DNA from: Acholeplasma sp. OttesenSCG-928-E16
GTDB taxonomy: Bacteria; Bacillota_I; Bacilli_A; Acholeplasmatales; Acholeplasmataceae
Direction of reading: 5' to 3'
Length of the DNA stretch: 64,000 nucleotides
NCBI GenBank assembly: GCA_030266845.1
Contig: JAJDIT010000002.1
Location: 1 to 64,000 of the forward strand
Within the stretch, counting starts at the first letter, position 1. Each line of letters starts with the position of its first letter. The notes under the pieces are model-generated. The model saw nothing but the letters and a program-made list of their open reading frames with translations, was not told the DNA's origin and did not search any database. This document shows positions 1 to 64,000 of the stretch, one piece after another. Made by a program: the position numbers and the translations under genes.

Positions 1-1135
1 TGACCCCGAAATTATCAGAAATTGTTGCTCCTAAATCAGCAAAGGTTTTTCTTACTGGAAGTTCTCCGCTTGCCTTTTGACTCTTAGAGTAAATGAGCAA
101 CGGAACATATTCTCTCGTATGATCGGTTCCCTGATGAACAGGATCGTTTCCATGATCAGCTGTGATTAAGACTAAATCATCTGACCTTAACATCTTAAGA
201 AATTGACCCAATTTCACATCGAATTCATCCATTGCTTTTCCGTATCCAATTGGATCACGTCTATGTCCATAAAGGGCATCGAAGTCGACAAGGTTCAAAA
301 AGCATAGTCCTTCAAATTCAGAATTGGCTACTCCCATTAGTTGCTCCATCCCATCGTCGTTTGAAACTGTTTTCCGATGAGAGGTTATTCCGTAGCCATC
401 AAAAATGTCATTGATTTTACCTAATGCAATAACATCCTTTGATCCTTCCTTTAGGAAATTTAAGGTCGTTTTATCGAATGGCTTAAGTGCATAATCGTGT
501 CTATTTGAAGTCCGCTTAAAGTCTTCCTTATTGGTTCCAACAAAAGGTCTTGCGATGACTCTTCCAACCATCCATTCGGGCTTCATTGTTATTTCTCTAG
601 CAATCTCGCAAATCCTATATTGTTCTGCTATTGGTATTATTTGCTCGTGCATCGCTATTTGTAAAACTGAGTCTGCTGAGGTGTAAACAATCAGTGCGCC
701 AGTCCTCATATGCTCTTCGCCTAAATCCTTTATTATCTCAGTTCCAGAAGCAGATATGTTTCCAATTATCTTTCTTCCGGTCCTAGCTTCTAGTTCTTTC
801 AGTAACTCTTCAGGAAATCCTGTGTCAGTAAAAGTCATGAATGGCTTTGTTGTATAAAGCCCCATCATTTCCCAGTGGCCAGTCATCGTGTCCTTTCCCA
901 CGGATGCCTCTGCCATCTTGGTATAATATCCCAAAGGAGTATCCGTTTTTTGAACTCCTTTAATATTAGTGATGTTTCCATAGCCAAGCTTCTGTAGATT
1001 TGGTAAATGCAAATTATAGTTTTCTGCAATATGAGCGATCGTGTTAGACCCTTGATCACCATATGCTTCAGCGTCATTCATTGCGCCTATCCCAACACTA
1101 TCCATTACTATTAAAAATATTCTCTTATACTTCAT
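1..1135 (-). CDS. deoB: Phosphopentomutase, partial (3' end beyond window)
   Basis: Interconverts (deoxy)ribose 1-phosphate and 5-phosphate in the cytoplasm, feeding nucleoside-derived sugar to DeoC aldolase. The frame starts at ATG 1135 and stays open to the left edge (about 378 codons), so only roughly the last 10-15 residues of a normal ~390-residue protein are missing. Visible alkaline-phosphatase-superfamily metal motifs are the N-terminal VMDSVG and, near the edge, ITADHGNDP and HTREYVPLL. The internal GHWEMMG and [10 protein letters not shown]-like stretches also fit DeoB. The start codon overlaps the xerD stop as ATGA, so the two are translationally coupled; the xerD-deoB order is the same as in Bacillus subtilis (ripX-drm). 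Confidence 0.95.
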
Positions 1136-2037
1136 TTGTTTTCCTCCTTCGCCCTTGGATGCGTTTCATTATATATTTCCTTAATTCTCTTTTGACTAAT
1201 ATGTGTATAGATTTGAGTCGTCGAAATATCTTCATGTCCAAGAAGTGTCTGTAGACTTCTTAGATCAATTCCATTTTCTAAAAGATGAGTCGCGAAGCTA
1301 TGCCTCAATGTATGAGGAGAACACTCTACATCAATATTAGCATCTTTTGAAAGTTTCTTTAAGACCTTAAAAAAGCCTTGTCTAGTCAATGGAGTTCCAC
1401 TCTGATTTAAAAACAATATATCGGTTCGCATTATTTTTTTAAGTTTTTCTCTTCCGTTTAATAAATATTCTCTTATAGCCTTTACTGCCATATCGGAAAT
1501 TGGAACCATTCTTTCCTTATTTCCTTTTCCTAACACTATGACATACGCTTGGTTTAAATGAATATCCTTTAATTCAATATTAAGTAACTCTGAGACTCTT
1601 AAACCCGATCCATATATTAATTCTATCAGGGCTTTGTTTCTTAAGCCAAGTGGTGTTGATAGATCAATGCCCTCTAAAATAGATAATACCTCATCTATTG
1701 ATAAAACAGTTGGAAGATGCTTTTCAATCTTTGGAGTTTGAAACTCCTTAGTTATATCTTCTTCTATCTCTTTTTCCAATAATAGGAATTTGAAAAAATT
1801 TTTGATAGATGTGAGCTTTCTTGCGATCGACTTGGTTGAAATATGTTTTCTTTTCATTTTTTTAAGATATGCTTCAATATGAATTCTGTCTACTTCCTTT
1901 ACTTTTTTTATTCCATATATGTCATTAGCGTAGTCAAAAAATTGAATGATGTCTCTTTCGTATGCATCAATCGAATTCTTACTTAAACCTTTTTCTTTTT
2001 TTAGATAATAAACAAAATCCTTAATTATATATTTCAT
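1132..2037 (-). CDS. xerD: Tyrosine recombinase XerD
   Basis: Site-specific recombinase that resolves chromosome dimers at dif with XerC. The protein has 301 residues, the usual XerC/D size. An N-terminal SAM-like DNA-binding domain spans about residues 1-90 and the catalytic domain about 105-295. The full catalytic set is readable: R147 (GSGLRVSE), K171 (LGKGNKE), H242 and R245 (PHTLRH), H268 (LLGHED) and Y277 (IYTHIS). Assignment to XerD rather than XerC rests on its place upstream of deoB, as in B. subtilis. It overlaps hemW and deoB by 4 bp each (ATGA). Confidence 0.92.
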
Positions 2038-3122
2038 ACAAAAATCTCAAACACCTGATTTCCAAGAAAAATTCCTTTTTTCGTTAACCTTAAATTGCCA
2101 TCAACAATTTCCAATAACCCATCTTGAATTCTTTTTTTTATATCTTCATACTTTCTTAAAATATCAATGCCGTACTTCTGATTAATTTTTTCAATATTGA
2201 CACCATCTATTTTGCGTAATCCAAATATCATCTCATCTTGAATTAAATCCGCTGGCGTCTGTTCTATTCTTTCGTATACTGTGTTCTTAATATACTGACT
2301 AATAACGCGATTGTTTTTCGTTCTAATACCATCAATGAATCCAGAAGAACCGAGCCCTACTCCTATATATTCTTCTAACTCCCAATATTTTAAGTTATGC
2401 TTTGATTCAAAACCTCGATGACAAAAATTAGATATTTCATAATGTGTGTAACCAGCTTTACTCAATTTATCGATTACTCTATTGAACATTTGAGCTTCTG
2501 TGTCCTCATCCACTAATGAAAGCCCTTTGTATTTATATTGATGATAAAGAAGGGTATTGTTTTCCAAAATAAGTGAATAAAAAGATACATGAGCCGGATT
2601 GATTCTAATCACTTCATCAATATCATTCTCTAGATCAGATAATGTTTGACCAGGAATACCAAAAATCATATCAATATTGATATTTTGGAAACCAAGATTA
2701 GTTAATGATTCAAAGACAGTATAAACATTTTCTTTAGAGTGAGTTCTCTTTAAAAGGGATAGATTAGTTTCGTTAAAAGACTGGACACCAAGACTTATCC
2801 GATTGACGCCATACTTTTTTAGTAATTTCCCGAATTCAAAAGAATATAAATCAGGGTTAATTTCAATCGAGAATTCAATAGGGTTTATTTCCCTTAATTC
2901 ATACAACAGTTTTTCCAGCTCAACCAAACCTAAAAGATTGGGAGTTCCTCCCCCAATATAAATTGTATCTATTGAGGAAAAATATTCGCTGTATGTCCTG
3001 ATTTCCTTAATTAATGCGTCCATATATTCTGAAATCTCGTTCTTATAAGGAACCTTTTTAACAAAATCACAATAGCTACATATCGTTTTGCAGAACGGAA
3101 TATGAATATATAAACCTTTCAT
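2034..3122 (-). CDS. hemW: Radical SAM heme chaperone HemW (CPO-III-like)
   Basis: Radical SAM protein of the HemW family, often misnamed oxygen-independent coproporphyrinogen oxidase; HemW binds heme and delivers it to client proteins. The 362 residues carry the 4Fe-4S motif C11-x3-C15-x2-C18 directly after an IHIPF start, the SAM-binding GGGTPN at 57-62, and an HYEISNF segment followed by the C-terminal HemW domain. True HemN enzymes have one more cysteine after the motif (CxxxCxxCxC); here the residue pair after C18 is DF, which supports HemW. First gene of hemW-xerD-deoB, overlapping xerD by 4 bp. No heme-biosynthesis gene lies nearby. Confidence 0.9.
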   Translation of the reverse strand: MKGLYIHIPFCKTICSYCDFVKKVPYKNEISEYMDALIKEIRTYSEYFSSIDTIYIGGGTPNLLGLVELEKLLYELREINPIEFSIEINPDLYSFEFGKLLKKYGVNRISLGVQSFNETNLSLLKRTHSKENVYTVFESLTNLGFQNINIDMIFGIPGQTLSDLENDIDEVIRINPAHVSFYSLILENNTLLYHQYKYKGLSLVDEDTEAQMFNRVIDKLSKAGYTHYEISNFCHRGFESKHNLKYWELEEYIGVGLGSSGFIDGIRTKNNRVISQYIKNTVYERIEQTPADLIQDEMIFGLRKIDGVNIEKINQKYGIDILRKYEDIKKRIQDGLLEIVDGNLRLTKKGIFLGNQVFEIFV

Positions 3123-3179
3123 TTCTTACACCCCACTTTATTTTAACACAAAATGTTATGTAAACCAATTATTAAGTCA

Positions 3180-3208
3180 TTGTTATTTCATGAGTTTTCG
3201 TTTATAAT
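3180..3208 (+). promoter_or_regulatory. SigA-type promoter of the GNAT-fold gene
   Basis: TTGTTA (3180-3185), 17-base spacer, TATAAT (3203-3208). Transcription would begin near 3215, about 40 bases before the ATG at 3254, with an AAGAGG ribosome site at 3241-3246. Confidence 0.6.
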
Positions 3209-3253
3209 ATGAGTGCATTAAAAAAGAGAGAAAAAAATTGAAGAGGTATAAAA

Positions 3254-4384
3254 ATGCTTGAAATAAAGAGAGTTAATTCAAGACAAACAAGGAGAGATTT
3301 TGTTAATATTGTCGATAAAATCTATAAGAATTCTGAGTATTATGTGCCAACCATTAAACTGGATGACCATGAGATGTTCAATGAAAAAAAGAACATTCAC
3401 CTAAAAGATGCCATATGGTATCCAATTGTTGTATATAGAGATAAAAAACCGGTTGGTCGAGTAATCGGAATCATTCAAAATTTAGCAGAAAAGAAAACTG
3501 GAGTAAGAACCGCCCGATTCTATTACTTTGATTGTTTTGAGGACTTTGAAGCTTGTGAATTCATGATGAATGAGATATTTAGATGGGCTAAACAAAATGG
3601 AGCTGTATCAATTCATGGACCATTAGGTTTTAATGACACTGACCGTGAAGGTATGGTAGTTGAGGGTTTTGATACAATGGGGACCTATGTCAGTTTATAT
3701 AATTATCCATATTATGTAGATTTTATGGAAAAATTGGGATTTACAAAGGATGTCGATTGGCTTCAACATCGTGTTTCTTTACCAGATAGAGATGCAGAAA
3801 TCATTGGAAAAATTGATAGATTATCCGACCTTGTCCAAAAAAGATATAAACTTCATTTCGGTACTTCAAAAAACAACAAGGAATTCATCAAAAAATACGG
3901 GATGCCGGTGTTTGAAGTACTTAATAAGGCATATGCTCCACTTTATGAGACAGTGCCAATTGATAATATCACCGCTGAAAGGATAATTTCTGGTTTCAAA
4001 TTACTAATCACCACTGAATTATGCTGTATTGTACTAGATGAAAATGAAAAACCAATTGCATTTGCGATTTGTTTCGCAAATATCTCTAAAGCAGTGGCTA
4101 AATCTAAAGGACGTCTTTTACCATTTGGAATTTTCCGTTTAATGAGAGCAATTAAACACTATGATGTAATTGATCTAGCGTTGATTGCGGTAATTCCAGA
4201 GTATCAATCAAAAGGAATTAACGCAATGCTTATGAGTTATATCTCAAAAGCATATTATCGACACAATGTAAAATATATGGAAACCAACCTAAATCTTGAG
4301 GAAAACATTCAGGTTCAGTCTTTATGGAAGGACATAGATTCTAAGGTTTATAGAAGAAATAGATCTTGGAAGAGATCATTATAA
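3254..4384 (+). CDS. Uncharacterised GNAT-fold protein (376 residues)
   Basis: Specific substrate unknown. The C-terminal part (about residues 245-376) has GNAT acetyltransferase features: a beta strand followed by AVIPEYQSKGINAML, which matches the acetyl-CoA pyrophosphate loop pattern Q-x-K/R-G-x-N/G, and then a METNLNLEENIQ stretch typical of proteins in this family. The N-terminal half contains GPLGFNDTDREG, a conserved-looking loop I do not recognise functionally. No signal peptide or membrane segment is visible, so it is probably cytoplasmic. It is monocistronic, divergent from hemW, and ends at a strong bidirectional terminator. It may be an N-acyltransferase acting on an amino acid or peptide, but this is only inferred from the fold. 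Confidence 0.75.
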   Translation: MLEIKRVNSRQTRRDFVNIVDKIYKNSEYYVPTIKLDDHEMFNEKKNIHLKDAIWYPIVVYRDKKPVGRVIGIIQNLAEKKTGVRTARFYYFDCFEDFEACEFMMNEIFRWAKQNGAVSIHGPLGFNDTDREGMVVEGFDTMGTYVSLYNYPYYVDFMEKLGFTKDVDWLQHRVSLPDRDAEIIGKIDRLSDLVQKRYKLHFGTSKNNKEFIKKYGMPVFEVLNKAYAPLYETVPIDNITAERIISGFKLLITTELCCIVLDENEKPIAFAICFANISKAVAKSKGRLLPFGIFRLMRAIKHYDVIDLALIAVIPEYQSKGINAMLMSYISKAYYRHNVKYMETNLNLEENIQVQSLWKDIDSKVYRRNRSWKRSL

Positions 4385-4413
4385 TATTTATCCTAATTTA
4401 ATAAGAAAGAAAA

Positions 4414-4444
4414 AAAGAATCCAAATACACGATTTGGATTCTTT
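4414..4444. terminator. Bidirectional terminator between GNAT gene and lepA
   Basis: Perfect 13-bp inverted repeat (4414-4426 with 4432-4444) around a 5-base loop, A-rich on the left and T-rich on the right. It can terminate both the plus-strand GNAT gene and the minus-strand lepA. Confidence 0.85.
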
Positions 4445-4463
4445 AAATAAACCAAGTTGATTT

Positions 4464-6287
4464 TTAATCATCTGAATTGGACAATATTGCCATGAATGCT
4501 TCCTGTGGAACTTCAACCTTACCGACAGACTTCATTCTCTTTTTACCTTCTTTTTGTTTAGAGAGTAACTTTTTCTTTCTAGAGACATCTCCTCCATAAC
4601 ATTTTGCAAGAACATCTTTTCTCATCGCTTTTATCGTTGACCTAGCAATAATTTTATTTCCAAGTGCCGCTTGAACTGGAATCTCAAACATCTGCCTTGG
4701 AATTAAATCTCTAAGTTTATCACAAATCACTTTACCCCTGTGATATGCAAAATCTCTATGAACTATTAAAGATAAGGCATCAACAACTTCGCCATTTAAT
4801 AGGATATCCATCTTTTGAAGCTTAGATTGGTGATATCCAGAAAGCTCATAATCAAAAGAAGCATATCCCTTCGTTGATGATTTTAACTTGTCAAAAAAAT
4901 CATAAACGATCTCGGATAAAGGTAAATCATACGTTAACATCACTCTAAAATCATCAAGATATTGCATATCATCAAAGATACCCCTTTTTTTCTGGCAGAT
5001 ATCCATGATTGCACCAACATACTCCTTTGGTGACATTATAGTAGCTTTTACAAACGGCTCTTCAATATGCGAAATAGTTTGAGGTGATGGCATCATAGAA
5101 GGATTATCAATTTGGATCATTGTGCCATCAGTTAAAAAAACGTTATAAATTACGGAAGGAGCGGTAGCAATCAACTCAATATTGAACTCTCTGGTTATTC
5201 TTTCTTCAATTACTTCCATGTGTAATAATCCTAAAAACCCTGTTCTAAATCCAAACCCTAAGGCTTGAGAGGTTTCTGGCTCGAAAATTAAGGAAGCATC
5301 GTTTAATTTTAGTTTTTCTAACGCCTCTTTTAAGTCATTGTATTTTGAAGAATCAATTGGATATAACCCACAAAAAACAACTGAGTTCATTTTGCGGTAG
5401 CCCGGTAATGCTTCACTTGCCCTATTATTAGCATTAGTAATCGTATCACCTACACCAATAGTGTTTATATCCTTTATTGAAGCAGTTAAATACCCTACAT
5501 CTCCTGGACCTAGGATGTCTCTTTTAGTCTGTTTAGGGGTATTAACACCAACCTCTAGCACTTCATACTGAGCCTTTGATGCCATGAATTCTATTATATC
5601 ACCCTTTTTGATTGTTCCATTTACGATTCTAATCGATGGGATAACCCCACGATAAGAGTCAAAATATGAGTCAAAAACAAGAGCTTGCAACGGGGCATCA
5701 GCATCACCATTTGGTGCTTTGATCTCTTTTACCACTCTCTCTAGAATTTGTTCTATCCCTATTCCATCTTTAGCACTTGCTAAGACCGCATTTTGTGCTG
5801 GAATGCCTATAACGTTTTCGATTTCATCCTTTACCTTTTGAGGCTCAGCACTTGGTAAATCAATTTTATTAATCACTGGGATTATCTCTAAGTTATTATC
5901 AATTGCTAAATATACATTCGCTAACGTCTGAGCTTCTATCCCCTGTGCCGCATCAACGACTAAAATAGCCCCTTCACAGGCAGCTAGTGATCTTGAAACC
6001 TCATATGTAAAATCAACATGCCCTGGGGTATCAATCAAATGCATAGTATATTCTTCACCATCAAGAGCTTTATACATTAACTCAACGGCATTCAATTTGA
6101 TTGTTATTCCTCTTTCTCTTTCAAGGTCCATCGAATCAAGAATTTGTTCTTTCTTTTCTCTTTCTGTAATAGTATTAGTCTTTTCTAATATACGATCGGC
6201 AAGAGTTGATTTTCCATGATCAATATGAGCAATTATTGAAAAGTTTCTTATTTTCTGTTGTCTTTTATTTAAGTCGTCATTTTTCAT
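4464..6287 (-). CDS. lepA: Elongation factor 4 (LepA), ribosomal back-translocase GTPase
   Basis: Translational GTPase that acts on stalled or mistranslocated ribosomes. At 607 residues it is full length. The G1 motif AHIDHGKST (20-28), G3 DTPGHVD, and G4 NKID are intact. The later domains show the LepA-specific [19 protein letters not shown] segment and the C-terminal [22 protein letters not shown] region that reaches the peptidyl-transferase centre. It has its own promoter (TTGTCA, 17 bases, TACAAT) and shares a terminator with the convergent GNAT gene. Confidence 0.97.
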
Positions 6288-6316
6288 AAAATCTTTATCC
6301 TTATTTGCAACGATTT

Positions 6317-6345
6317 ATTGTATCATTTTTGCTAATTTATGACAA
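6317..6345 (-). promoter_or_regulatory. lepA promoter
   Basis: Minus strand: -35 TTGTCA (6345-6340), 17-base spacer, -10 TACAAT (6322-6317), about 30 bases from the lepA ATG. Confidence 0.6.
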
Positions 6346-6377
6346 GTGAAAATAAAATGAAAAATGTTTCAAATCAC

Positions 6378-6406
6378 TTGCAAAAGTTTGATAAATGATA
6401 TATAAT
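6378..6406 (+). promoter_or_regulatory. Promoter of the repeat lipoprotein gene
   Basis: TTGCAA (6378-6383), 17-base spacer, TATAAT (6401-6406). The predicted start of transcription near 6413 leaves a leader of about 35 bases that contains AGGAGG (6437-6442). Confidence 0.7.
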
Positions 6407-6448
6407 CATATCTGTGAAAAAACAATTAAGTTAATAGGAGGAAAAAGA

Positions 6449-7912
6449 ATGAAAAAAGTTTTAAGTGTTTTTTTAGCGCTTGTAGCTGTAGTAACGCTTG
6501 TCGCATGCGATAATACAGTAAAACCATCTACTGGCGTTGGTTACGGATTGGTTCATAAACATTATGTTGGAAAGGCGACTCTCACAGTTGATGGAGAAGG
6601 ACTAGTTACAGAAGCAAAACTTGATGAATATTATTTACCATATAATATCGCAAATGTTACTGGACAAGTCGGAACATATAAAGGTGTTGCTTACGGATTG
6701 GTTCATAAACATTATGTTGGTATGGTTACAATAACTACTGATAAAGATGTAGTTACTGATGCTGAAATAGATGAATACTATTTACCATACAATTTAGCAA
6801 ACCTAGCAAACCAAACTGTTGCTGATGGAGCTACTGATGCTGTATCTGTTGTTGGAGCAAGTTCAACTACAGTATATGCTAAATATTTCTCAGCTGGTGG
6901 TACACTTTGGACTAGTAAAGGTGCAAATGCTTGGTTCGCAACAATTGATGGAAAAGAAGTAAACATTGAAGATTGGGTTAAGACTCCTGCTAATGCAAAA
7001 GTATATGCTGAAGCTTGTGATAATGATAAAATATTTATCGCTAATTCCGATGGAACTAAACATGCTTCTTACAAGACTCAATATGAAATAGCAGCAAATA
7101 ATGCAAATACTGATAATACTGCTAAGACTGGTGTTGCTAGATACTTAAAATCAACAACTGGTTATGGTGGAACTAGATGGGATTGGCAAGATGCTATGGA
7201 TAAGCTAGTTGATTTATTTAAAGGTTCTAAGATGGATGCAAACTTAGAAGACGCTGCAATTAATGATGATGGTTTCTGGAATGTTGGTGGTGTTGTTACT
7301 GACTCTACACTAGTTGATTTTAAAGATTACTATACTGTTGGTGTTAATGCATACAAAGGAAGAGTAGTAATCTCAGGTCCAACAGATACATTTATTGATG
7401 GAACTAAATTATATGCTAAATATGTAAAAGTTGGTGATGTACTATTCACTGGTTCTACTGGTTCAAGTGCAACTGATGGTACTCCAGTATACTCAGCTTC
7501 TGGTATTACAGATATCGAACAATGGGTCAAGACTCCTGCAAATGCAAAAGCATATGCTGAAGCTTGTGATTCAGGAAATGTATTCTTAGCAACTTCTGCA
7601 GGTGCAAAACATGCTTCTTATAAAACTTATTATGAATTTGCTAACAATTTAACTGGCGTTTCACAATTCTTAAAATCTACTACTGGATACGGTGGAACTA
7701 AATGGGATTGGAAAGACGCTATGGATAAACTAGAAAAATTATTCAAAGGATCTAAAATGAATTTAAACATGGCAGATGCTGATACAAATGATGATGGTTT
7801 CTGGGTAATTGGTGACCTTACTACTGACTCAACATTAGTTGACTTTAAGGATTATTACGCTGTAGGTTTAACTGCATATAATGATGCAATAGCAAACAGA
7901 AACGCAAAATAA
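6449..7912 (+). CDS. Secreted lipoprotein with two short and two long internal repeats (possible FMN-binding-domain relative)
   Basis: The ATG at 6449 follows AGGAGG with good spacing and starts a typical lipoprotein signal: MKK, a hydrophobic core, then the lipobox TLVAC, so Cys would be lipidated after processing by LspA. The mature protein (about 470 residues) is built from repeats. Two copies of GYGLVHKHYVG, each followed by a strand and DEYYLPYN, come first; two copies of a ~125-residue unit (VKTPANAK...YAEACD, STTGYGG, WDW, AMDKL, LFKGSKM, DDGFW, DSTLVDFKDYY) follow. The YGLVHKHYVG-type start and the DAVSVVGASST segment resemble FMN-binding domains flavinylated by ApbE, but with two extra residues before GAS. 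No enzyme signature is seen. The function is unknown; an extracellular binding or redox role is a guess. Confidence 0.8.
   Translation: MKKVLSVFLALVAVVTLVACDNTVKPSTGVGYGLVHKHYVGKATLTVDGEGLVTEAKLDEYYLPYNIANVTGQVGTYKGVAYGLVHKHYVGMVTITTDKDVVTDAEIDEYYLPYNLANLANQTVADGATDAVSVVGASSTTVYAKYFSAGGTLWTSKGANAWFATIDGKEVNIEDWVKTPANAKVYAEACDNDKIFIANSDGTKHASYKTQYEIAANNANTDNTAKTGVARYLKSTTGYGGTRWDWQDAMDKLVDLFKGSKMDANLEDAAINDDGFWNVGGVVTDSTLVDFKDYYTVGVNAYKGRVVISGPTDTFIDGTKLYAKYVKVGDVLFTGSTGSSATDGTPVYSASGITDIEQWVKTPANAKAYAEACDSGNVFLATSAGAKHASYKTYYEFANNLTGVSQFLKSTTGYGGTKWDWKDAMDKLEKLFKGSKMNLNMADADTNDDGFWVIGDLTTDSTLVDFKDYYAVGLTAYNDAIANRNAK
6541..6720 (+). repeat. Exact 30-bp direct repeat, copies at 6541-6570 and 6691-6720
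   Basis: The same 30 bases, starting ttacggattg, occur twice in frame 150 bp apart inside the lipoprotein gene, encoding YGLVHKHYVG. The flanking codons differ although the protein pattern continues, so nucleotide identity is confined to this block. Confidence 0.95.
6964..7879 (+). repeat. Two tandem ~125-residue coding repeats (about 6964-7354 and 7514-7879)
   Basis: The two units begin IED/EQWVKTPANAK and end DFKDYY-x-VG-x-x-AY. They share STTGYGGT, WDW-x-DAMDKL and LFKGSKM blocks. Each is preceded by a KLYAKY/TVYAKY strand, so the duplicated unit probably includes that strand. DNA identity is lower than protein identity, which indicates an older duplication than the 30-bp repeat. Confidence 0.85.
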
Positions 7913-7930
7913 TAATTTAAGCATTAAATT

Positions 7931-7965
7931 AAAGGCTCGTGATTATTAATCACAAGCCTTTTTTT
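7931..7965. terminator. Terminator of lipoprotein gene, overlapping the 3' end of the convergent kinase gene
   Basis: Stem AAAGGCT-c-GTGAT (7931-7943) with ATCAC-a-AGCCTTT (7949-7961), loop TATTA, then a T run to 7965. The stop codon of the minus-strand P-loop gene (7946-7948) lies in the loop. Confidence 0.85.
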
Positions 7966-8464
7966 CTTTCTCTAAAAATTTATTAACTTCTTTTCTATTC
8001 TTAAATACTAATACTTTATCTTTATATTTATTGATAATATCTTTATAATATTCTTTTTGTTTTTTTGATCTTCCTTTATATAAAACCCACTTAATGAACT
8101 CTAAGTCTATCTTATCTTTACAACCAGGAGCACACGAATAACGAACAATTCCCTTGTTTTCTTGATATCTTTTAATAACACTTTTTAAACAAAAAAATCT
8201 ATTAAAGTTTAAAAATATAATCCGGTCTACTATTTGAAATCTATTTTGAAATACTTTGCTCCAATTCCCATCTACTACAAAGTTCTCATGTTCTTCGAGG
8301 AACGAATCTATCGTTTCCTGCACTTCTGATGGCTCTTTTTTTACCCAATTCGGATGAAAATTTATTGAATCCAAGTAAAGAGGAGTTATATTATATAATT
8401 CTGAGAGTTCTTTTGCAAGCGTTGATTTTCCGGCTCCGCTATAGCCTATAATTGCTATTTTCAC
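7946..8464 (-). CDS. P-loop NTPase, adenylate-kinase-like (topology-modulation/FlaR-like family)
   Basis: Small nucleoside/nucleotide-kinase-like protein of 172 residues. A Walker A motif GYSGAGKST lies at residues 7-15, directly after the first beta strand. The segments LDSINFHPNW and FVVDGNW are characteristic of the family annotated as 'DNA topology modulation protein FlaR'. The true substrate is not known. The ATG overlaps the upstream CNNM gene stop by 4 bp, so it is the last gene of that operon. Its last codons (KKACD) are written by the terminator hairpin, so the tail is probably dispensable. Confidence 0.8.
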   Translation of the reverse strand: MKIAIIGYSGAGKSTLAKELSELYNITPLYLDSINFHPNWVKKEPSEVQETIDSFLEEHENFVVDGNWSKVFQNRFQIVDRIIFLNFNRFFCLKSVIKRYQENKGIVRYSCAPGCKDKIDLEFIKWVLYKGRSKKQKEYYKDIINKYKDKVLVFKNRKEVNKFLEKEKKACD

Positions 8465-9708
8465 TCTGATTTTTCATCTGATTTATTGGTATATGTTACT
8501 AAGACCTCTTTCACCGCAGTGTCACTCGCCTCTTCCACAACCAATTTTAAACCAAATTTCTCGATTATCGCTCCCTTTTTAGGAATGATACCAAGTTCTT
8601 CTTGAATCCAGCCGTTAATAGTATAAGAGTCAATCTCTTCATTTATATCAAATAATTCTAGGATATCATCGAAATCTGCCAATCCTTTAACTTTGTATGT
8701 GTTATCATCAATCTTAGTTATTTGTTGAATAATTTCATCATGTTCATCCCAAATATCACCAACTATTTCTTCTAAAATGTCTTCCATCGTGACTAATCCG
8801 ACTGTCCCGCCAAACTCATCCTTAACTATTGCAACATGGGCTTTATTTTGTCTTAAAAGAGTCAATAGATCAGTTATTTTCATAAACTCAGTCACAAAAA
8901 CAGGTTTTGACATCATGTCCGCCACTTTTTCTGTTCCTAGTAAAACATAATTATAAAAATCCTTAAAGTTTAGAACACCAATTATATTATCGATTGTTCC
9001 TTGAAAGATTGGTAATCTTGAATAGCCTGACTTTCTAAACTTTTCTTTAATATCTTCATCATTATCATTATCAAAATCAACAGCAATAATTTTTACTCTT
9101 GGAGTTAAGATGTTTTCTATTATTTCATCATCAAACTCGATAACATTTCTAATTAAAGTACCCTCATTTTCATTGATGCCTCCATCTTCCTCGGCTTCAT
9201 CGACAAGAGTTAAGAGTTCATCCTCTGTGATAGTTTGATCAGATTTGAAGTTAAATAATTTTGAAAGTCCTTTTTTCATAAGGCCAAATAAAAAACTAAA
9301 TGGTGTAAATAACCAAATCAAGACTTGAAAAATCGGAGCAACTAATATCGCGAATCTTTCTGGTACTTCTTTTGCCAGGCTTTTGGGTAGTATCTCCCCA
9401 AATATTAAGATAACTAGCGTCATAACCACAGTTGAAATGGTTGCTCCATATGTTGGATTCATATCTAAAAATAGAAGAGTCGAGATGGTGGTTGCCGCAA
9501 TATTAACGATATTATTTCCAATTAAAAGGGTAGTTAATAGCTTATCAAAATCATCAGATATTTTTAGTGCCAACTTTGCTCCTTTTTTTCCAATTGAAGC
9601 CATGTTTTTCATTCTAATTTTATTCATTGATGAAAAGGCTGTTTCAGTAGATGAGAAGAAAGCCGATAATAAGACAAGCCCAATTAGAGCTAATATTTGC
9701 CCAATCAT
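8461..9708 (-). CDS. CNNM/CorC-family membrane protein, copy 1 (DUF21 + CBS pair + CorC_HlyC)
   Basis: Family linked to Mg2+ (and possibly Co2+) export and often misnamed hemolysin. The 415 residues comprise an N-terminal DUF21 transmembrane domain (about 1-175, beginning with SAFFSSTETAFSSMNKIR), a tandem CBS domain (about 195-325, with GGTVGLVTMEDILEEIVGDIWDE) and a C-terminal CorC_HlyC domain (about 335-410). The ATG shares its A with the stop of the upstream paralogue (TAATG), so the two copies are translationally coupled and may work as a heteromer. Confidence 0.92.
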   Translation of the reverse strand: MIGQILALIGLVLLSAFFSSTETAFSSMNKIRMKNMASIGKKGAKLALKISDDFDKLLTTLLIGNNIVNIAATTISTLLFLDMNPTYGATISTVVMTLVILIFGEILPKSLAKEVPERFAILVAPIFQVLIWLFTPFSFLFGLMKKGLSKLFNFKSDQTITEDELLTLVDEAEEDGGINENEGTLIRNVIEFDDEIIENILTPRVKIIAVDFDNDNDEDIKEKFRKSGYSRLPIFQGTIDNIIGVLNFKDFYNYVLLGTEKVADMMSKPVFVTEFMKITDLLTLLRQNKAHVAIVKDEFGGTVGLVTMEDILEEIVGDIWDEHDEIIQQITKIDDNTYKVKGLADFDDILELFDINEEIDSYTINGWIQEELGIIPKKGAIIEKFGLKLVVEEASDTAVKEVLVTYTNKSDEKSE

Positions 9709-11009
9709 TATTCCGCCTCCTCAACTATAGGATTCTTTTTTATTTGTACCTTTTCAATAACATTTCCATCATAACTAAGAACCTTAAAATTGTATCCATT
9801 ATAATCGAAACAGACATCTTCATTTTCCTCAGGAATATGGTTTATTTGTCCTAAAATAAAACCACTAACCGTATCATATTCTTCCTTTGGTAAGCCAATT
9901 TTTAGTTCTTCTTCGATATCATCGATGTTAGCTAAGCCGTCAACTAAAAATAAGTTTTCTTCAACTTGTTCAATTTCCTCTTTGACATCGTCATATTCAT
10001 CAAAAATATTACCAAGAACTTCTTCAATTAAATCTTCCATGGTTACGATGCCAGAGGTTCCACCGTATTCATCAATCACGATTGCAATATGGTTTTTATC
10101 CTTTTGCATTTCATTAAAGAGCTCTCTTGTATTTTTGGTTTCTGGAACAAAATGAGGTTTTCTAATTATCTTCATTAAATCAAACTTAATTTCTTTCTTT
10201 CCTAAAAAGCGAAATAAGTCCTTAGAATTAAGGGTTCCAATGATATGATCAATACTCTCCTCGTAAACTGGATATCTTGTATATTTTTCATTTGTTATAT
10301 AGTCAAATATTTCTTCTTTTGACCACCTTTTGTTGATTCCAGAAATATCAGTTCTATGGGTCATTATTTTTGAAATCTCAGTGTCATCAAATTCAAAAAC
10401 ATTTTGAATCATCTTACTTTCTGATGAGTCAATACCTCCTTTTTTACTAGAGGTAGCCACTAACAATCTAATATCTTCTTCTGAAATGTTTCTATCATCA
10501 CCATGCTCATTAATTCCAAGTGGCTTTGTGATTAAATTAGCAGATGCTGTTAAAAGCCACACAAATGGCCTTGTTAATATGGATATAACATTTAAAAAAC
10601 CTGATATTGAATAGGCTATTTTCTTAGGATATTTCATTGCGATTCGCTTAGGAACTAACTCTCCTAAGACAACTTGAAAGTATGTTAATACTAATGTAAC
10701 TAATACGACAAATAGTAATCGAAGATCTATAACTTCAGGAAATCTAAGAACTAACCAATCAGCGATCGAATTAGCACCAACTGCACCATTTAAAAAACCA
10801 AACAGGGTAATTCCTATTTGAATTGCTGATAAAAACTTTGTTGGGTTATTTATCAGTTTTAATACTCTTTTAGCAGCTTTTTTACCGTTATTTGCGTCTA
10901 CTTCTACTTGAGCTTTATTTACAGATACTAAAGCCATCTCGCAGGAAGCAAAAACACCATTTAAAATAATGAGTACTATGATTATGACGATTGACCATCC
11001 TATATTCAT
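9708..11009 (-). CDS. CNNM/CorC-family membrane protein, copy 2
   Basis: Paralogue of the following gene, 433 residues with the same order: DUF21 membrane domain (NGVFASCEMALVSVNKAQVE at the start), CBS pair ending GGTSGIVTMEDLIEEVLGNIFDE, and a CorC_HlyC domain ending KVQIKKNP. Likely Mg2+ exporter or metal-efflux component at the membrane. It starts at ATG 11009 behind TTGGAGG (11023-11017). It is preceded by an ~80-base structured leader containing a small ORF whose TGA overlaps this ATG. It is divergent from the Mn2+-riboswitch ATPase, so the locus looks devoted to divalent-cation homeostasis. Confidence 0.92.
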   Translation of the reverse strand: MNIGWSIVIIIVLIILNGVFASCEMALVSVNKAQVEVDANNGKKAAKRVLKLINNPTKFLSAIQIGITLFGFLNGAVGANSIADWLVLRFPEVIDLRLLFVVLVTLVLTYFQVVLGELVPKRIAMKYPKKIAYSISGFLNVISILTRPFVWLLTASANLITKPLGINEHGDDRNISEEDIRLLVATSSKKGGIDSSESKMIQNVFEFDDTEISKIMTHRTDISGINKRWSKEEIFDYITNEKYTRYPVYEESIDHIIGTLNSKDLFRFLGKKEIKFDLMKIIRKPHFVPETKNTRELFNEMQKDKNHIAIVIDEYGGTSGIVTMEDLIEEVLGNIFDEYDDVKEEIEQVEENLFLVDGLANIDDIEEELKIGLPKEEYDTVSGFILGQINHIPEENEDVCFDYNGYNFKVLSYDGNVIEKVQIKKNPIVEEAE

Positions 11010-11089
11010 AATCGTTCCTCCAATTGTAAGCTACCCGAATGACTCAGGTCTTCTGGGACTCTGCTACTACAACTACTGCCATCTTCCAT
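11006..11089 (-). CDS. Possible 27-codon leader peptide ORF upstream of the CNNM operon
   Basis: An ATG at 11089 opens 27 codons reading MEDGSSCSSRVPEDLSHSG and then SLQLEERL, and ends in TGA that overlaps the CNNM start as ATGA. An AAAAAGGAG lies about 14 bases upstream of the ATG, farther than ideal; an in-frame GTG at 11104 sits too close to it. The peptide is Ser- and Glu-rich, with no resemblance I know. ATGA coupling suggests that its translation could set expression of the exporter, like mgtL-type leaders. Equally, the open frame may be a by-product of a structured RNA. No homology was testable. Confidence 0.3.
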   Translation of the reverse strand: MEDGSSCSSRVPEDLSHSGSLQLEERL

Positions 11090-11112
11090 TTCTAATGCAC
11101 ACACTCCTTTTT
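11010..11112 (-). promoter_or_regulatory. Structured leader of the CNNM operon, possible cis-regulatory RNA
   Basis: Read on the minus strand, an 8-bp helix can form between AGTTGTAG (11074-11067) and the CTTACAATT block (11030-11022), whose end runs into the TTGGAGG ribosome site. It encloses a hairpin ACCTGA/TCGGGT (within 11049-11033). Occlusion of the ribosome site by a ligand- or translation-dependent helix is therefore possible. It matches none of the M-box, yybP-ykoY or czcD consensus sequences I know. Confidence 0.4.
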
Positions 11113-11185
11113 ATCAATATAAACAATAATATACGATATTTTACAATGTTTATGTGATTTTGTCAATTTAATGGACCCTTTCCGA

Positions 11186-11213
11186 TTGAAAAACCCTTTA
11201 ATTATGGTATAAT
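11186..11213 (+). promoter_or_regulatory. Promoter of the Mn2+-riboswitch ATPase transcript
   Basis: TTGAAA (11186-11191), 16-base spacer, TATAAT (11208-11213). Transcription would start at about 11219-11221, exactly at the 5' strand of riboswitch helix P1. Confidence 0.8.
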
Positions 11214-11218
11214 TACAC

Positions 11219-11339
11219 ATGAAGGGGAGTAGTTAGTCCTAAATTGATCGTCAATACGGTGTAACACCCGGTCAATTTCAAGAATATCTTGTATAACGAG
11301 ACCTTCAAGGCAGATATATGTCTTGGGGTTTTTATTTTT
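11219..11339 (+). promoter_or_regulatory. yybP-ykoY manganese riboswitch with intrinsic terminator
   Basis: The conserved GGGGAGTAG block (11224-11232) and CGAGACCTT block (11298-11305) are diagnostic of the yybP-ykoY class, which binds Mn2+. P1 pairs GAAGG (11221-11225) with CCTTC (11302-11306). The same CCTTC region is the base of a terminator hairpin, 11303-11312 with 11319-11328, loop GATATA, followed by TTTTTATTTTT (11329-11339). P1 and the terminator are mutually exclusive, so Mn2+ binding should stabilise P1 and turn the ATPase gene on. Confidence 0.93.
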
Positions 11340-11354
11340 GTGAAAGGAGACAAA

Positions 11355-14159
11355 ATGGAAACGGAAGAAAAAGTAATTTTGAAAAAAGCATTCTATGCAA
11401 AAAGTAATGAGGAAATTAAAGAGGAGCTAGATAGTAACTTAGAAATTGGGTTAAATGATGATGAGGTCAAAGCTAGACAAGAAAAAGATGGTTTTAATGA
11501 GCTTGAAGAAGGAAAGAAAAAACCAATTTTTATCAAGTTTTTGGAACAATTCAAAGATTTCATGGTTATTGTCTTAATTGGTGCCGCTATTTTATCATTA
11601 GTATTAGCAATTATTGATCAAATCAATTATGGACATGGTGATTTTATTGATCCTATCTTAATTATTGCTATTGTCATAATAAATGCAATATTGGGCGTTG
11701 CCCAAGAGGCAAAAGCAGAGAAGGCGATCGATTCAATTAAAAAATTGTCATCTCCACATGCTAAAGTAATAAGAAATGGCAAGGATATTGTCATTGATGT
11801 TAAAGATATTGTTATCGGAGATATAGTGGTTTTAGAGGCAGGAGATTATGTCCCAGCTGATCTAAGGATTATTGAATCCCATAACTTAAAAATTGAGGAA
11901 GCAGCCTTAACTGGTGAAGCTGTCCCAGTCGATAAGATATCGCTGCCACTTGAAGATAAGGAAATACCTCTAGGTGATCGCATTAATCTTGGCTTCATGA
12001 GCACTGTTGTCACTTATGGAAGAGGCAAGGGAATAGTCACTAGTATTGGCATGGATACCGAAATCGGTAAGATTGCCACAATGCTACAGACTACAGAAAA
12101 CGATTCTACTCCTCTTCAAAAAAACATCTCCAAATTAGGTAAGACCTTAGCCTTCCTGTGCTTATTCATCGTTATTGTAATTTTCATTATTAGGCTAATT
12201 GCAGCTGGTATCGTTGATGGATGGGTAAATATCAATCAAGAAACTTGGCTTGGAGCTATTATGACTTCTGTCTCTTTGGCAGTTGCCGCTATTCCAGAAG
12301 GCTTACCAGCAATTATTACAATAGTATTAGCGATTGGGATGCAAAATCTTGTTAAGAAAAAGGCTATTGTTAGAACATTGCCTGCCGTTGAAACGTTAGG
12401 TTCTACCTCAGTTATTTGTTCTGACAAGACCGGAACATTAACCCAAAACTTAATGACCGTAGAACAGCTTTATGTCGATGGAACAATCTATAAGGTAAAG
12501 GAAATTGACAAACATTCAGATAATATTAATAAGCTCACTTTATATGGAGTACTATGTAACGATACAAAGGTTAACAAAGAAAATGATGTTTATCTAAAAA
12601 TAGGAGATCCAACTGAAATAGCTTTTATCGATTTAGCGATTGCCCTAAAGGAAAATCCAATTAAGCTATTTGCAGATAACAAGCGGATTTTTGAACTTCC
12701 ATTTGACTCTGAAAGAAAATTGATGACCACAGTTCATGAATTTAATGGAAAAAGATATGCAATTATCAAAGGGGCTCCAGATGTAATGTTCAAAAGAGCA
12801 ACATCATTTGATAATGATGGAAAAATAATAAAGACAGCTAATTTTGAAAGCTTTGAAAATGCCAATAACATGATGGCAGACGATGCAATGAGAGTTCTTG
12901 CGGTTGGATATAAAGAGCTTGATGATGCCATTGCACTGGATAAATTAGATCAAGATACATTAGAGCATGACATCACTCTCCTAGGCTTAGTTGGAATGAT
13001 AGACCCGGCTCGCCCTGAGGTATTTGATGCAGTTAAGTTATGTAAAAAGGCCGGTATTACGACTATCATGATTACTGGAGACCACAAAAATACTGCAGTT
13101 GCGATAGCAAGACAACTTGGAATCCTTAACGAAAACGACTTAGCTATTACAGGAGCTGAATTAGATAAGATGAGCGATGCGGATTTCAACGAGAAGCTTT
13201 CCTCAATAAAAGTATATGCAAGGGTTTCCCCAGAAAACAAGGTAAGAATCGTTGAAGCGTGGAGAAAGACTGAAGTCATTGTTGCAATGACAGGTGATGG
13301 TGTAAATGATGCTCCTTCTATTAAAAAGGCAGATATTGGAATTGCAATGGGAATCACCGGGACTGAGGTTGCTAAGGGTGCTGCTGATATGATTTTAACC
13401 GATGATAATTTTGCAACTATCGTTGGTGCTGTTGAAGAAGGAAGAACAATCTTTTCCAATATCAAGAAGGCAATTCAATTTTTATTATCTTGTAATATTG
13501 GTGAGATATTAACGATTCTAATTGGAACGATTCTTGCAATATCCTTATGGCAGTATCCAAATTTGAACATTCTTACTTCTGTACAATTGTTATGGGTGAA
13601 TTTGGTGACCGATTCACTTATGGGAATAGCTCTTGGGATGGATCCTAAAGAAGATGATGTTATGGATCAAAAACCAAGAGATACAAGAAAATCAATTTTT
13701 GCTGGCGGTATGGGTAAAAACATAATTTGGCAAGGTATCATGATGGGGTTAATATCCATTAGTACTTATATTATCGGCTATTATTATTCCTTAAATATTC
13801 ACCATGTAACTGAAATACAAGCTCACGGTGAAGCTCAAGTAATGACCTTCATGGTTTTGGCATTAACCCAATTGTTTCATGCATTCAACCTTAGAAGCCA
13901 AACCGCTTCGATATTCAGCATTAAACCAAACAAGATGCTTGTTGGAGCATTTGTAATCAGTTTTGCATTACAGCTAGCCGTCGTGCTAGTTCCTGGTATC
14001 CAAAATGCTTTTGTTGCCGAGGGCACAGGACATAATGGTTTAGCGATGCCTGATGGATTGGAATGGCTCATCATTGCTGGAATGTCAATAGTTCCTGTTG
14101 TTGTTTTAGAAATAGTTAAAATATTTAGAAGAAGAAATCTAAAAAGAAATACACTTTAA
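11355..14159 (+). CDS. P2A-type cation-transporting ATPase (likely Mn2+/Ca2+ efflux)
   Basis: ATP-driven cation exporter in the plasma membrane. The start at ATG 11355 follows AAAGGAG and the riboswitch terminator; an upstream in-frame ATG at 11289 lies inside the aptamer and is rejected. The 934 residues show the N-terminal cation ATPase domain, actuator TGEAV, PEGLPAI in TM4, the phosphorylation site D357 (CSDKTGTLTQN), MITGDHKNTA, TGDGVNDAPS, and the TM6 QLLWVNLVTDS stretch. PEGLP and VNLVTD place it with SERCA-like pumps. The Mn2+ riboswitch suggests that Mn2+ is the relevant substrate, as for similar ATPases in streptococci and lactococci. The actual specificity (Mn2+ versus Ca2+) is inferred. 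Confidence 0.93.
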   Translation: METEEKVILKKAFYAKSNEEIKEELDSNLEIGLNDDEVKARQEKDGFNELEEGKKKPIFIKFLEQFKDFMVIVLIGAAILSLVLAIIDQINYGHGDFIDPILIIAIVIINAILGVAQEAKAEKAIDSIKKLSSPHAKVIRNGKDIVIDVKDIVIGDIVVLEAGDYVPADLRIIESHNLKIEEAALTGEAVPVDKISLPLEDKEIPLGDRINLGFMSTVVTYGRGKGIVTSIGMDTEIGKIATMLQTTENDSTPLQKNISKLGKTLAFLCLFIVIVIFIIRLIAAGIVDGWVNINQETWLGAIMTSVSLAVAAIPEGLPAIITIVLAIGMQNLVKKKAIVRTLPAVETLGSTSVICSDKTGTLTQNLMTVEQLYVDGTIYKVKEIDKHSDNINKLTLYGVLCNDTKVNKENDVYLKIGDPTEIAFIDLAIALKENPIKLFADNKRIFELPFDSERKLMTTVHEFNGKRYAIIKGAPDVMFKRATSFDNDGKIIKTANFESFENANNMMADDAMRVLAVGYKELDDAIALDKLDQDTLEHDITLLGLVGMIDPARPEVFDAVKLCKKAGITTIMITGDHKNTAVAIARQLGILNENDLAITGAELDKMSDADFNEKLSSIKVYARVSPENKVRIVEAWRKTEVIVAMTGDGVNDAPSIKKADIGIAMGITGTEVAKGAADMILTDDNFATIVGAVEEGRTIFSNIKKAIQFLLSCNIGEILTILIGTILAISLWQYPNLNILTSVQLLWVNLVTDSLMGIALGMDPKEDDVMDQKPRDTRKSIFAGGMGKNIIWQGIMMGLISISTYIIGYYYSLNIHHVTEIQAHGEAQVMTFMVLALTQLFHAFNLRSQTASIFSIKPNKMLVGAFVISFALQLAVVLVPGIQNAFVAEGTGHNGLAMPDGLEWLIIAGMSIVPVVVLEIVKIFRRRNLKRNTL

Positions 14160-14180
14160 TTGAATATTTTATAAAAGAAA

Positions 14181-14210
14181 ACCACTCCGATTCGGAGTGG
14201 TTTTTATTTG
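14181..14210. terminator. Terminator shared by the ATPase gene and rnpB
   Basis: ACCACTCCG (14181-14189), loop ATT, CGGAGTGGT (14193-14201), flanked by A-rich and T-rich tracts on either side. It lies between the plus-strand ATPase stop and the minus-strand rnpB 3' end and should act in both directions. Confidence 0.9.
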
Positions 14211-14551
14211 TTGATGTGCATAAGCCATGTTCTGTTCTCAAATAAATTTGAGTATGATCATTTATCTCTACATTAGTAGCAAGAAGATAGCTTCATTTCG
14301 CTTCTTCTCGTGCCCCTACCATAATTTGGGTTGCTAGCTTGCGGAGTTTACCGCGTTTCACTGTTATCTTTCGATAACACTCGTCTCTGTGGCACTTTAT
14401 ATCCTAGTCCATCATTAAGAAGGCTTTTGGATGTCGTCACCTAGGTGCCCTAAGTTATTGTTTCCTTAGGCACAAACACTACATTCATCTCAGAATGTGC
14501 TAGCATGGACTTTCCTAACCTCATTAAAAGGCTCGATCATCTTCCATCAAC
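14210..14551 (-). ncRNA. rnpB: RNase P RNA, class B (Firmicutes type)
   Basis: Catalytic RNA of RNase P, which removes 5' leaders of tRNA precursors. Read on the minus strand it has the conserved GAGG...AGGAAAGTCCATGCT block, CCACAGAGACGAG, GTGAAACGCGGTAAACTCC, AACCCAAATT, GGTAGGGG and the 3' AGAACATGGCTTA. The ends are set by P1, GTTGATG (14551-14545) with CATCAAC (14216-14210), giving about 342 nt. CATGGCTTA near the 3' end and the general layout match class B (B. subtilis type). It sits between pnp and the ATPase terminator and has its own promoter. Confidence 0.96.
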
Positions 14552-14559
14552 GTGAATTA

Positions 14560-14588
14560 ATTATAACATAATCCAAAATATTAGTCAT
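14560..14588 (-). promoter_or_regulatory. rnpB promoter
   Basis: Minus strand: ATGACT (14588-14583), 17-base spacer, TATAAT (14565-14560). The start point falls a few bases before the P1 strand of rnpB. The promoter lies directly downstream of the pnp stop. Confidence 0.65.
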
Positions 14589-14594
14589 TAAAAA

Positions 14595-16724
14595 CTATTT
14601 AGTAAGAGCGTCTTTTCTTGATAAGTTTACTCTTCCTTTATCATCAATACCGATGCACTTAACCAATATTTGATCGCCTATATTGACGACATCTTCTACT
14701 TTTTCGACTCTTTCCTTAGCTAGTTTAGAAATATGAACCATTCCATCAGTACCAGGCCACAATTCTACAAAAGCACCCGCCGGAATTATTCTTACAACTT
14801 TTCCTTCATAAATTTTGCCAACTTCAACATCTCTAGTTAAGTCTTCAATTGCTTTAACAGTGCTTTCAATCCATTTAGTTTCCATATGCATGATAAATAC
14901 ACGTCCGTCTTGCTCTATATCGATTTTAACATTGTCATTATCTTCAATAATTTGAGTAATGGTTTTTCCGCCTGATCCAATAACGTCTCTGATTTTATCT
15001 GGATTGATTCTAATTATTCTAACTTTTGGTGCATATGGTGATAAATCAGGGGCAATATTAGGAATTGTTTGCAACATGTGGTTTAATATTTCTTCACGAG
15101 CTTTTTTAGCTTGATGCAATGCTTCTCTAAAGATTTCTTCTGTTATTCCAGTTATCTTGATATCCATTTGAAGCGCTGTGATTCCCTTATAAGAACCAGC
15201 AACTTTAAAGTCCATGTCTCCCTCGTGGTCTTCCATTCCTTGAATGTCTGTTAGGATAGTATAGTCTTTACCTTCCATGATCAATCCCATCGCAATTCCA
15301 GCTACTGGAGCTTTAATTGGAACTCCTGCATTCATTAATGCCATCGTTCCCGCACAAATTGTAGCTTGACTTGATGAACCATTTGATTCTAGAATCTCTG
15401 ATACTATTCTTACAGTGTATGGAAATTCTTCTTCAGAAGGCATTACTTGCAGCAATGCTCTTTCACCTAAGGCTCCATGTCCAACTTCTCTTCTTCCAGG
15501 GTTTCCATATCTTCCAGTTTCGCCTACTGAATATTGTGGGAAGTTATAATGCAACATGAAACGTTTCGTATCATCCAACCCAAGGCCATCGATGATTTGG
15601 TTTTCTCCTAGGGCTCCAAGGGTAACAACTCCAAGAGCTTGCGTTTGGCCTCTTGTAAAAAGCGCTGAACCATGAGTTCTTGGAAGTAATCCAACTCTTG
15701 ATGATAGCGGTCTAATTTCATCAACCTTACGACCATCAGGTCTAATTTTATCTTTAGTGATTAAGCGGCGCATTTCATGACGAACGATATCGTTTAATGC
15801 TGTTGAAACTTGTTTCAAATAAAGTTTTTGAGCATCATAATCAAAGACTTCAACACCACCTAGTACCTTTGTAAACGCTCTATCTTTGAAGTGTTCAATC
15901 GCATCTTCATTAATTTCATCAATTTTAGCGTATCTTTCAAGTTTTTCATGAATTGAAACAGCTTTAATCAATCGGTCCTTTGCATATGCTTCAACTTCTT
16001 TTAATACTGAAGGTTCAACTTCAAATAGATTCACCTTTGCCTTAGGAACTCCAACTTCTTTAACAATGTCTTCTTGAAATTTAACCAATTTTTTGATTTC
16101 TTGATGTCCAAACATTAAGGCTTCAAGCATATCATCTTCTGTGACCTCTTTTGCGCCGGCCTCAACCATATTCAATGCCTTTTTACTACCAGCAACTGTT
16201 AACTCAATGTCTGATAATTCGGATTGTTCAGGAGTTGGGTTAATAATTAGTTTGCCATCAACACGTCCAACGTTGACACCTGCGATTGGTCCCAAAAATG
16301 GAATGTCTGAAATCGATAAAACTAGCGATGACCCTAGCATTGCTGCCATCTCAGATGTGCAATTTGGATCACTGCTAAGGACGGTGTTTATAATTTGAAC
16401 TTCATTGCCAAATCCATCAGCGAACATCGGTCTAATAGGTCGGTCTATCAGCCTAGAAGTAAGTGTCTCATGTTCGGAAGGTCTTCCTTCTCTTCTTAAA
16501 AATCCTCCAGGGATTTTTCCTGCAGCGTATAGTTTTTCTTGATATAAAACCATTAAAGGGAAAAAATCTTGAACAGTTTCTGTTTCCTTAGAAACAACAA
16601 CTGATAAAACGACAGTTTCTCCATAAGTTACTAATGCTGAAGCATCTGCTTGCTTAGCAACTTCTCCAATCTCTACTCTTAGTGGTCTACCACCCCAAAT
16701 AGTTTCAAAAATCTTTTTTTCCAT
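14595..16724 (-). CDS. pnp: Polyribonucleotide nucleotidyltransferase (PNPase)
   Basis: Phosphorolytic 3'-to-5' exoribonuclease in RNA turnover and the degradosome-like complex. The 709 residues include two RNase PH domains (first from [15 protein letters not shown]; second with [25 protein letters not shown]), the phosphate/active-site region around [12 protein letters not shown] and GIAMGLI, a KH domain ([13 protein letters not shown]) and a C-terminal S1 domain ([22 protein letters not shown]). Complete. Transcribed after rpsO, from which it is separated by an intrinsic terminator; rpsO-pnp linkage is conserved in bacteria. Confidence 0.97.
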
Positions 16725-16854
16725 TATATAAAAATCTCCTTCATTTTATATTTTTTTATATTTTTTCTTATACCTTATATATAATACCACATTTCTTTAT
16801 AATTATTAATAAATACAATAAAAAAGCTACTTCAAGAAATTGTATCTGAAATTA

Positions 16855-16881
16855 TAAAAAAAACCAGCTCATTGAGCTGGT
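16855..16881 (-). terminator. rpsO terminator
   Basis: Minus strand: ACCAGCTC (16881-16874 region) pairs with GAGCTGGT (16870-16863) around a 3-base loop, followed by a run of T. It begins 3 bases after the rpsO stop and would reduce read-through into pnp. Confidence 0.85.
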
Positions 16882-16883
16882 AA

Positions 16884-17153
16884 TTAACGACGTAATCCTA
16901 ATTTTTGGATAAGCGCTTGATATCTAGCGACATCATTTTCTCTTAAATACCTAAGTAAGCGTCTTCTATGCCCAATCTTCATATAAAGACCACGGCGAGA
17001 GTGAAAATCATGAGTATGTTCCTTTAAGTGTTCATTAAGGGTGTTAATTTCATGAGTTAGAATAGCGATTTGAACTTCTGGTGAACCAGTATCCTTATCA
17101 TCTAAACGATATTTAGCGATAATCGCTTGCTTTTGTTCCTTAGCTAGTGCCAT
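16884..17153 (-). CDS. rpsO: 30S ribosomal protein S15
   Basis: Binds 16S rRNA in the platform of the 30S subunit and nucleates its assembly. The 89 residues are the standard length and show the family's [37 protein letters not shown] and C-terminal [11 protein letters not shown] motifs. It has a ribosome site GAAAGGAG and a roughly 70-base leader that contains a short AT-rich inverted repeat near 17195, which could be relevant to autoregulation by S15 but is weak. Confidence 0.98.
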
Positions 17154-17228
17154 ATTTTATCTCCTTTCTCGTATAACTGAAGACCATTTATCATGGCATA
17201 ATAAATATCCTCGTTATCGTCCTTTTTT

Positions 17229-17256
17229 ATTCTATCATAAATATAAAATTATGCAA
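17229..17256 (-). promoter_or_regulatory. rpsO promoter
   Basis: Minus strand: TTGCAT (17256-17251), 16-base spacer, TAGAAT (17234-17229), just downstream of the darA stop. Confidence 0.55.
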
Positions 17257-17258
17257 TA

Positions 17259-17582
17259 CTAAACTTTCAAAAATTGATCAACTGTAATAACGAAGATAGT
17301 TGCTCCACCAACTTGAACTTGAGTCGGAAGAGTCGAGACTGAGCCGTATTCAGAAATGATAGTATTTGGGACCACTTTTACTCTAGTCTTGCTGCCTCTT
17401 TCGATTATATCTAAAACATCTGGCACCTTATCATCGTTGACACCAAGTAAAAAGGTAGCATTTCTTGCTCTTAAGAATCCGCCAGTTGTGGCTAGCCTTG
17501 TTGCCGTGAATTTTTCCTTAATTAGCTCTTTTTGAACTCTATTTGCATCTTGATATGAAATAATTGCTACTATTAATTTCAT
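17259..17582 (-). CDS. darA: Cyclic-di-AMP receptor DarA/PstA (DUF970, YaaQ family)
   Basis: PII-like trimeric cytoplasmic protein that binds c-di-AMP; its downstream target is unknown in all species studied. The 107 residues contain the family signatures TRLATTGGFLRARNATFLLGV and VPDVLDIIERGSKTR, and the C-terminal QVQVGGATIFVI strand, with the large and small loops of the PII-like fold. Its ATG overlaps the ribF stop (4 bp). In Bacillus darA lies near tmk-holB, so this placement after ribF is different. It implies that the organism makes c-di-AMP. Confidence 0.9.
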   Translation of the reverse strand: MKLIVAIISYQDANRVQKELIKEKFTATRLATTGGFLRARNATFLLGVNDDKVPDVLDIIERGSKTRVKVVPNTIISEYGSVSTLPTQVQVGGATIFVITVDQFLKV

Positions 17583-18490
17583 TTATTCTCCTCCTTTATT
17601 AGTTTTAGACTTTTTCCTATCTCTTCTTTATTATTCCCTAATTCTAATATTAACTCTTCCTTATTAGAAAACTTTTTTTCACTTCTAATAAATGATACGA
17701 ATTCAATATCAGCGACATATCCATAGATATTTGCCTCAAAGTCAATAATGTGAACTTCCATTTTCTTGATGCTACTAAAATTTACAGTCGGATTATTTCC
17801 TATGTTAACCATCCCTAAGTACTTCTTTCCATCAACTTTGACGAAACAGGAATACACACCATTTTTGGGCAACAAATACTGCCCATAATCAATATTAGCT
17901 GTTTTAAAACCTAGCTTTCTACCTATTTGATTGCCCTTAATTACTTTTCCACTTATCATATAATATCTGCCCAGCATTTTTCTGGCCTTTTCAACTTGTC
18001 CAATTGAAATGATATCTCTAATGTAGCTAGATGAAACTCTTTCGTTTAGGTAGATTTCATATGGCAAAGTTATCACTTCAAATTCGCTAACTAAGTCCAA
18101 AACATTCCCGCTACCGTGTTTTGCAAAACTAAAATCTGCTCCTAGGATTATTCTTTTGACATTCAATTTTTTTAAAAAATTGATAAAATCACCCTTTGAT
18201 AAGTTTGCAAATTCTAAATCAAAGTCAATCAAGAAACAATAATCTAAATCAAATTCATTGAAAATGCTAGTTTTATCTAGGCATGTCGATAAATAATAGA
18301 AATCCTTTTTTCTAAAAAAGGTCATTGGATGAGGATCAAATGTCATCACAGCACTTTTTGTATCAGGATAGCTTCTAGCTGCCCTCAAAAGCTTTTGGTG
18401 ACCTAGATGAACTCCATCGAAATTTCCAATTGCAATTGTTAGTTTATCATTTGAAATTAATTCATTGTACTTGCCTTTAATTATTTTCAT
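17579..18490 (-). CDS. ribF: Bifunctional riboflavin kinase / FAD synthetase
   Basis: Converts riboflavin to FMN and then FAD. The 303 residues have an N-terminal nucleotidyltransferase domain with IGNFDGVHLGH (21-31) and a C-terminal flavokinase domain with GRKLGFKTANI and MVNIGNNPTV. Complete in both halves. It overlaps truB by 14 bp upstream and darA by 4 bp downstream; truB-ribF is a conserved bacterial pair. No FMN riboswitch is present, and no riboflavin-synthesis genes lie nearby, so riboflavin is probably imported. Confidence 0.95.
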   Translation of the reverse strand: MKIIKGKYNELISNDKLTIAIGNFDGVHLGHQKLLRAARSYPDTKSAVMTFDPHPMTFFRKKDFYYLSTCLDKTSIFNEFDLDYCFLIDFDLEFANLSKGDFINFLKKLNVKRIILGADFSFAKHGSGNVLDLVSEFEVITLPYEIYLNERVSSSYIRDIISIGQVEKARKMLGRYYMISGKVIKGNQIGRKLGFKTANIDYGQYLLPKNGVYSCFVKVDGKKYLGMVNIGNNPTVNFSSIKKMEVHIIDFEANIYGYVADIEFVSFIRSEKKFSNKEELILELGNNKEEIGKSLKLIKEENK

Positions 18491-19352
18491 AGTTGTCCTT
18501 AAATAAATATTTTAGTTTGTATTCTTTTGATTCTGATACTTCAAAATACCCAACCAATTTTCCTTTTTTATCGTATGCTAGAAAAGGTTTATCAGTTTTT
18601 ATTTGTCTTTCATCGAGCTTTACACCATTTAAAACAAGCTTTACCTCATAGTCGTCTAGGACAACCGATTCACTAATTTCTTTGAAAAGATCTCGATCTT
18701 GGATAATACTATTTTCATTTAACTCATCGAGTAAAACAACCTTATCTAAAGTGTAATTACCAATTTTAACTCTTCTTAAGCTTTGAAGTAAACCTGAAGT
18801 CCCAAGCTTTTCTGCCAAATCAACAGCAAGGCTTCTAATGTAGGTACCACTACTGACACTAGCCATAAAATCCACTTTATTATCAATTATAGGAGATAGT
18901 CTTTTGAAAGACTTAATGGTTACTTCGGAAGGAGCTATTTCGATATCCTTGTTTTCTCTAGCATATTGATATAACTTTTTACCTGCAATCTTCTTAGCAG
19001 AGTAAATTGGAGGGTACTGCATGTACTTGCCAACAAAAGAACTCATTTTATCATCAATATCTTTTTCGCTACTGCTAAAAAATAAAGCATCTTCAATATT
19101 TCCTGTTAGGTCAAATGTGTCACTTTTTTTGCCAAACAAGATAGTTCCTTGATATTCTTTATCTAATCCGTTAAATAAAAAGGCTAGTTTAGTTGCATCA
19201 TTAACTAATAATATAAGTAATCCGCTTGCAAATGGATCTAATGTTCCTGTGTGTCCTATTCTTTTGGTTTTTAGTATTTTTCTTGCCTGGTTTACAACAT
19301 CATGACTTGTCATGCCAGGCTTTTTGTCAACTAATACAATGCCATTCATCAT
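18477..19352 (-). CDS. truB: tRNA pseudouridine-55 synthase TruB
   Basis: Makes pseudouridine 55 in the T-loop of tRNAs. The 291 residues include the catalytic GHTGTLDPFASG motif with D39 as the nucleophile, GTYIRSLAVDLAEKLG and a C-terminal PUA-like region (AYDKKGKLVGYFEV). ATG 19352 and ATG 19349 are both possible starts (MMNG); the difference is one residue. Located between the thioredoxin gene and ribF. Confidence 0.95.
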   Translation of the reverse strand: MMNGIVLVDKKPGMTSHDVVNQARKILKTKRIGHTGTLDPFASGLLILLVNDATKLAFLFNGLDKEYQGTILFGKKSDTFDLTGNIEDALFFSSSEKDIDDKMSSFVGKYMQYPPIYSAKKIAGKKLYQYARENKDIEIAPSEVTIKSFKRLSPIIDNKVDFMASVSSGTYIRSLAVDLAEKLGTSGLLQSLRRVKIGNYTLDKVVLLDELNENSIIQDRDLFKEISESVVLDDYEVKLVLNGVKLDERQIKTDKPFLAYDKKGKLVGYFEVSESKEYKLKYLFKDNYENN

Positions 19353-19355
19353 TAA

Positions 19356-19646
19356 CTACAAAAGAGCCAATATATCTTCTTTTGGGGCAAATCCGCTTTT
19401 GCGATTTACTTCTTTCCCATTATCTAGTATTACGATAGTTGGTACTCCCCTAACACCAAAGTCAACAGCAATATCTCGGTATTCATCAATATCAATTGAA
19501 ATTAGTTCAATATCGCTTCGCTCTTGATTTATTTCATCAATTATTGGTGAAATCATCTTACATGGTCCACACCAAGTTGCATAAAACTTTAATAATACTT
19601 TTTTATCTTTTATCATTTCATTAATATTTTGTCCTTTATATTCCAT
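19356..19646 (-). CDS. Thioredoxin
   Basis: Small cytoplasmic disulfide reductase. The 96 residues have the WCGPC redox site with C26 and C29, the cis-proline region GVRGVPTIVIL, and the usual thioredoxin order of strands and helices. Slightly shorter than the ~105-residue norm because the N terminus is brief. It follows mutS2 and precedes truB. Whether it is the main TrxA cannot be judged from this window. Confidence 0.88.
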   Translation of the reverse strand: MEYKGQNINEMIKDKKVLLKFYATWCGPCKMISPIIDEINQERSDIELISIDIDEYRDIAVDFGVRGVPTIVILDNGKEVNRKSGFAPKEDILALL

Positions 19647-19690
19647 AAATACCTCCTTGATGGTTTTATTTTACCACAAACCATATTTTT

Positions 19691-22012
19691 TTATTTCAAT
19701 AAAACAACAGTTACTCCGTTTAATCCTTCTCCTTCTCCTCCAGGTCTAAAGGATTTAACATACGGTGATTTTTTTATGACCTCCATCACGGCTTTTTTTG
19801 ACTGCCAGAGTGCCAAATCCGTGTATGACATATAACATGTTCAAGTTTGAAACAATCGCTTTATCTATCGCTTTTTCTAAAGCATCTTTAACATCATCGA
19901 AGCGGTATCCCCTTAAGTCTACCTCCAATTTTGCATCTTTTGATACTAAATCTGCATCGCTTCTTTTTTTGGAACTCTTATTTTTTGCTTCTTCTTTTAT
20001 TTCATTAGTTTTCTTTAAGTCATCTCTTTTAAAGCGCATCTTAAAGTCACCAAACGATACTTCGAGATCATTTTTTCTAATGGATACAATTTTTCCATAT
20101 TTTTGATATGGTCTTATGTAAACTGAATCACCTACTAATAGTTCCTCATCATCGGTTGGATTATCATCGGTTTTATGGTTTTGATTGATTTTGTTTTTTA
20201 AAGAAGCTGCTTCATTTAAAGAAATTATTTCTTTATTCCTTAGATTTGAAATTAGATCCTTTAATTCTTCTTTTAGATTCTCCCATTTATCTTTTTCTTT
20301 CTGTTCAATATTTTTTAACAATTTTTCTTTATTTTCATCAAATAGTTTCTTATCTTCTAAATGTTTAAATAGCAAAGACTCGTAGTGTTTAATTTGATCA
20401 CTCAAAATTGCCTCTTTTTTGGCAACCTCCAATTTTTCTTGGTTTAGCTTGTTTAGAGTTTTTGATAAGTCGGTTTCCTTTTTATTTAAGATATCATATG
20501 CATCATCTAAGATCGAACTTTCTATTCCCATTCTTTTGCTATTAAAAATGCGTTTGATGTACCTGAACTACCTAAAACCAAATAGTATAGAGGGCTTAGA
20601 GTTTTTTCATCAAAAGCAACACTAGCACTCATAATTCCGTCATTTTCAAGAGCATAGATCTTTAAATCAGAATAATGGGTGGTAACCATTAAACGAAGGT
20701 TTTTCTTTCTTAAATGATTCAAAATAGCTATCGCTAGACTTGATCCTTCTTGTGGATCTGTACCGCTACCAATCTCATCAATTAATACTAAGTCATTTGA
20801 TTTAGCGTTATCCATAATATTCTTAATTTTTTTAAGATGACTTGAAAATGTAGATAGGGATTGTTCAATTGACTGCTCATCGCCGATATCTGCAAAAATA
20901 TTATCAAAAATGGCAATATCAGATTGAGGATCACAAGATACTAAGATACCCATCTGAGTCATTACTGAAAAAATACCTGTTGTTTTTAAGGCTACGGTCT
21001 TACCACCAGTATTTGGTCCAGTTATAATCATAGTTTTAAACTCATTGTTTAAAATAACATCAATTGGAACGACTTGTTCTTTTTTGATTAGTGGATGACG
21101 CCCTTTAATGATATTAATCTTTCCTTCTTTATTTACTCTAGGCATAACGCCATCAATGTCTCTAGCATACATTGCTTTAGCGTGTAATACATCTAGCAGT
21201 AAGAAGATATCCAAGTTCTTCATGAGATTGTCATATGAGGATGCTATTTCATTGGTCAGGATGGATAATATTTTTTGAATTTCCTCATTCTCCAAAACTG
21301 CCAAGTACTCTAATTCGGATTGGATATTAAAGGCAACCTCTGGTTCGATATAGACAGTCTGACCAGTTTTTGAAATATCTAAGACAGTCCCTTTTATTTT
21401 GTTCTTATAAGTAATATTAACCGGAATACAATATCGGTTATTTCTGGTGGTAATGATGTTTTCTGCAAGATAGTCTTTATACTTATCTAAAAAACTGCGC
21501 ATCTTATCATCCAATTCCTTCTGTTTTAGGGAAATGTTTCTTCTAATTTTCGATAGTCCTGGTGAGGCATTATCATAGATTATTCCTCTTTCATCGAAGA
21601 TGGAGTCAATCATTTTTAATAAAGATTGATGATTAGTAATCAAAGATATTTGTTCATGAATAATATTATATGTGATATTTAATTTTTTCGCATATAAAAA
21701 AGCCTCCAAAACACTTTTTTCCATCGTAAGAAATAGTCTAATTTGCATTATGTCACTGCCACTTAAAATAAAACCCCTTGGAAGCAGTTTAAGTATCTCA
21801 AAAATATCAAAATCTTCGATTAGGGGTAGTTGTCCGACTCTAAGTAAATGATTATTGATATCCTCGGTTTGCCTTAAGCTAGTTTCTATCTCGATTAAAT
21901 CTGTACTTGGAGTCATATTCAAAATATAGTCTCTAGCTGACTTGGTCTTAGTATATGATGAAATTAAAATTAATATTTTAGGTATATCTAACTCTTTGGC
22001 TGAAAAAATCAT
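19691..22012 (-). pseudogene. mutS2: MutS2 / ribosome-rescue endonuclease, broken by two single-base frameshifts
   Basis: MutS2 splits collided ribosomes and carries a DNA/RNA-cleaving Smr domain. The start is ATG 22012 behind AAAGGGGGG. The first piece (22012-20522) has the MutS core and ATPase (ITGPNTGGKT, LIDEIGSGTDPQEGSS, VTTHYSDLK) and stops at AKEWE. The next frame continues immediately as RMGIESSILDDAYDIL with the coiled coil, KOW-like region and Smr domain (DLRGYRFDD, VIHGFGT). A second shift near 19780 ends that frame early. In the third frame the normal tail AVMEVIKKSPYVKSFRPGG follows, ending at TAA 19693-19691. Both shifts lie in A runs: A4 where A5 is needed (about 20526-20531), and A7 where A6 is needed (about 19790-19796). 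Either a degraded gene or homopolymer sequence errors. Confidence 0.88.
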
Positions 22013-22068
22013 TTCGCCCCCCTTTTTAGACTTTTTTGTGATATAATGAAAGTGAATAGGAGTATTAT

Positions 22069-22926
22069 ATGAAGTACCATACACTTACATTGAACGAACA
22101 AAGGTTATCACAACTTGAAAAAATATATTCTAATCATTTAATAGATATTCAAAATGAACATCTTCTTTTTTCTGCCATCCACAATGGAATCAGAATTTTT
22201 GCTTATAAAACCGGCAAAGTCGTATTGCAAGGTGATAACGTTTTAAGTGAAGTAGCCCAAATAAAATCAATTTTGAAAATCGAAGATTATGCGGCTATCG
22301 GTGCTGATGAAGTGGGAACTGGCGATGTCTTTGGTCCAATAGTTGTTTGTTCCGTCTACACCAGCCTTGAGGATTTAGCGTTTCTAGAAGAGCTTGGTGT
22401 GAAAGACTCTAAAAATATGGATGATAGACAAATTAAAGCGATAGGTCCAAAACTCGCGAATAGATTGATTTACTCACTAATTATTTTGGATCCGACTAGA
22501 TATAATGAGATTAATCGAAAAGGTAATAATTTGAATAAAATTAAAGCATTACTCCACAACTCCTCGATTATTAAGACTACTGCAAAGATTAACAAAAAGG
22601 TTCCTGTTATTTTAGACCAGTTTTGCAAACCAGAGTTATACTTTGGATATCTAAAAGATGAGAAGTTCAAATACACCCAAATTGAATTCCATGTAAGAGC
22701 TGAAAGCTATCATCTATCAGTTGCTGCTGCAAGTATTTTAGCTCGCTACGCATTCTTAGCTAAAATGCACGAACTAGGTAAGAAAATTGATATGAAGTTA
22801 CTAAAAGGTGCGGCAAGCAATGTCGATGAGCAGATCATGGAAATCTACACACAACACGGAATTGAAATGTTAGAACAAGTAGCAAAAATGAATTATAAAA
22901 ATGTTACAAAACAGGTTTCTCTCTAA
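22069..22926 (+). CDS. rnhC: Ribonuclease HIII
   Basis: Cleaves RNA in RNA-DNA hybrids, including Okazaki primers and R-loops. At 285 residues it has an N-terminal TBP-like substrate-binding domain (about 1-70) and the RNase H fold with IGADEVGTGDVFGP (D80, E81), GVKDSKNM, and the C-terminal YHLSVAAASILAR. The D-E-D-D-type metal ligands appear intact. It is divergent from mutS2, separated by 56 bases with an extended -10 (TGATATAAT, 22039-22047). The last 23 bp overlap the 3' end of the convergent rluD-type gene. The mutS2/rnhC neighbourhood resembles B. subtilis. Confidence 0.95.
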   Translation: MKYHTLTLNEQRLSQLEKIYSNHLIDIQNEHLLFSAIHNGIRIFAYKTGKVVLQGDNVLSEVAQIKSILKIEDYAAIGADEVGTGDVFGPIVVCSVYTSLEDLAFLEELGVKDSKNMDDRQIKAIGPKLANRLIYSLIILDPTRYNEINRKGNNLNKIKALLHNSSIIKTTAKINKKVPVILDQFCKPELYFGYLKDEKFKYTQIEFHVRAESYHLSVAAASILARYAFLAKMHELGKKIDMKLLKGAASNVDEQIMEIYTQHGIEMLEQVAKMNYKNVTKQVSL

Positions 22927-23809
22927 TTTTATTTAACATTTCATCAAATTCAACTGGTAATAAAGAGGTAAATTCAAGATACCTCTTTTTTGTTGGATGC
23001 ATAAAACCAATCAAATAGGCATGTAAAAACTGTCCTGTATTTCCATATACTTTTTTTGGCCCATAAAGTGGATCTCCTACAATTGGGTGACCGATATAAC
23101 TCATGTGAACTCTAATCTGATGGGTTCTTCCAGTCTCCAAAATACACGATAAAAAAGTAAATCCATCAAAACGTTCTAAGACTTTAAAAGTTGTTATCGC
23201 CTTTTTACCAACATCAGTAACCGCCATCTTCTTTCGATTCTTGGAGCTTCTTCCAATATTTGTCTCAATTTTTCCTTCTGATTCGAGGATTGAACCATAA
23301 ACTAGACAACGATATTCCCTTTTTATTTCATGATTTTTTAGCTGTCTTGCTAATTCATTATGACTAAAATCATTTTTGGCAACCAGCAACAAACCACTCG
23401 TATCCTTATCGATTCGGTGGACTATTCCTGGTCTAATAATTCCATTTATCCCAGATAGATTTTCCACTTGATGGAGTAATCCATGGACCAAAGTATTGCC
23501 TTTATAACTAGATGCTGGGTGGACGACTAATCCAGATGGTTTGTTTACTACTATTAAATCATCATCTTCATAGGTTATTTCTAAGTTTAAATCAACTGGC
23601 TTGATATCCAAGGCTGCAGGTTCTTTAAATCTTATTGTTATAACATCGTTTTCTTTTAATAAATATCCAGTTTTTACCTTTTTATCATTTACTAAAACAT
23701 ATTCATCTCTAATTAGACCTTGAATATGATTTCTAGTTAACTCAAGCTTAGATACTAAGTAATTATCTAATCTTATTTGAATATTTTCTAAAAAGTGGAT
23801 TGTTTTCAT
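22904..23809 (-). CDS. RluA-family 23S rRNA pseudouridine synthase (RluD-like)
   Basis: Cytoplasmic pseudouridine synthase with an N-terminal S4 RNA-binding domain (about 15-75) and a catalytic domain with HRIDKDTSGLLLVAKN, nucleophile D134. Additional RluA/D motifs are GRTHQIRVHMSYIGHPIVGDPLYG and HAYLIGF. The 301 residues are the RluD length. It overlaps lspA by 4 bp; lspA followed by the RluD-type gene (ylyB in B. subtilis) is a conserved pair. Exact target uridines are not determinable from sequence alone. Confidence 0.93.
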   Translation of the reverse strand: MKTIHFLENIQIRLDNYLVSKLELTRNHIQGLIRDEYVLVNDKKVKTGYLLKENDVITIRFKEPAALDIKPVDLNLEITYEDDDLIVVNKPSGLVVHPASSYKGNTLVHGLLHQVENLSGINGIIRPGIVHRIDKDTSGLLLVAKNDFSHNELARQLKNHEIKREYRCLVYGSILESEGKIETNIGRSSKNRKKMAVTDVGKKAITTFKVLERFDGFTFLSCILETGRTHQIRVHMSYIGHPIVGDPLYGPKKVYGNTGQFLHAYLIGFMHPTKKRYLEFTSLLPVEFDEMLNKIREKPVL

Positions 23810-24384
23810 TTTTGATCTTGTGACTTCTCTAGTAATGCTTGCTTCTCAAATTCCATATGTTTCTTTTTCTTCCTAATTCTATCTAGGAACAAAAACTCAA
23901 TAATCACCAATATAACTCCTGCCGTTAGGCATCCATCAGCGAAGTTACAACTCCAATTAAAAAGGAACCCGATTCCAGGTAAGTCCTTTAAGAATGTGAA
24001 CTCCAAAAAATCAATAACCCCACCGCCATTTGTAAAGCGATCTATTCCATTTCCAAGCGCTCCAGCATATAAAAATGCCAGTCCTATTGTAAATACTTTG
24101 TGTGTTTTAAAGTTACCGAACCGATAAATTAGAATAGATAGGGCAATAACAGCTATAAATGCCATCATAATAAAGAACCACGTTTGCCCTTCTAAAATAC
24201 TTAGCCCGGCTCCATAATTAATTACCTTATAAAAACTAATGATTGGTTTATCACCAATCAAAATAATTGGAACCCTTTGATGCATTGGAAAAGATTGCGA
24301 AAAATAGATGATCCATTTTGATGCCTGATCAATCGCTAGCAATCCAACAATGATAATAATACTTATCCATCTCTTCTTGTTCAT
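23806..24384 (-). CDS. lspA: Lipoprotein signal peptidase (signal peptidase II)
   Basis: Membrane aspartyl protease that removes signal peptides from prolipoproteins such as the repeat lipoprotein at 6449. It has four hydrophobic segments over 192 residues. The catalytic aspartates are D115 in GALGNGIDRF and D150 in FNWSCNFADG, with the conserved NYGAGLSIL segment at 56-64. The loop between the two aspartates is 35 residues, longer than the 27 in E. coli. Overlaps the RluD-like gene by 4 bp; the charged KKKKHMEFEKQ tail is cytoplasmic. Confidence 0.94.
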   Translation of the reverse strand: MNKKRWISIIIIVGLLAIDQASKWIIYFSQSFPMHQRVPIILIGDKPIISFYKVINYGAGLSILEGQTWFFIMMAFIAVIALSILIYRFGNFKTHKVFTIGLAFLYAGALGNGIDRFTNGGGVIDFLEFTFLKDLPGIGFLFNWSCNFADGCLTAGVILVIIEFLFLDRIRKKKKHMEFEKQALLEKSQDQK

Positions 24385-24392
24385 TTAATCAC

Positions 24393-24767
24393 CTAAAATA
24401 ATAAAATAATGAATGTTGTACCCAGTATTAATAATATAACACTTATAAATGTTGGTTCAATATAAAACACTGGTTTAACATTAATTTCTTTTATTTTACC
24501 ATTATAATATCCTAACAGTTTAAAATAAAACAAATAATAAAGAAAAATAGATACAATCAGTGTAAAAAGGATCAAAAATGCTAAAAGCATTTCAATTCTT
24601 GGGATTATAAATAATTGGATAAATATAATCATCGGAATAAAAGCGATCAGTAAGGTGATTAATAATGAAAATAATGCACTCTTAAATGTTTGCATTTTAC
24701 TTGAAAAACTCGCTATTCTAGCATTTACGAACCTATACTCTTTATATAGTTTAATAATTCGTTTCAT
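24393..24767 (-). CDS. Small membrane protein of unknown function
   Basis: Not recognised. The 124 residues comprise a basic N terminus (KRIIKLYKEYRFVNARIASF) and three clear hydrophobic segments, about residues 32-54, 58-83 and 103-124. There are no catalytic motifs. Its ATG overlaps the Lon-like protease stop by 4 bp and it ends 9 bases before lspA, so it is co-expressed with both. The context suggests a role at the membrane with either the protease or lipoprotein processing, but this is only inference. Confidence 0.7.
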   Translation of the reverse strand: MKRIIKLYKEYRFVNARIASFSSKMQTFKSALFSLLITLLIAFIPMIIFIQLFIIPRIEMLLAFLILFTLIVSIFLYYLFYFKLLGYYNGKIKEINVKPVFYIEPTFISVILLILGTTFIILLF

Positions 24768-25798
24768 AATGATATCTCTTCTAAATATTTGATCGCATCA
24801 TCGAATGTTTCAATCACATAGAAACCAGCGAAGCGCGATAACTCTTCCATTTTATAGACATAGTCATTTATATCATCGCCAATGTAATTCAAACTCGTAA
24901 TAAAAAAATAATCAACGTTATTGTCTATGGCAGTATATACTTTTTGCCTTGCCCCTCCAATTTTTCCAATTGTTCCATCAAAATCAAGAGTTCCAGTTCC
25001 AGAAATAATATAATCACTGAAGTTCTTTTTTGTTAGTGTACTATATAAAGACATCGCTTGCAGTAAACCACCTGATGGTCCACCTATCAAAGATGAAAGA
25101 CCTGCCTGATTAAATGCTGGAGTTGCTGATATTTCATAATCAGGATAATAACTTAGAAAATAATCACCTTTAACAAGGTTTATTTTTTTTTCTATTAATT
25201 TGCCAGCTCTATTTATTGTAATAATAGCTTCATTCTTTCTGGCCAAATCTAACATTTCCTTTATTTTGATTGTATCCATATTTTCATCAGCTATTATTTG
25301 CTTATCTTGATATTCTACTTTAACAACTAGATCGTTAACCTCAATATCCTTAAACTTACTTGGTCTATAATAAATTCTAAGTCCTTTAAAGGAATAGTCA
25401 ATTTTTATATTTTCGTCTTCCTTATTAGCGGCATTATAGGCATAGATAATTGAATATTGATAGCTAGCTCTTTTTGAAACCTGTCCCATTTTTTGGTTGT
25501 CAAATGTTGAAATATCTTTAGCATAAGGAGTGGTTTCATAAACATCGTATTCCTTATTTTTGTTTGTAATAAGATATTGAAAAAGAGTCATTTTAGTGTA
25601 AGAAGTAACATGAATAGAATAAAAATTATCACTGTTTTGGAATCCATCCTCGATTACGATGTTTTGATTAATATTAGTTAATCCTCCCGGTGTGATTATT
25701 GAATATCCACTTGGCCACACTAAAATAAGCATTGCCAAAATGTATGGAATAAGTATTAAAGTAAGTATTCTTTTATTGTTATCTAAGAATTTTTTCAT
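24764..25798 (-). CDS. Membrane-anchored Lon-like (S16) serine protease, SepM/YlbL type
   Basis: Extracytoplasmic protease anchored by one N-terminal membrane segment (residues 10-30). A PDZ-like middle region (about 120-205) precedes the S16 domain. The Ser-Lys dyad is visible: S242 in GGPSGGLLQ and K286 in GKIGGARQKV. The family includes SepM, which trims a competence peptide in streptococci, and YlbL in Bacillus. Length 344 residues, as usual. ATGA overlap with comEB upstream and with the small membrane gene downstream. Its substrate is unknown. Confidence 0.9.
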   Translation of the reverse strand: MKKFLDNNKRILTLILIPYILAMLILVWPSGYSIITPGGLTNINQNIVIEDGFQNSDNFYSIHVTSYTKMTLFQYLITNKNKEYDVYETTPYAKDISTFDNQKMGQVSKRASYQYSIIYAYNAANKEDENIKIDYSFKGLRIYYRPSKFKDIEVNDLVVKVEYQDKQIIADENMDTIKIKEMLDLARKNEAIITINRAGKLIEKKINLVKGDYFLSYYPDYEISATPAFNQAGLSSLIGGPSGGLLQAMSLYSTLTKKNFSDYIISGTGTLDFDGTIGKIGGARQKVYTAIDNNVDYFFITSLNYIGDDINDYVYKMEELSRFAGFYVIETFDDAIKYLEEISL

Positions 25799-26259
25799 TT
25801 AATAGAGACGATAACTGGATCTATTTGTCTAGTCTTAATGTTGGCACTTTTAAGCATCTTAATTGCCGCTTGATTACCTTCTGTGCCTGCGTATTTATCA
25901 TCCGAATAGACTATTTCAGTAATCCCACTTTGGATTATAAGTTTTGCACACTCTTGGCATGGGAATAATGTGACATAGATGGTTGAATTCTTTAATGATT
26001 GTGTCGAATTTAAAATTGCATTGGCTTCAGCATGAACAACATATGGATATTTCGTTTCTGATAAAGTCCCAACTTTATCCCATGGAAATTTATCATCACT
26101 GCATCCTTTTGGAAGACCATTATATCCAATTCCAACTATCCTTAAATCGTTATTAACAATACAAGCTCCTACTTGAGTATTAGGGTCCTTACTTCTTTTT
26201 GAAGACAACATAGCAACCCCCATAAAATATTGATCCCAAGAAATATAATCTTTTCGCAT
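25795..26259 (-). CDS. comEB: dCMP deaminase / ComEB-type cytidine deaminase family
   Basis: Deaminates dCMP to dUMP, the substrate for thymidylate synthase at 42618. The 154 residues carry the zinc site H76-A-E78 (HAEAN) and C101-x2-C104 (PCQEC), with the GYNGLPKG loop and the DPNTQVGACIV strand typical of dCMP deaminases. The symbol refers to family resemblance; there is no competence operon here. It sits 3 bases after aspS and overlaps the Lon-like protease by 4 bp. Confidence 0.92.
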   Translation of the reverse strand: MRKDYISWDQYFMGVAMLSSKRSKDPNTQVGACIVNNDLRIVGIGYNGLPKGCSDDKFPWDKVGTLSETKYPYVVHAEANAILNSTQSLKNSTIYVTLFPCQECAKLIIQSGITEIVYSDDKYAGTEGNQAAIKMLKSANIKTRQIDPVIVSIK

Positions 26260-26262
26260 TAT

Positions 26263-27972
26263 TTACTCCTTTATTGAAATATTTAATTCAACTAATTGTT
26301 TTTCATCGACTGTTGAAGGGGCTTGCATCATTAAATCTCTAGCACTCTGAGTTTTTGGAAAAGCAATCACGTCTTTAATGTTTCTTGTCTTTGTAATTAA
26401 CATCACAAGGCGATCTAGACCAAAGGCTATTCCGCCGTGTGGTGGGGTTCCATATTTTAGTGCCTCAACAAAAAAGCCAAACCTTTCTTCGATATCAACC
26501 TTTGTTAAAGATAATGTCTCAAACATCAACTTTTGGACTTCCTCATTATGAATTCTAATTGAACCGCCGCCAACTTCATAACCGTTTATTACAATATCAT
26601 ATGCCTTGGCAAGGCACTTTTTCGGGTTGTTTTTTAGCATATCTACATCTTTTGGTGCTGTAAATGGATGATGTCTTGCATAAAATCTTTTATCTTCTTT
26701 GTCATACTCTAAGAGTGGAAAGTCAGTGACCCAAAGGAATGAATATTCGTTTTCATCATATAGTTTGTAATCTTCTGCTATTTGTAGTCTAAGAGCTCCA
26801 AGACTTTGTGACACATCCTCATAGTCGCCAGGAACTAATAACAATGTTTCATTTTCTTTAAGTCCAATCTTACCGATGATATCTTTATCAACAAATTTGG
26901 CGATAGATCCAGAAATTTCACCATCAACGACCTTTAAAAATGCTAGGGATTCCCCATGATTTTGTTTTACGGTTATCGTATATTTGTCGATTTCTTTTCT
27001 AGATAAATTGGTTTTTGCAATAATTCCTTTAACATATCTTTTCGACTTAAAAATTGGGATATTATATTCGCTGAATATCGCTTTATAATCATTTAAAAAA
27101 AGCTCAAAACGGTTATCTGGTTTATCAGATCCGTATTTGTTCATTGCCTCTTTATAAGTCATCTTTAGAAATGGTGTCTTAATATTTAGATCAAGAACTT
27201 GCTTAAAAATATACTTAAATAGTTTTTCTGTTAGCTTGATAATATCTTTTTGATCAACAAATGATGCTTCAACGTCAATTTGAGTAAACTCAAGCTGTCT
27301 ATCTGCTCTTAAATCCTCATCTCTAAAACATCTAGCAATTTGAAAATACTTTTCAAAACCGGCAATCATAAATAATTGCTTATAAAGTTGTGGAGATTGT
27401 GGAAGAGCATAAAACTCTCCTTTATATAATCTAGCTGGTACTAGAAAGTCTCTAGCACCCTCTGGTGTTGATTTCCCCAAAATGGGCGTTTCAAGTTCAT
27501 AAAAACCTTCTTTTGACAAGAAATTCCTAGCCGCAATCGCAATCTTATGTCTTTTAATTAAATAGTCTTGCATGATCGGTCTTCTTAGATCCAAATAACG
27601 ATATTTAAGCCTAACTTCTTCTGAGGCATCAGTATCATCAGAAACAATAATCGGTGGAGTTTCTGATGTGGATAGTATTACAAGGCTGCTTGCAATAATC
27701 TCAATTTCTCCTGTTTTTATGTTTGGGTTTTTAGATTCTCTTTCAACGACAACCCCTTTTACTTCGATCACATATTCAACTCTTACTTGACTGGCAAGTT
27801 CGTAGTTTTCATTTTCTGGTTTCACGATTATTTGGGTTATTCCAAAACGGTCTCTAAGATCGATGAAAATTAAACCACCAAGATTTCTTTTTTTAGCAAC
27901 CCAACCTTTTAAGTAAACTATTTTATTAACATCTTTAATTGTCAATTCATTGTTGTTATTTGTGTATTTCAT
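26263..27972 (-). CDS. aspS: Aspartyl-tRNA synthetase
   Basis: Class II synthetase charging tRNA-Asp. The 569 residues have the N-terminal OB anticodon-binding domain (1-105), motif 2 FRDEDLRADRQLEFTQID, a GAD insertion domain of the bacterial type (about 270-410), and motif 3 GIAFGLDRLVMLI. Length is slightly below the ~590 of other bacteria. Overlaps hisS by 4 bp; hisS-aspS is a conserved Firmicutes pair and here lies behind a T-box. Whether it is discriminating or also charges tRNA-Asn cannot be told here. Confidence 0.97.
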   Translation of the reverse strand: MKYTNNNNELTIKDVNKIVYLKGWVAKKRNLGGLIFIDLRDRFGITQIIVKPENENYELASQVRVEYVIEVKGVVVERESKNPNIKTGEIEIIASSLVILSTSETPPIIVSDDTDASEEVRLKYRYLDLRRPIMQDYLIKRHKIAIAARNFLSKEGFYELETPILGKSTPEGARDFLVPARLYKGEFYALPQSPQLYKQLFMIAGFEKYFQIARCFRDEDLRADRQLEFTQIDVEASFVDQKDIIKLTEKLFKYIFKQVLDLNIKTPFLKMTYKEAMNKYGSDKPDNRFELFLNDYKAIFSEYNIPIFKSKRYVKGIIAKTNLSRKEIDKYTITVKQNHGESLAFLKVVDGEISGSIAKFVDKDIIGKIGLKENETLLLVPGDYEDVSQSLGALRLQIAEDYKLYDENEYSFLWVTDFPLLEYDKEDKRFYARHHPFTAPKDVDMLKNNPKKCLAKAYDIVINGYEVGGGSIRIHNEEVQKLMFETLSLTKVDIEERFGFFVEALKYGTPPHGGIAFGLDRLVMLITKTRNIKDVIAFPKTQSARDLMMQAPSTVDEKQLVELNISIKE

Positions 27973-29228
27973 AAGTTCTCCTTTAAATAACTAATCAATT
28001 TATCTTCATCAACAATGATTTGTTCCATTGTCTTCGAATCTTTGATTGCCACTTTTTTCTCTTTAATTTCATCCTCGCCAACAATAATAAGGAACTTTGC
28101 CTCACTTTTTACCGCTTGTCTAAGCTGACTTTTGAAATTTATGGCATTATAAGCAATATCTGAGCTGATTCCACTTTCTCTGATTTTTCTTAGTAATTCT
28201 ACTGCCTTTACAGTTGATTGTTCTCCAAGATATAATACAAAAGTCTGTAAAAAATCGATTTTTTCAAGATTAATGCCCTGAGCATCAAGAGCACTAATGA
28301 TTCGTTCCATTCCAAATCCAAAACCAAAACCAGTAACATTGGGTCCGCCTAATTCTTTTACCAAACTGTGGTAACATCCGCCGCCACCTAAAATATTGCC
28401 TGCTCCAAAACCCTCAATAGCAGATTCTATTTCAAATACGGTATCGGCATAATAATCTAAACCCCTCACTAAAGTCTTTAATACATTGAACTTGACATTA
28501 GCCGCCTCTAAATAAATTTTGACCAGTTCGAATCTTGATTTTGATTCCAAAGTTAGAAAATCAAGTGATTTTGGAGCATTTAGGACAAAATCCTTATTGC
28601 CATCTACTTTGCAGTCTAAAACTCTGAGAGGATTTTTTTCAAGCCTTCTTAGGCAGTCCTCACATAGGTCATCTTTATATGGAGTAAGGTGTTCAATTAA
28701 GGCATTCTTATAGTTTGTTCTAGAGACTTGATCGCCCAAACTATTAATGTTAACAGAGACATCTTTTAAGCCAAGACTTTTAATTATTTCATATCCAAGT
28801 GTAATGACCTCGGCATCAATAAGTGGATTGTTGTTGCCAAAAACTTCAACTCCAAATTGATGGAACTCACGGTACCTTCCCTTTTGTGGCCTTTCATAAC
28901 GGTAGAATGGTCCCATATAGAAAAATTTCTTAGCCTCTGGATCAACATACAGTTTATTTTCAATATAACTTCTTACTATTCCGGCTGTTCCTTCTGGTCT
29001 AAGTGTCAAATCACGATCGCTACGATCTTTAAAATCATATGTTTCCTTAGTAACCATATCAGATTGTTCACTTTTCCGATGAAATACATCACTGTATTCT
29101 AAAAGTGGGGTTTTTATTTCCTCATAGTTGAAAATCTTGAAGATACCTCTTAATTTATTTTCTAGGGCTGCCCATTTTTTTGATTCACTTGGTAACCTAT
29201 CATTCATTCCTTTTACTCTAACTAGCAT
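27969..29228 (-). CDS. hisS: Histidyl-tRNA synthetase
   Basis: Class II synthetase charging tRNA-His. From ATG 29228 the protein has 419 residues, the normal size; this start has AAAGGGGGAAG in front and gives the typical MLVRVKGMNDRLP N terminus, while an in-frame ATG at 29258 is too far upstream. Motif 2 is FYRYERPQKGRYREFHQFGVE. The histidine-specific motifs LVRGLDYYADTVFE and GGGGCYHSL are intact, and the C-terminal anticodon domain ends KDSKTMEQIIV. The gene begins 11 bp inside the upstream GNAT gene. Confidence 0.97.
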   Translation of the reverse strand: MLVRVKGMNDRLPSESKKWAALENKLRGIFKIFNYEEIKTPLLEYSDVFHRKSEQSDMVTKETYDFKDRSDRDLTLRPEGTAGIVRSYIENKLYVDPEAKKFFYMGPFYRYERPQKGRYREFHQFGVEVFGNNNPLIDAEVITLGYEIIKSLGLKDVSVNINSLGDQVSRTNYKNALIEHLTPYKDDLCEDCLRRLEKNPLRVLDCKVDGNKDFVLNAPKSLDFLTLESKSRFELVKIYLEAANVKFNVLKTLVRGLDYYADTVFEIESAIEGFGAGNILGGGGCYHSLVKELGGPNVTGFGFGFGMERIISALDAQGINLEKIDFLQTFVLYLGEQSTVKAVELLRKIRESGISSDIAYNAINFKSQLRQAVKSEAKFLIIVGEDEIKEKKVAIKDSKTMEQIIVDEDKLISYLKENL

Positions 29229-29799
29229 TTTCTTCCCCCTTTTTTTCATAATAATCATGTAATGTCATTTTATAAACTAAGACATCTTCAAAATCTTTAA
29301 ATAAACGATTAAAGAATTCTTTTTCTCTTGTTTCATAGTAATTAAAATCGTTTTTTTCGATGACTCTTTTTGATGCGTTATTTCTTCTTGAATGCTTAAT
29401 AATCAATGCATCATATCCTAAAACTTCAAAACCTATTCTAATTACCTCTTTAAGAGCCTTTGTTACAATTCCTTTATTCCAATAGGATCTGTTTAAAACA
29501 TAACCGATCTCAACCATATTTCCACTATATTTTGTGTGATAATCAATCGTTCCTATCATTTTTCCATTTGCTTTATCAATTATTGCATATCCTACCGGTA
29601 GTCCTCTTTTGGGTCTGGTTAGAAATACTTTTTTGATCGCTTTTTTAGCTTCCTTTTTCTTTATAAAAGGTCCCCATGATAAAAACATCACAACCTCTAT
29701 ATCACTTCCATATTCAAACATATCAAGATAGTCCTTAGTAACAACTTCTCTTAATATAATATCGTTTAGTTCAATTGTCGGTAAAAATGTTCTTTCCAT
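29218..29799 (-). CDS. GNAT acetyltransferase (RimJ/RimL-like)
   Basis: N-acetyltransferase of the Acetyltransf_3 type, 193 residues. Features are the start PTIELNDIILREV, the EIGYVLNRSYWNKGIVTKAL acetyl-CoA loop, and the late NNASKRVIEKNDF helix. Relatives acetylate ribosomal-protein N termini or small molecules; the substrate here is not predictable. It is the first gene after the T-box leader and overlaps hisS by 11 bp, so it should respond to tRNA charging together with the synthetases. Confidence 0.9.
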   Translation of the reverse strand: MERTFLPTIELNDIILREVVTKDYLDMFEYGSDIEVVMFLSWGPFIKKKEAKKAIKKVFLTRPKRGLPVGYAIIDKANGKMIGTIDYHTKYSGNMVEIGYVLNRSYWNKGIVTKALKEVIRIGFEVLGYDALIIKHSRRNNASKRVIEKNDFNYYETREKEFFNRLFKDFEDVLVYKMTLHDYYEKKGEENAS

Positions 29800-29810
29800 T
29801 CTATCTCCTA

Positions 29811-29943
29811 AAAAATAAAATCGCCCTTAAACATAAGGACGAATAGAATCCGCGGTACCACCTTAATTCTAGGATAACCTAGCACTTAAATGAAATAGCC
29901 TCAAAAGGTTGTCACAGGTCCTTAGTCATCGGCTTATAAATAT
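29811..29943 (-). promoter_or_regulatory. T-box riboswitch with a very short Stem I, in front of the hisS-aspS operon
   Basis: Minus strand: the T-box core AAGGTGGTACCGCG (29864-29851) lies in an antiterminator flanked by AGAAT and ATTCT. It is preceded by a CTAGG/CCTAG Stem III and followed by a terminator TCGTCCTTA...TAAGGGCGA (29842-29821) with a T-rich tail. Stem I is only about 38 bases (29934-29897): AGCC/GGCT, a GAT-GA/GA kink-turn-like bulge, AAGG/CCTT, and an 11-base loop. The loop contains GAC followed by A (29913-29910), a possible Asp specifier, which fits aspS. Leader length from the promoter is about 133 nt, against 200-300 in typical T-boxes. The specifier assignment is inferred. 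Confidence 0.88.
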
Positions 29944-29949
29944 ATTTTT

Positions 29950-29978
29950 ATGATATCTTATTTATCCTTATTTGTCAA
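29950..29978 (-). promoter_or_regulatory. Promoter of the T-box operon
   Basis: Minus strand: consensus TTGACA (29978-29973), 17-base spacer, TATCAT (29955-29950). It begins 10 bases after the dtd stop and delimits the 5' end of the T-box leader. Confidence 0.82.
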
Positions 29979-29987
29979 ATAACAACG

Positions 29988-30422
29988 CTATAATTCGATA
30001 ATAATTGTGACAGGACCATCATTGACTGCTGATATTTTCATGTCACTTCCAAAAACACCGCCTTTTGAAACTATTCTAGAGTTTAGTGAAGTTAAAAAAT
30101 AGTCATATAAAATAGTTGCTTCCTTTTTATCAAGCGCTTTTGTGAAGGATGGCCTATTATTGCCTTTCGTATCACCATATAAAGTAAATTGACTTATCGC
30201 AAGGATTTCTCCTTTTACATCTTTAATGCTTCTATTTAGTTTATTATCATCATCTTCAAAAATACGCAAATTTATAATTTTATCAGCCATTTTACTAACA
30301 GTATCTAAATTATCGCCTTGCGTGAAACCAACATAAATAAGGTAACCATGAGCAATCTCATTAATCAATTTATCTTCGATGATAACAGAGGCATTTGAAA
30401 CCCTTTGAACTACTGTTTTCAC
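29988..30422 (-). CDS. dtd: D-aminoacyl-tRNA deacylase
   Basis: Hydrolyses D-aminoacyl-tRNAs (and Gly-tRNA-Ala), a proofreading step for translation. The 144 residues contain the SQFTLYGDTKGNNRPSF motif and the C-terminal NDGPVTIIIEL with the Gly-cisPro motif. Overlaps the rel stop by 4 bp; the rel-dtd pair is conserved in Firmicutes. Complete. Confidence 0.95.
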   Translation of the reverse strand: MKTVVQRVSNASVIIEDKLINEIAHGYLIYVGFTQGDNLDTVSKMADKIINLRIFEDDDNKLNRSIKDVKGEILAISQFTLYGDTKGNNRPSFTKALDKKEATILYDYFLTSLNSRIVSKGGVFGSDMKISAVNDGPVTIIIEL

Positions 30423-32590
30423 TTTATCCCTCTTTCAACAACATAAATATCTGGAACCTTTTTGATATTAGCGATCATCTGAAGCAAGACATGAATATCG
30501 GTTATCGAAACTTTTAGTTTAATGACTGTTTCTAATTGTGATGTGTTGACAGCGTTGATTTCTGCTATCGAAACGCTCATTGCGTTAATTGCGGTAATTA
30601 CATCAGATATTAATCCATGTCGATGTGAACCGATGATTTTCAACCTTGAAGGATATTTTCGGTTGATATTTTCTGACCAATAAACCTCGATAAATCTTTT
30701 TTTATCTAATGTCTGAACATTAGGACATTCAGCAGTGTGAACAGCAATACCATTGCCTTTACTAATATAACCTAAAATATCATCACCAGGTATAGGGTAA
30801 CAACAGTTGGCTAGTTTAACCTGTGGGTTATCTAGCCCATCTACGATTACGCCTGTCTCGCTAATTCTTGACAGTATTTTCGCTGTTTTATCCATCTGCC
30901 TTTGAAGGTTAGTTTCTGAATTTTCGGTTCCATTGATTTTAGCGACAACTGTTTTTGGACTTAATAGCCCCTTACCAATTTCAAAAAACATGTCTGTTTG
31001 CGTAAGTAACATGTTTTTCTCAAAGTGCTTCCTAACAAATAAATCATTAGGTATCTCACTTATATTATTTTGCTTAAGTTCTTGTAGTAAAGCTTCTTTT
31101 CCCTGAATAATTAATTGATCTTTATTTTGCTTATTTAAGAAACCTTTTATTTTATGTCTTGCATGACTGGATTTAGCAATTTTCAGCCAATCCTCGCTTG
31201 GACCAATTGAATTTTTATTTGTCTTAACCGAAACAATGTCACCAGTCTTAAGTTCATAACTTAATGGCACAATTCGATTATTGACAGTTGCCCCACTCAT
31301 CTTATGACCCAAATCAGTATGAATTCGGTAAGCAAAATCGATTGGAGTCGAGCCCTTTGGTAATTCAATTACCTCACCATTAGGTGTAAACACGTAGACA
31401 TTAGCATCTAGGATGTCCCCTTTTATTGTGTCAATAAATTCTTTTGAATCAGAGGAATTGTCATCACTATCTTCTGTCATCCTAAGAAGCTCACCATACC
31501 ATTTAAGTTTTTGGGCAATTTCAAATTGTTCTTTTTCTTTAGAATAAACTTTATTTTCCTTATAAGCCCAATGAGCCGCAATCCCGTATTCAGCAATTTC
31601 ATCCATTCTATGAGTACGAATTTGAACCTCAAATAATGTTCCATCCTCAGCTATTACTGTTGTGTGTAAGGATTGATATAAATTCGGTTTTGGAACGGCA
31701 ATATAATCCTTAAAACGCCGAGGAATTGGGGTAAAACTAGCATGAATTAACCCTAAAACTTGGTAACACTCTTCTATCTTATCAACAATAATCCTAATGG
31801 CTAATAAATCATAGATATCCTCAATGGCTTTTTTATTTACCACCATCTTTTTGTATATACTGTATATATTTTTTATGCGCCCTTTTATTTCAAAATCTAA
31901 AACGCCATTTTCTTTGAATATTTCACTTATTTGGGCAATTATTCTTTCAATAGATGATTCTCTGTTCTTTTTAGTAGTCTGAATGGCACCTAAAATGTTG
32001 TAATACATTGAAGGATTTGTATATTTTAATGATCTATCTTCTAATTCAGCTTTAATCCTAAACATCCCTAGTCGATGAGCTATAGGAGCATATATTTCAA
32101 GGGTCTCTTTTGCCGTTTTTTCTTGTTTTTCAGATGGCATGGAGTCCAAAGTTCTCAGATTATGAAGTCTATCAGCAATTTTAATTATTATTACTCTTAT
32201 GTCTTTAGCCATCGCAAGAAGCATTTTTTGTTGATTCTCAGCTTCTCTGTTTTCGGAAAAAACGATCTTTCTAATTTTTGTTACTCCATCTACTAGGGTA
32301 GCTACATCATCGGAGAATTCTCTTTTGATATCTTCAAAAGAAAGATCAGTGTCTTCGATAGTATCATGCAAAAGACCGGCAATTAAAGTATTTGGTCCCA
32401 CCTCTAAATCAGCAAGGATTTTTGCAACTGCAACTGGATGGGTAATATAAGGTTCACCAGACTTTCTAGCTACTCCATCATGTCTGTCGCGAGCTAAAAA
32501 ATAAGCTTTCTCAATTTGTTTTAAGTCGCTTTCTTTATGAATATATTTAGTTACTGATTCCATCAAACTAGATAATAAAGGATCAGTCAC
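30419..32590 (-). CDS. rel: Bifunctional (p)ppGpp synthetase/hydrolase, Rel/RSH family
   Basis: Controls the stringent response. The 723 residues have an N-terminal HD hydrolase domain (GLLHDTIEDTDLSFE, IKIADRLHNLRT), a synthetase domain (RRFKDYIAVPKPN, YQSLHTTVI, FEVQIRTHRMDEIAEYGIAAHW), then TGS (VYVFTPNGEVIELP), a helical/zinc-finger region (KLANCCYPIPGDDILGYIS, HTAECPN), and a C-terminal ACT domain. The RFKD motif and complete HD motif mark a bifunctional enzyme. Encoded between apt and dtd, as in B. subtilis (apt-relA-dtd). Confidence 0.96.
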   Translation of the reverse strand: MTDPLLSSLMESVTKYIHKESDLKQIEKAYFLARDRHDGVARKSGEPYITHPVAVAKILADLEVGPNTLIAGLLHDTIEDTDLSFEDIKREFSDDVATLVDGVTKIRKIVFSENREAENQQKMLLAMAKDIRVIIIKIADRLHNLRTLDSMPSEKQEKTAKETLEIYAPIAHRLGMFRIKAELEDRSLKYTNPSMYYNILGAIQTTKKNRESSIERIIAQISEIFKENGVLDFEIKGRIKNIYSIYKKMVVNKKAIEDIYDLLAIRIIVDKIEECYQVLGLIHASFTPIPRRFKDYIAVPKPNLYQSLHTTVIAEDGTLFEVQIRTHRMDEIAEYGIAAHWAYKENKVYSKEKEQFEIAQKLKWYGELLRMTEDSDDNSSDSKEFIDTIKGDILDANVYVFTPNGEVIELPKGSTPIDFAYRIHTDLGHKMSGATVNNRIVPLSYELKTGDIVSVKTNKNSIGPSEDWLKIAKSSHARHKIKGFLNKQNKDQLIIQGKEALLQELKQNNISEIPNDLFVRKHFEKNMLLTQTDMFFEIGKGLLSPKTVVAKINGTENSETNLQRQMDKTAKILSRISETGVIVDGLDNPQVKLANCCYPIPGDDILGYISKGNGIAVHTAECPNVQTLDKKRFIEVYWSENINRKYPSRLKIIGSHRHGLISDVITAINAMSVSIAEINAVNTSQLETVIKLKVSITDIHVLLQMIANIKKVPDIYVVERGIK

Positions 32591-32600
32591 ATCTTTCCTC

Positions 32601-33113
32601 CTAATAAGTAATCAAAGATAAAATCGGATATTGGTGCAAAAGTTCTCTTCCTTTTAAATCGGATAGTTCAATTAAAAAAGCAATTCCAACAACCTCGCCA
32701 CCTAATTTTTCTACTAACTTAACAGTCGCATCAATAGTTCCTCCAGTTGCCAGTAAGTCGTCAATAACAATTACTTTATCACCTTTTTTGATTGAATCTA
32801 CATGAATTGACAATGTATTTGAACCATACTCCAAATCATATGATATAGATTCAGTTTCTCTTGGAAGTTTACTAGGTTTTCTTACTGGAATAAACCCTGT
32901 TTTTAGACTATATGCAACAGGACAACCAAAAATAAAGCCTCTAGCTTCTGGCCCAACAACCAAATTCGCACCCTTTTCCTTAGCAAATTCGATCATCTTA
33001 TCGCAGGCAAATTTGAAGGCTTCACCATTTTGCATAAGTGGTGTAATATCCCTAAATAATATTCCTTTTTGTGGAAAATCTTTGACATCGGCAATATAAT
33101 TTCTTAAGTCCAT
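32601..33113 (-). CDS. apt: Adenine phosphoribosyltransferase
   Basis: Salvages adenine to AMP with PRPP. ATG 33113 is chosen over one at 33149 because AAAGGAGAG lies just upstream and [18 protein letters not shown] is the family's normal N terminus; this gives 170 residues. The PRPP-binding motif [13 protein letters not shown], the [10 protein letters not shown] strand, and the RKPSKLP flexible loop are present. First gene of apt-rel-dtd. Confidence 0.96.
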
Positions 33114-33137
33114 ATCCGTCTCTCCTTTAACTTCTAT

Positions 33138-33166
33138 ATTGTAATTCATTTATTAATTATTTGCAA
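33138..33166 (-). promoter_or_regulatory. apt-rel-dtd promoter
   Basis: Minus strand: TTGCAA (33166-33161), 17-base spacer, TACAAT (33143-33138). The divergent rarA appears to use an extended -10 TGATATAAT (33185-33193). Confidence 0.6.
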
Positions 33167-33208
33167 ATGTTTATCATATTTATATGATATAATCATATTG
33201 GAGGTTTT

Positions 33209-34456
33209 ATGCAACCACTAGCTTATCGAATGCGTCCAGAATCATTTGATGATGTCTTTGGACAAGAACATTTAGTTGGGAAAAATGGAATACTAAGAAA
33301 GATGATCCATACTGGAAAATGGATGTCTTTCATACTGTATGGGCCTCCTGGATGCGGAAAAACGACGGTTGCCTATATCTTTGCTAAAGAAGCTAAAATA
33401 GAAAGTTTTACTTTTAATGCCTCAACAGACAATAAAGCGAAACTTAAGGATATCATCGATACGACTGCATATCATGATGTCTTATTGATTATTGATGAAA
33501 TTCATCGAATGAAAGCGGATATTCAGGACTATTTGTTACCTTTTATGGAAAGCGGAAAAGTAACTGTCATTGGCTTAACAACTGTTAACCCCTATCAAAG
33601 CATTAATATGGCGATAAGATCAAGGTGTCACTTATACCAAATAAAGCCATTAGAAGATAAAGATTTAAAAGAAATTATCAAGAAAGCGATTACTATGCTA
33701 GATGATAAAGTTAAGATTACAGATAAAGCAATCGAACTAATAATTAGATATTCAAATCATGAAGTAAGAACAGCTTTAAATATCTTGGAGAGTGCTTCCA
33801 TGGTATTGGTTGATGATGATACCATTAATATTGCCGATGTGAAAATGGTAGCTGGTAAACCGATGCACAATCTAGATGATCATGAGGATAACTATTATGA
33901 GCTTTTAAGCGCTCTTCAAAAATCAATTAGAGGATCTGATGTCGATGCATCTTTGCATTATCTTGCCCGCCTGATAACTCTTGGAGATATCGCTGTAATT
34001 CTTCGAAGATTGATGGTTATTGTTTATGAGGATATTGGCCTTGCAAACCCAAATATGGGGCCAAGGATGCAGGCTTGTTATGAGGCAGTCATGAAGCTTG
34101 GAATGCCTGAGGCATTAAATCCACTTTCTGTAATGGTTATCGATATGGCTTTGTCGCCTAAGTCAAATACTGCAATCATCGCACTTACCAAGGCAATAGA
34201 TGATTATCAAAACCATGATACTGGAACTATTCCTCCACATGCAGATAATAAAAAAATTAAGATGAATCCTGCAATCTATTCATATCCACATGATGATGTT
34301 AATAGCCTAAATAGCCAATCATACTTACCTGAAAAAATCAGGAATAGAACCTACTACTATCCAAAAAGAGAAACAAGCTACGAAAAAGCCTTAGCAGAAA
34401 GACTAGATATTATTGATAAAATTAAAGGTAAGAAAAGAGCCCCTTCTAAAAAGTAG
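33209..34456 (+). CDS. rarA: Replication-associated recombination protein A (MgsA/WRNIP1-type AAA+ ATPase)
   Basis: Clamp-loader-like AAA+ ATPase that acts at blocked replication forks. The 415 residues begin with LAYRMRPESFDDVFGQEHLVG, then Walker A GPPGCGKTT (45-53), Walker B LLIIDEIHR, sensor-1 region IGLTTVNP and a C-terminal tetramerisation domain with RRLMVIVYEDIGLANP and the late YPHDD..NSQSYLPE motif. Complete. Divergent from apt. Its stop codon lies within the terminator shared with rnjA. Confidence 0.95.
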   Translation: MQPLAYRMRPESFDDVFGQEHLVGKNGILRKMIHTGKWMSFILYGPPGCGKTTVAYIFAKEAKIESFTFNASTDNKAKLKDIIDTTAYHDVLLIIDEIHRMKADIQDYLLPFMESGKVTVIGLTTVNPYQSINMAIRSRCHLYQIKPLEDKDLKEIIKKAITMLDDKVKITDKAIELIIRYSNHEVRTALNILESASMVLVDDDTINIADVKMVAGKPMHNLDDHEDNYYELLSALQKSIRGSDVDASLHYLARLITLGDIAVILRRLMVIVYEDIGLANPNMGPRMQACYEAVMKLGMPEALNPLSVMVIDMALSPKSNTAIIALTKAIDDYQNHDTGTIPPHADNKKIKMNPAIYSYPHDDVNSLNSQSYLPEKIRNRTYYYPKRETSYEKALAERLDIIDKIKGKKRAPSKK

Positions 34457-34468
34457 GGGTTCTTTTTT
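34433..34468. terminator. Terminator containing the rarA stop codon
   Basis: Twelve-bp stem, AAAAGAGCCCCT (34433-34444) with AGGGGTTCTTTT (34455-34466, one G-T pair), 10-base loop, ending in a T run. The rarA TAG is at 34454-34456. It also faces the rnjA 3' end from the other strand. Confidence 0.85.
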
Positions 34469-36158
34469 ACTCTTGACTCTCTCTTATATTGCCTTCTTCT
34501 ATTGAAATAATTACAGGAATCGTAATTGGCGAACGACGGTTTAACTGGTAGGTATATTTAACTATTTCATCTTTCACTTCCCTTTTAAAATCATTCCAAT
34601 TAATATATTTGCCTTGTAAATGTTTCTCACTCACTGTATAAAAAATTTCCTTAATTTTGGCAATTACTTCCGGGGACTCCTTGATATAGACAAAACCTTT
34701 CGTGATAATCTCTGGTTCTCCAACGACTTTTTTGTCTTTTGGATCGATATGGGCAACAATAATTAGCGTTCCATCATCGGCCATTATTTCACGATCTCTT
34801 ACGACAACATCCTTTTCATCATCAAGCGGTGTTCCATCAATCAAAATCTCTGATGTTTGTATGTCTCCTTTTGAAAGATATACATCTCTTCCATCAAAAT
34901 TTAGGGTGTCACCATTGTCCATCAAAAAAAGGTTTTTTTCATCAAATTGAACATCTAATACAATCTTTTTAAATCCATACTGATGACGATACTCTCCAAT
35001 CACTGGCACAATATATTTGGGACTTAAAATATTTATCATAATCTTGATTTCTTCTTCTGTTGCATGGCTTGATGATAATAGTTTTTGGGGAATATTAGTA
35101 ATGTCAGCATCTGTGCGGTACAAAAAGTCCAATGCTTTAGCATGTGCCTTTTCAGTTCCAGGGATAGGAGCTGTCATCAAAACAATCTTATCGCTATTTT
35201 TAAGAAAAAGAAGATCATCTTTTCCATTTACAATATTTTGTAGTCTGGAAAACGGTTCAAAACGACTACCAGTAATTAAAATAACCAAGTTTTCATTATA
35301 TCGTTCGAGATTTTCCTCATTAGCCTCTAAATAAGCATCTTTTGGCAATAATAGACTCTTAGTTTTTATAGCCATCTCGATTATTCTTTTCCCCTTATCA
35401 CCAACAACTACTATCTTTTTGTTATTAAGTAAAACAAGATCAAATATTTTTTGAATTTGCTTAAAGTCAGTCGAAAACAAGGAAACCAAAATTCTTGAAT
35501 TTCTAGTAGAAAAAATTCCGTTTAGGATATGATCAAGATGAAGTGCATTTGCACTATCATAAAATGTTGACGAACCTACCGCTTCGGTTAATAAAGCTAA
35601 TACTCCCTCTTGAGACAACTGACTCAATCGATGAAAGTTGGTACTAATCATCGTTTTAATTGTTTGGTTCATTGTATATTCACTAGTATAAACTACCACT
35701 CCCATAGGAGTATGTATCGCACACCCTACTGAACCAGGAATCGAATGAGCTGTGTTAAAAAAGGAGATTTTTGAACTCTCAAATTCAAAGACATCTTCTT
35801 CATCAAATTCTACAAAATCTACTGAAAGTGGATCGATATCATGGTCCTTTAAATCATCATATAAAACATCAAGGGTGAATTTTGTTCCATATACCGGAAC
35901 GTTGAGATTCTCAATCAAATATGGGATTGCTCCAATATGGTCTTCATGAGCGTGAGTAAGGAAAATTCCCCTTATTCTCTTTTTAGCTTTAATTAACATC
36001 CGGTAGTCTGGAATGATCTCATCAACTCCATACATATGACTGCCCGGATATTTCAGACCAGCATCTAAAACATAAAGATCCTTATCAACCTCCACACAAT
36101 ACATATTCTTCCCATTTTCACCTAAGCCACCAAGTGCAAAAAAACGTACAAATGCCAT
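34467..36158 (-). CDS. Ribonuclease J (metallo-beta-lactamase/beta-CASP)
   Basis: Endo- and 5'-3' exoribonuclease for mRNA decay and rRNA processing. The 563 residues include the zinc motif H69-A-H71-E-D73-H74 (LTHAHEDHIGAIPY), the later metal ligand in FNTAHSIPGSVGC, beta-CASP domain (LFSTDFKQIQKIFDL) and a C-terminal domain. The GDVYLSKGDIQ-type linker is typical. The N terminus is shorter than some RNase J1 but complete. It could be J1 or J2; the intact HxHxDH motif argues for the active J1 type. Confidence 0.92.
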   Translation of the reverse strand: MAFVRFFALGGLGENGKNMYCVEVDKDLYVLDAGLKYPGSHMYGVDEIIPDYRMLIKAKKRIRGIFLTHAHEDHIGAIPYLIENLNVPVYGTKFTLDVLYDDLKDHDIDPLSVDFVEFDEEDVFEFESSKISFFNTAHSIPGSVGCAIHTPMGVVVYTSEYTMNQTIKTMISTNFHRLSQLSQEGVLALLTEAVGSSTFYDSANALHLDHILNGIFSTRNSRILVSLFSTDFKQIQKIFDLVLLNNKKIVVVGDKGKRIIEMAIKTKSLLLPKDAYLEANEENLERYNENLVILITGSRFEPFSRLQNIVNGKDDLLFLKNSDKIVLMTAPIPGTEKAHAKALDFLYRTDADITNIPQKLLSSSHATEEEIKIMINILSPKYIVPVIGEYRHQYGFKKIVLDVQFDEKNLFLMDNGDTLNFDGRDVYLSKGDIQTSEILIDGTPLDDEKDVVVRDREIMADDGTLIIVAHIDPKDKKVVGEPEIITKGFVYIKESPEVIAKIKEIFYTVSEKHLQGKYINWNDFKREVKDEIVKYTYQLNRRSPITIPVIISIEEGNIRESQE

Positions 36159-36279
36159 ATTATAAAAACTCCTTTTTGAAAATAGTATTCATCTATCAAG
36201 AATTATACCATAAAATATCGATTTTGAAAGAGAAAAACGCTTTACATATGCTATAATTTTATTGAAGGTGCGAAAGACT

Positions 36280-36855
36280 ATGATAAATTATCCTAACAAA
36301 AAGAAAATAGCAAAAAAAAATATATCCCACGCAAATTTAGGAATGACTCTTGAAAAGGATATCGATCTGACAAATGAATATTATTTATTAGAAAATATCG
36401 CTGTAATCCATAAGAAACCGACACCTGTTCAAGTCGTTGATGTAAGCTATCCAGCAAGAAATAAGGCTAAAATAACTGAGGCATACTATAAGACTCCATC
36501 AACGACCGATTATAATGGTATCTATAAGGGTAAATACATTGATTTTGATGCTAAGGAGACTAACAGTGCTACATCAATGCCTCTTTCTAATATTCACCCT
36601 CATCAAGTTGAACACCTAAGGAAAATAAGCAACGCTGGTGGAATCGGTTTTTTGATTGTTCATTTTAAAAAACACAACAAGTATTTTTTATTACCATCAA
36701 GGGTTCTTTTTCAGTTTTGGGACAATAAAGAAACTCTAAGGAAATCAATACCTTACCAAGCTTTTTTGGAGTTCGCTTACGAGATAAAATTTAGTTTAAA
36801 TCCTCGTCTTGATTATCTGAAGATTGTTGATCTATTAATTGATAATAATATCTAG
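36280..36855 (+). CDS. recU: Holliday junction resolvase RecU
   Basis: Cuts Holliday junctions; takes the place of RuvC in Firmicutes and pairs with the RuvAB encoded at 58086-59659. The start ATG 36280 has AAGGTG upstream; an in-frame TTG at 36262 is less likely. The 191 residues contain the nuclease core GKYIDFDAKETNS and HQVEHLRKISNAGGIGFLIV. The promoter is an extended -10 (TGCTATAAT, about 36249-36257). The 3' end overlaps the convergent thiT by 65 bp. Confidence 0.95.
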   Translation: MINYPNKKKIAKKNISHANLGMTLEKDIDLTNEYYLLENIAVIHKKPTPVQVVDVSYPARNKAKITEAYYKTPSTTDYNGIYKGKYIDFDAKETNSATSMPLSNIHPHQVEHLRKISNAGGIGFLIVHFKKHNKYFLLPSRVLFQFWDNKETLRKSIPYQAFLEFAYEIKFSLNPRLDYLKIVDLLIDNNI

Positions 36856-37420
36856 ATATTGGTTTGATAATAAACATACCTACTACAACACACAATGCTG
36901 TTGAAGATGCCATATATGGTAAATTATAGGCAATTAATGAATAAAACCAAACATTCATTCCTTCTGGAGCTAATTCACCAAACACCACTAGCCCACTCAC
37001 GCAGTGGCAAACATATCTAATACCACAAACAAGAAGAGTTCCTAATAGGAGCTCTATTTTTGGATTTTTACCACTTTTAACAACTCCCGCTAATCCTAAT
37101 AGCGTAAAAGGTACCATATAATCCAAAATGATCGTACCAGCAAGTGCCGCTGGCGTTAATCCCCATGTCACTATAAGATTTAAATTTGACAAGACATTCA
37201 CTGATGCCAAAATAAAGCCTCCGGTTAAGCCATAGCCTATCCCGCATAGAAAACTTAAAATAATAATCGGTAGCATAGATATTCCAAATACTCTACCTCC
37301 AAAAGGCATTTCTAGGTTTAGCCCTGGTACAAATGTAATGATAAGTTCTAATACGACTGCTACTGCAGCAAATAATGCTGTTAGTGTCAACTTCCTCAAA
37401 TTTTCTCTTCTTTTGTTCAT
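36791..37420 (-). CDS. thiT: Thiamine ECF transporter substrate-binding subunit ThiT
   Basis: Membrane S component that binds thiamine and works with a shared EcfAAT module encoded elsewhere. Five to six hydrophobic segments over 209 residues, with the N-terminal LTLTALFAAVAVVLELII, PFGGRVFGISMLPIIILSF and the C-terminal Y-N-LPY(M)ASS region characteristic of ThiT. The TPP riboswitch directly upstream confirms the substrate class. RBS AAGGAGG. The organism probably depends on imported thiamine. Its 3' end overlaps recU by 65 bp in the opposite orientation. Confidence 0.93.
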   Translation of the reverse strand: MNKRRENLRKLTLTALFAAVAVVLELIITFVPGLNLEMPFGGRVFGISMLPIIILSFLCGIGYGLTGGFILASVNVLSNLNLIVTWGLTPAALAGTIILDYMVPFTLLGLAGVVKSGKNPKIELLLGTLLVCGIRYVCHCVSGLVVFGELAPEGMNVWFYSLIAYNLPYMASSTALCVVVGMFIIKPISRYYYQLIDQQSSDNQDEDLN

Positions 37421-37430
37421 ATTATCCTCC

Positions 37431-37568
37431 TTGAAAATAAAAAATCTCTTCCTTAGAAGAGATAGTAAAATGACAAAAATATTATTACTATCCCTCCGCT
37501 AGTATTACCTAGTTCAGGTGATGCGGGTCGAATTATTCCTCTCAGCCTTTTGGGGCTCCCCGTAGTAC
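37431..37568 (-). promoter_or_regulatory. TPP riboswitch (THI element) with antiterminator/terminator switch
   Basis: Minus strand: CGGGGAGCC, GGCTGAGAGG, GACCC, and CCTGAACTAGGTAATACTAG-type core are diagnostic (37568-37489). P1 pairs 37567-37563 with 37490-37486. The same 3' P1 strand (GATAGTA, 37492-37486) can instead pair with TACTATC (37467-37461), an antiterminator. TACTATC overlaps the terminator stem ATCTCTTC/GAAGAGAT (37463-37444), followed by TTTTTATTTT. TPP binding should thus free the terminator and switch off thiT. Confidence 0.96.
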
Positions 37569-37574
37569 ACAACA

Positions 37575-37602
37575 ATTATATCACTATTTTTCATTTTTTC
37601 AA
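37575..37602 (-). promoter_or_regulatory. thiT/TPP riboswitch promoter
   Basis: Minus strand: TTGAAA (37602-37597), 16-base spacer, TATAAT (37580-37575), with the TPP aptamer beginning immediately after. Confidence 0.8.
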
Positions 37603-37620
37603 TAGAAAGTTTTTAAATAA

Positions 37621-37649
37621 AATAAGCAAGGCTAATCGCCTTGCTTATT
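37621..37649 (-). terminator. Terminator containing the glycosyltransferase stop codon
   Basis: Perfect 12-bp stem AATAAGCAAGGC (37649-37638 read on minus) with GCCTTGCTTATT (37632-37621), 5-base loop, then a T-rich stretch. The TAG stop (37634-37632) lies in the hairpin. Confidence 0.85.
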
Positions 37650-38918
37650 ATCATAAATCTCATACTTTGCCTTACTTCTTTTGATTGGCTTCCATTTAGC
37701 TTTAAATAATATCCCGCATGTAATACCTAGTGCGTATAGAATCATGAAAAACGGAAAAAGAATAATCCCTGGTAAAACCTTTATAAATGGAGTATTTATT
37801 CGTTTGTATTCCAAAACATAAACCAAAATAGCTTGGAAAATAAATGGAATAATAAAAGCGAAAACGAGAATCTTCCAGAGTGTATCCAAAATAATGAACA
37901 TCTCTTCATGATTACCAGTTACTCCATTAAAAACTACCATATAAATATAATAGAGGGGAAACCATATAACAGCAATCAAAGCAAGTGGAATAAAACTTTC
38001 TGTTAAAAACATATCTAAGTACTTAAACTTAAATGTCTTAAAAAACTTTAAAAGGCACCTTAGTCCATACTTGAAAAACGTTTGAATCAATCCTCTACCC
38101 ATCCGCATATTTCTTCTGAATGTATCCTTAATGGTAGTCGGTTGATCATCATATAAGATGGCATCAGCTACATATTCCGCATCGTTTCCTTTAAGTAGTT
38201 CAGATAACGTAAAATCAGCATCTTCACTAATTCCCATATCAATCCAACCACCGTTTTTTCTAATAATATCGGCACTTACCATCATACCAGGACCATTAAG
38301 TAACTGTGATAATCGAAGAGCACTTCGAACATGGCAATTAAACCTATTATCTCTTATATACCAAAGCCCTGAAATACAAGATATTGGATTATCAGTTAAA
38401 TTTTTAGCATTATTGTATCCTTTTGCTAATTTTGCTCCTGATGAAAAGCAATCATTCATCTTTGAAAGATAATTGCAATCAACCACGTTATCTGCATCAA
38501 ACCTAATAAAAAAATCATAGTTATCATATTCTTGAAGGATCTTTTCAAAGCCAAATTTAAGGGCATAACTAACTCTGTGGTGATTTTTGTCATCATCAAA
38601 TCTTTCAAACACGATAGCTCCCAAACTTCTTGCAACCATCGCTGTATTATCAGTGCAGTTATCCGCTATAATAAAAAAATCAAACAACTCTTTTGGATAG
38701 TTTTGATTTTGTAGCGATAAAATGACATCCTGAATAACTAGGCTCTCATTTCTTGCCGATACTATTACACCAATTCTGTGTTTTTTTTCAGAAATTTTGT
38801 ATTTTTTTGTTTTTAGAAAAAACAGAAAAATGTAAATCAACTGAAATCCAAAAGCCACTGAAAACGTGATTATAATAACATTATTAATAATGCTTAAAAC
38901 ATGATTGAATAACTCCAT
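37632..38918 (-). CDS. Family 2 membrane glycosyltransferase (processive-type)
   Basis: Transfers sugar from a nucleotide-sugar at the membrane. The 428 residues have one N-terminal membrane segment (about 12-35), a cytosolic GT-A domain (IGVIVSARNES, FFIIADNCTDNTA, FIRFDADNVVD), the acceptor motif SEDADFTLS, the product-binding RRNMRMGRG (in place of QxxRW), and three or four C-terminal membrane segments. It resembles hyaluronan/N-acetylglucosamine polymer synthases. Product unknown. No other exopolysaccharide genes nearby. Confidence 0.88.
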   Translation of the reverse strand: MELFNHVLSIINNVIIITFSVAFGFQLIYIFLFFLKTKKYKISEKKHRIGVIVSARNESLVIQDVILSLQNQNYPKELFDFFIIADNCTDNTAMVARSLGAIVFERFDDDKNHHRVSYALKFGFEKILQEYDNYDFFIRFDADNVVDCNYLSKMNDCFSSGAKLAKGYNNAKNLTDNPISCISGLWYIRDNRFNCHVRSALRLSQLLNGPGMMVSADIIRKNGGWIDMGISEDADFTLSELLKGNDAEYVADAILYDDQPTTIKDTFRRNMRMGRGLIQTFFKYGLRCLLKFFKTFKFKYLDMFLTESFIPLALIAVIWFPLYYIYMVVFNGVTGNHEEMFIILDTLWKILVFAFIIPFIFQAILVYVLEYKRINTPFIKVLPGIILFPFFMILYALGITCGILFKAKWKPIKRSKAKYEIYDNKQGD

Positions 38919-38956
38919 TTCAACATCTTAAAAAACGTGATGTCTCCTCTCTTTTA

Positions 38957-39325
38957 TTATGCCAATAACTCTGCTAGTTGCTCTAATAGCCACTGAGACA
39001 AGAAAATGTTAATAAAGACTGCTACGACTCCTAAAATAATACCAACAATACATAATGTTCTACCCTTAGAATTTCCAGTGCTTTTGGCTTTACTTAATCC
39101 AATTCCTCCACATATAAAAGCCACTAATGGAGTTAATAAAAGAAAGCCAACCCAAATAGCGACCCAACCAAGTGTCTCGCTTTTCTTATAATCTGGATTC
39201 AAATAAGGATCCCTAGACTGTCTTTCAGCCTCTCTTCTTTCGTCGTTTCCTGCCTCTGCACCGCAATAAGGACAATAAACAACCCCATCACCAACCTGTG
39301 AACCACAATTTCTGCAATACTTCAT
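38957..39325 (-). CDS. Zinc-ribbon membrane protein (DUF4190-like)
   Basis: The 122 residues start with a zinc ribbon with two CxxC pairs (YCRNCGSQV...YCPYCGAE), then a charged linker, then two hydrophobic segments (about 53-75 and 90-115). The TM-GGIGLSKAKSTGNSKGRTLCIVGIILG pattern resembles DUF4190 proteins. Function unknown. Located between the glycosyltransferase and deoA, with separate spacing of 38 and 14 bases. Confidence 0.8.
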   Translation of the reverse strand: MKYCRNCGSQVGDGVVYCPYCGAEAGNDERREAERQSRDPYLNPDYKKSETLGWVAIWVGFLLLTPLVAFICGGIGLSKAKSTGNSKGRTLCIVGIILGVVAVFINIFLSQWLLEQLAELLA

Positions 39326-39339
39326 TTCTCTCTCCTTTT

Positions 39340-40650
39340 TTATTTTTTGTTATTTACAATCGTTTTTTCAATTAGAACCGTTTTGTTTCTTTTTGGTCCC
39401 ACGATTATATTATCCAAAATCAGTTTTTTTGCTTCTTCAAGCCCTCTTTCGTGGTGATATATAATAGCTATTGTCTCACCCTTAGAAACCATATCACCAA
39501 TTTTTTTGATAAGGTCCAATCCGACATCATGAATGATTTGATCGTCCTTTTTTTCTCTACCAGCTCCAAGACGCATGCCAGCTAAACCCAATGATAACGC
39601 ATCCATCTTCTCAACATAGCCACTTGAGATTGATTTTAATTCATATTTTTTTGCTGTTCCATATAGCATGTTTGGATTATCGACAACTGATGGGTCTCCA
39701 CCTTGAGCCTCAATCATTTCTTTTAACTTATATAAAGAACTTCCATTTTTTAAGGTTTCTCTTAGTTTATCTTTAGCAACATCGAAGTCGCTTTCAATTT
39801 TAGAGTCCAATAATAAATGTGCGCCTATTTCAATTGTAACCTCGACTAGATCAGCGGGACCATTTCCCTTTAGTGTTTCAATTGCCTCAAGTACCTCAAG
39901 CCCATTTCCAATCTTGTGTCCTAAGGGCTCATCCATGTTTGTTAAAATAGCGGTAACTTCTCTTTTAGCTAATTGTCCTATTTCGACCATCAACCTAGCT
40001 AGTTTTTCAGCATCTTCCATGTTTTTCATGAAGGCTCCACTGCCTACCTTAACATCAAGACAAATACAATCTGCACCACTTGCAAGCTTCTTTGACATGA
40101 TACTAGATGCAATTAGTGGAATAGATTCAACGGTTGCAGTCACATCTCTTAAAGCATAAATTTTCTTGTCAGCTGGAGCAATGTCACCACTTTGACCAAC
40201 TACCGCTAGTCCAATCCTATTAACCTGATCCTTAAACTCATCAATTCCAAGTACGGTATTGAACCCTGGTATTGACTCTAGCTTATCTATCGTCCCTCCG
40301 GTATGTCCTAATCCTCTACCGCTCATTTTTGCAAATTTTGCACCATGATGAGCTAATAACGGACCTAATACTAATGTAACTTTATCTCCAACACCGCCAG
40401 TTGAGTGTTTGTCAACCTTGATTCCATTTATATCAGATAAATCAAAAACATCTCCAGAATCTCTCATTGAAAGAGCTAGTGATGTTGATTCCTCATCATC
40501 CATTCCTCTAAAAAAAACCGCCATTAAAAAAGCGCTCATCTGATAGTCTGGAATTCTTCCTTTAGTGTATTCAGTAATGATAAAGTCTATTTCTTCTTTT
40601 GTTAATTTATAACCATCCCTTTTTTTTATAAGGATATCAAGTATATGCAT
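39340..40650 (-). CDS. deoA: Pyrimidine-nucleoside (thymidine) phosphorylase
   Basis: Phosphorolyses thymidine, deoxyuridine and possibly uridine to base plus (deoxy)ribose 1-phosphate, feeding DeoB. ATG 40650 follows TTGGAGG with correct spacing; an in-frame TTG at 40662 overlaps that ribosome site and is rejected. The 436 residues contain DKHSTGGVGDKVTLVLGPLLA (phosphate binding), KMSGRGLGHTGGTIDKLESIPGF and the C-terminal alpha/beta domain. Complete. Downstream of a divergent phosphatase gene. Confidence 0.95.
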   Translation of the reverse strand: MHILDILIKKRDGYKLTKEEIDFIITEYTKGRIPDYQMSAFLMAVFFRGMDDEESTSLALSMRDSGDVFDLSDINGIKVDKHSTGGVGDKVTLVLGPLLAHHGAKFAKMSGRGLGHTGGTIDKLESIPGFNTVLGIDEFKDQVNRIGLAVVGQSGDIAPADKKIYALRDVTATVESIPLIASSIMSKKLASGADCICLDVKVGSGAFMKNMEDAEKLARLMVEIGQLAKREVTAILTNMDEPLGHKIGNGLEVLEAIETLKGNGPADLVEVTIEIGAHLLLDSKIESDFDVAKDKLRETLKNGSSLYKLKEMIEAQGGDPSVVDNPNMLYGTAKKYELKSISSGYVEKMDALSLGLAGMRLGAGREKKDDQIIHDVGLDLIKKIGDMVSKGETIAIIYHHERGLEEAKKLILDNIIVGPKRNKTVLIEKTIVNNKK

Positions 40651-40723
40651 TTTTACCTCCAAATCATATTTTTATTTTATCATATAATGATATAATAAGA
40701 TAGTAGATTATAAGGAGATTTTT

Positions 40724-41290
40724 ATGCAAATAACCGTTGTAAGACATGGAGAAACAAAAATTAATTATTTAAAAAAAATTCAAGGTTCAAGAACGAATGA
40801 AAAACTTAATGTTGCGGGGCGTAAACAAATAAGAAATATTGCCAATAAGTTGTTAAAAGATAATGCAGTCTTTGATTTAGTAATGTCAAGTCCCTTATCA
40901 AGAGCGTTAGAGAGCGCAAGTATCCTAAACGAAACACTAAAAATTGATGATAAGATTATTATAAACATGCTCTTTCAGGAAAGAGATTTTGGATATTTTG
41001 AAAAAATGGACATTGATGAGTTTTATAAATTAAAATCAGAAAAAGATATTGATGAATATTACGAGAGTGATGATGAACTATTGGCAAGAATAAATTATGC
41101 TGCCCTTGATATTTCAAATAAATATCCAAATAGTAATATTTTGGTTGCCGCACATTCACAAGTAATAAAATCCCTATTAATAATAGCAGGTGCAAAGGGA
41201 TATCATTTTCAATCACCTATAAAAAATGGTGAGTTCTTCACTTTTGAGATAAAAGATCATAAGATTAAGTTTGTTTGTTCTTCCAAGTAA
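40724..41290 (+). CDS. Histidine phosphatase family protein
   Basis: Phosphoglycerate-mutase-like phosphatase. The 188 residues begin with the RHG motif (ITVVRHGETKIN; catalytic H8), followed by MSSPLSRALESASIL, an FGYFE-type stretch with the acid residue, and the second histidine in VAAHSQVIKSLL. The substrate is not predictable (phosphosugars, nucleotides or cobalamin-type). RBS AAGGAG. Divergent from deoA, which might hint at sugar-phosphate control, but that is speculation. Confidence 0.88.
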   Translation: MQITVVRHGETKINYLKKIQGSRTNEKLNVAGRKQIRNIANKLLKDNAVFDLVMSSPLSRALESASILNETLKIDDKIIINMLFQERDFGYFEKMDIDEFYKLKSEKDIDEYYESDDELLARINYAALDISNKYPNSNILVAAHSQVIKSLLIIAGAKGYHFQSPIKNGEFFTFEIKDHKIKFVCSSK

Positions 41291-41300
41291 ATAATATATA

Positions 41301-41334
41301 AAAAGGTAAGAGTGATTAGGCACTCTTACCTTTT
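41301..41334. terminator. Bidirectional terminator containing the plsC stop
   Basis: Perfect 14-bp stem AAAAGGTAAGAGTG (41301-41314) with CACTCTTACCTTTT (41321-41334), loop ATTAGG. The minus-strand plsC TAA (41318-41316) is in the loop. Confidence 0.92.
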
Positions 41335-42152
41335 TTATTTTTCTTTTGATACTTAGATTGTATTTCAATTAATCCCTCATTAATAATTTTTTCAACCATT
41401 TCATCAATTTCAAAAGTTTTTAAATCCTTAAACCTTTCATATGGAATCGGATCATGAAATTTAACTGTTATCTTTGTCCTAAGGAATGGTGATCTTTTTC
41501 TTAATTTATGAGTGCCATACATACTGACCGGAACGATAACTGCCCCTGATTTTAAAGCCATCTTGTAAGCGCCATTTCTCGCACCACTCATCATCTCTGA
41601 CTCATGATTTTTTGTTGTACCTTCTGGAAACATAATCATTAAGTCACCACCCTTGATTCTTTCAATCGCCTTAAACATCTCTTTAATCGTAGCTCTATCA
41701 TCGTCTCGATATATAATCATACCATCTGTAAAGTCTAACCATTGTCTTAATATCCATACTTTATATAAAGAAGCTTTTGGAGAAAAAGAAGCCTTTCTTC
41801 TAAATATTTGTACCAAAATAGCTGCATCAAGATTTGAACGGTGATTACAGTAACAAATTGTTGGCCCTTCTTTTGGAATTTTATCAGTTCCTAATGCCCT
41901 AACTCCTACATTAAAAATAAGATTATTAGCAACCCATACGGCATGTCTAGAAAAATTTAAACGCAGTTTAGTATTTTTCTCTGGTGTTTTTTTAAAGTAT
42001 ATTAGCGATAACGAAACGTAGATTAAAAAGATTGCGATGGCAAAAACATAACCAAGGGGAACCCATAGGAAAATTAACCACTTGTTAGAAACTAATACAG
42101 ACAGTGTTGCTGTAAAAGCTATCCATGAAAAAAATGTTATAAAAATACTCAT
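41316..42152 (-). CDS. plsC: 1-acyl-sn-glycerol-3-phosphate acyltransferase
   Basis: Makes phosphatidic acid for membrane lipids. The 278 residues have two N-terminal membrane segments (about 3-22 and 26-52) and the acyltransferase motifs N-H104-RSNLD109 and MFPEGTTKN, plus VPVSMYGTHKL. Complete, although the last codons (KKGKSA) are encoded by the terminator hairpin. It follows folA by 1 base, which indicates co-transcription with pepV-thyA-folA. Confidence 0.92.
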   Translation of the reverse strand: MSIFITFFSWIAFTATLSVLVSNKWLIFLWVPLGYVFAIAIFLIYVSLSLIYFKKTPEKNTKLRLNFSRHAVWVANNLIFNVGVRALGTDKIPKEGPTICYCNHRSNLDAAILVQIFRRKASFSPKASLYKVWILRQWLDFTDGMIIYRDDDRATIKEMFKAIERIKGGDLMIMFPEGTTKNHESEMMSGARNGAYKMALKSGAVIVPVSMYGTHKLRKRSPFLRTKITVKFHDPIPYERFKDLKTFEIDEMVEKIINEGLIEIQSKYQKKNKKGKSA

Positions 42153-42153
42153 G

Positions 42154-42621
42154 TTACTTCCTCTTATAGACAGTAAAATTTACTCTACTCGTCTTTTCTT
42201 CTTTAATTAAACTATATTTATTGATATCAAATTCAGGGAAATAAACATCTCCCTCATGTGTTCCTTTTATAAAAGATATATATAGATAATCAGCATACGG
42301 CAGAGAAAGCTCATAGATCATCCTTCCACCAACAACAAAGACATCTTCCCTTGTCTCTTTTAAAAAAGTGACCACATCATTAATTATTATAGCATCTTCA
42401 TATTCAAAATGGTCCTTATTTGCTACATATATCTTACGATATGGAAAGGGTTTATCTTTATAATATGATTTCAATGAAAGATAAGTCAAATGGCCCATAA
42501 GGACGACCTGATCTTTTGTCTTTTCTTTATAATATTGTAAATCTTCTTTGACATGCCAAGGCATGAGATTTCCCTTACCAATTAATCTATTTTCATCCAT
42601 TGCCCATATTAAAGAAATCAT
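42154..42621 (-). CDS. folA: Dihydrofolate reductase
   Basis: Regenerates tetrahydrofolate after thymidylate synthesis. The 155 residues show the typical start [22 protein letters not shown], the [14 protein letters not shown] strand, and [12 protein letters not shown]. The ATG overlaps the thyA stop by 4 bp, a conserved thyA-folA arrangement. Confidence 0.96.
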
Positions 42622-43484
42622 ACTGCCACCTTACCCTTAATTGCCTTATGAGGAAAATAATCAACAAGTTCAAAATCGCTAAACTTAAAATCAAAAATAG
42701 ATTTTATATCTTTATTTAAAATCATCTTTGGTAACTGTCTTGGTTCCCTGCTAAGCTGAGTACTAATCTGATCTAAATGATTAGAATAAATATGAGCATC
42801 TCCAAGGGTGTGTATAAACTCATATGGAGTTAGGTTTGTTACTTGGGATATCATCATCAATAACAATGAATAGCTAGCAATGTTAAAAGGAACACCTAAA
42901 AAAATATCTGCGCTCCTTTGATATAGTTGCAAAGAAAGCTTTCCATCAGATACATAAAACTGCATAAATGCATGACAAGGAGGCAATGCCATACTTTTAA
43001 TAAATGGTGGGTTCCAAGCACTAATAATGATTCTCCTAGATGATGGATTGTTTTTTAAATCATCAAGAACATTTTGAAGTTGATCAATCCCACAAAAATC
43101 CCGCCACTGCTTTCCATACACAGGTCCTAAATCTCCATATTTTCGGGAAAAATCATCAGATTGCTTGATTTTTAATATAAAATCATCAATTGATTCACCA
43201 TTAAAATCATCTGTCTTCTTGAATCTTTCATAGGGCCATTCATTCCAGATTTTAATGTCGTTATCGACTAAATATTTGATGTTCGTATCTCCGCTAATGA
43301 ACCAGAGCAATTCGTGTATTATTGACTTTAAATGCACTTTTTTGGTTGTCAATAGGGGAAATCCCTCTTCCAAATTAAAGCGCATCTGATAACCAAAAAT
43401 ACTTCTAACACCAGTACCCGTTCTATCTTTTTTATATGAGCCCTTTTCAAGGACATGTCTACATAATTCTAAATATTGCTTCAT
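42618..43484 (-). CDS. thyA: Thymidylate synthase (ThyA)
   Basis: Methylates dUMP to dTMP. The 288 residues contain the catalytic C170 in [11 protein letters not shown], the [10 protein letters not shown] loop, [17 protein letters not shown] and the [12 protein letters not shown] motif. The tail is short. Complete. It follows pepV by 2 bases and overlaps folA by 4 bp. dUMP can be supplied by the dCMP deaminase at 25795. Confidence 0.97.
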
Positions 43485-43486
43485 AT

Positions 43487-44872
43487 TTATTTAGAGAGTT
43501 CATATAAAGACTCAGCATAAATCGCGATAGCCTTAAAAAAATCATCCAAATCAATAAATTCATCCTTTTGATGAATAAATGATTCCTTATCCAAAAAATG
43601 TGGTCCAAAGGCCACCACGTTAGGCATCGCGCGGGCGAATGTTCCACCACCTATTACGATTGGCTTTGCCTTTTTATCGTTAGTATGCTTAACATATACA
43701 CTCATTAGCTTTTGAACTAAATCACTATTTGGGTCGACATAAAGCAATGGCTGATCCCTCTCTAGTTCCACTTGAAGATCAAATTTTTCTAGTGTTTTAG
43801 CAAGTTTATTAGTAATAATATTAGCAGTTATTCCCTTTGGATATCTTATATTAAGATCCATTTCATACTTTCCATCCTGATAAAATAGAGTTCCAAGATT
43901 ATTAGTTAAATCTCCCATTTCTTTGTCAGTGTGAGAAAAACCTAACTTGATACCTTTGGTATCTCCACTAAAATACTTAGATATTATTTCGACTAATTCG
44001 TTTTCTGTTGTTACCTTTCTTAAAAATTCAAACATCAACCAAATAGCATTTATTCCAAGCTCTGGAGTTGATCCATGGGCGCTCTTACCGTTGATTCTAA
44101 CGATGATTTGGTCATTTTCTATTCTAGTACTTCCTTGCGAACTTGACTTAGTTAAGAATTGTTCAAATTCTTGCTTCATAACAAGCAGATTAGCAACTTT
44201 TAAAGTCGCTTCACAAAAATCAGGCACCATATTAGATCTAAAACCAGCTTCTATCTTTTTGACTTCATTTTCTCTACAAGTCCCTTTTATTTTGATATTT
44301 GCAATTCCTTTTTCAGCATAAATAAGCGGAAAATCAGCATCCGGAATAAAACCTGAAACTGGCTTTTCAGGAAATTTTTTAAAATAGTATTCCACACCTC
44401 GCCAACCAGTTTCTTCATCGGTAGCTAAAATAAGTTTAATCCTTTTAGTAAGCGGTACTTTTAGATCCTTTAATATTTTCATCGCGTAATAAAAAGCGAT
44501 AGTAGGTCCTTTATCATCTTCGGTTCCTCTACCATACATTCTATTATTATTGATGATTGCTCCATAAGGAGGGAATGTCCAGTTGTTACCAGCAGGAACA
44601 ACGTCAAGATGTCCGATGCTTCCTACAAAATCATTTTGATTTCCATATATTATATGTCCGGCGTAGCCATCGACATTCAATACTTCAAAGCCATCTCTCT
44701 TAGCAATATCAAGCATATATAATAAAGAGTCTCTTATGCCCTCGCCAAAAGGTGCATCTTTCCTATTTGGATCAAAGCTCGTTAATTCTGAGTTAATTTT
44801 AATTAATCCAACTAGATCGTTAATTATTGCATCTTTTCTACTTTCTACTTCTTTTTTAAAGTCTATTTCCAT
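43487..44872 (-). CDS. pepV: M20-family dipeptidase (PepV/Sapep-like)
   Basis: Zinc dipeptidase for peptide nutrition. ATG 44872 is preferred over ATG 44881, because the ribosome site AAAGGAG abuts the latter; this gives 461 residues. Zinc-site motifs are [18 protein letters not shown] and [10 protein letters not shown], plus the C-terminal [12 protein letters not shown] loop that carries the last histidine region FGPHF. Complete. First gene of pepV-thyA-folA-plsC. Confidence 0.93.
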
Positions 44873-44955
44873 CCAAATCATCTCCTTTTATTATTTTATC
44901 AAATAATAAGCTTTTTTAATAGTAATATTCGCTCTTTTTCTTGCTTTAACATAAA

Positions 44956-44986
44956 AAAGGAAGCTTGACTCAATGCAGCTTCCTTT
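44956..44986 (-). terminator. Terminator of the PadR-DUF1700-DUF4097 operon
   Basis: Ten-bp stem AAAGGAAGCT (44986-44977 on minus) with AGCTTCCTTT (44965-44956), 11-base loop, T-run on the minus strand, 43 bases past the DUF4097 stop. Confidence 0.75.
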
Positions 44987-45028
44987 ATGTTTATGAAAAA
45001 GTATTTTTTCATTAGTTAATTTGTTCTT

Positions 45029-46036
45029 TTAATAGTTGATTTCAATCCAACCAGAAGTAATTCTAATATAAATTAATCCTTCAGTACCATTTTTTTGGTA
45101 TCTACTACCCTGCCCTTGTCCATTTATCTTTATACTACCTGAGGATGCCTTCAAGTCATATTCAAAATCCTTAGCATCTTTGATGTTTAGTTTGAGTGAG
45201 CCGCTAGAAACGGTTGCGTTTATGTTCGTTAATTCCACTTTATTAAGAGTCACAATACCACTTGAAATTTTTAAGTTACTAAAATTATCAACTTTCGAAT
45301 TATCAAAGACTAAGTTCCCACTTTGAATCCTTACATCAGCATTCTTCACTGTGGCATATTTTATATGAGCATTCCCACTATTCATATTAATGGTCATATT
45401 GTTGCATGTGACATTATTTACTGATAAATTTCCAGATGATATTCGAGCTTGAATATCTGATGTTATAAGATTGTTGATTACCACATTCCCAGAGTTAACT
45501 TCTGTGTAAAAACCATTGGTATTAATATCATTAACATTAATCTTGCCGCTACTAGTTAGTAAATCGATTTTATCATTAACCTTTAGGCTTGGAATAGTAA
45601 TATTGCCAGAGGATACTTTAATCTTAAAGTTTTCAAAGACAATGTCCTTTGGTAACGTCACAGTCATCAAATCATATTTTTCTGTTAAAAAAGGCAAAAA
45701 ATAAATATTGAAATACCATTTTCTTTTAATTGAAAACGCTAGAGTTCCATCTTGATATGTATTAACAACCTCGTCTTTTTCGATGTTTTCATAATATTTT
45801 ATGGTTATTTCGCTAGTTTCTTCATATTGGAACACTACATTTTTTGAGGATAAATTAAAATCCAATTTAATTTCATCTTCATTATATTGATGAACGATGA
45901 TTTTTTCTTCGTAATTTTCCTCATCGAGAATCATGTCTCTATATTCTGAAAATGTGGTGCCCATAAAGCATGATGCCGCAAATAATGATAATCCGATTAC
46001 AAATAAAATTGATAAGAATACCATAAACTTTCTCAT
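45029..46036 (-). CDS. DUF4097-family beta-repeat protein, membrane/secreted
   Basis: Function unknown. The 335 residues start with a hydrophobic segment (MVFLSILFVIGLSLFAAS) followed by CF, which could be a signal anchor or weak lipobox (FAASC). After about residue 100 it is a long right-handed beta solenoid of 18-20-residue turns, rich in SSGN, NSGN and SSGS (for example KVSSGNITI, TSSGKINV, NSGNVVI, SSGNLSV). Such proteins often sit behind PadR regulators with a DUF1700 membrane protein, and act in envelope stress. Its ATG overlaps the DUF1700 gene by 4 bp. Confidence 0.85.
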   Translation of the reverse strand: MRKFMVFLSILFVIGLSLFAASCFMGTTFSEYRDMILDEENYEEKIIVHQYNEDEIKLDFNLSSKNVVFQYEETSEITIKYYENIEKDEVVNTYQDGTLAFSIKRKWYFNIYFLPFLTEKYDLMTVTLPKDIVFENFKIKVSSGNITIPSLKVNDKIDLLTSSGKINVNDINTNGFYTEVNSGNVVINNLITSDIQARISSGNLSVNNVTCNNMTINMNSGNAHIKYATVKNADVRIQSGNLVFDNSKVDNFSNLKISSGIVTLNKVELTNINATVSSGSLKLNIKDAKDFEYDLKASSGSIKINGQGQGSRYQKNGTEGLIYIRITSGWIEINY

Positions 46037-46596
46037 GCTGACACCCTCTTTCTTTTAATTATGCTGCTTGCCCACTTTAACATCAGCTTGCTTAAAACCT
46101 TGCTAAGCCTATTTAAACCAATACAGACCATTATGGATAATGGAATGGACATTAATACTAGTCCTATCATACCAATAGCAACTCCTAAACTGGCATCAAA
46201 AAATACGAAGTTCATTACAACGTAAAGAATGCTTGATATACCAGCTAATGCAACGGCAATTCCAGCAATCACAAAAACTACCATCATGATTAGGAATATT
46301 ATGTATAATACACCAAGAGGTATAGTTGCAACTCCACCAAATAAAACTCTTAGTAGGCTTTGAGCACCCTTTCTAGTATCTTTTGCACTATATCCGCTCT
46401 TATTTGCATAAATAGATGGCCCAACTGAAGTAACAATTTCTTTGATGTTATAATCCATTAGGATTAAATCAATATGTTCATTGTTATCTAGGCGATCAAG
46501 GATCATTTCTTTATAGTAATCGACGATTTCATCAATGCCTTCACTTCCATATTTTTTTAGTAACTCTTCTTTCAATTTAATTAGAAATTTATCCAT
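46033..46596 (-). CDS. DUF1700-family membrane protein
   Basis: The 187 residues have a soluble N-terminal region (about 1-75, with DEIVDYYKEMILDRLDNNEH, the family's helical start) and two or three strongly hydrophobic segments between 88 and 165, ending with a basic tail. Function unknown; DUF1700 proteins accompany PadR repressors. It overlaps the PadR gene by 8 bp and the DUF4097 gene by 4 bp. Confidence 0.85.
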   Translation of the reverse strand: MDKFLIKLKEELLKKYGSEGIDEIVDYYKEMILDRLDNNEHIDLILMDYNIKEIVTSVGPSIYANKSGYSAKDTRKGAQSLLRVLFGGVATIPLGVLYIIFLIMMVVFVIAGIAVALAGISSILYVVMNFVFFDASLGVAIGMIGLVLMSIPLSIMVCIGLNRLSKVLSKLMLKWASSIIKRKRVSA

Positions 46597-46903
46597 TTTT
46601 AGTCCCTATTAATAAGTCATACAATCTCACGATATCTTCCCATTCCTTCATAAAATCGTCAATATGACTTTGTCCTTTACTATTTATTTTGTAATACTTT
46701 CGGTTTCTTCCTTGGTGTAGAACATTGTTTGTATCTAACTCCTGATTTTTTTCAAGCCTTCTTAAAATTGGATACAGAGTTGATTCGCTTAAATCAATGT
46801 AATTCCTCAAATCGTTAATTATCTTATATCCATAGGAAGGGCCGTTTTTTAGAACAGCTAGAACGAACACTTCTACAATTCCTTTTTTTAGTTGCGGTTT
46901 CAT
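46589..46903 (-). CDS. PadR-family transcriptional repressor
   Basis: Winged-helix repressor of 104 residues. ATG 46903 is chosen because the in-frame ATGs further upstream (46957, 46933) lie inside the promoter, and MKPQLKKGIVEVFVLAVL is the usual PadR start. The motifs GPSYGYKIINDL, SESTLYPILRRLEKNQ and RNRKYYKINSKG match the family. It presumably represses its own operon through the palindrome in the promoter. Encoded first in the PadR-DUF1700-DUF4097 operon. Confidence 0.9.
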   Translation of the reverse strand: MKPQLKKGIVEVFVLAVLKNGPSYGYKIINDLRNYIDLSESTLYPILRRLEKNQELDTNNVLHQGRNRKYYKINSKGQSHIDDFMKEWEDIVRLYDLLIGTKNG

Positions 46904-46924
46904 AGGCATCCTCATTTCATCAAT

Positions 46925-46953
46925 ATTATACATTGCATAGTATTGTGTGTCAA
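46925..46953 (-). promoter_or_regulatory. Promoter and candidate PadR operator
   Basis: Minus strand: consensus TTGACA (46953-46948), 17-base spacer, consensus TATAAT (46930-46925). Between and overlapping them is ATAC-N8-GTAT (46928-46943), with a TGCA centre, an inverted repeat of the size bound by PadR dimers. The leader would be only about 15 bases. Confidence 0.7.
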
Positions 46954-46975
46954 GCACTATTTATAAATAAAAAAA

Positions 46976-47000
46976 AATAAGAAGGAAATTCCTTCTTATT
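46976..47000 (-). terminator. ssb terminator
   Basis: AATAAGAAGG (47000-46991 on minus) pairs with CCTTCTTATT, loop of 5 bases, followed by a T run. The ssb TAA (46998-46996) lies in the stem. Confidence 0.82.
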
Positions 47001-47340
47001 CTTGATGGGGTTCTTTTACTTTAGAGTTTTGTAAATAGGTGATTCTCTCGCCGATTACTTCAAGCATGTTCAGTTTAGCATCATCGTCAAGTTCTTTTTT
47101 CCATGTTTGAAGCCTTCCCTTAACCGCGATCATTGTTCCCTTTTTGCAGTAGTTCTCAGTGGATGTTGCCAAGCCTTCCCAAAGAACAATTTTGATGAAG
47201 TCGCAGTCATACTCGCCATCTAGATTTTTAAATGCTCGCTGAACGGCTAGAGATATTTCTGAGACTTTTCTTCCATCTTCTAGGGTTTTAAGCTCGGGAT
47301 CATGAGCTATTCTTCCTATTAAAATGACTTGATTTAACAT
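46996..47340 (-). CDS. Single-stranded DNA-binding protein, short tail-less form
   Basis: An OB-fold SSB of 114 residues: MLNQVILIGRIAHDPEL, the FIKIVLWEGLATSTENYCKKG strand/helix and IAVKGRLQTWKK are standard. It ends KVKEPHQE, with no Gly/Pro-rich linker and no acidic DDDIPF-type tip that recruits partner proteins. It resembles B. subtilis SsbB (113 residues), which serves competence, rather than the replicative SsbA. Monocistronic. Confidence 0.9.
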   Translation of the reverse strand: MLNQVILIGRIAHDPELKTLEDGRKVSEISLAVQRAFKNLDGEYDCDFIKIVLWEGLATSTENYCKKGTMIAVKGRLQTWKKELDDDAKLNMLEVIGERITYLQNSKVKEPHQE

Positions 47341-47437
47341 AGTCCCTCCTTTCTAAACTCATTTTACGTGGTTGCTTTAAAGAAGAGAAATTGCCATATC
47401 TAGATAGATGTTTACTTTGATGGTCTATTTTATTAAA

Positions 47438-47466
47438 AAAGAGGTTTCTTATTAAAGTTCCTCTTT
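47438..47466 (-). terminator. Likely terminator of the M16 peptidase operon
   Basis: AAAGAGG and CCTCTTT arms (47438-47444, 47460-47466) around a loop of about 15 bases, with a T run on the minus strand (47440-47433). Located 36 bases past the stop at 47502. Confidence 0.55.
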
Positions 47467-47501
47467 ATAACTAAGAAAAGATATACTGTTTTTAAAAAAT
47501 G

Positions 47502-48758
47502 TTAGCCTTTTGTGCTTTTTACATTTAATATTGTGTAATCACTTTTTTTGATATCATTGAACATTTTTACTACATCTTCCAATTTGATCTTTTTAACAAG
47601 TTCCAATATGTCATATAAAATATAGTCGTTTGTGATGTATTCACAAAACAAGCGAACTCTAGATTTTAGAGAATTCAAGGAGAAGATAAATCTTCCTAGA
47701 AAAGCTTTCTTGTATCTATTGAAATTTTCAGCTGTAAAAAAAGAATCATCAGTATTAAAGATAATATTTTTAAGCCTTTCTATGTATTTAAATGGCTCTT
47801 TGCAGGAGTTTTCGACTGTTATTTCAAATGCCTTACATTCAATGTTTTCATAGTATCTGAAATTACTGCCAATCAGTTCATCTTTTAAGAGTTCCTCGTA
47901 GTATGAAGATGTCTTTCCTAATAACATACTTAAGGCAATATTGGCGATAAACTCATCTTTTATTGTTCTACCCTTTTCTAAGATTTTTAGTTTAAACAAA
48001 ATAATATCTAAATCAACATCCCTAGATATTTCTTGATATGGTATGACTACTTTTAGTGGTTCATTAAAATCCTTTGGTTCTTTTCTCTCAATGAACTTAG
48101 TTTTTGAGTCATATTTTTTTAAAAATGCCTCTAAATCATCAATATTAATGTTACCACCTAGTACTAAAATCCGATTTGAATTGGGATAAGCAATTTGATA
48201 TGTTTTCATTAATAAATCGCGATCGATTTTCTTTACATCATCAACCGAACCACCAATATCATGCTTGAATGGGTGGATAAAATAGGTGTTTTTTGATAGA
48301 ATATTATCTAATTCCTCATTAATATCTGATTGATACATGTTTATCTCTTCAATGATAATCGCTCTTTCTTTATTAATTTCCTCATCTTTAAAAACCGGTT
48401 GATCAATCATCTTAAATAGCAATTCTAGGGATTCAAAAAAATTGAATGCAGTATCAAACATATAGACAGTAGTAGAATAGGAAGTTGCTGCATTCGCTTC
48501 TGCACCGAGTCTAGAAAAAGCCATTAATGCATCGTCATCATCTTCCATCTTAAACATCATGTGCTCTAAAAAGTGAGCTGTTCCAGGGTGGATATTAAGC
48601 CCTTCATACTCTAAGTTATATGCTCCAAAATTTATAATTAACCTAGCTTCAAAGATAGTTGAATGAGGATCATGAAGATAAAAAACCCTAAGACCATTTT
48701 GAAGAGTTATCATATAGATATTTTCATTTAGATTTGGATAGTTTTTCTTGCTAATCAT
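47502..48758 (-). CDS. M16-family zinc metallopeptidase (YfmH-like)
   Basis: Inverzincin-type peptidase. ATG 48758 lies behind AGAGGAAAC and gives 418 residues; a start at 48785 would overlap the upstream gene much more. The inverted zinc motif HxxEH is present (AHFLEHMMFK), with the downstream glutamate expected in the INKERAIIIEEINMYQ helix. It overlaps the upstream M16 gene by 8 bp. YfmH/YfmF-type pairs are heterodimers like PQQ-type or mitochondrial processing peptidases, one active and one inactive. Confidence 0.9.
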   Translation of the reverse strand: MISKKNYPNLNENIYMITLQNGLRVFYLHDPHSTIFEARLIINFGAYNLEYEGLNIHPGTAHFLEHMMFKMEDDDDALMAFSRLGAEANAATSYSTTVYMFDTAFNFFESLELLFKMIDQPVFKDEEINKERAIIIEEINMYQSDINEELDNILSKNTYFIHPFKHDIGGSVDDVKKIDRDLLMKTYQIAYPNSNRILVLGGNINIDDLEAFLKKYDSKTKFIERKEPKDFNEPLKVVIPYQEISRDVDLDIILFKLKILEKGRTIKDEFIANIALSMLLGKTSSYYEELLKDELIGSNFRYYENIECKAFEITVENSCKEPFKYIERLKNIIFNTDDSFFTAENFNRYKKAFLGRFIFSLNSLKSRVRLFCEYITNDYILYDILELVKKIKLEDVVKMFNDIKKSDYTILNVKSTKG

Positions 48759-49941
48759 TGCGGTTTCCTCTAAAAATATGACCATGATATGGTTTTAAAG
48801 TACTGATAAATTTATTAACTTCATTTAAGGTCATCTTATTTATGATTAAAAACTTGTTTTCAATACTATTATCTAGGCCACTTATAATATTTTCTAGATG
48901 GTCATTAATATAAGACATCTGAGACTCACTTCTGCTAAGCAGAGCACTTTTAGCTTTTTCCTTAGCTAATGATAATTCATCACTATTGATGCCTTTTTCA
49001 ATAAATTGATCGATCGTTTTTTTAATTTCTTGATATGCTATATCAACATTCTTTGGATCAACTCCAGCGGTGATTGAAAGCAAACTAAAATTTCTATTAT
49101 ATCTAGAGGAGATGTCATAACATAAACCAAGTTCCTCCCTAATATATAAGAATAACCTGGATTCAAACGCTCCACCAAGAATTATATTAGCTAGATTGGC
49201 AGCCATTGATTCATTTAAATCTTTAATAACAGTTTTATATGAAAGGCATATTTCTGTTTGCAAAGCCAAAATATCGCTTCTATATAGAGTTGGTTCCTTA
49301 TCTTCTAAGAAGCTATATGGGCTTTCATGTGTTATCTCATCTTGTTTAAATGATTCAAAAAAAATGGAGTTTTCATCATCAGTTAATGGCCCATTTGCTA
49401 GTAATACTCTTTTCCCTTTTAAGACAGTGTTTAAATAAAAAGACATAAAATCATCAAGCGTTGTTTCTTTAATGATATCTATTGTTTCTTGATAGGTTGG
49501 TAATATAGTATCTCTTAATATTTCATCTGAAAAAACCACTCTTGAAAAGCGTCTTTTATCGTTTTTTAGGGATAAAAAAGCTTCAAGGATCATTCTTTTC
49601 CGATTATTGAAAATCTCGATATTTAAATTGTTATGAGCATAAATAAGTTCTTTTAAAACTTCAATAGAAGTACTAAAAAGGTTAGCATCGTCTACTAACC
49701 TTGGATTTGGAATAGAAATCATAAATGCCGAATACAAACTAGCATAATAATCTGAGGCGACAGTTATTCTACTTCCATACATTTCTTGTTTTAGGATTGC
49801 CATCTTCTGTTCGTTTTGATGATTATCAGTATGGCTTACTATTATGTCATCCAATAAAGTAGCTAAAACATAATTTTTCTTTGTTGGTTCATATAAGAAA
49901 ACAGCTACTAAATTGATTGCCTTAAAACGGGTTTTGGGCAT
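48751..49941 (-). CDS. M16-family peptidase-like partner (YfmF-like, no zinc motif)
   Basis: The 396 residues have the M16 fold features (LYIREELGLCYDISSRYNR; the C-terminal KEKAKSALLSRSESQM), but no HxxEH near the N terminus; the equivalent helix reads VLATLLDDIIVSHT. It is therefore probably the inactive partner of the next gene. It starts at ATG 49941 that shares its A with the deoD stop (TAATG). Compared with Bacillus YfmF the N terminus is about 15-20 residues shorter, lacking the first beta strand. Confidence 0.85.
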   Translation of the reverse strand: MPKTRFKAINLVAVFLYEPTKKNYVLATLLDDIIVSHTDNHQNEQKMAILKQEMYGSRITVASDYYASLYSAFMISIPNPRLVDDANLFSTSIEVLKELIYAHNNLNIEIFNNRKRMILEAFLSLKNDKRRFSRVVFSDEILRDTILPTYQETIDIIKETTLDDFMSFYLNTVLKGKRVLLANGPLTDDENSIFFESFKQDEITHESPYSFLEDKEPTLYRSDILALQTEICLSYKTVIKDLNESMAANLANIILGGAFESRLFLYIREELGLCYDISSRYNRNFSLLSITAGVDPKNVDIAYQEIKKTIDQFIEKGINSDELSLAKEKAKSALLSRSESQMSYINDHLENIISGLDNSIENKFLIINKMTLNEVNKFISTLKPYHGHIFRGNRND

Positions 49942-50651
49942 TATAAACTATTTAGCGCGATCAATACCATATTATTAAAGGCTGTTTGCCTTTCATTAGA
50001 TGTTGTAACTTCATGAGTAACCAATGAATCAGATACAGTCAATAGACAAGCAGCCTTTTTTCCTAATGCCTTTGCATTAGCAAATAAAGCGAAGCTTTCC
50101 ATTTCAACTGCTACTGCTCCTACTTTTTCGTAAAGAGCGTTAAAATCAAAACCATTAGCATAATAAAAATTATCAGATGAATGAATGATATTCTTATGAA
50201 GCTCAATATTTAGATTTGCAGCGGTTTTTTCTAACCTGTTGTTTAATCCCTTATTTGGTAAAAGAATTTTTCTCTTAGAAACACCCATTACTTTAGCATA
50301 AGTGGACTCACTATATGCTCCAGTTGCCAAAATAACATCATATAAATCAAGTTCTTTTGTATAAGCTCCACAAGAACCGATTCTAATGATTTTTTCGACA
50401 TCATAATTTTTATATAACTCATAGCTGTAAATACCGATACTAGGCATTCCCATTCCTGAACCCATAACTGTTACTTTTTTCTTTCCAAAATAACCAGTAT
50501 AACCTAACATATTTCTTACTCCATTAATTTGAACAACCTTTGTAAGGTATTTTTCAGCAATATGTTTCGCTCTAAGTGGATCACCTGGCATTAATACTGT
50601 TTTAGCAATTAAGCTAGCATCTGTTAACTCAATATGTGGTGTTGGTATCAT
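49941..50651 (-). CDS. deoD: Purine-nucleoside phosphorylase, DeoD type
   Basis: Phosphorolyses purine (deoxy)nucleosides to base and (deoxy)ribose 1-phosphate. The 236 residues carry the phosphate loop [34 protein letters not shown], and [12 protein letters not shown], with the catalytic Asp in SDSLVTHE. Overlaps deoC by 23 bp. Together with DeoC it converts deoxynucleoside sugar to glyceraldehyde 3-phosphate and acetaldehyde after DeoB. Confidence 0.95.
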
Positions 50652-51306
50652 TTTTATTATTCTCCTTTTTTAAAATTATTTCAACTCCATTTGAAGTGCC
50701 TATTCTTGTGGCACCAGCTTCGATCATCTTTATAGCATCTTCATAGGTTCTTACTCCTCCAGATGCTTTGACATTGGCTTTATCACCAACTGTATCTTTC
50801 ATCAATTTAACATTAGAAAAAGTTGCACCTGCTGTCCCAAAACCAGTCGATGTTTTGACAAAATCCGCTCTTGCCTCAACACAAATCTTTGATACTGTAA
50901 CAATTTCTTCTTCCGTCAGGTAGCAAGTCTCAATTATTACTTTTACCAGTTTTTTGTTTGCGGCTTCAACAACAGCCTTAATTTCATCAAACAACAATGA
51001 ATATTGTTTTTGTTTTAAAAGACTGATATTTATTACCATATCGATCTCATCAGCTCCATTATTTATCGCATCCTTAGTTTCAAATGCCTTAACTTCCTTT
51101 GTATGTGTTCCATGGGGAAATCCAATCACCGTACAAACCAAAACATCGGTTCCTTTTAGTTTTTCCTTAGCATAGGAGACCCATATTGGTGAAACACAGA
51201 CAGATTTAAAATCATACTGAATCGCTTCATCTATTAATTTATCAATTGCCTCTTTAGAAACATTGGCACCAAGTTTTGTATGGTCAATGTATTTATTTAA
51301 CTTCAT
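50629..51306 (-). CDS. deoC: Deoxyribose-phosphate aldolase
   Basis: Cleaves deoxyribose 5-phosphate to acetaldehyde and glyceraldehyde 3-phosphate. The 225 residues form a TIM barrel with the Schiff-base lysine K151 in FVKTSTGF, plus the [10 protein letters not shown] start, [28 protein letters not shown], and [26 protein letters not shown] phosphate site. Full length. Overlaps deoD by 23 bp. Confidence 0.97.
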
Positions 51307-51321
51307 TTTATATTTTCTCCT

Positions 51322-52173
51322 TTAATCAATAAGAGTAGAAAGATTTACTCTTGAAAACTCTTCGTTTACTTTTGTTGGTTTCATTTTTTTAACTAATTTA
51401 TGAATCTTCTTGACCTTTGAACCAGTAACTTTAGTGTTTTTGATGAAACCAGGAACATCTAATAAATATTTTCCTAAAATATCTTCAACCTCATCCACCA
51501 AAAGAAGCTTTCCTTCACTTGTTATATAGACAATAAACTCAGTATTTGGTGGGAAAACGGTACTTGTCTTTTCTTTCCACTCAAAACCAGGGTGAATGGT
51601 GCCACTAGAATCCTTTAAAAATAAATAATTAGGGACATATGTCTCTTGCTCTTTATAGTACATCTGCAATGAATACATCTCGTCATAATACCTTAATATG
51701 TTACCTAGTACTACTTTGTCCACAATATTATATTGCTGCATTATCGATGGATTTTTATTGATGAAAGCTTCCTTGGCAATCGAAAACGCCTTTATCAATA
51801 GATCCATCTTAAATGGTAAAACATCTTCAAACATTTCGCTATAAATATGCAACTCAAATGTCATTTGAATTTCTTTTACAATTTCAAACAACTTATGAGC
51901 GACATAATCTGGAGTTAGTAGTGGAATTTCAAGATGAAAATTCAAATCTAAAAATTTTGGACTTAATCTTGAAATGTTTGGAACCCTTGATTTTTTGGTT
52001 ATTAAGAATCTTGCTCCATATCCTAGTCTTGGCATCTGATAATCAATTAAAATCTCAGAGTCCTGAATTTCGATATTTGCGCCCTCTAAAACCCCGAAAA
52101 AAGACATCAAATGATCAATATCCAAATTCCTATTTCTTTCTTTGAAAAAATGTACATTAAAATAAGCTTCCAT
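51322..52173 (-). CDS. Conserved-looking protein of unknown function (283 residues)
   Basis: Not recognised. It has no signal peptide or membrane segments. The sequence is rich in hydrophobic strands; a motif-like ENANIEIQD-type start follows HLMSFFGVLEGA, then PKFLDLNFHLEIPLLTPDYVAH and a C-terminal basic tail (TGSKVKKIHKLVKKMKPTK). It lies 9 bases after coaX and 15 before deoC, so it belongs to the PanT-coaX-deoCD operon. The context gives no clear role. Confidence 0.65.
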   Translation of the reverse strand: MEAYFNVHFFKERNRNLDIDHLMSFFGVLEGANIEIQDSEILIDYQMPRLGYGARFLITKKSRVPNISRLSPKFLDLNFHLEIPLLTPDYVAHKLFEIVKEIQMTFELHIYSEMFEDVLPFKMDLLIKAFSIAKEAFINKNPSIMQQYNIVDKVVLGNILRYYDEMYSLQMYYKEQETYVPNYLFLKDSSGTIHPGFEWKEKTSTVFPPNTEFIVYITSEGKLLLVDEVEDILGKYLLDVPGFIKNTKVTGSKVKKIHKLVKKMKPTKVNEEFSRVNLSTLID

Positions 52174-52182
52174 ACTTATCTC

Positions 52183-52932
52183 CTATCTTTGGTTTTTATA
52201 ATAGATGTTTAATAAACCTTTCAATACAATTTTTGAATCATAAATAGCTTTTGTCTTAATGATTGGATATATAAAACTTGAAAGACCGCCTGTAATATAA
52301 ACTTTTAAATCTTCTTGTTTCACTTCTTCTTTAATTCTTTCGATTAGTCCATCAATTTGAGCAGCTGTTCCATAGGTTATCCCAGATTGCATACAAGCTA
52401 CTGTATTAGTTCCTAGCACATTTTTAGGTACTAAAACATCGATATCTGGTAATAATGCTGTGCTCCCAACTAATGCCTTAACGGCAACTCCGATTCCTGG
52501 AGAAATAATAACCCCTCCAATTGTCTTGTCTTTAACATAAATATACTTGATTGCTGTTCCTAAATCAATTATTAAGCTAGCTGATACATTATCGACTATG
52601 CCAGCAGCATCGCAAATGAGATCAGCTCCAACTTCCTTTGGATTTTCTGTCTTAATATTGATTCCCGTCTTGGTGCCTTGTGCAACAATGAGTGGGTTAA
52701 TATTAAAAAACTTCTTACTCAGTTTGACAAAAGATTCGGTAACCCTTGGAACAACCGATGAAATTGCAATATCAGTGACTTCCTCTACTTTTATTAAATC
52801 TTTGATTGCCACATAGTATTCATCAAAAGATTTTGATGTATTAGTTGTCAATCGATAAGTCATTTTAATCTCATTGCCAAAAGCTAAGCCAATACCAATA
52901 GTTGTATTTCCAATATCAATTAAAAGAATCAT
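52183..52932 (-). CDS. coaX: Type III pantothenate kinase
   Basis: First step of CoA synthesis, ATP:pantothenate phosphotransferase. The 249 residues show the ASKHA phosphate-1 motif MILLIDIGNTTIGIG (catalytic-type D6), DLICDAAGIVDNVSASLIIDLGTAIKYIYV, and GGVISPGIGVAVKAL. Overlaps the upstream ECF S component by 17 bp, which suggests that the latter imports pantothenate. No panBCD genes in the window. Confidence 0.95.
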   Translation of the reverse strand: MILLIDIGNTTIGIGLAFGNEIKMTYRLTTNTSKSFDEYYVAIKDLIKVEEVTDIAISSVVPRVTESFVKLSKKFFNINPLIVAQGTKTGINIKTENPKEVGADLICDAAGIVDNVSASLIIDLGTAIKYIYVKDKTIGGVIISPGIGVAVKALVGSTALLPDIDVLVPKNVLGTNTVACMQSGITYGTAAQIDGLIERIKEEVKQEDLKVYITGGLSSFIYPIIKTKAIYDSKIVLKGLLNIYYKNQR

Positions 52933-53749
52933 GGTTTACACTCTCATCTTTATCATTAGAAAATGGGTAGTCTCTTCTTAGTTCCTTGAACCTTTGTTGG
53001 AGCACTAAGACAATCGGTGCTCCCACCAATACTGCCGCAATAACTTCTAATAAACCATTTGCGGTCATCACTGATAGATAAAATGTCAGAAAATTCCCAT
53101 CGCCAAGAACAGAGGGTTTCGCAATAGCGAGCGCTATTAAAACGAATATTGTATGAAATAATGTTCCAAGAATTAAAGTTGCTGGAGTAGTAGCGTAATT
53201 ACTGTCATTTTTCTTAAAAGCGAAAAAATAAAAAGTGAGCATTAAAGCTAATATAACTGCTCCAATAATCATAAATAATGGAACCATAAAATCATTATTA
53301 TCAAAGTTTGTTCCTAAATAATAAAATCCAAGCATCACCACAACTATCGTAAAAAGTATTGTAATGCCATATGTAACAATAGAACCATATTTGAATTTCT
53401 TATTGATCCACTTAAGTCCATAAAATAGAAAAAATGCGACTAAGACAAATAAGATTCTAGGTAAAACTGATACTAAAGGATTTTGAAAAGGGATATTTGG
53501 CAATGTCGGCCTTTGAAAAGCGACCAATAGTGAACTTAAGCCAAAAGTTGTCCCTAGTGCTAGAGAATGAGCAAATGGCAATATCATTAATCCAATAAGT
53601 ACAGGTATGTGGATTAATGTTACTTCAATAGCTCCTGGTATTATAGCAATATATCCAATGTATGGAATAAATGCCATCAAAATAATTAGTGCCATCAAGA
53701 TAGAGGTCACTATAAGATAAAACGTTTGTTGCCTTCTTTTTTTAAACAT
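52916..53749 (-). CDS. ECF transporter S component, probably for pantothenate (PanT-like)
   Basis: Membrane substrate-binding subunit of an energy-coupling-factor transporter, 277 residues with about six hydrophobic segments. The N-terminal region MALIILMAFIPYIGYIAIIPGAIEVTLIHIPVLIG is the S-component signature for members that bind the T component. Substrate assignment rests on the overlap with coaX, the next step of pantothenate use; the gene could also be for another vitamin. Longer than ThiT because of a loop of around 60 residues after segment 4. Confidence 0.82.
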   Translation of the reverse strand: MFKKRRQQTFYLIVTSILMALIILMAFIPYIGYIAIIPGAIEVTLIHIPVLIGLMILPFAHSLALGTTFGLSSLLVAFQRPTLPNIPFQNPLVSVLPRILFVLVAFFLFYGLKWINKKFKYGSIVTYGITILFTIVVVMLGFYYLGTNFDNNDFMVPLFMIIGAVILALMLTFYFFAFKKNDSNYATTPATLILGTLFHTIFVLIALAIAKPSVLGDGNFLTFYLSVMTANGLLEVIAAVLVGAPIVLVLQQRFKELRRDYPFSNDKDESVNHDSFN

Positions 53750-53837
53750 GTTTTCTTCCTTTCTAAGCCTTATTAAAAGGTCTCTTAAGTCTCTTTCATT
53801 ATAGTGTAAATTCGATATAAATTCAACAAATTATTCC

Positions 53838-54890
53838 TTATTGGTTAACATTTTTAATTTTTTCGATCACTTTATTATCAAGTGACTTTAGCAGAGCAAA
53901 CAACATTTTTTTGGCTTCTTCAATGTCCCGAATATCAAAAAGTGCTGCATTCGAATGAATATATCTAGCTGGTAGTCCTATTGTGGTAGCTAATACGCCA
54001 TCATTAGAAACTAGTGCCTCCGCAGCATCTGTTCCTCCTTTTGCCACATAATGTTGATGTTTGATTTTCTTTTTTTTGGCAAGAGTAATGAAATACTCAT
54101 AAAGACCTTTAAGCATAATATTTCTTGGATCAATCATTCTTATTAGAAAACCTTCTCCAAGTTTTGCCATTGAATTATTATCTAGTGAGTCGTTTACTGG
54201 AGATGAGTCTAGGGCTATAAAACAATCTGGCTTGAATTTTTTTGTGGCAGTACTTGCCCCTCTTAGTCCCACTTCCTCTAAAACGGTAGCTCCAATAATC
54301 AAATTATACGGTAAATCGATTTGGTCAAATTTCTTAGCGGCTATCAAAGCTAAAGCGCAACCAAAACGATTGTCTATTGCCTTAGAGATAAATCTACTCT
54401 TATTGATAGTACTAATGATTTCTGGTCTAAAGGTCACCATATTGCCTAGTCTAACTCCAGCATTTATCGCTTCTTCTTTTGATTTTGCTCCAATATCAAG
54501 ATATATCTCGCTTGAAGATTGATATAAAGAAGATAAATGGGTAGGGATTGATGGAACAACCCCAGAGATAACTCCATTATCAGTAAATACGTTTAAAACT
54601 TGCGATGTTAATGTTTCTCTAACAAGACCACCAATTGGATTTAATTTTAATAATCCAGTTTCGCTAATCTCAACAACCATCAATCCTACTTCATCCATAT
54701 GGCCAGCTACTAAAATAGTTTTCGCGTCAGCCTCGCTTGACTTCTTTACTAAAAAAATACTACCTAAATTATCATACTCTATTTGGTAATTTTTCAACTT
54801 TTTCGAGTATTCTTTAATATAGTTTCTAATATCATTTTCATATCCTGATATTCCACTTAGAAGTAATAAATCTCTTAATTCTTTGTCCAT
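53838..54890 (-). CDS. M42-family aminopeptidase/endoglucanase-like metallopeptidase
   Basis: Tetrahedral aminopeptidase family, 350 residues with two-metal site motifs: VAGHMDEVGLMV, KAIDNRFGCALAL, TVLEEVGLRGAST, ALDSSPVNDS, and YVAKGGTDAAE near the C terminus. Acts on peptide N termini in the cytoplasm; often misnamed cellulase. Overlaps trmB by 16 bp. Confidence 0.92.
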   Translation of the reverse strand: MDKELRDLLLLSGISGYENDIRNYIKEYSKKLKNYQIEYDNLGSIFLVKKSSEADAKTILVAGHMDEVGLMVVEISETGLLKLNPIGGLVRETLTSQVLNVFTDNGVISGVVPSIPTHLSSLYQSSSEIYLDIGAKSKEEAINAGVRLGNMVTFRPEIISTINKSRFISKAIDNRFGCALALIAAKKFDQIDLPYNLIIGATVLEEVGLRGASTATKKFKPDCFIALDSSPVNDSLDNNSMAKLGEGFLIRMIDPRNIMLKGLYEYFITLAKKKKIKHQHYVAKGGTDAAEALVSNDGVLATTIGLPARYIHSNAALFDIRDIEEAKKMLFALLKSLDNKVIEKIKNVNQ

Positions 54891-55492
54891 ATTTTTTCTC
54901 CAACTAATTGATTAATATTGCCATATGCTCTTTTTTTAATTTCATATTCGCTCATGTATTTACTCTCTTTTAGGTTTTCATCTTTATTAATAATCCTAAA
55001 TAGCTTACTATTTTTTATATATTCAATACTATCTAGGAAAAGTTCATTATGGTCAGTTCTAAACTGGATTAATCCCTTGTCTTTTAAAATATTATGATAT
55101 GAATCAAGAAAAGTTTGATTAGTTAGTCTTCTTTTGTGATGTTTTGATTTCGGCCAAGGATCTGAAAAATTTAGGTATATACAGTCTACCTGGTTCAAAT
55201 GAAAATACTCTTCTAGATGTTTAGCATCATCTAATACGATGAATAAATTATCTAACATGTAAGCCTCTTTTTTTTCTAAAATCCGATAACATACACTGAT
55301 GTTTTTCTCAAAAGCCACAAATATTTCATCTTTATAGTCTCTTGCTAATGAAGTAATGAAAAGTCCTTTCCCACTACCGACCTCTAGGTTAACCCTCTTA
55401 TTTTCATCAAATGAGAAAAACTTCGGTTCACCAATTATACCGCGTTCTAATAAGCTAGCTTTACTTATACCCTTAATTTTCTTCTGACGCAA
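54875..55492 (-). CDS. trmB: tRNA (guanine-N7-)-methyltransferase
   Basis: Methylates G46 of tRNA. The 205 residues carry the SAM site LEVGSGKGLFITSLA, IYLNFSDPWPKSKHHKRRLTN and a late FRTDHNELFLDSIEY. Normal length. It overlaps the DUF368 gene by 20 bp and the M42 gene by 16 bp, within a tightly packed run. Confidence 0.95.
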   Translation of the reverse strand: MRQKKIKGISKASLLERGIIGEPKFFSFDENKRVNLEVGSGKGLFITSLARDYKDEIFVAFEKNISVCYRILEKKEAYMLDNLFIVLDDAKHLEEYFHLNQVDCIYLNFSDPWPKSKHHKRRLTNQTFLDSYHNILKDKGLIQFRTDHNELFLDSIEYIKNSKLFRIINKDENLKESKYMSEYEIKKRAYGNINQLVGEKIWTKN

Positions 55493-56393
55493 TTTTTACT
55501 TCCTCATTCTTTTCCTTCTTTTTTTTAATAAATAATAGCGCTAAAGCTAATCCGATAACAAATAGTACTCCACAAATCAACCAAACATACCACTCTTGAT
55601 CAAAGATGTATGGTGGAATCTCTCCACCGCTTGGATCATTAATTTCAAGCTGATTTTCTTTAAATAAGGAGAGCATTATATTCGCTGGAGATATAATAAC
55701 AATACCGATTATGGCATAATTAAAATGAATAGGGGCTTTCTTTATTGCAAAATTTAAGGGTTTTGCAAATAATAACATACCTGCTGCAACTCCTAAAAGA
55801 ACCACTAAAACGCCAAGGAAATTGGAGAATACCCCATTTAATATTTCGTTGCCAAACTCAGTAAATAAAGTGTAAAAACCAAAAGCCATCAAAAGCATCG
55901 TCCCACTCAAACCAGGAACAATAAATGATAATGCCATAATAACACCTATTAAAAAATAGATTAGATACTTAACTCCACCAGTGATTTCATATGTTAATCC
56001 ACCATCAATAAAACATACTCCGACCATTAAAAGGGCCGATACTATCATTGTAATGATGTGTGATGGTCTAATTTTTATCCCTTTAATCTCTTGAAATAGT
56101 TGAGGTATCTCCCCTATAATTAATCCCATAAAAAAGAAAGTAACCGGTAGTTTAAAAAGTTCAAAAACAAAAGAAACAAAAAAATAACCGACGATCACCC
56201 CAAGGGCAATACCAACTAAAAACTGCCAAATTGAAGTGATTGCTTTAATCGGATGTTTAATAAAATTATTCAAAGCTTCCACGAGATCTTTATATATATT
56301 AAAGGCGGCAGCTATCACGCCACCGCTAACACCTGGTAAAATAGCACCAATACCAACTAAAGAACCCTTTAATATCTTGGCTATATTATTCAT
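55473..56393 (-). CDS. DUF368 membrane protein, candidate polyprenyl-phosphate translocase (PopT)
   Basis: Eight or so hydrophobic segments over 306 residues, with the DUF368 hallmarks GAILPGVSGGVIAAAFNIYKD at 17-37 and ALSFIVPGLSGTMLLMAFG in the second repeat. Proteins of this family (PopT) flip undecaprenyl phosphate back into the cytoplasm for cell-wall and envelope-glycan synthesis; the role is inferred by family. Overlaps the HPr gene by 8 bp. It would make sense in an organism that still has polyprenyl-linked envelope glycans. Confidence 0.85.
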   Translation of the reverse strand: MNNIAKILKGSLVGIGAILPGVSGGVIAAAFNIYKDLVEALNNFIKHPIKAITSIWQFLVGIALGVIVGYFFVSFVFELFKLPVTFFFMGLIIGEIPQLFQEIKGIKIRPSHIITMIVSALLMVGVCFIDGGLTYEITGGVKYLIYFLIGVIMALSFIVPGLSGTMLLMAFGFYTLFTEFGNEILNGVFSNFLGVLVVLLGVAAGMLLFAKPLNFAIKKAPIHFNYAIIGIVIISPANIMLSLFKENQLEINDPSGGEIPPYIFDQEWYVWLICGVLFVIGLALALLFIKKKKEKNEEVKIASEEN

Positions 56394-56661
56394 GACTTAC
56401 TTTGCCAATTCCCTCCGTAGTCAAATAAGCAGTCATTTCATCAAGGGCTTCTATTTCATCTGTACCATTAGCAATTATTGAAATATTTTCTCCCTTATAG
56501 ATACCTAATGACATAACACCCATTACAGATTTTAAATTGACTACTTGACCCTTTGCCTTAAGTAGCAAATCAGCATCGAACATCATTGCCTTATTAACCA
56601 TTTTTGTAGCTGGTCTAGCATGAAGTCCATATTCTGCAGTAATAATGAAATTCCTTTCCAT
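56386..56661 (-). CDS. HPr-family phosphocarrier protein
   Basis: A PTS-type carrier of 91 residues with the phospho-histidine H14 in EYGLHARPATKMV and the regulatory-site-like S45 in NLKSVMGVMSLGI, which resembles the Ser46 region modified by HPr kinase. EI is not in this window, so it is not next to ptsI. It could be the general HPr or a Crh-like paralogue; presence of both His and Ser fits HPr. It follows the EIIB-like gene by 2 bases. Confidence 0.92.
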   Translation of the reverse strand: MERNFIITAEYGLHARPATKMVNKAMMFDADLLLKAKGQVVNLKSVMGVMSLGIYKGENISIIANGTDEIEALDEMTAYLTTEGIGKVSHE

Positions 56662-56663
56662 CC

Positions 56664-57017
56664 TTATTCTCCTTTATGTTTTTTAGTTAATAGCTGATAA
56701 ACCAACTCTGGTTCATCCTTGACTAATATTTTCAGTTCATTCCCTTTTAAAAAAGCAGAAATTCCAAGTTCTTTAAAACCATCTTGATTGATACTTTTAA
56801 TATCGTTTACTATTACTCCTAATCTCTTATTTGATAAAGTAAACTCCTTGATGTTTGTATTACCGCCTAGGTAATCAAAAAGCTTATCCACATAGCTTGG
56901 AATAATAACTGTATCTTCCTTTTTATTTCTTGAAATAATAAACATCAACAAAAAGATGATGAATACAACAAATAATACAATTCCGATTATTAAAAATATA
57001 ATTTGCTCTTTTGTCAT
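56664..57017 (-). CDS. Membrane-anchored EIIB-like protein lacking the phosphorylation cysteine
   Basis: The 117 residues comprise one N-terminal membrane segment (about 5-29) followed by a soluble domain that follows PTS glucose-family EIIB closely: DYLGGNTNIKEFTLSNKRLGVIVND, FKELGISAFL and a final strand. In true EIIB the pattern is GGxxNI...DxCxTRLR; here the Cys aligns with S62 and the TRLR with KRLG. It therefore cannot be phosphorylated in the usual way. It is 2 bases from HPr, so a regulatory or adaptor role at the membrane is inferred. Family naming rests on manual alignment only. Confidence 0.7.
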   Translation of the reverse strand: MTKEQIIFLIIGIVLFVVFIIFLLMFIISRNKKEDTVIIPSYVDKLFDYLGGNTNIKEFTLSNKRLGVIVNDIKSINQDGFKELGISAFLKGNELKILVKDEPELVYQLLTKKHKGE

Positions 57018-57082
57018 GAATAACTCCTCTTATAGATTAATTATACTAATTAATGTCTTTTCTTTCAATAATTTGCTTACTT

Positions 57083-58099
57083 TTAATAAATAAACATCGC
57101 ATCTCCGAATGAAAAGAAACGGTATCTTCTATTGATTGCCTCATTGTAGGCTTTCATTATAGAATCTTTGTTGGAAAATGCCGATATCAGCATTAATAAA
57201 GTCGACTTTGGTAAATGAAAGTTTGTGATAATTGCATCTACTACCTTAAACTTATAAGGAGGATAAATAAAAATATCTGTATTAAATGTTCCCGCTTTAA
57301 ATCCGTTTTGGTAATTACTTTCCAATGTTCTTACAGTTGTCGTACCACAAGCGATAATCCTTTTTTTAAACTTTATAGCCTCATTTAGTTTTTTTGCGAC
57401 ATCCTCATTAATAATATAGGTTTCTTGATGCATCTTATGACTATTAACATCATCTACCACAACCGGTCTAAATGTCCCTAAACCTACATGAAGAGTAATC
57501 TCAAGCACCATAACACCTTTTTCTTTAATTCTATTTAATAGTTCCTCTGTAAAGTGAAGACCAGCTGTAGGAGCTGCTGCAGAACCAGAAATGCTCGCAT
57601 AAACTGTTTGGTATCGATTATTATCAGTTAGTTTCTCTTTGATGTATGGTGGTAAGGGCATTGTACCTAATTTTTCTAATACTTCTAGAAAAATACCTTG
57701 ATAACTAAATTTAAAAATTCTAATTCCTTCTTCTAATACAGCAACGCATTCTGCTGTAATTAGACCAGCAAAATTAATGATAGTTCCTACTTTAATTCTT
57801 TTAGCTGGTTTAGCTAATGCCTCCCAATGATCCTTATCAACTTCCTTTAATAATAAAATCTCGATAAGTGCATTTGTATCTTTTTTTTCACCAATCAATC
57901 TAGCAGGTATTACTTTTGTGTTATTGATAACTAGGCAGTCATCTTTATTTAAATAATCAACTATCTGGTAAAAACTACAGTGTTCAATCTCGTTTGTATT
58001 TTTATTTAGAGAGAGTAGCTTTGAGTGATCTCTTTTTTCATTTGGATGTTGGGCTATCAGTTCATCAGGTAAGTTAAAATCAAAATCAGATGTCTTCAT
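57083..58099 (-). CDS. queA: S-adenosylmethionine:tRNA ribosyltransferase-isomerase
   Basis: Adds the epoxycyclopentane precursor of queuosine to preQ1 in tRNA. ATG 58099 is preferred over TTG 58105; it gives 338 residues. Conserved segments are [38 protein letters not shown], and [16 protein letters not shown]. It overlaps ruvB by 14 bp. No preQ1 biosynthesis genes or riboswitch in the window, so preQ1/queuine may be salvaged. Confidence 0.95.
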
Positions 58100-59102
58100 C
58101 AGCAAACAATCCCTTATGATATTTTTTGTTAAGTTCTTTATATGCTTTTTCGGTTGCTACTCTTCCTCTTGGAGTCCTTTTTATATATCCTTCTTGAATC
58201 AAAAAAGGTTCATAAACGTCCTCAATTGTCGTAATTTCTTCCGATAAACTTGCTGCAATATTCTCGATTCCTACTGGACCACCATTAAATTTTTCAACTA
58301 TCCCTCTTAAGTAGCGCTTATCAGTTTCATCTAGTCCATTTAAATTGACTCCTAATCTTAATAATGCATGCTCTGTAATCTTCCGGTTAATTTTCCCATC
58401 ATGCAAGACTTGAGCAAAATCACGGATTCTTCTAAAAAGACGATTGGCTACTCTTGGGGTTCCTCTACAACATCCAGCAAGCAACCTTGCGGCATCCTCT
58501 TCTATATCTGTTTGATAGACTCTTGAAGTTCGATTAATGATTGTTTCAATCTCTTCTTTATTATAATAACTAAGCCTTAGGACAACTCCAAAGCGATCCC
58601 TAAGCGGAGCAGAAAGATCACCATATCTTGTCGTTGCTCCTACTAATGTAAATGGATTTAAATCCAGTCTAATCGATCTTGATTCACCATCTTTGCCGAT
58701 TACAATATCAATTACATAATCTTCCATCGCCGAGTATAAAACTTCTTCTATAACCCTAGGTAAACGATGCATCTCATCAATGAATAACACATCTCCTGGA
58801 GAAAGCGAGGTCAAAATGGCTGCTAAATCACCAGTTTTCTCAATTGCTGGACCACTAGTAATCTTTATATTCACACCCATTTCATTGGCAATTATTTGGG
58901 CCAAAGTCGTCTTTCCTAAGCCAGGAGGACCATACAACAAAACGTGGTCTAACGACTCACTACGTTTTAGTGCTGCTTTGATATAAACATCAAGCATTTC
59001 CTTATTTTCTTTTTGACCAATATATTGGCTTAATCGGTCAGGACGAAGGCTTTCTTCTTCATCACCATCTAATAAATTACTGTCGACAACTCTTTCTTTC
59101 AT
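58086..59102 (-). CDS. ruvB: Holliday junction branch-migration ATPase RuvB
   Basis: Hexameric motor with RuvA. The 338 residues (from ATG 59102, preceded by AGGGTG; a GTG at 59111 is also possible) include [20 protein letters not shown], Walker [12 protein letters not shown], Walker [12 protein letters not shown], sensor 1 [19 protein letters not shown] and the C-terminal winged helix [14 protein letters not shown]. Organised ruvA-ruvB-queA, a conserved gene order. Confidence 0.97.
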
Positions 59103-59107
59103 TTTTG

Positions 59108-59659
59108 TCACCCTATTAATATTTGCAAGGCTTGTTTGATCATATCTTCAACCTTTAAATCGTGATTAACCTTTTTTAAAGCCTTTTTTATTTCGGTTCT
59201 TCCATAGCCAAGCGCCATTAAAGCATCCACACAATCACTACTTTGATCAGGAATTAGTGAATCTTCGATCGTCAGTTTTCCCTTTAAGTCAAGAATTATT
59301 TGTTGTGCTGACTTTAAACCAATACCAGGATATCTAGTAAGGTATTTAGCGTCGCCACTTTCTATCGCTTCTACAACATCATTAGTTTTTCCTGAGGCCA
59401 AAATACTAAGAGCGCTCTTTGGACCGATCCCTGAGACGCTAATTAACTTGATAAATAAATCTCTTGACTCAGTACTAGGAAAACCATATAGATTAAATAT
59501 ATCTTCCCTAACGTAATGATAAAGGAAAATAATTACCTTATCATCCAGCTTATAATTATACGGATTTGGGGTTATTATTAAATACCCAATCTCATTGTTT
59601 TCAATGACTATATTAGTCGGATTAACTTCTTTTACAACACCTTTTATATAACTATACAT
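59108..59659 (-). CDS. ruvA: Holliday junction DNA helicase subunit RuvA
   Basis: Binds the four-way junction and loads RuvB. The 183 residues have the N-terminal OB domain ([20 protein letters not shown]), two helix-hairpin-helix motifs ([39 protein letters not shown]) and a C-terminal RuvB-contact domain ([17 protein letters not shown]). Its TGA overlaps the GTG candidate of ruvB. No ruvC; recU is at 36280. Confidence 0.96.
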
Positions 59660-59742
59660 AGTAATCTCCTAACTTGTTCAATTATACCATTTTTCAACCC
59701 ACTATTAAAGAGTTTATAAGATAAACTTTATAACATTTGTGT

Positions 59743-59748
59743 TATAAT
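59743..59748 (+). promoter_or_regulatory. Extended -10 element for the coiled-coil gene
   Basis: TATAAT (59743-59748) with TGTGT just upstream; a -35 match is poor. The start of transcription would be near 59755, so the GGAGG (59756-59760) lies at the very 5' end of the mRNA. Confidence 0.5.
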
Positions 59749-59766
59749 CTTAATTGGAGGCAGTTC

Positions 59767-62700
59767 TTGGAGAAAAAAATATTTAATGAGCAAAATTTGA
59801 TGAAAATTAAAGATGCTATATCACTAAACAAAACTGATAAAGACCGATTATTAGTTTTTTTTGAAAAGTATAACGACCTCTTTTCTTCTATCCAATTAAA
59901 AGTCGATAACTTTAGAACAAAAATTGATAGTGAGATCGATGGCTTAATTGAAGCCCAAAAAGCTAATGAAAGAAAGTTAGAAGCTTCCATTTTACTTAGT
60001 GAGAAAAAAATAAAACAACAAGCTGAAATGATCAACACAAAATATGATACTCTTAAGTTTAACAACTATGTTGTTGCATTAAATGAAAAGGATGTTGCTA
60101 CAAAAAACTTAGTTAGTGTTAAAAAATCATTTAACGATGAAAAAGCCAAAAGCGACTTAGATTTTAAAGATTATCTTGCTTCCATGGAGCAAAAAGCTCA
60201 AGAAAGCAAGAATTCATATAATTTAAACTCAACTAACATCAGTCAAAAAACAGCTAGGCGAAAGAAAAGACTTTCAGTAATATACGAAAACCTCGTCCAA
60301 AAAGAAAATGAACGTTTTTTACAAATTGAAGATAGTCTATTATCCAAAATCAGCTCTATAAAGCTAAATAAGATAGAATATGAGCTCAATAGCAAGCAAA
60401 ATGAAGAATTGATCAAAGGGCATTATAATAACATTAGCTTGACAGTAAATAAGAAAATAAAAGATGAAAGCCAAGCTCTTATTTCAACAAAAGAAACAAT
60501 TAAAAATGAATATGAGGAATCACTACTTCCACTTGAAAAAAACAGGATATCAATCGAGAAAAATTTTACACAGACCAAAAACGATATTTCCTATCGATAT
60601 TCTAATATTTTAGATGAAGTTAATAAAATTTATGACCAAAAGAAAAAAATATTGGAAAAACAAAGAGCTCAAATAGAAAAAAGATATCTAGAGAGTATAA
60701 TAAATGAAACATCATCCGATAAAATAGAGACGAATCAGCTACTTTACAATCAAGAAATTCAAGCCTTGGAAAAAGAATTATCTGATTTAAGAGAAGCTTG
60801 GGTTTTAGATATTGACCGAAGGAATGAAATTAGAAAGTTAGAAATCGGAAGACAAGAAGCAATTTACCAAACAAACCTAAAAAAACTGGATGAAGCCTTA
60901 AGAAACAAGGAAAGACAGTTTCAAATATCGATTAAAAATGCTGATCTATCAAAAAAGCTTCTCCTACTTCCTTTTGAAATCAATCGAGAATTTTCCTTTA
61001 AACAACGAAATATTAATCTTCAGATTATTGAAAATGAGTTTGAGGTTTTAATTTTAAAAAACGAGATGCTATGTCTATCTACCGAGTTGGAGCTTGAACT
61101 AGCACGCAACACTAACCAATACAATCTTTCCTTATATAAGATTAAATTTGATTACCTTCAAAACAGAATTAGACTTATTAAACAACTGAGTATTGAGGGT
61201 TTCAAACTAAAAAGAGATCATTATTTATCTTTGCTTGAATTTGACAAATACGTCACCAAAAAAAAATATGACCTAGAGTTGTTTAAAAAGCAATTCCCAT
61301 TTAATCAAGCTCAAATCGACAATATTTTCGTCAATAATTCTATTGAGCAAAAAAAATTATTATCTGACTTTTTAATTGAGCAAGAAAGAAATAGTACTCT
61401 AAGTCAAAACGAGGGAAAGCTAAATAATTTGTCTTTGCATCGCTTAAAGGAAATCGATAATACTAGAATCAATTACATAAGAAATCTAATTAGACTTTTA
61501 TCAACTAGAAAAACGGAATACTACAATGCTTTTTTAGATGAATTAAGATTAGTTCCTGATTTTTTTAGGGAATTCTATCTCATTTTCATTCCCCTTTTTG
61601 GTTATCTAGATAAAGAGTCATTATTGATGATTAGAAATCTTTATGCTGACTGCTGTATTAATATTTCTAATTTTATTAAAAACTCTCATAACTCTTTAAA
61701 AAGTAATATTTTGGAATTATCCAAACTTGATATTCTTAATGAAAACTTATTAAAACAATCATATGATTCCTTTTCTACTTTAAGAAATGAGATTATCATT
61801 TCCTTTAAAGAAATATTATCAAGCACGATAAAAAACCTTGAGTTACAGATTTCTAGTCTTTTCAAAGATTTAGAAAAAACTAAGGTTAGGATTAACGATA
61901 TTCTTCTTGATGAAAAAAATACTACCACCAATAGATTAAGAGATACAATTTCACTAATTAATAATGAGCTAAGGGAATCTAGTTTATTCAATAGGATAAG
62001 TTCTGACTTTGGTGGCTTAGAGTTAAATTATGATGAAATAGTGGAAAATAACGATACTAGTTATTTAAATCAAGTGACTATAATTCATCAAGATATATTT
62101 ATTAGTTTAGATAAATTGGTTTCTTCTGTGTTAGCCTTTTTAGAAGGATTTTCAAGCACTAATACAGAAAATACTCACTCATTGAAGGGTAGTTATAATG
62201 ATGGTAGCATTTTAGTTAAGTCGCTAGATGAGTTGTTAGTATCTTTTTCAAATAAACTAACTAACATACCAGATACCGAGTATACTTTTTTAAATGATAC
62301 ATTAAAGGTTGACCAGGGTCTTCTTATTAATAACTACAATTCCTCAAAAGAAGAGTTTCATCTTTATGAGGAAAGAATGTCGGACTTAGATGAGAAAATA
62401 TTAGAGTATCATGGTATCGTCAAAGAGTACTCAAGCGATAAGCTTATAAAAAATAATCGTGACAATCTTAACTATGGAACTAATAACTTCAATAAAAGTG
62501 TCGAAAGAAAAGCTAAGGAGATTCTCCGATTAGAGCATCTTCAAGTAGATAAAAATTCTGAGCTAGATAGATCATTAAATTTAAACAATCAAAACTTAAT
62601 TGATAGTCTTTTATTTTTAAAAAGAACTAGAGATTCTAGTTTAAAAAAATTATCAGCATCCCTAAGGGAGGTTGATCTTCAAACGAAGCATGATACCGGC

Positions 62701-62964
62701 CTTACTCTAGACAAAAGTAGATCATTACTAAAAATGGCCAACACGAGAATTGATCATCAAATTGATCAATTAGAAAGAACCAAAAAAGAATATGTTGAAA
62801 TAAATAAAAAACGTTTAAAGGAAATATTAATAGCTTTAGAAACAGCCAAAAAGGATTCAAAAAACAACCAAGAAGCATTTAAGAAATCACTTGCATTTGA
62901 AGATAAAAAGTACCAAACAGTATTACGGGGTATTGAGCGTGAAATAAAAAAAGAAAGGCTATAA
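59767..62964 (+). CDS. Large coiled-coil protein of unknown function (about 1,065 residues)
   Basis: The probable start is TTG 59767, six bases after GGAGG (59756-59760); the ATG at 59737 lies before the -10 and is rejected. The protein is dominated by Lys/Glu/Asn/Leu-rich heptad stretches from about residue 25 to 500 and again from 830 to 1060. Between them (about 560-830) is a less coiled, more globular part, including a hydrophobic stretch with PDFFREFYLIFIPLFGYL (about 597-615). There is no signal peptide, Walker motif or zinc site, so it is not an SMC ATPase. It may be a cytoskeletal or scaffold element, as found in several wall-less relatives, but this is inference. Confidence 0.72.
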   Translation: MEKKIFNEQNLMKIKDAISLNKTDKDRLLVFFEKYNDLFSSIQLKVDNFRTKIDSEIDGLIEAQKANERKLEASILLSEKKIKQQAEMINTKYDTLKFNNYVVALNEKDVATKNLVSVKKSFNDEKAKSDLDFKDYLASMEQKAQESKNSYNLNSTNISQKTARRKKRLSVIYENLVQKENERFLQIEDSLLSKISSIKLNKIEYELNSKQNEELIKGHYNNISLTVNKKIKDESQALISTKETIKNEYEESLLPLEKNRISIEKNFTQTKNDISYRYSNILDEVNKIYDQKKKILEKQRAQIEKRYLESIINETSSDKIETNQLLYNQEIQALEKELSDLREAWVLDIDRRNEIRKLEIGRQEAIYQTNLKKLDEALRNKERQFQISIKNADLSKKLLLLPFEINREFSFKQRNINLQIIENEFEVLILKNEMLCLSTELELELARNTNQYNLSLYKIKFDYLQNRIRLIKQLSIEGFKLKRDHYLSLLEFDKYVTKKKYDLELFKKQFPFNQAQIDNIFVNNSIEQKKLLSDFLIEQERNSTLSQNEGKLNNLSLHRLKEIDNTRINYIRNLIRLLSTRKTEYYNAFLDELRLVPDFFREFYLIFIPLFGYLDKESLLMIRNLYADCCINISNFIKNSHNSLKSNILELSKLDILNENLLKQSYDSFSTLRNEIIISFKEILSSTIKNLELQISSLFKDLEKTKVRINDILLDEKNTTTNRLRDTISLINNELRESSLFNRISSDFGGLELNYDEIVENNDTSYLNQVTIIHQDIFISLDKLVSSVLAFLEGFSSTNTENTHSLKGSYNDGSILVKSLDELLVSFSNKLTNIPDTEYTFLNDTLKVDQGLLINNYNSSKEEFHLYEERMSDLDEKILEYHGIVKEYSSDKLIKNNRDNLNYGTNNFNKSVERKAKEILRLEHLQVDKNSELDRSLNLNNQNLIDSLLFLKRTRDSSLKKLSASLREVDLQTKHDTGLTLDKSRSLLKMANTRIDHQIDQLERTKKEYVEINKKRLKEILIALETAKKDSKNNQEAFKKSLAFEDKKYQTVLRGIEREIKKERL

Positions 62965-62988
62965 CTATTAGTTAAGTCTTTCTTTTTT
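62947..62988. terminator. Bidirectional terminator containing the coiled-coil gene stop
   Basis: AAAAAAGAAAG (62947-62957) pairs with CTTTCTTTTTT (62978-62988); an inner TAACT/AGTTA stem lies in the loop. The TAA stop (62962-62964) is inside. It also serves obg from the other strand. Confidence 0.72.
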
Positions 62989-62997
62989 ATTAAAACG

Positions 62998-64000
62998 TTA
63001 TTCGTCTATAAATTCAAACTCAAAACCATATACATTCACTACTGATTGATTTTTTGCACCCATGTTTCTTAGTGCCTCATCAACACCTAGCCCTCTTAAA
63101 ACTCTTGAAAATCGCATAACGGAGCTGTAGTTATCGATATTGGTACGGTCAAAATACTTCTTTATTACATCTCCTTTAATATAGAAAACTCCATTAACTT
63201 CTTCTATCTCAAAAGGAATTTCATCTTTTTCTTTTGTATAATATTTTATCTCAATGTGATCTTCTATAACATCTGGTGTTAATTGGAAAGTGAGAAAGAT
63301 TTTTTTAATTAGTTCATCAATATTAGTATGCAAGTGTACTGAAATATATATTGGATTTAACTTCCTAAATTTATTTTTAATATCTTTAAGCTTATTATCA
63401 TCGATACTATCTATTTTATTAATAACCACTACTTGAGGTCTTTTTATTAGTTGTTCATTGTAAAGCTCTAATTCTTGATTAATATCTAAATAATCTTGAT
63501 AAGGGTCATCTCTTAGGCAATCAATTACATGAATGAATATTTTGCATCTTTCGATATGCCTTAAAAACTTAAAACCAAGACCTTGTCCACTTGATGCATT
63601 TTTAATCAAACCTGGCAAGTCTGCCAAAACTAAAGTGTTATCGTAGTATGATAATACTCCAAGGTTTGGAGAGAGTGTTGTAAAAGGGTATGAATCTATT
63701 TTTGGTTTAGCATTTGATAAGATTGATATTAATGAAGACTTCCCAACACTCGGATAACCAATAATACCTACATCCGCTAAAACCTTCAATTCAATTCTAA
63801 CCTTCAGTTCTTCACCTAGGTCACCGTTTTCAGCAAAATCAGGAGCTGGATTCTTATGGGAGGAAAAAGCGATGTTTCCTCTACCGCCCTTACCGCCCTT
63901 GGCGATTATTAATTCCTCATTATTCTTAGTTACTTCTCCAATAAAAATATTATCTATTGAGTAAACTTGTGTTCCAAGTGGAACATGAACATATGTGTTA
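62998..64000 (-). CDS. obg: GTPase Obg, partial (5' end beyond window)
   Basis: Ribosome-assembly GTPase. The frame is open to the right edge, where the Gly-rich Obg fold is visible (IAKGGKGGRGNIAFSSHKNPAPDF), so about 80-90 N-terminal residues are missing. The G domain has GYPSVGKSSLIS (G1), ADLPGLIKNASSGQGLG (G3) and NKID (G4). A C-terminal OCT domain follows (EIEEVNGVFYIKGD, RFSRVLRGLGVDEALRNMGAKNQSVVNVYGFEFEF). Everything visible is intact. Confidence 0.96.
   Translation of the reverse strand, partial: NTYVHVPLGTQVYSIDNIFIGEVTKNNEELIIAKGGKGGRGNIAFSSHKNPAPDFAENGDLGEELKVRIELKVLADVGIIGYPSVGKSSLISILSNAKPKIDSYPFTTLSPNLGVLSYYDNTLVLADLPGLIKNASSGQGLGFKFLRHIERCKIFIHVIDCLRDDPYQDYLDINQELELYNEQLIKRPQVVVINKIDSIDDNKLKDIKNKFRKLNPIYISVHLHTNIDELIKKIFLTFQLTPDVIEDHIEIKYYTKEKDEIPFEIEEVNGVFYIKGDVIKKYFDRTNIDNYSSVMRFSRVLRGLGVDEALRNMGAKNQSVVNVYGFEFEFIDE

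Follow-up and report, generated by a model that had tools for sequence, protein, structure and literature searches.

A membrane-anchored EIIB-like protein without the phosphocysteine, encoded beside HPr in Acholeplasma sp. OttesenSCG-928-E16, with relatives in genomes that lack EI and HPr

The window analysed here, the whole 64,000-nucleotide stretch at positions 1 to 64,000 of contig JAJDIT010000002.1 of Acholeplasma sp. OttesenSCG-928-E16, carries on its reverse strand (54875-59659) the gene string ruvA-ruvB-queA-EIIB*-HPr-(PF04018 membrane protein)-trmB, in which EIIB* is the name used here for a short EIIB-like protein (Table 1) and ruvA, ruvB, queA and trmB were named by recognition, without a family search. 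The EIIB* and HPr reading frames coincide with those given in the initial annotation, which was made from the DNA letters alone. Close spacing (a gap of 2 nt, then an overlap of 8 nt) suggests that the EIIB*, HPr and PF04018 proteins are probably all made from a single transcript; the resemblance of the PF04018 product to NCBIfam PopT is a resemblance only (77 bits against a cut-off of 400). The promoter scan upstream of EIIB* returned 18 matches against a shuffle mean of 23.5, which is no excess. The HPr passes as a canonical member of its family, with the motifs GLHARPAT and LKSVMG intact and with His14 and Ser45 (His15 and Ser46 in the usual numbering, used below) present, in agreement with the earlier reading that it retains its histidine and regulatory serine. 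On the opposite strand, beside ruvA, lies a charged ORF of 1075 codons (59737-62964, +), the product of which is probably a coiled coil.

Table 1. Features of the EIIB*-HPr locus, in coordinates of the window
Feature	Coordinates	Strand	Evidence
EIIB* gene (117 aa, membrane-anchored EIIB-like protein)	56664..57017	-	ORF; 25/27 relatives match TIGR02002
Predicted N-terminal membrane helix of EIIB* (model residues 3-36, RNKK at its end)	56910..57011	-	AlphaFold2 model; hydropathy peak 3.7
Predicted EIIB-Glc fold domain of EIIB* (model residues 38-114; H E E H E E H)	56676..56906	-	model and structure comparison
Ser62 of EIIB*, in the place of the EIIB phosphocysteine (E. coli Cys421)	56832..56834	-	alignment
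Arg65 of EIIB*, equivalent of E. coli EIIB Arg424, kept	56823..56825	-	alignments
HPr gene (91 aa), 2 nt downstream of EIIB*	56386..56661	-	PF00381, 1.2e-25
Polyprenyl-phosphate translocase-like membrane protein (PF04018), 8-nt overlap with the HPr gene	55473..56393	-	family match
Promoter-like TTGAAA-17-TATAAT, ~22 nt upstream of the EIIB* start codon	57040..57068	-	motif scan; hint only

The glucose IIBC model TIGR02002 matches residues 6-96 of EIIB* (E = 1.6e-5), and in an alignment of 27 relatives (A1) it matches 25 proteins, with TIGR00826 matching 13 and PF00367 11 (E <= 0.01). TIGR00826 is not among the listed matches of the window protein itself, which Pfam PTS_EIIB (PF00367) scores at 12.4 bits, below the curated cut-off of 27; the best hit of a phmmer search of PDB sequences, weak when taken alone (E = 0.16), sets Ser62 opposite the phosphocysteine of E. 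coli EIIB-Glc. The membrane helix may be aligned to the end of the EIIC part of TIGR02002 by composition only. An AlphaFold2 model built from the one sequence (mean pLDDT 80.3; two of the five models were near 80, the other three at 49-58) predicts the order helix-E-E-H-E-E-H after the membrane helix, and a structure search with it placed only EIIB domains or PtsG in the first six ranks (Z 9.3-10.5, against Z 5.4 for the seventh), including E. coli EIIB-Glc (1o2f chain B, Z 10.5, rmsd 2.0, 75 residues aligned) and EIIB bound to Mlc (3bp8 chain C, Z 9.3, rmsd 2.3, 74 aligned). As judged from profiles and the model, the resemblance to EIIB exceeds chance, and the relatives make it firm. The initial annotation had described a membrane helix followed by an EIIB pattern, a description upheld by the TIGR02002 match, by the model and by the comparison with EIIB-Glc that it had proposed.

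A membrane segment is indicated by hydropathy in 119 of 120 short relatives, and the 15 residues that follow it contain on average 4.9 Lys or Arg and 1.4 Asp or Glu, an excess of positive charge from which we infer that the C-terminal domain lies on the cytosolic side. Four proteins of family f12 (L186-L189) carry a cysteine-less EIIB domain on a longer N-terminal part (218-242 codons in total) with several hydrophobic stretches in place of the single helix, HPr still being the next gene.

EIIB* contains no cysteine at all: Ser62 stands at the phosphocysteine site, with Lys64-Arg65-Leu66-Gly67 nearby. The initial annotation had proposed that the phosphorylated Cys is replaced by S62, which the alignment confirms, and that the TRLR loop is replaced by KRLG, which is correct as to the letters but obscures that Arg65 is the first TRLR arginine, kept; what has been lost is the cysteine, the threonine and the second arginine. 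The window protein thus has neither the phosphorylatable cysteine nor both T-R-L-R arginines of a functional glucose-family PTS EIIB. Among 147 distinct short relatives from across the class (fewer than 260 codons; L075, a fragment of a long PTS gene, left out here as well as from the short relatives used for hydropathy and for the domain tree), the phosphocysteine column holds E 42, D 20, K 19, S 18, T 17, N 12, V 6, I 5, R 2, Q 2, C 2, A 1 and L 1; in 22 long PTS ORFs of the same class it holds C 18, S 3 and A 1. The cysteine is absent from 145 of the 147, counting as cysteine-less two rows (L115 and L195) in which it stands one residue off the site, and from all 27 proteins of A1, so that its restoration in close relatives, which had been named at the outset as evidence against the proposal, is not seen. 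The two short membrane-anchored relatives that bear it (L073 and L184) both group with PTS EIIBs in a tree of the domain. The position of Arg424 is R in 124 and K in 16 of the 147, and that of Arg426, Gly67 in the window protein, is K in 67. By these alignments, the EIIB* family has lost the phosphorylation site and kept one active-site arginine. That EIIB* is still a phosphoryl carrier, on Ser62 or on an Asp or Glu, is barely credible: Ser62 is hydroxylic and an acidic residue (E or D) occupies the site in 62 of the 147, but the site residue varies freely (K, N, V and I occur as well), only 8 of the 147 have R at the position of Arg426, and the EIIA-Glc family, which is present in 8 of 100 genomes of the window's order as against 78 of 100 for EIIB*, was not found in the other 92. 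Mimicry of a phosphate by the acidic residues is speculation.

The survey of relatives covers the window's class. Single-sequence matches to EIIB* occur in 78 of the 100 genomes sampled from its order, and the EIIB* profile matches 254 of 296 genomes of the class at 1e-5, many of them small, a count that also takes in genomes in which a long frame with a genuine PTS EIIB gives the best match. Families f8 and f18 look mycoplasma- or spiroplasma-like because of their in-frame TGA codons, and the cysteine is likewise missing from their short relatives when TGA is translated as Trp. None of 16 genomes of genus g11 (500-900 kb, without a PTS), which is apparently phytoplasma-like, has EIIB*, and no HPr is among the matches listed for this genus. 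A search of viral contigs for EIIB* relatives found none, and the single locus from a contig scan with EIIB*, in Olleya and matching over 47 residues, was not used.

Three forms of pts operon occur in family f15: complete EIICB-EIIA-HPr-EI operons that encode the cysteine (L178-L180), and two in which a short membrane-anchored EIIB precedes HPr-EI, either with the cysteine (L184) or lacking it (L183). Because all three are found there, the ptsG slot of a pts operon is a likely birthplace of EIIB*. A reading of these operons as a step-by-step series was rejected, as the domain tree (50 rows and 83 columns, three rows less than half filled, bootstrap not settled) puts the cysteine-bearing short proteins L184 and L073 among the PTS EIIBs, which stand apart from the cysteine-less short proteins with support 93/79. 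L184 and L073 look like separate truncations; the cysteine-less group may have a single origin, the domain being too short for firm placement. The loss of the cysteine looks old, because the cysteine-less short proteins fall outside the cysteine-bearing clade. In two f20 genomes the full-length EIICBs (L185 and L080) have Ser at the EIIB cysteine site, and one of these genomes (G126) encodes a separate membrane-anchored EIIB with the cysteine (L073), perhaps for complementation in trans. The presence in one family of the full operon and of short forms with and without the cysteine would suit a relic of ptsG, persisting under little selection while the pts operon decays, but this explanation is improbable given the apparent age of the loss, the breadth of the profile matches in the class, many small genomes included, and the conservation of fold, membrane helix and Arg65 in spite of the missing cysteine.

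Of the 78 genomes of the order that have EIIB*, at least 70 carry HPr as the next gene downstream on the same strand (68 by the positions of Pfam matches, with gaps of 6-48 nt, and G017 and G082 by phmmer), so the survey of HPr neighbours that the initial annotation recommended reveals a conserved neighbour; for G042, G051, G005 and G001 of the order, no HPr is among the matches listed. The EIIB*-HPr pair is found also in f12 (4/4 loci), f16 (4/4), f24 (3/3) and f15 (L183, followed by EI), that is, at all 12 cysteine-less EIIB* loci of these families, and close linkage extends to at least seven families (f1, f3, f5, f12, f15, f16 and f24). Other neighbours occur as well. A NAD kinase gene directly precedes EIIB* on the same strand at 11 of 20 loci in one set and 2 of 20 in another (13/40, with L082 counted among the 40 and NAD kinase Pfam-tested for one lineage), and this nadK-EIIB* order is found in f8, f11, f13, f21 and f27 and at L082, L108 and L111; genes recognised as pyruvate-formate-lyase-like and RodA-like lie near EIIB* in f17, and trpS and a helicase-like gene, also by recognition, in many f18 genomes. 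The link to HPr is old and wide, not universal.

Ser46 is kept in all 46 HPrs linked to EIIB*. In three of them (L097, L098 and L061) His15 has become Gln (two f24 genomes) or Cys (one f3 genome), with Ser46 kept, and these HPrs may be non-carriers; the Gln at this site is reminiscent of Crh of Bacillus. A dedicated paralogue as the linked HPr was considered and rejected, the HPr tree and motifs favouring a general HPr. Arg17 is missing from 17 of 20 unlinked HPrs of the order (the 20 come from 17 genomes and are not all copies), so that the linked protein is probably the general HPr in most genomes. An HPr-family protein elsewhere in the window's own genome (L175:5861-6106, +; C1 near 43,860) has the motif GLHA[ST]LAAK, as does one at L177:4924-5175 (+); both have lost Arg17 and kept His15 and Ser46, and at these two loci, whose surroundings were read, the gene stands in a glycolytic context, between an HTH-cupin regulator and tpiA, behind pgk.

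Of the 296 genomes of the class, 155 have EI (PF05524), 172 have HPr and 120 have neither. An EIIB* match occurs in 97 of these 120; in the 84 of the 97 that were listed, the frame is 99-246 codons long, which implies that the match is not a PTS permease. Within the window's own family, two genomes of genus g9 (G042 and G051, 99% complete) lack EI, HPr kinase and EIIA-Glc, with HPr likewise missing among the matches listed, and their locus reads ruvB-queA-EIIB*-trmB, the HPr and PF04018 genes being gone and EIIB* in place. In the window's own genome EI is present, with three HPrs among the matches listed; EIIA-Glc and HPr kinase were not found in this assembly, which is 86% complete. Its only PTS_EIIC match is an EIIC fused to an EAL domain (L034:382-2574, -; C3), adjoining a fructose-bisphosphate-aldolase-like gene, so that a permease part is tied to c-di-GMP breakdown (EAL being a phosphodiesterase).

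These distributions bear on the possibility that EIIB* is a membrane anchor or sensor for HPr or its phospho-forms, the operon making both together. The linkage in the order and at the 12 loci of f12, f15, f16 and f24 speaks for it, as do the invariant Ser46 of the linked HPrs, the replacement of His15 in three of them and the placement of HPr and MG_129 on the same FtsY in PMC13047044; but it is hard to reconcile with the genomes that keep EIIB* without EI and HPr, and the linked HPr is probably not a dedicated partner. Such a role is possible where HPr is the neighbour, and doubtful for the family. We know of no direct binding of HPr to EIIB-Glc. The sensing or anchoring of PTS components, which the initial annotation had offered as the function, is not supported as a general one, because EIIB* is kept in 97 of the 120 genomes that have neither EI nor HPr, g9 included.

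A literature search on orphan, truncated or solitary EIIB-like proteins and on MG_129/MPN268 yielded only PMC13047044 on the subject, and, with few subscription journals covered, gave no account of the cysteine loss, of the class-wide spread or of retention without EI and HPr. In PMC13047044, M. genitalium MG_129 and M. pneumoniae MPN_268 are named orphan PTS EIIBs, a complex of MG_129 with FtsY and PtsH (HPr) is predicted with AlphaFold3, one crosslink to FtsY is given, and moonlighting is suggested, for example in co-translational protein secretion. The crosslink spans 33.4 A in the predicted complex and thus fits it poorly. The initial annotation knew no description of an EIIB-like protein paired in this way with HPr, which holds only in part, as PMC13047044 has an orphan EIIB in a predicted complex with FtsY and PtsH. 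MG_129/MPN_268, as described there, resembles EIIB* in being an EIIB protein without its own EIIC or EIIA. An orphan EIIB of M. genitalium was thus known already, and EIIB* is not a functional EIIB; obtained here are the fold (by model), the class-wide loss of the cysteine, the membrane segment, the HPr linkage in the order and the retention without EI and HPr. The gene order MG_128-MG_129 would match nadK-EIIB*, and a possible kinship of MG_129 with EIIB* rests on this order; MG_129 is not known to be adjacent to HPr in M. genitalium, unlike EIIB* in the window.

The reading that we favour, with moderate confidence, is that EIIB* no longer takes part in the phosphorelay and serves as a membrane-anchored, non-phosphorylatable docking module. 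To the extent that sequence can tell, its general function is not phosphotransfer, because the cysteine and an EIIC are absent, EIIA-Glc is mostly missing and so, in many genomes, are EI or HPr; the persistence of relatives where the relay is lost suggests that EIIB* probably has another job, and the conserved fold, the membrane anchor and the kept arginine would fit a docking module. EIIB* would descend from the EIIB domain of a glucose-family PTS permease that left the phosphorelay, and its single N-terminal helix would keep the domain at the membrane, on the cytosolic side. Lacking the cysteine, EIIB* would accept no phosphate from EIIA and pass none to sugar, and a fixed docking surface might recruit or position cytosolic proteins at the membrane, in analogy with unphosphorylated E. 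coli EIICB-Glc and the repressor Mlc. The best published candidate for a partner is the SRP receptor FtsY, with HPr as a possible second or lineage-specific partner. A narrower form of the docking reading, rather unlikely as it stands, is that early in the mycoplasma/acholeplasma class an EIIB became a membrane receptor for the positioning of FtsY, to which HPr could be added as a regulatory partner; in genomes that retain HPr in the operon, it would then couple the insertion of membrane proteins to carbon state. A role with FtsY leaves unexplained why HPr is so closely linked in at least seven families, and the absence of EIIB* from g11, although FtsY is expected there, counts against the docking reading. 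The data on EIIB* fit a function outside the PTS.

Short EIIBs of this type are likely taken for PTS parts by homology. According to the survey, EIIB* belongs to a cysteine-less family that is widespread and persists after the PTS has been lost, in bacteria whose genomes approach the minimum size and in which each retained gene matters. Should MG_129 be a member of the family, what is now a loose hint about one Mycoplasma protein could be put to the test, as HPr and EI have been lost naturally in many genomes that can be compared.

Among known systems, the EIIB of E. coli PtsG (EIICB-Glc; 1o2f, 3bp3 and 3bp8) shares with EIIB* the fold, the GG-x2-NI turn and Arg424, whereas EIIB* has no Cys421, Arg426 or EIIC and a single membrane helix, and its genome, unlike the PtsG system, has no EIIA-Glc that could be found (86% complete genome). 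The EIIB fold is used for protein-protein contact in PRD regulators such as AtxA, which have an EIIB-like domain; that of AtxA is of another EIIB type and belongs to a soluble transcription factor, unlike EIIB*. As reported in PMC3901232, dephosphorylated E. coli EIICB-Glc sequesters Mlc at the membrane. This sequestration resembles what is proposed for EIIB*, in that a membrane-bound EIIB domain serves as the docking site for a cytosolic protein; the docking of Mlc is switched by phosphorylation, and EIIB* lacks the site at which that switch operates.
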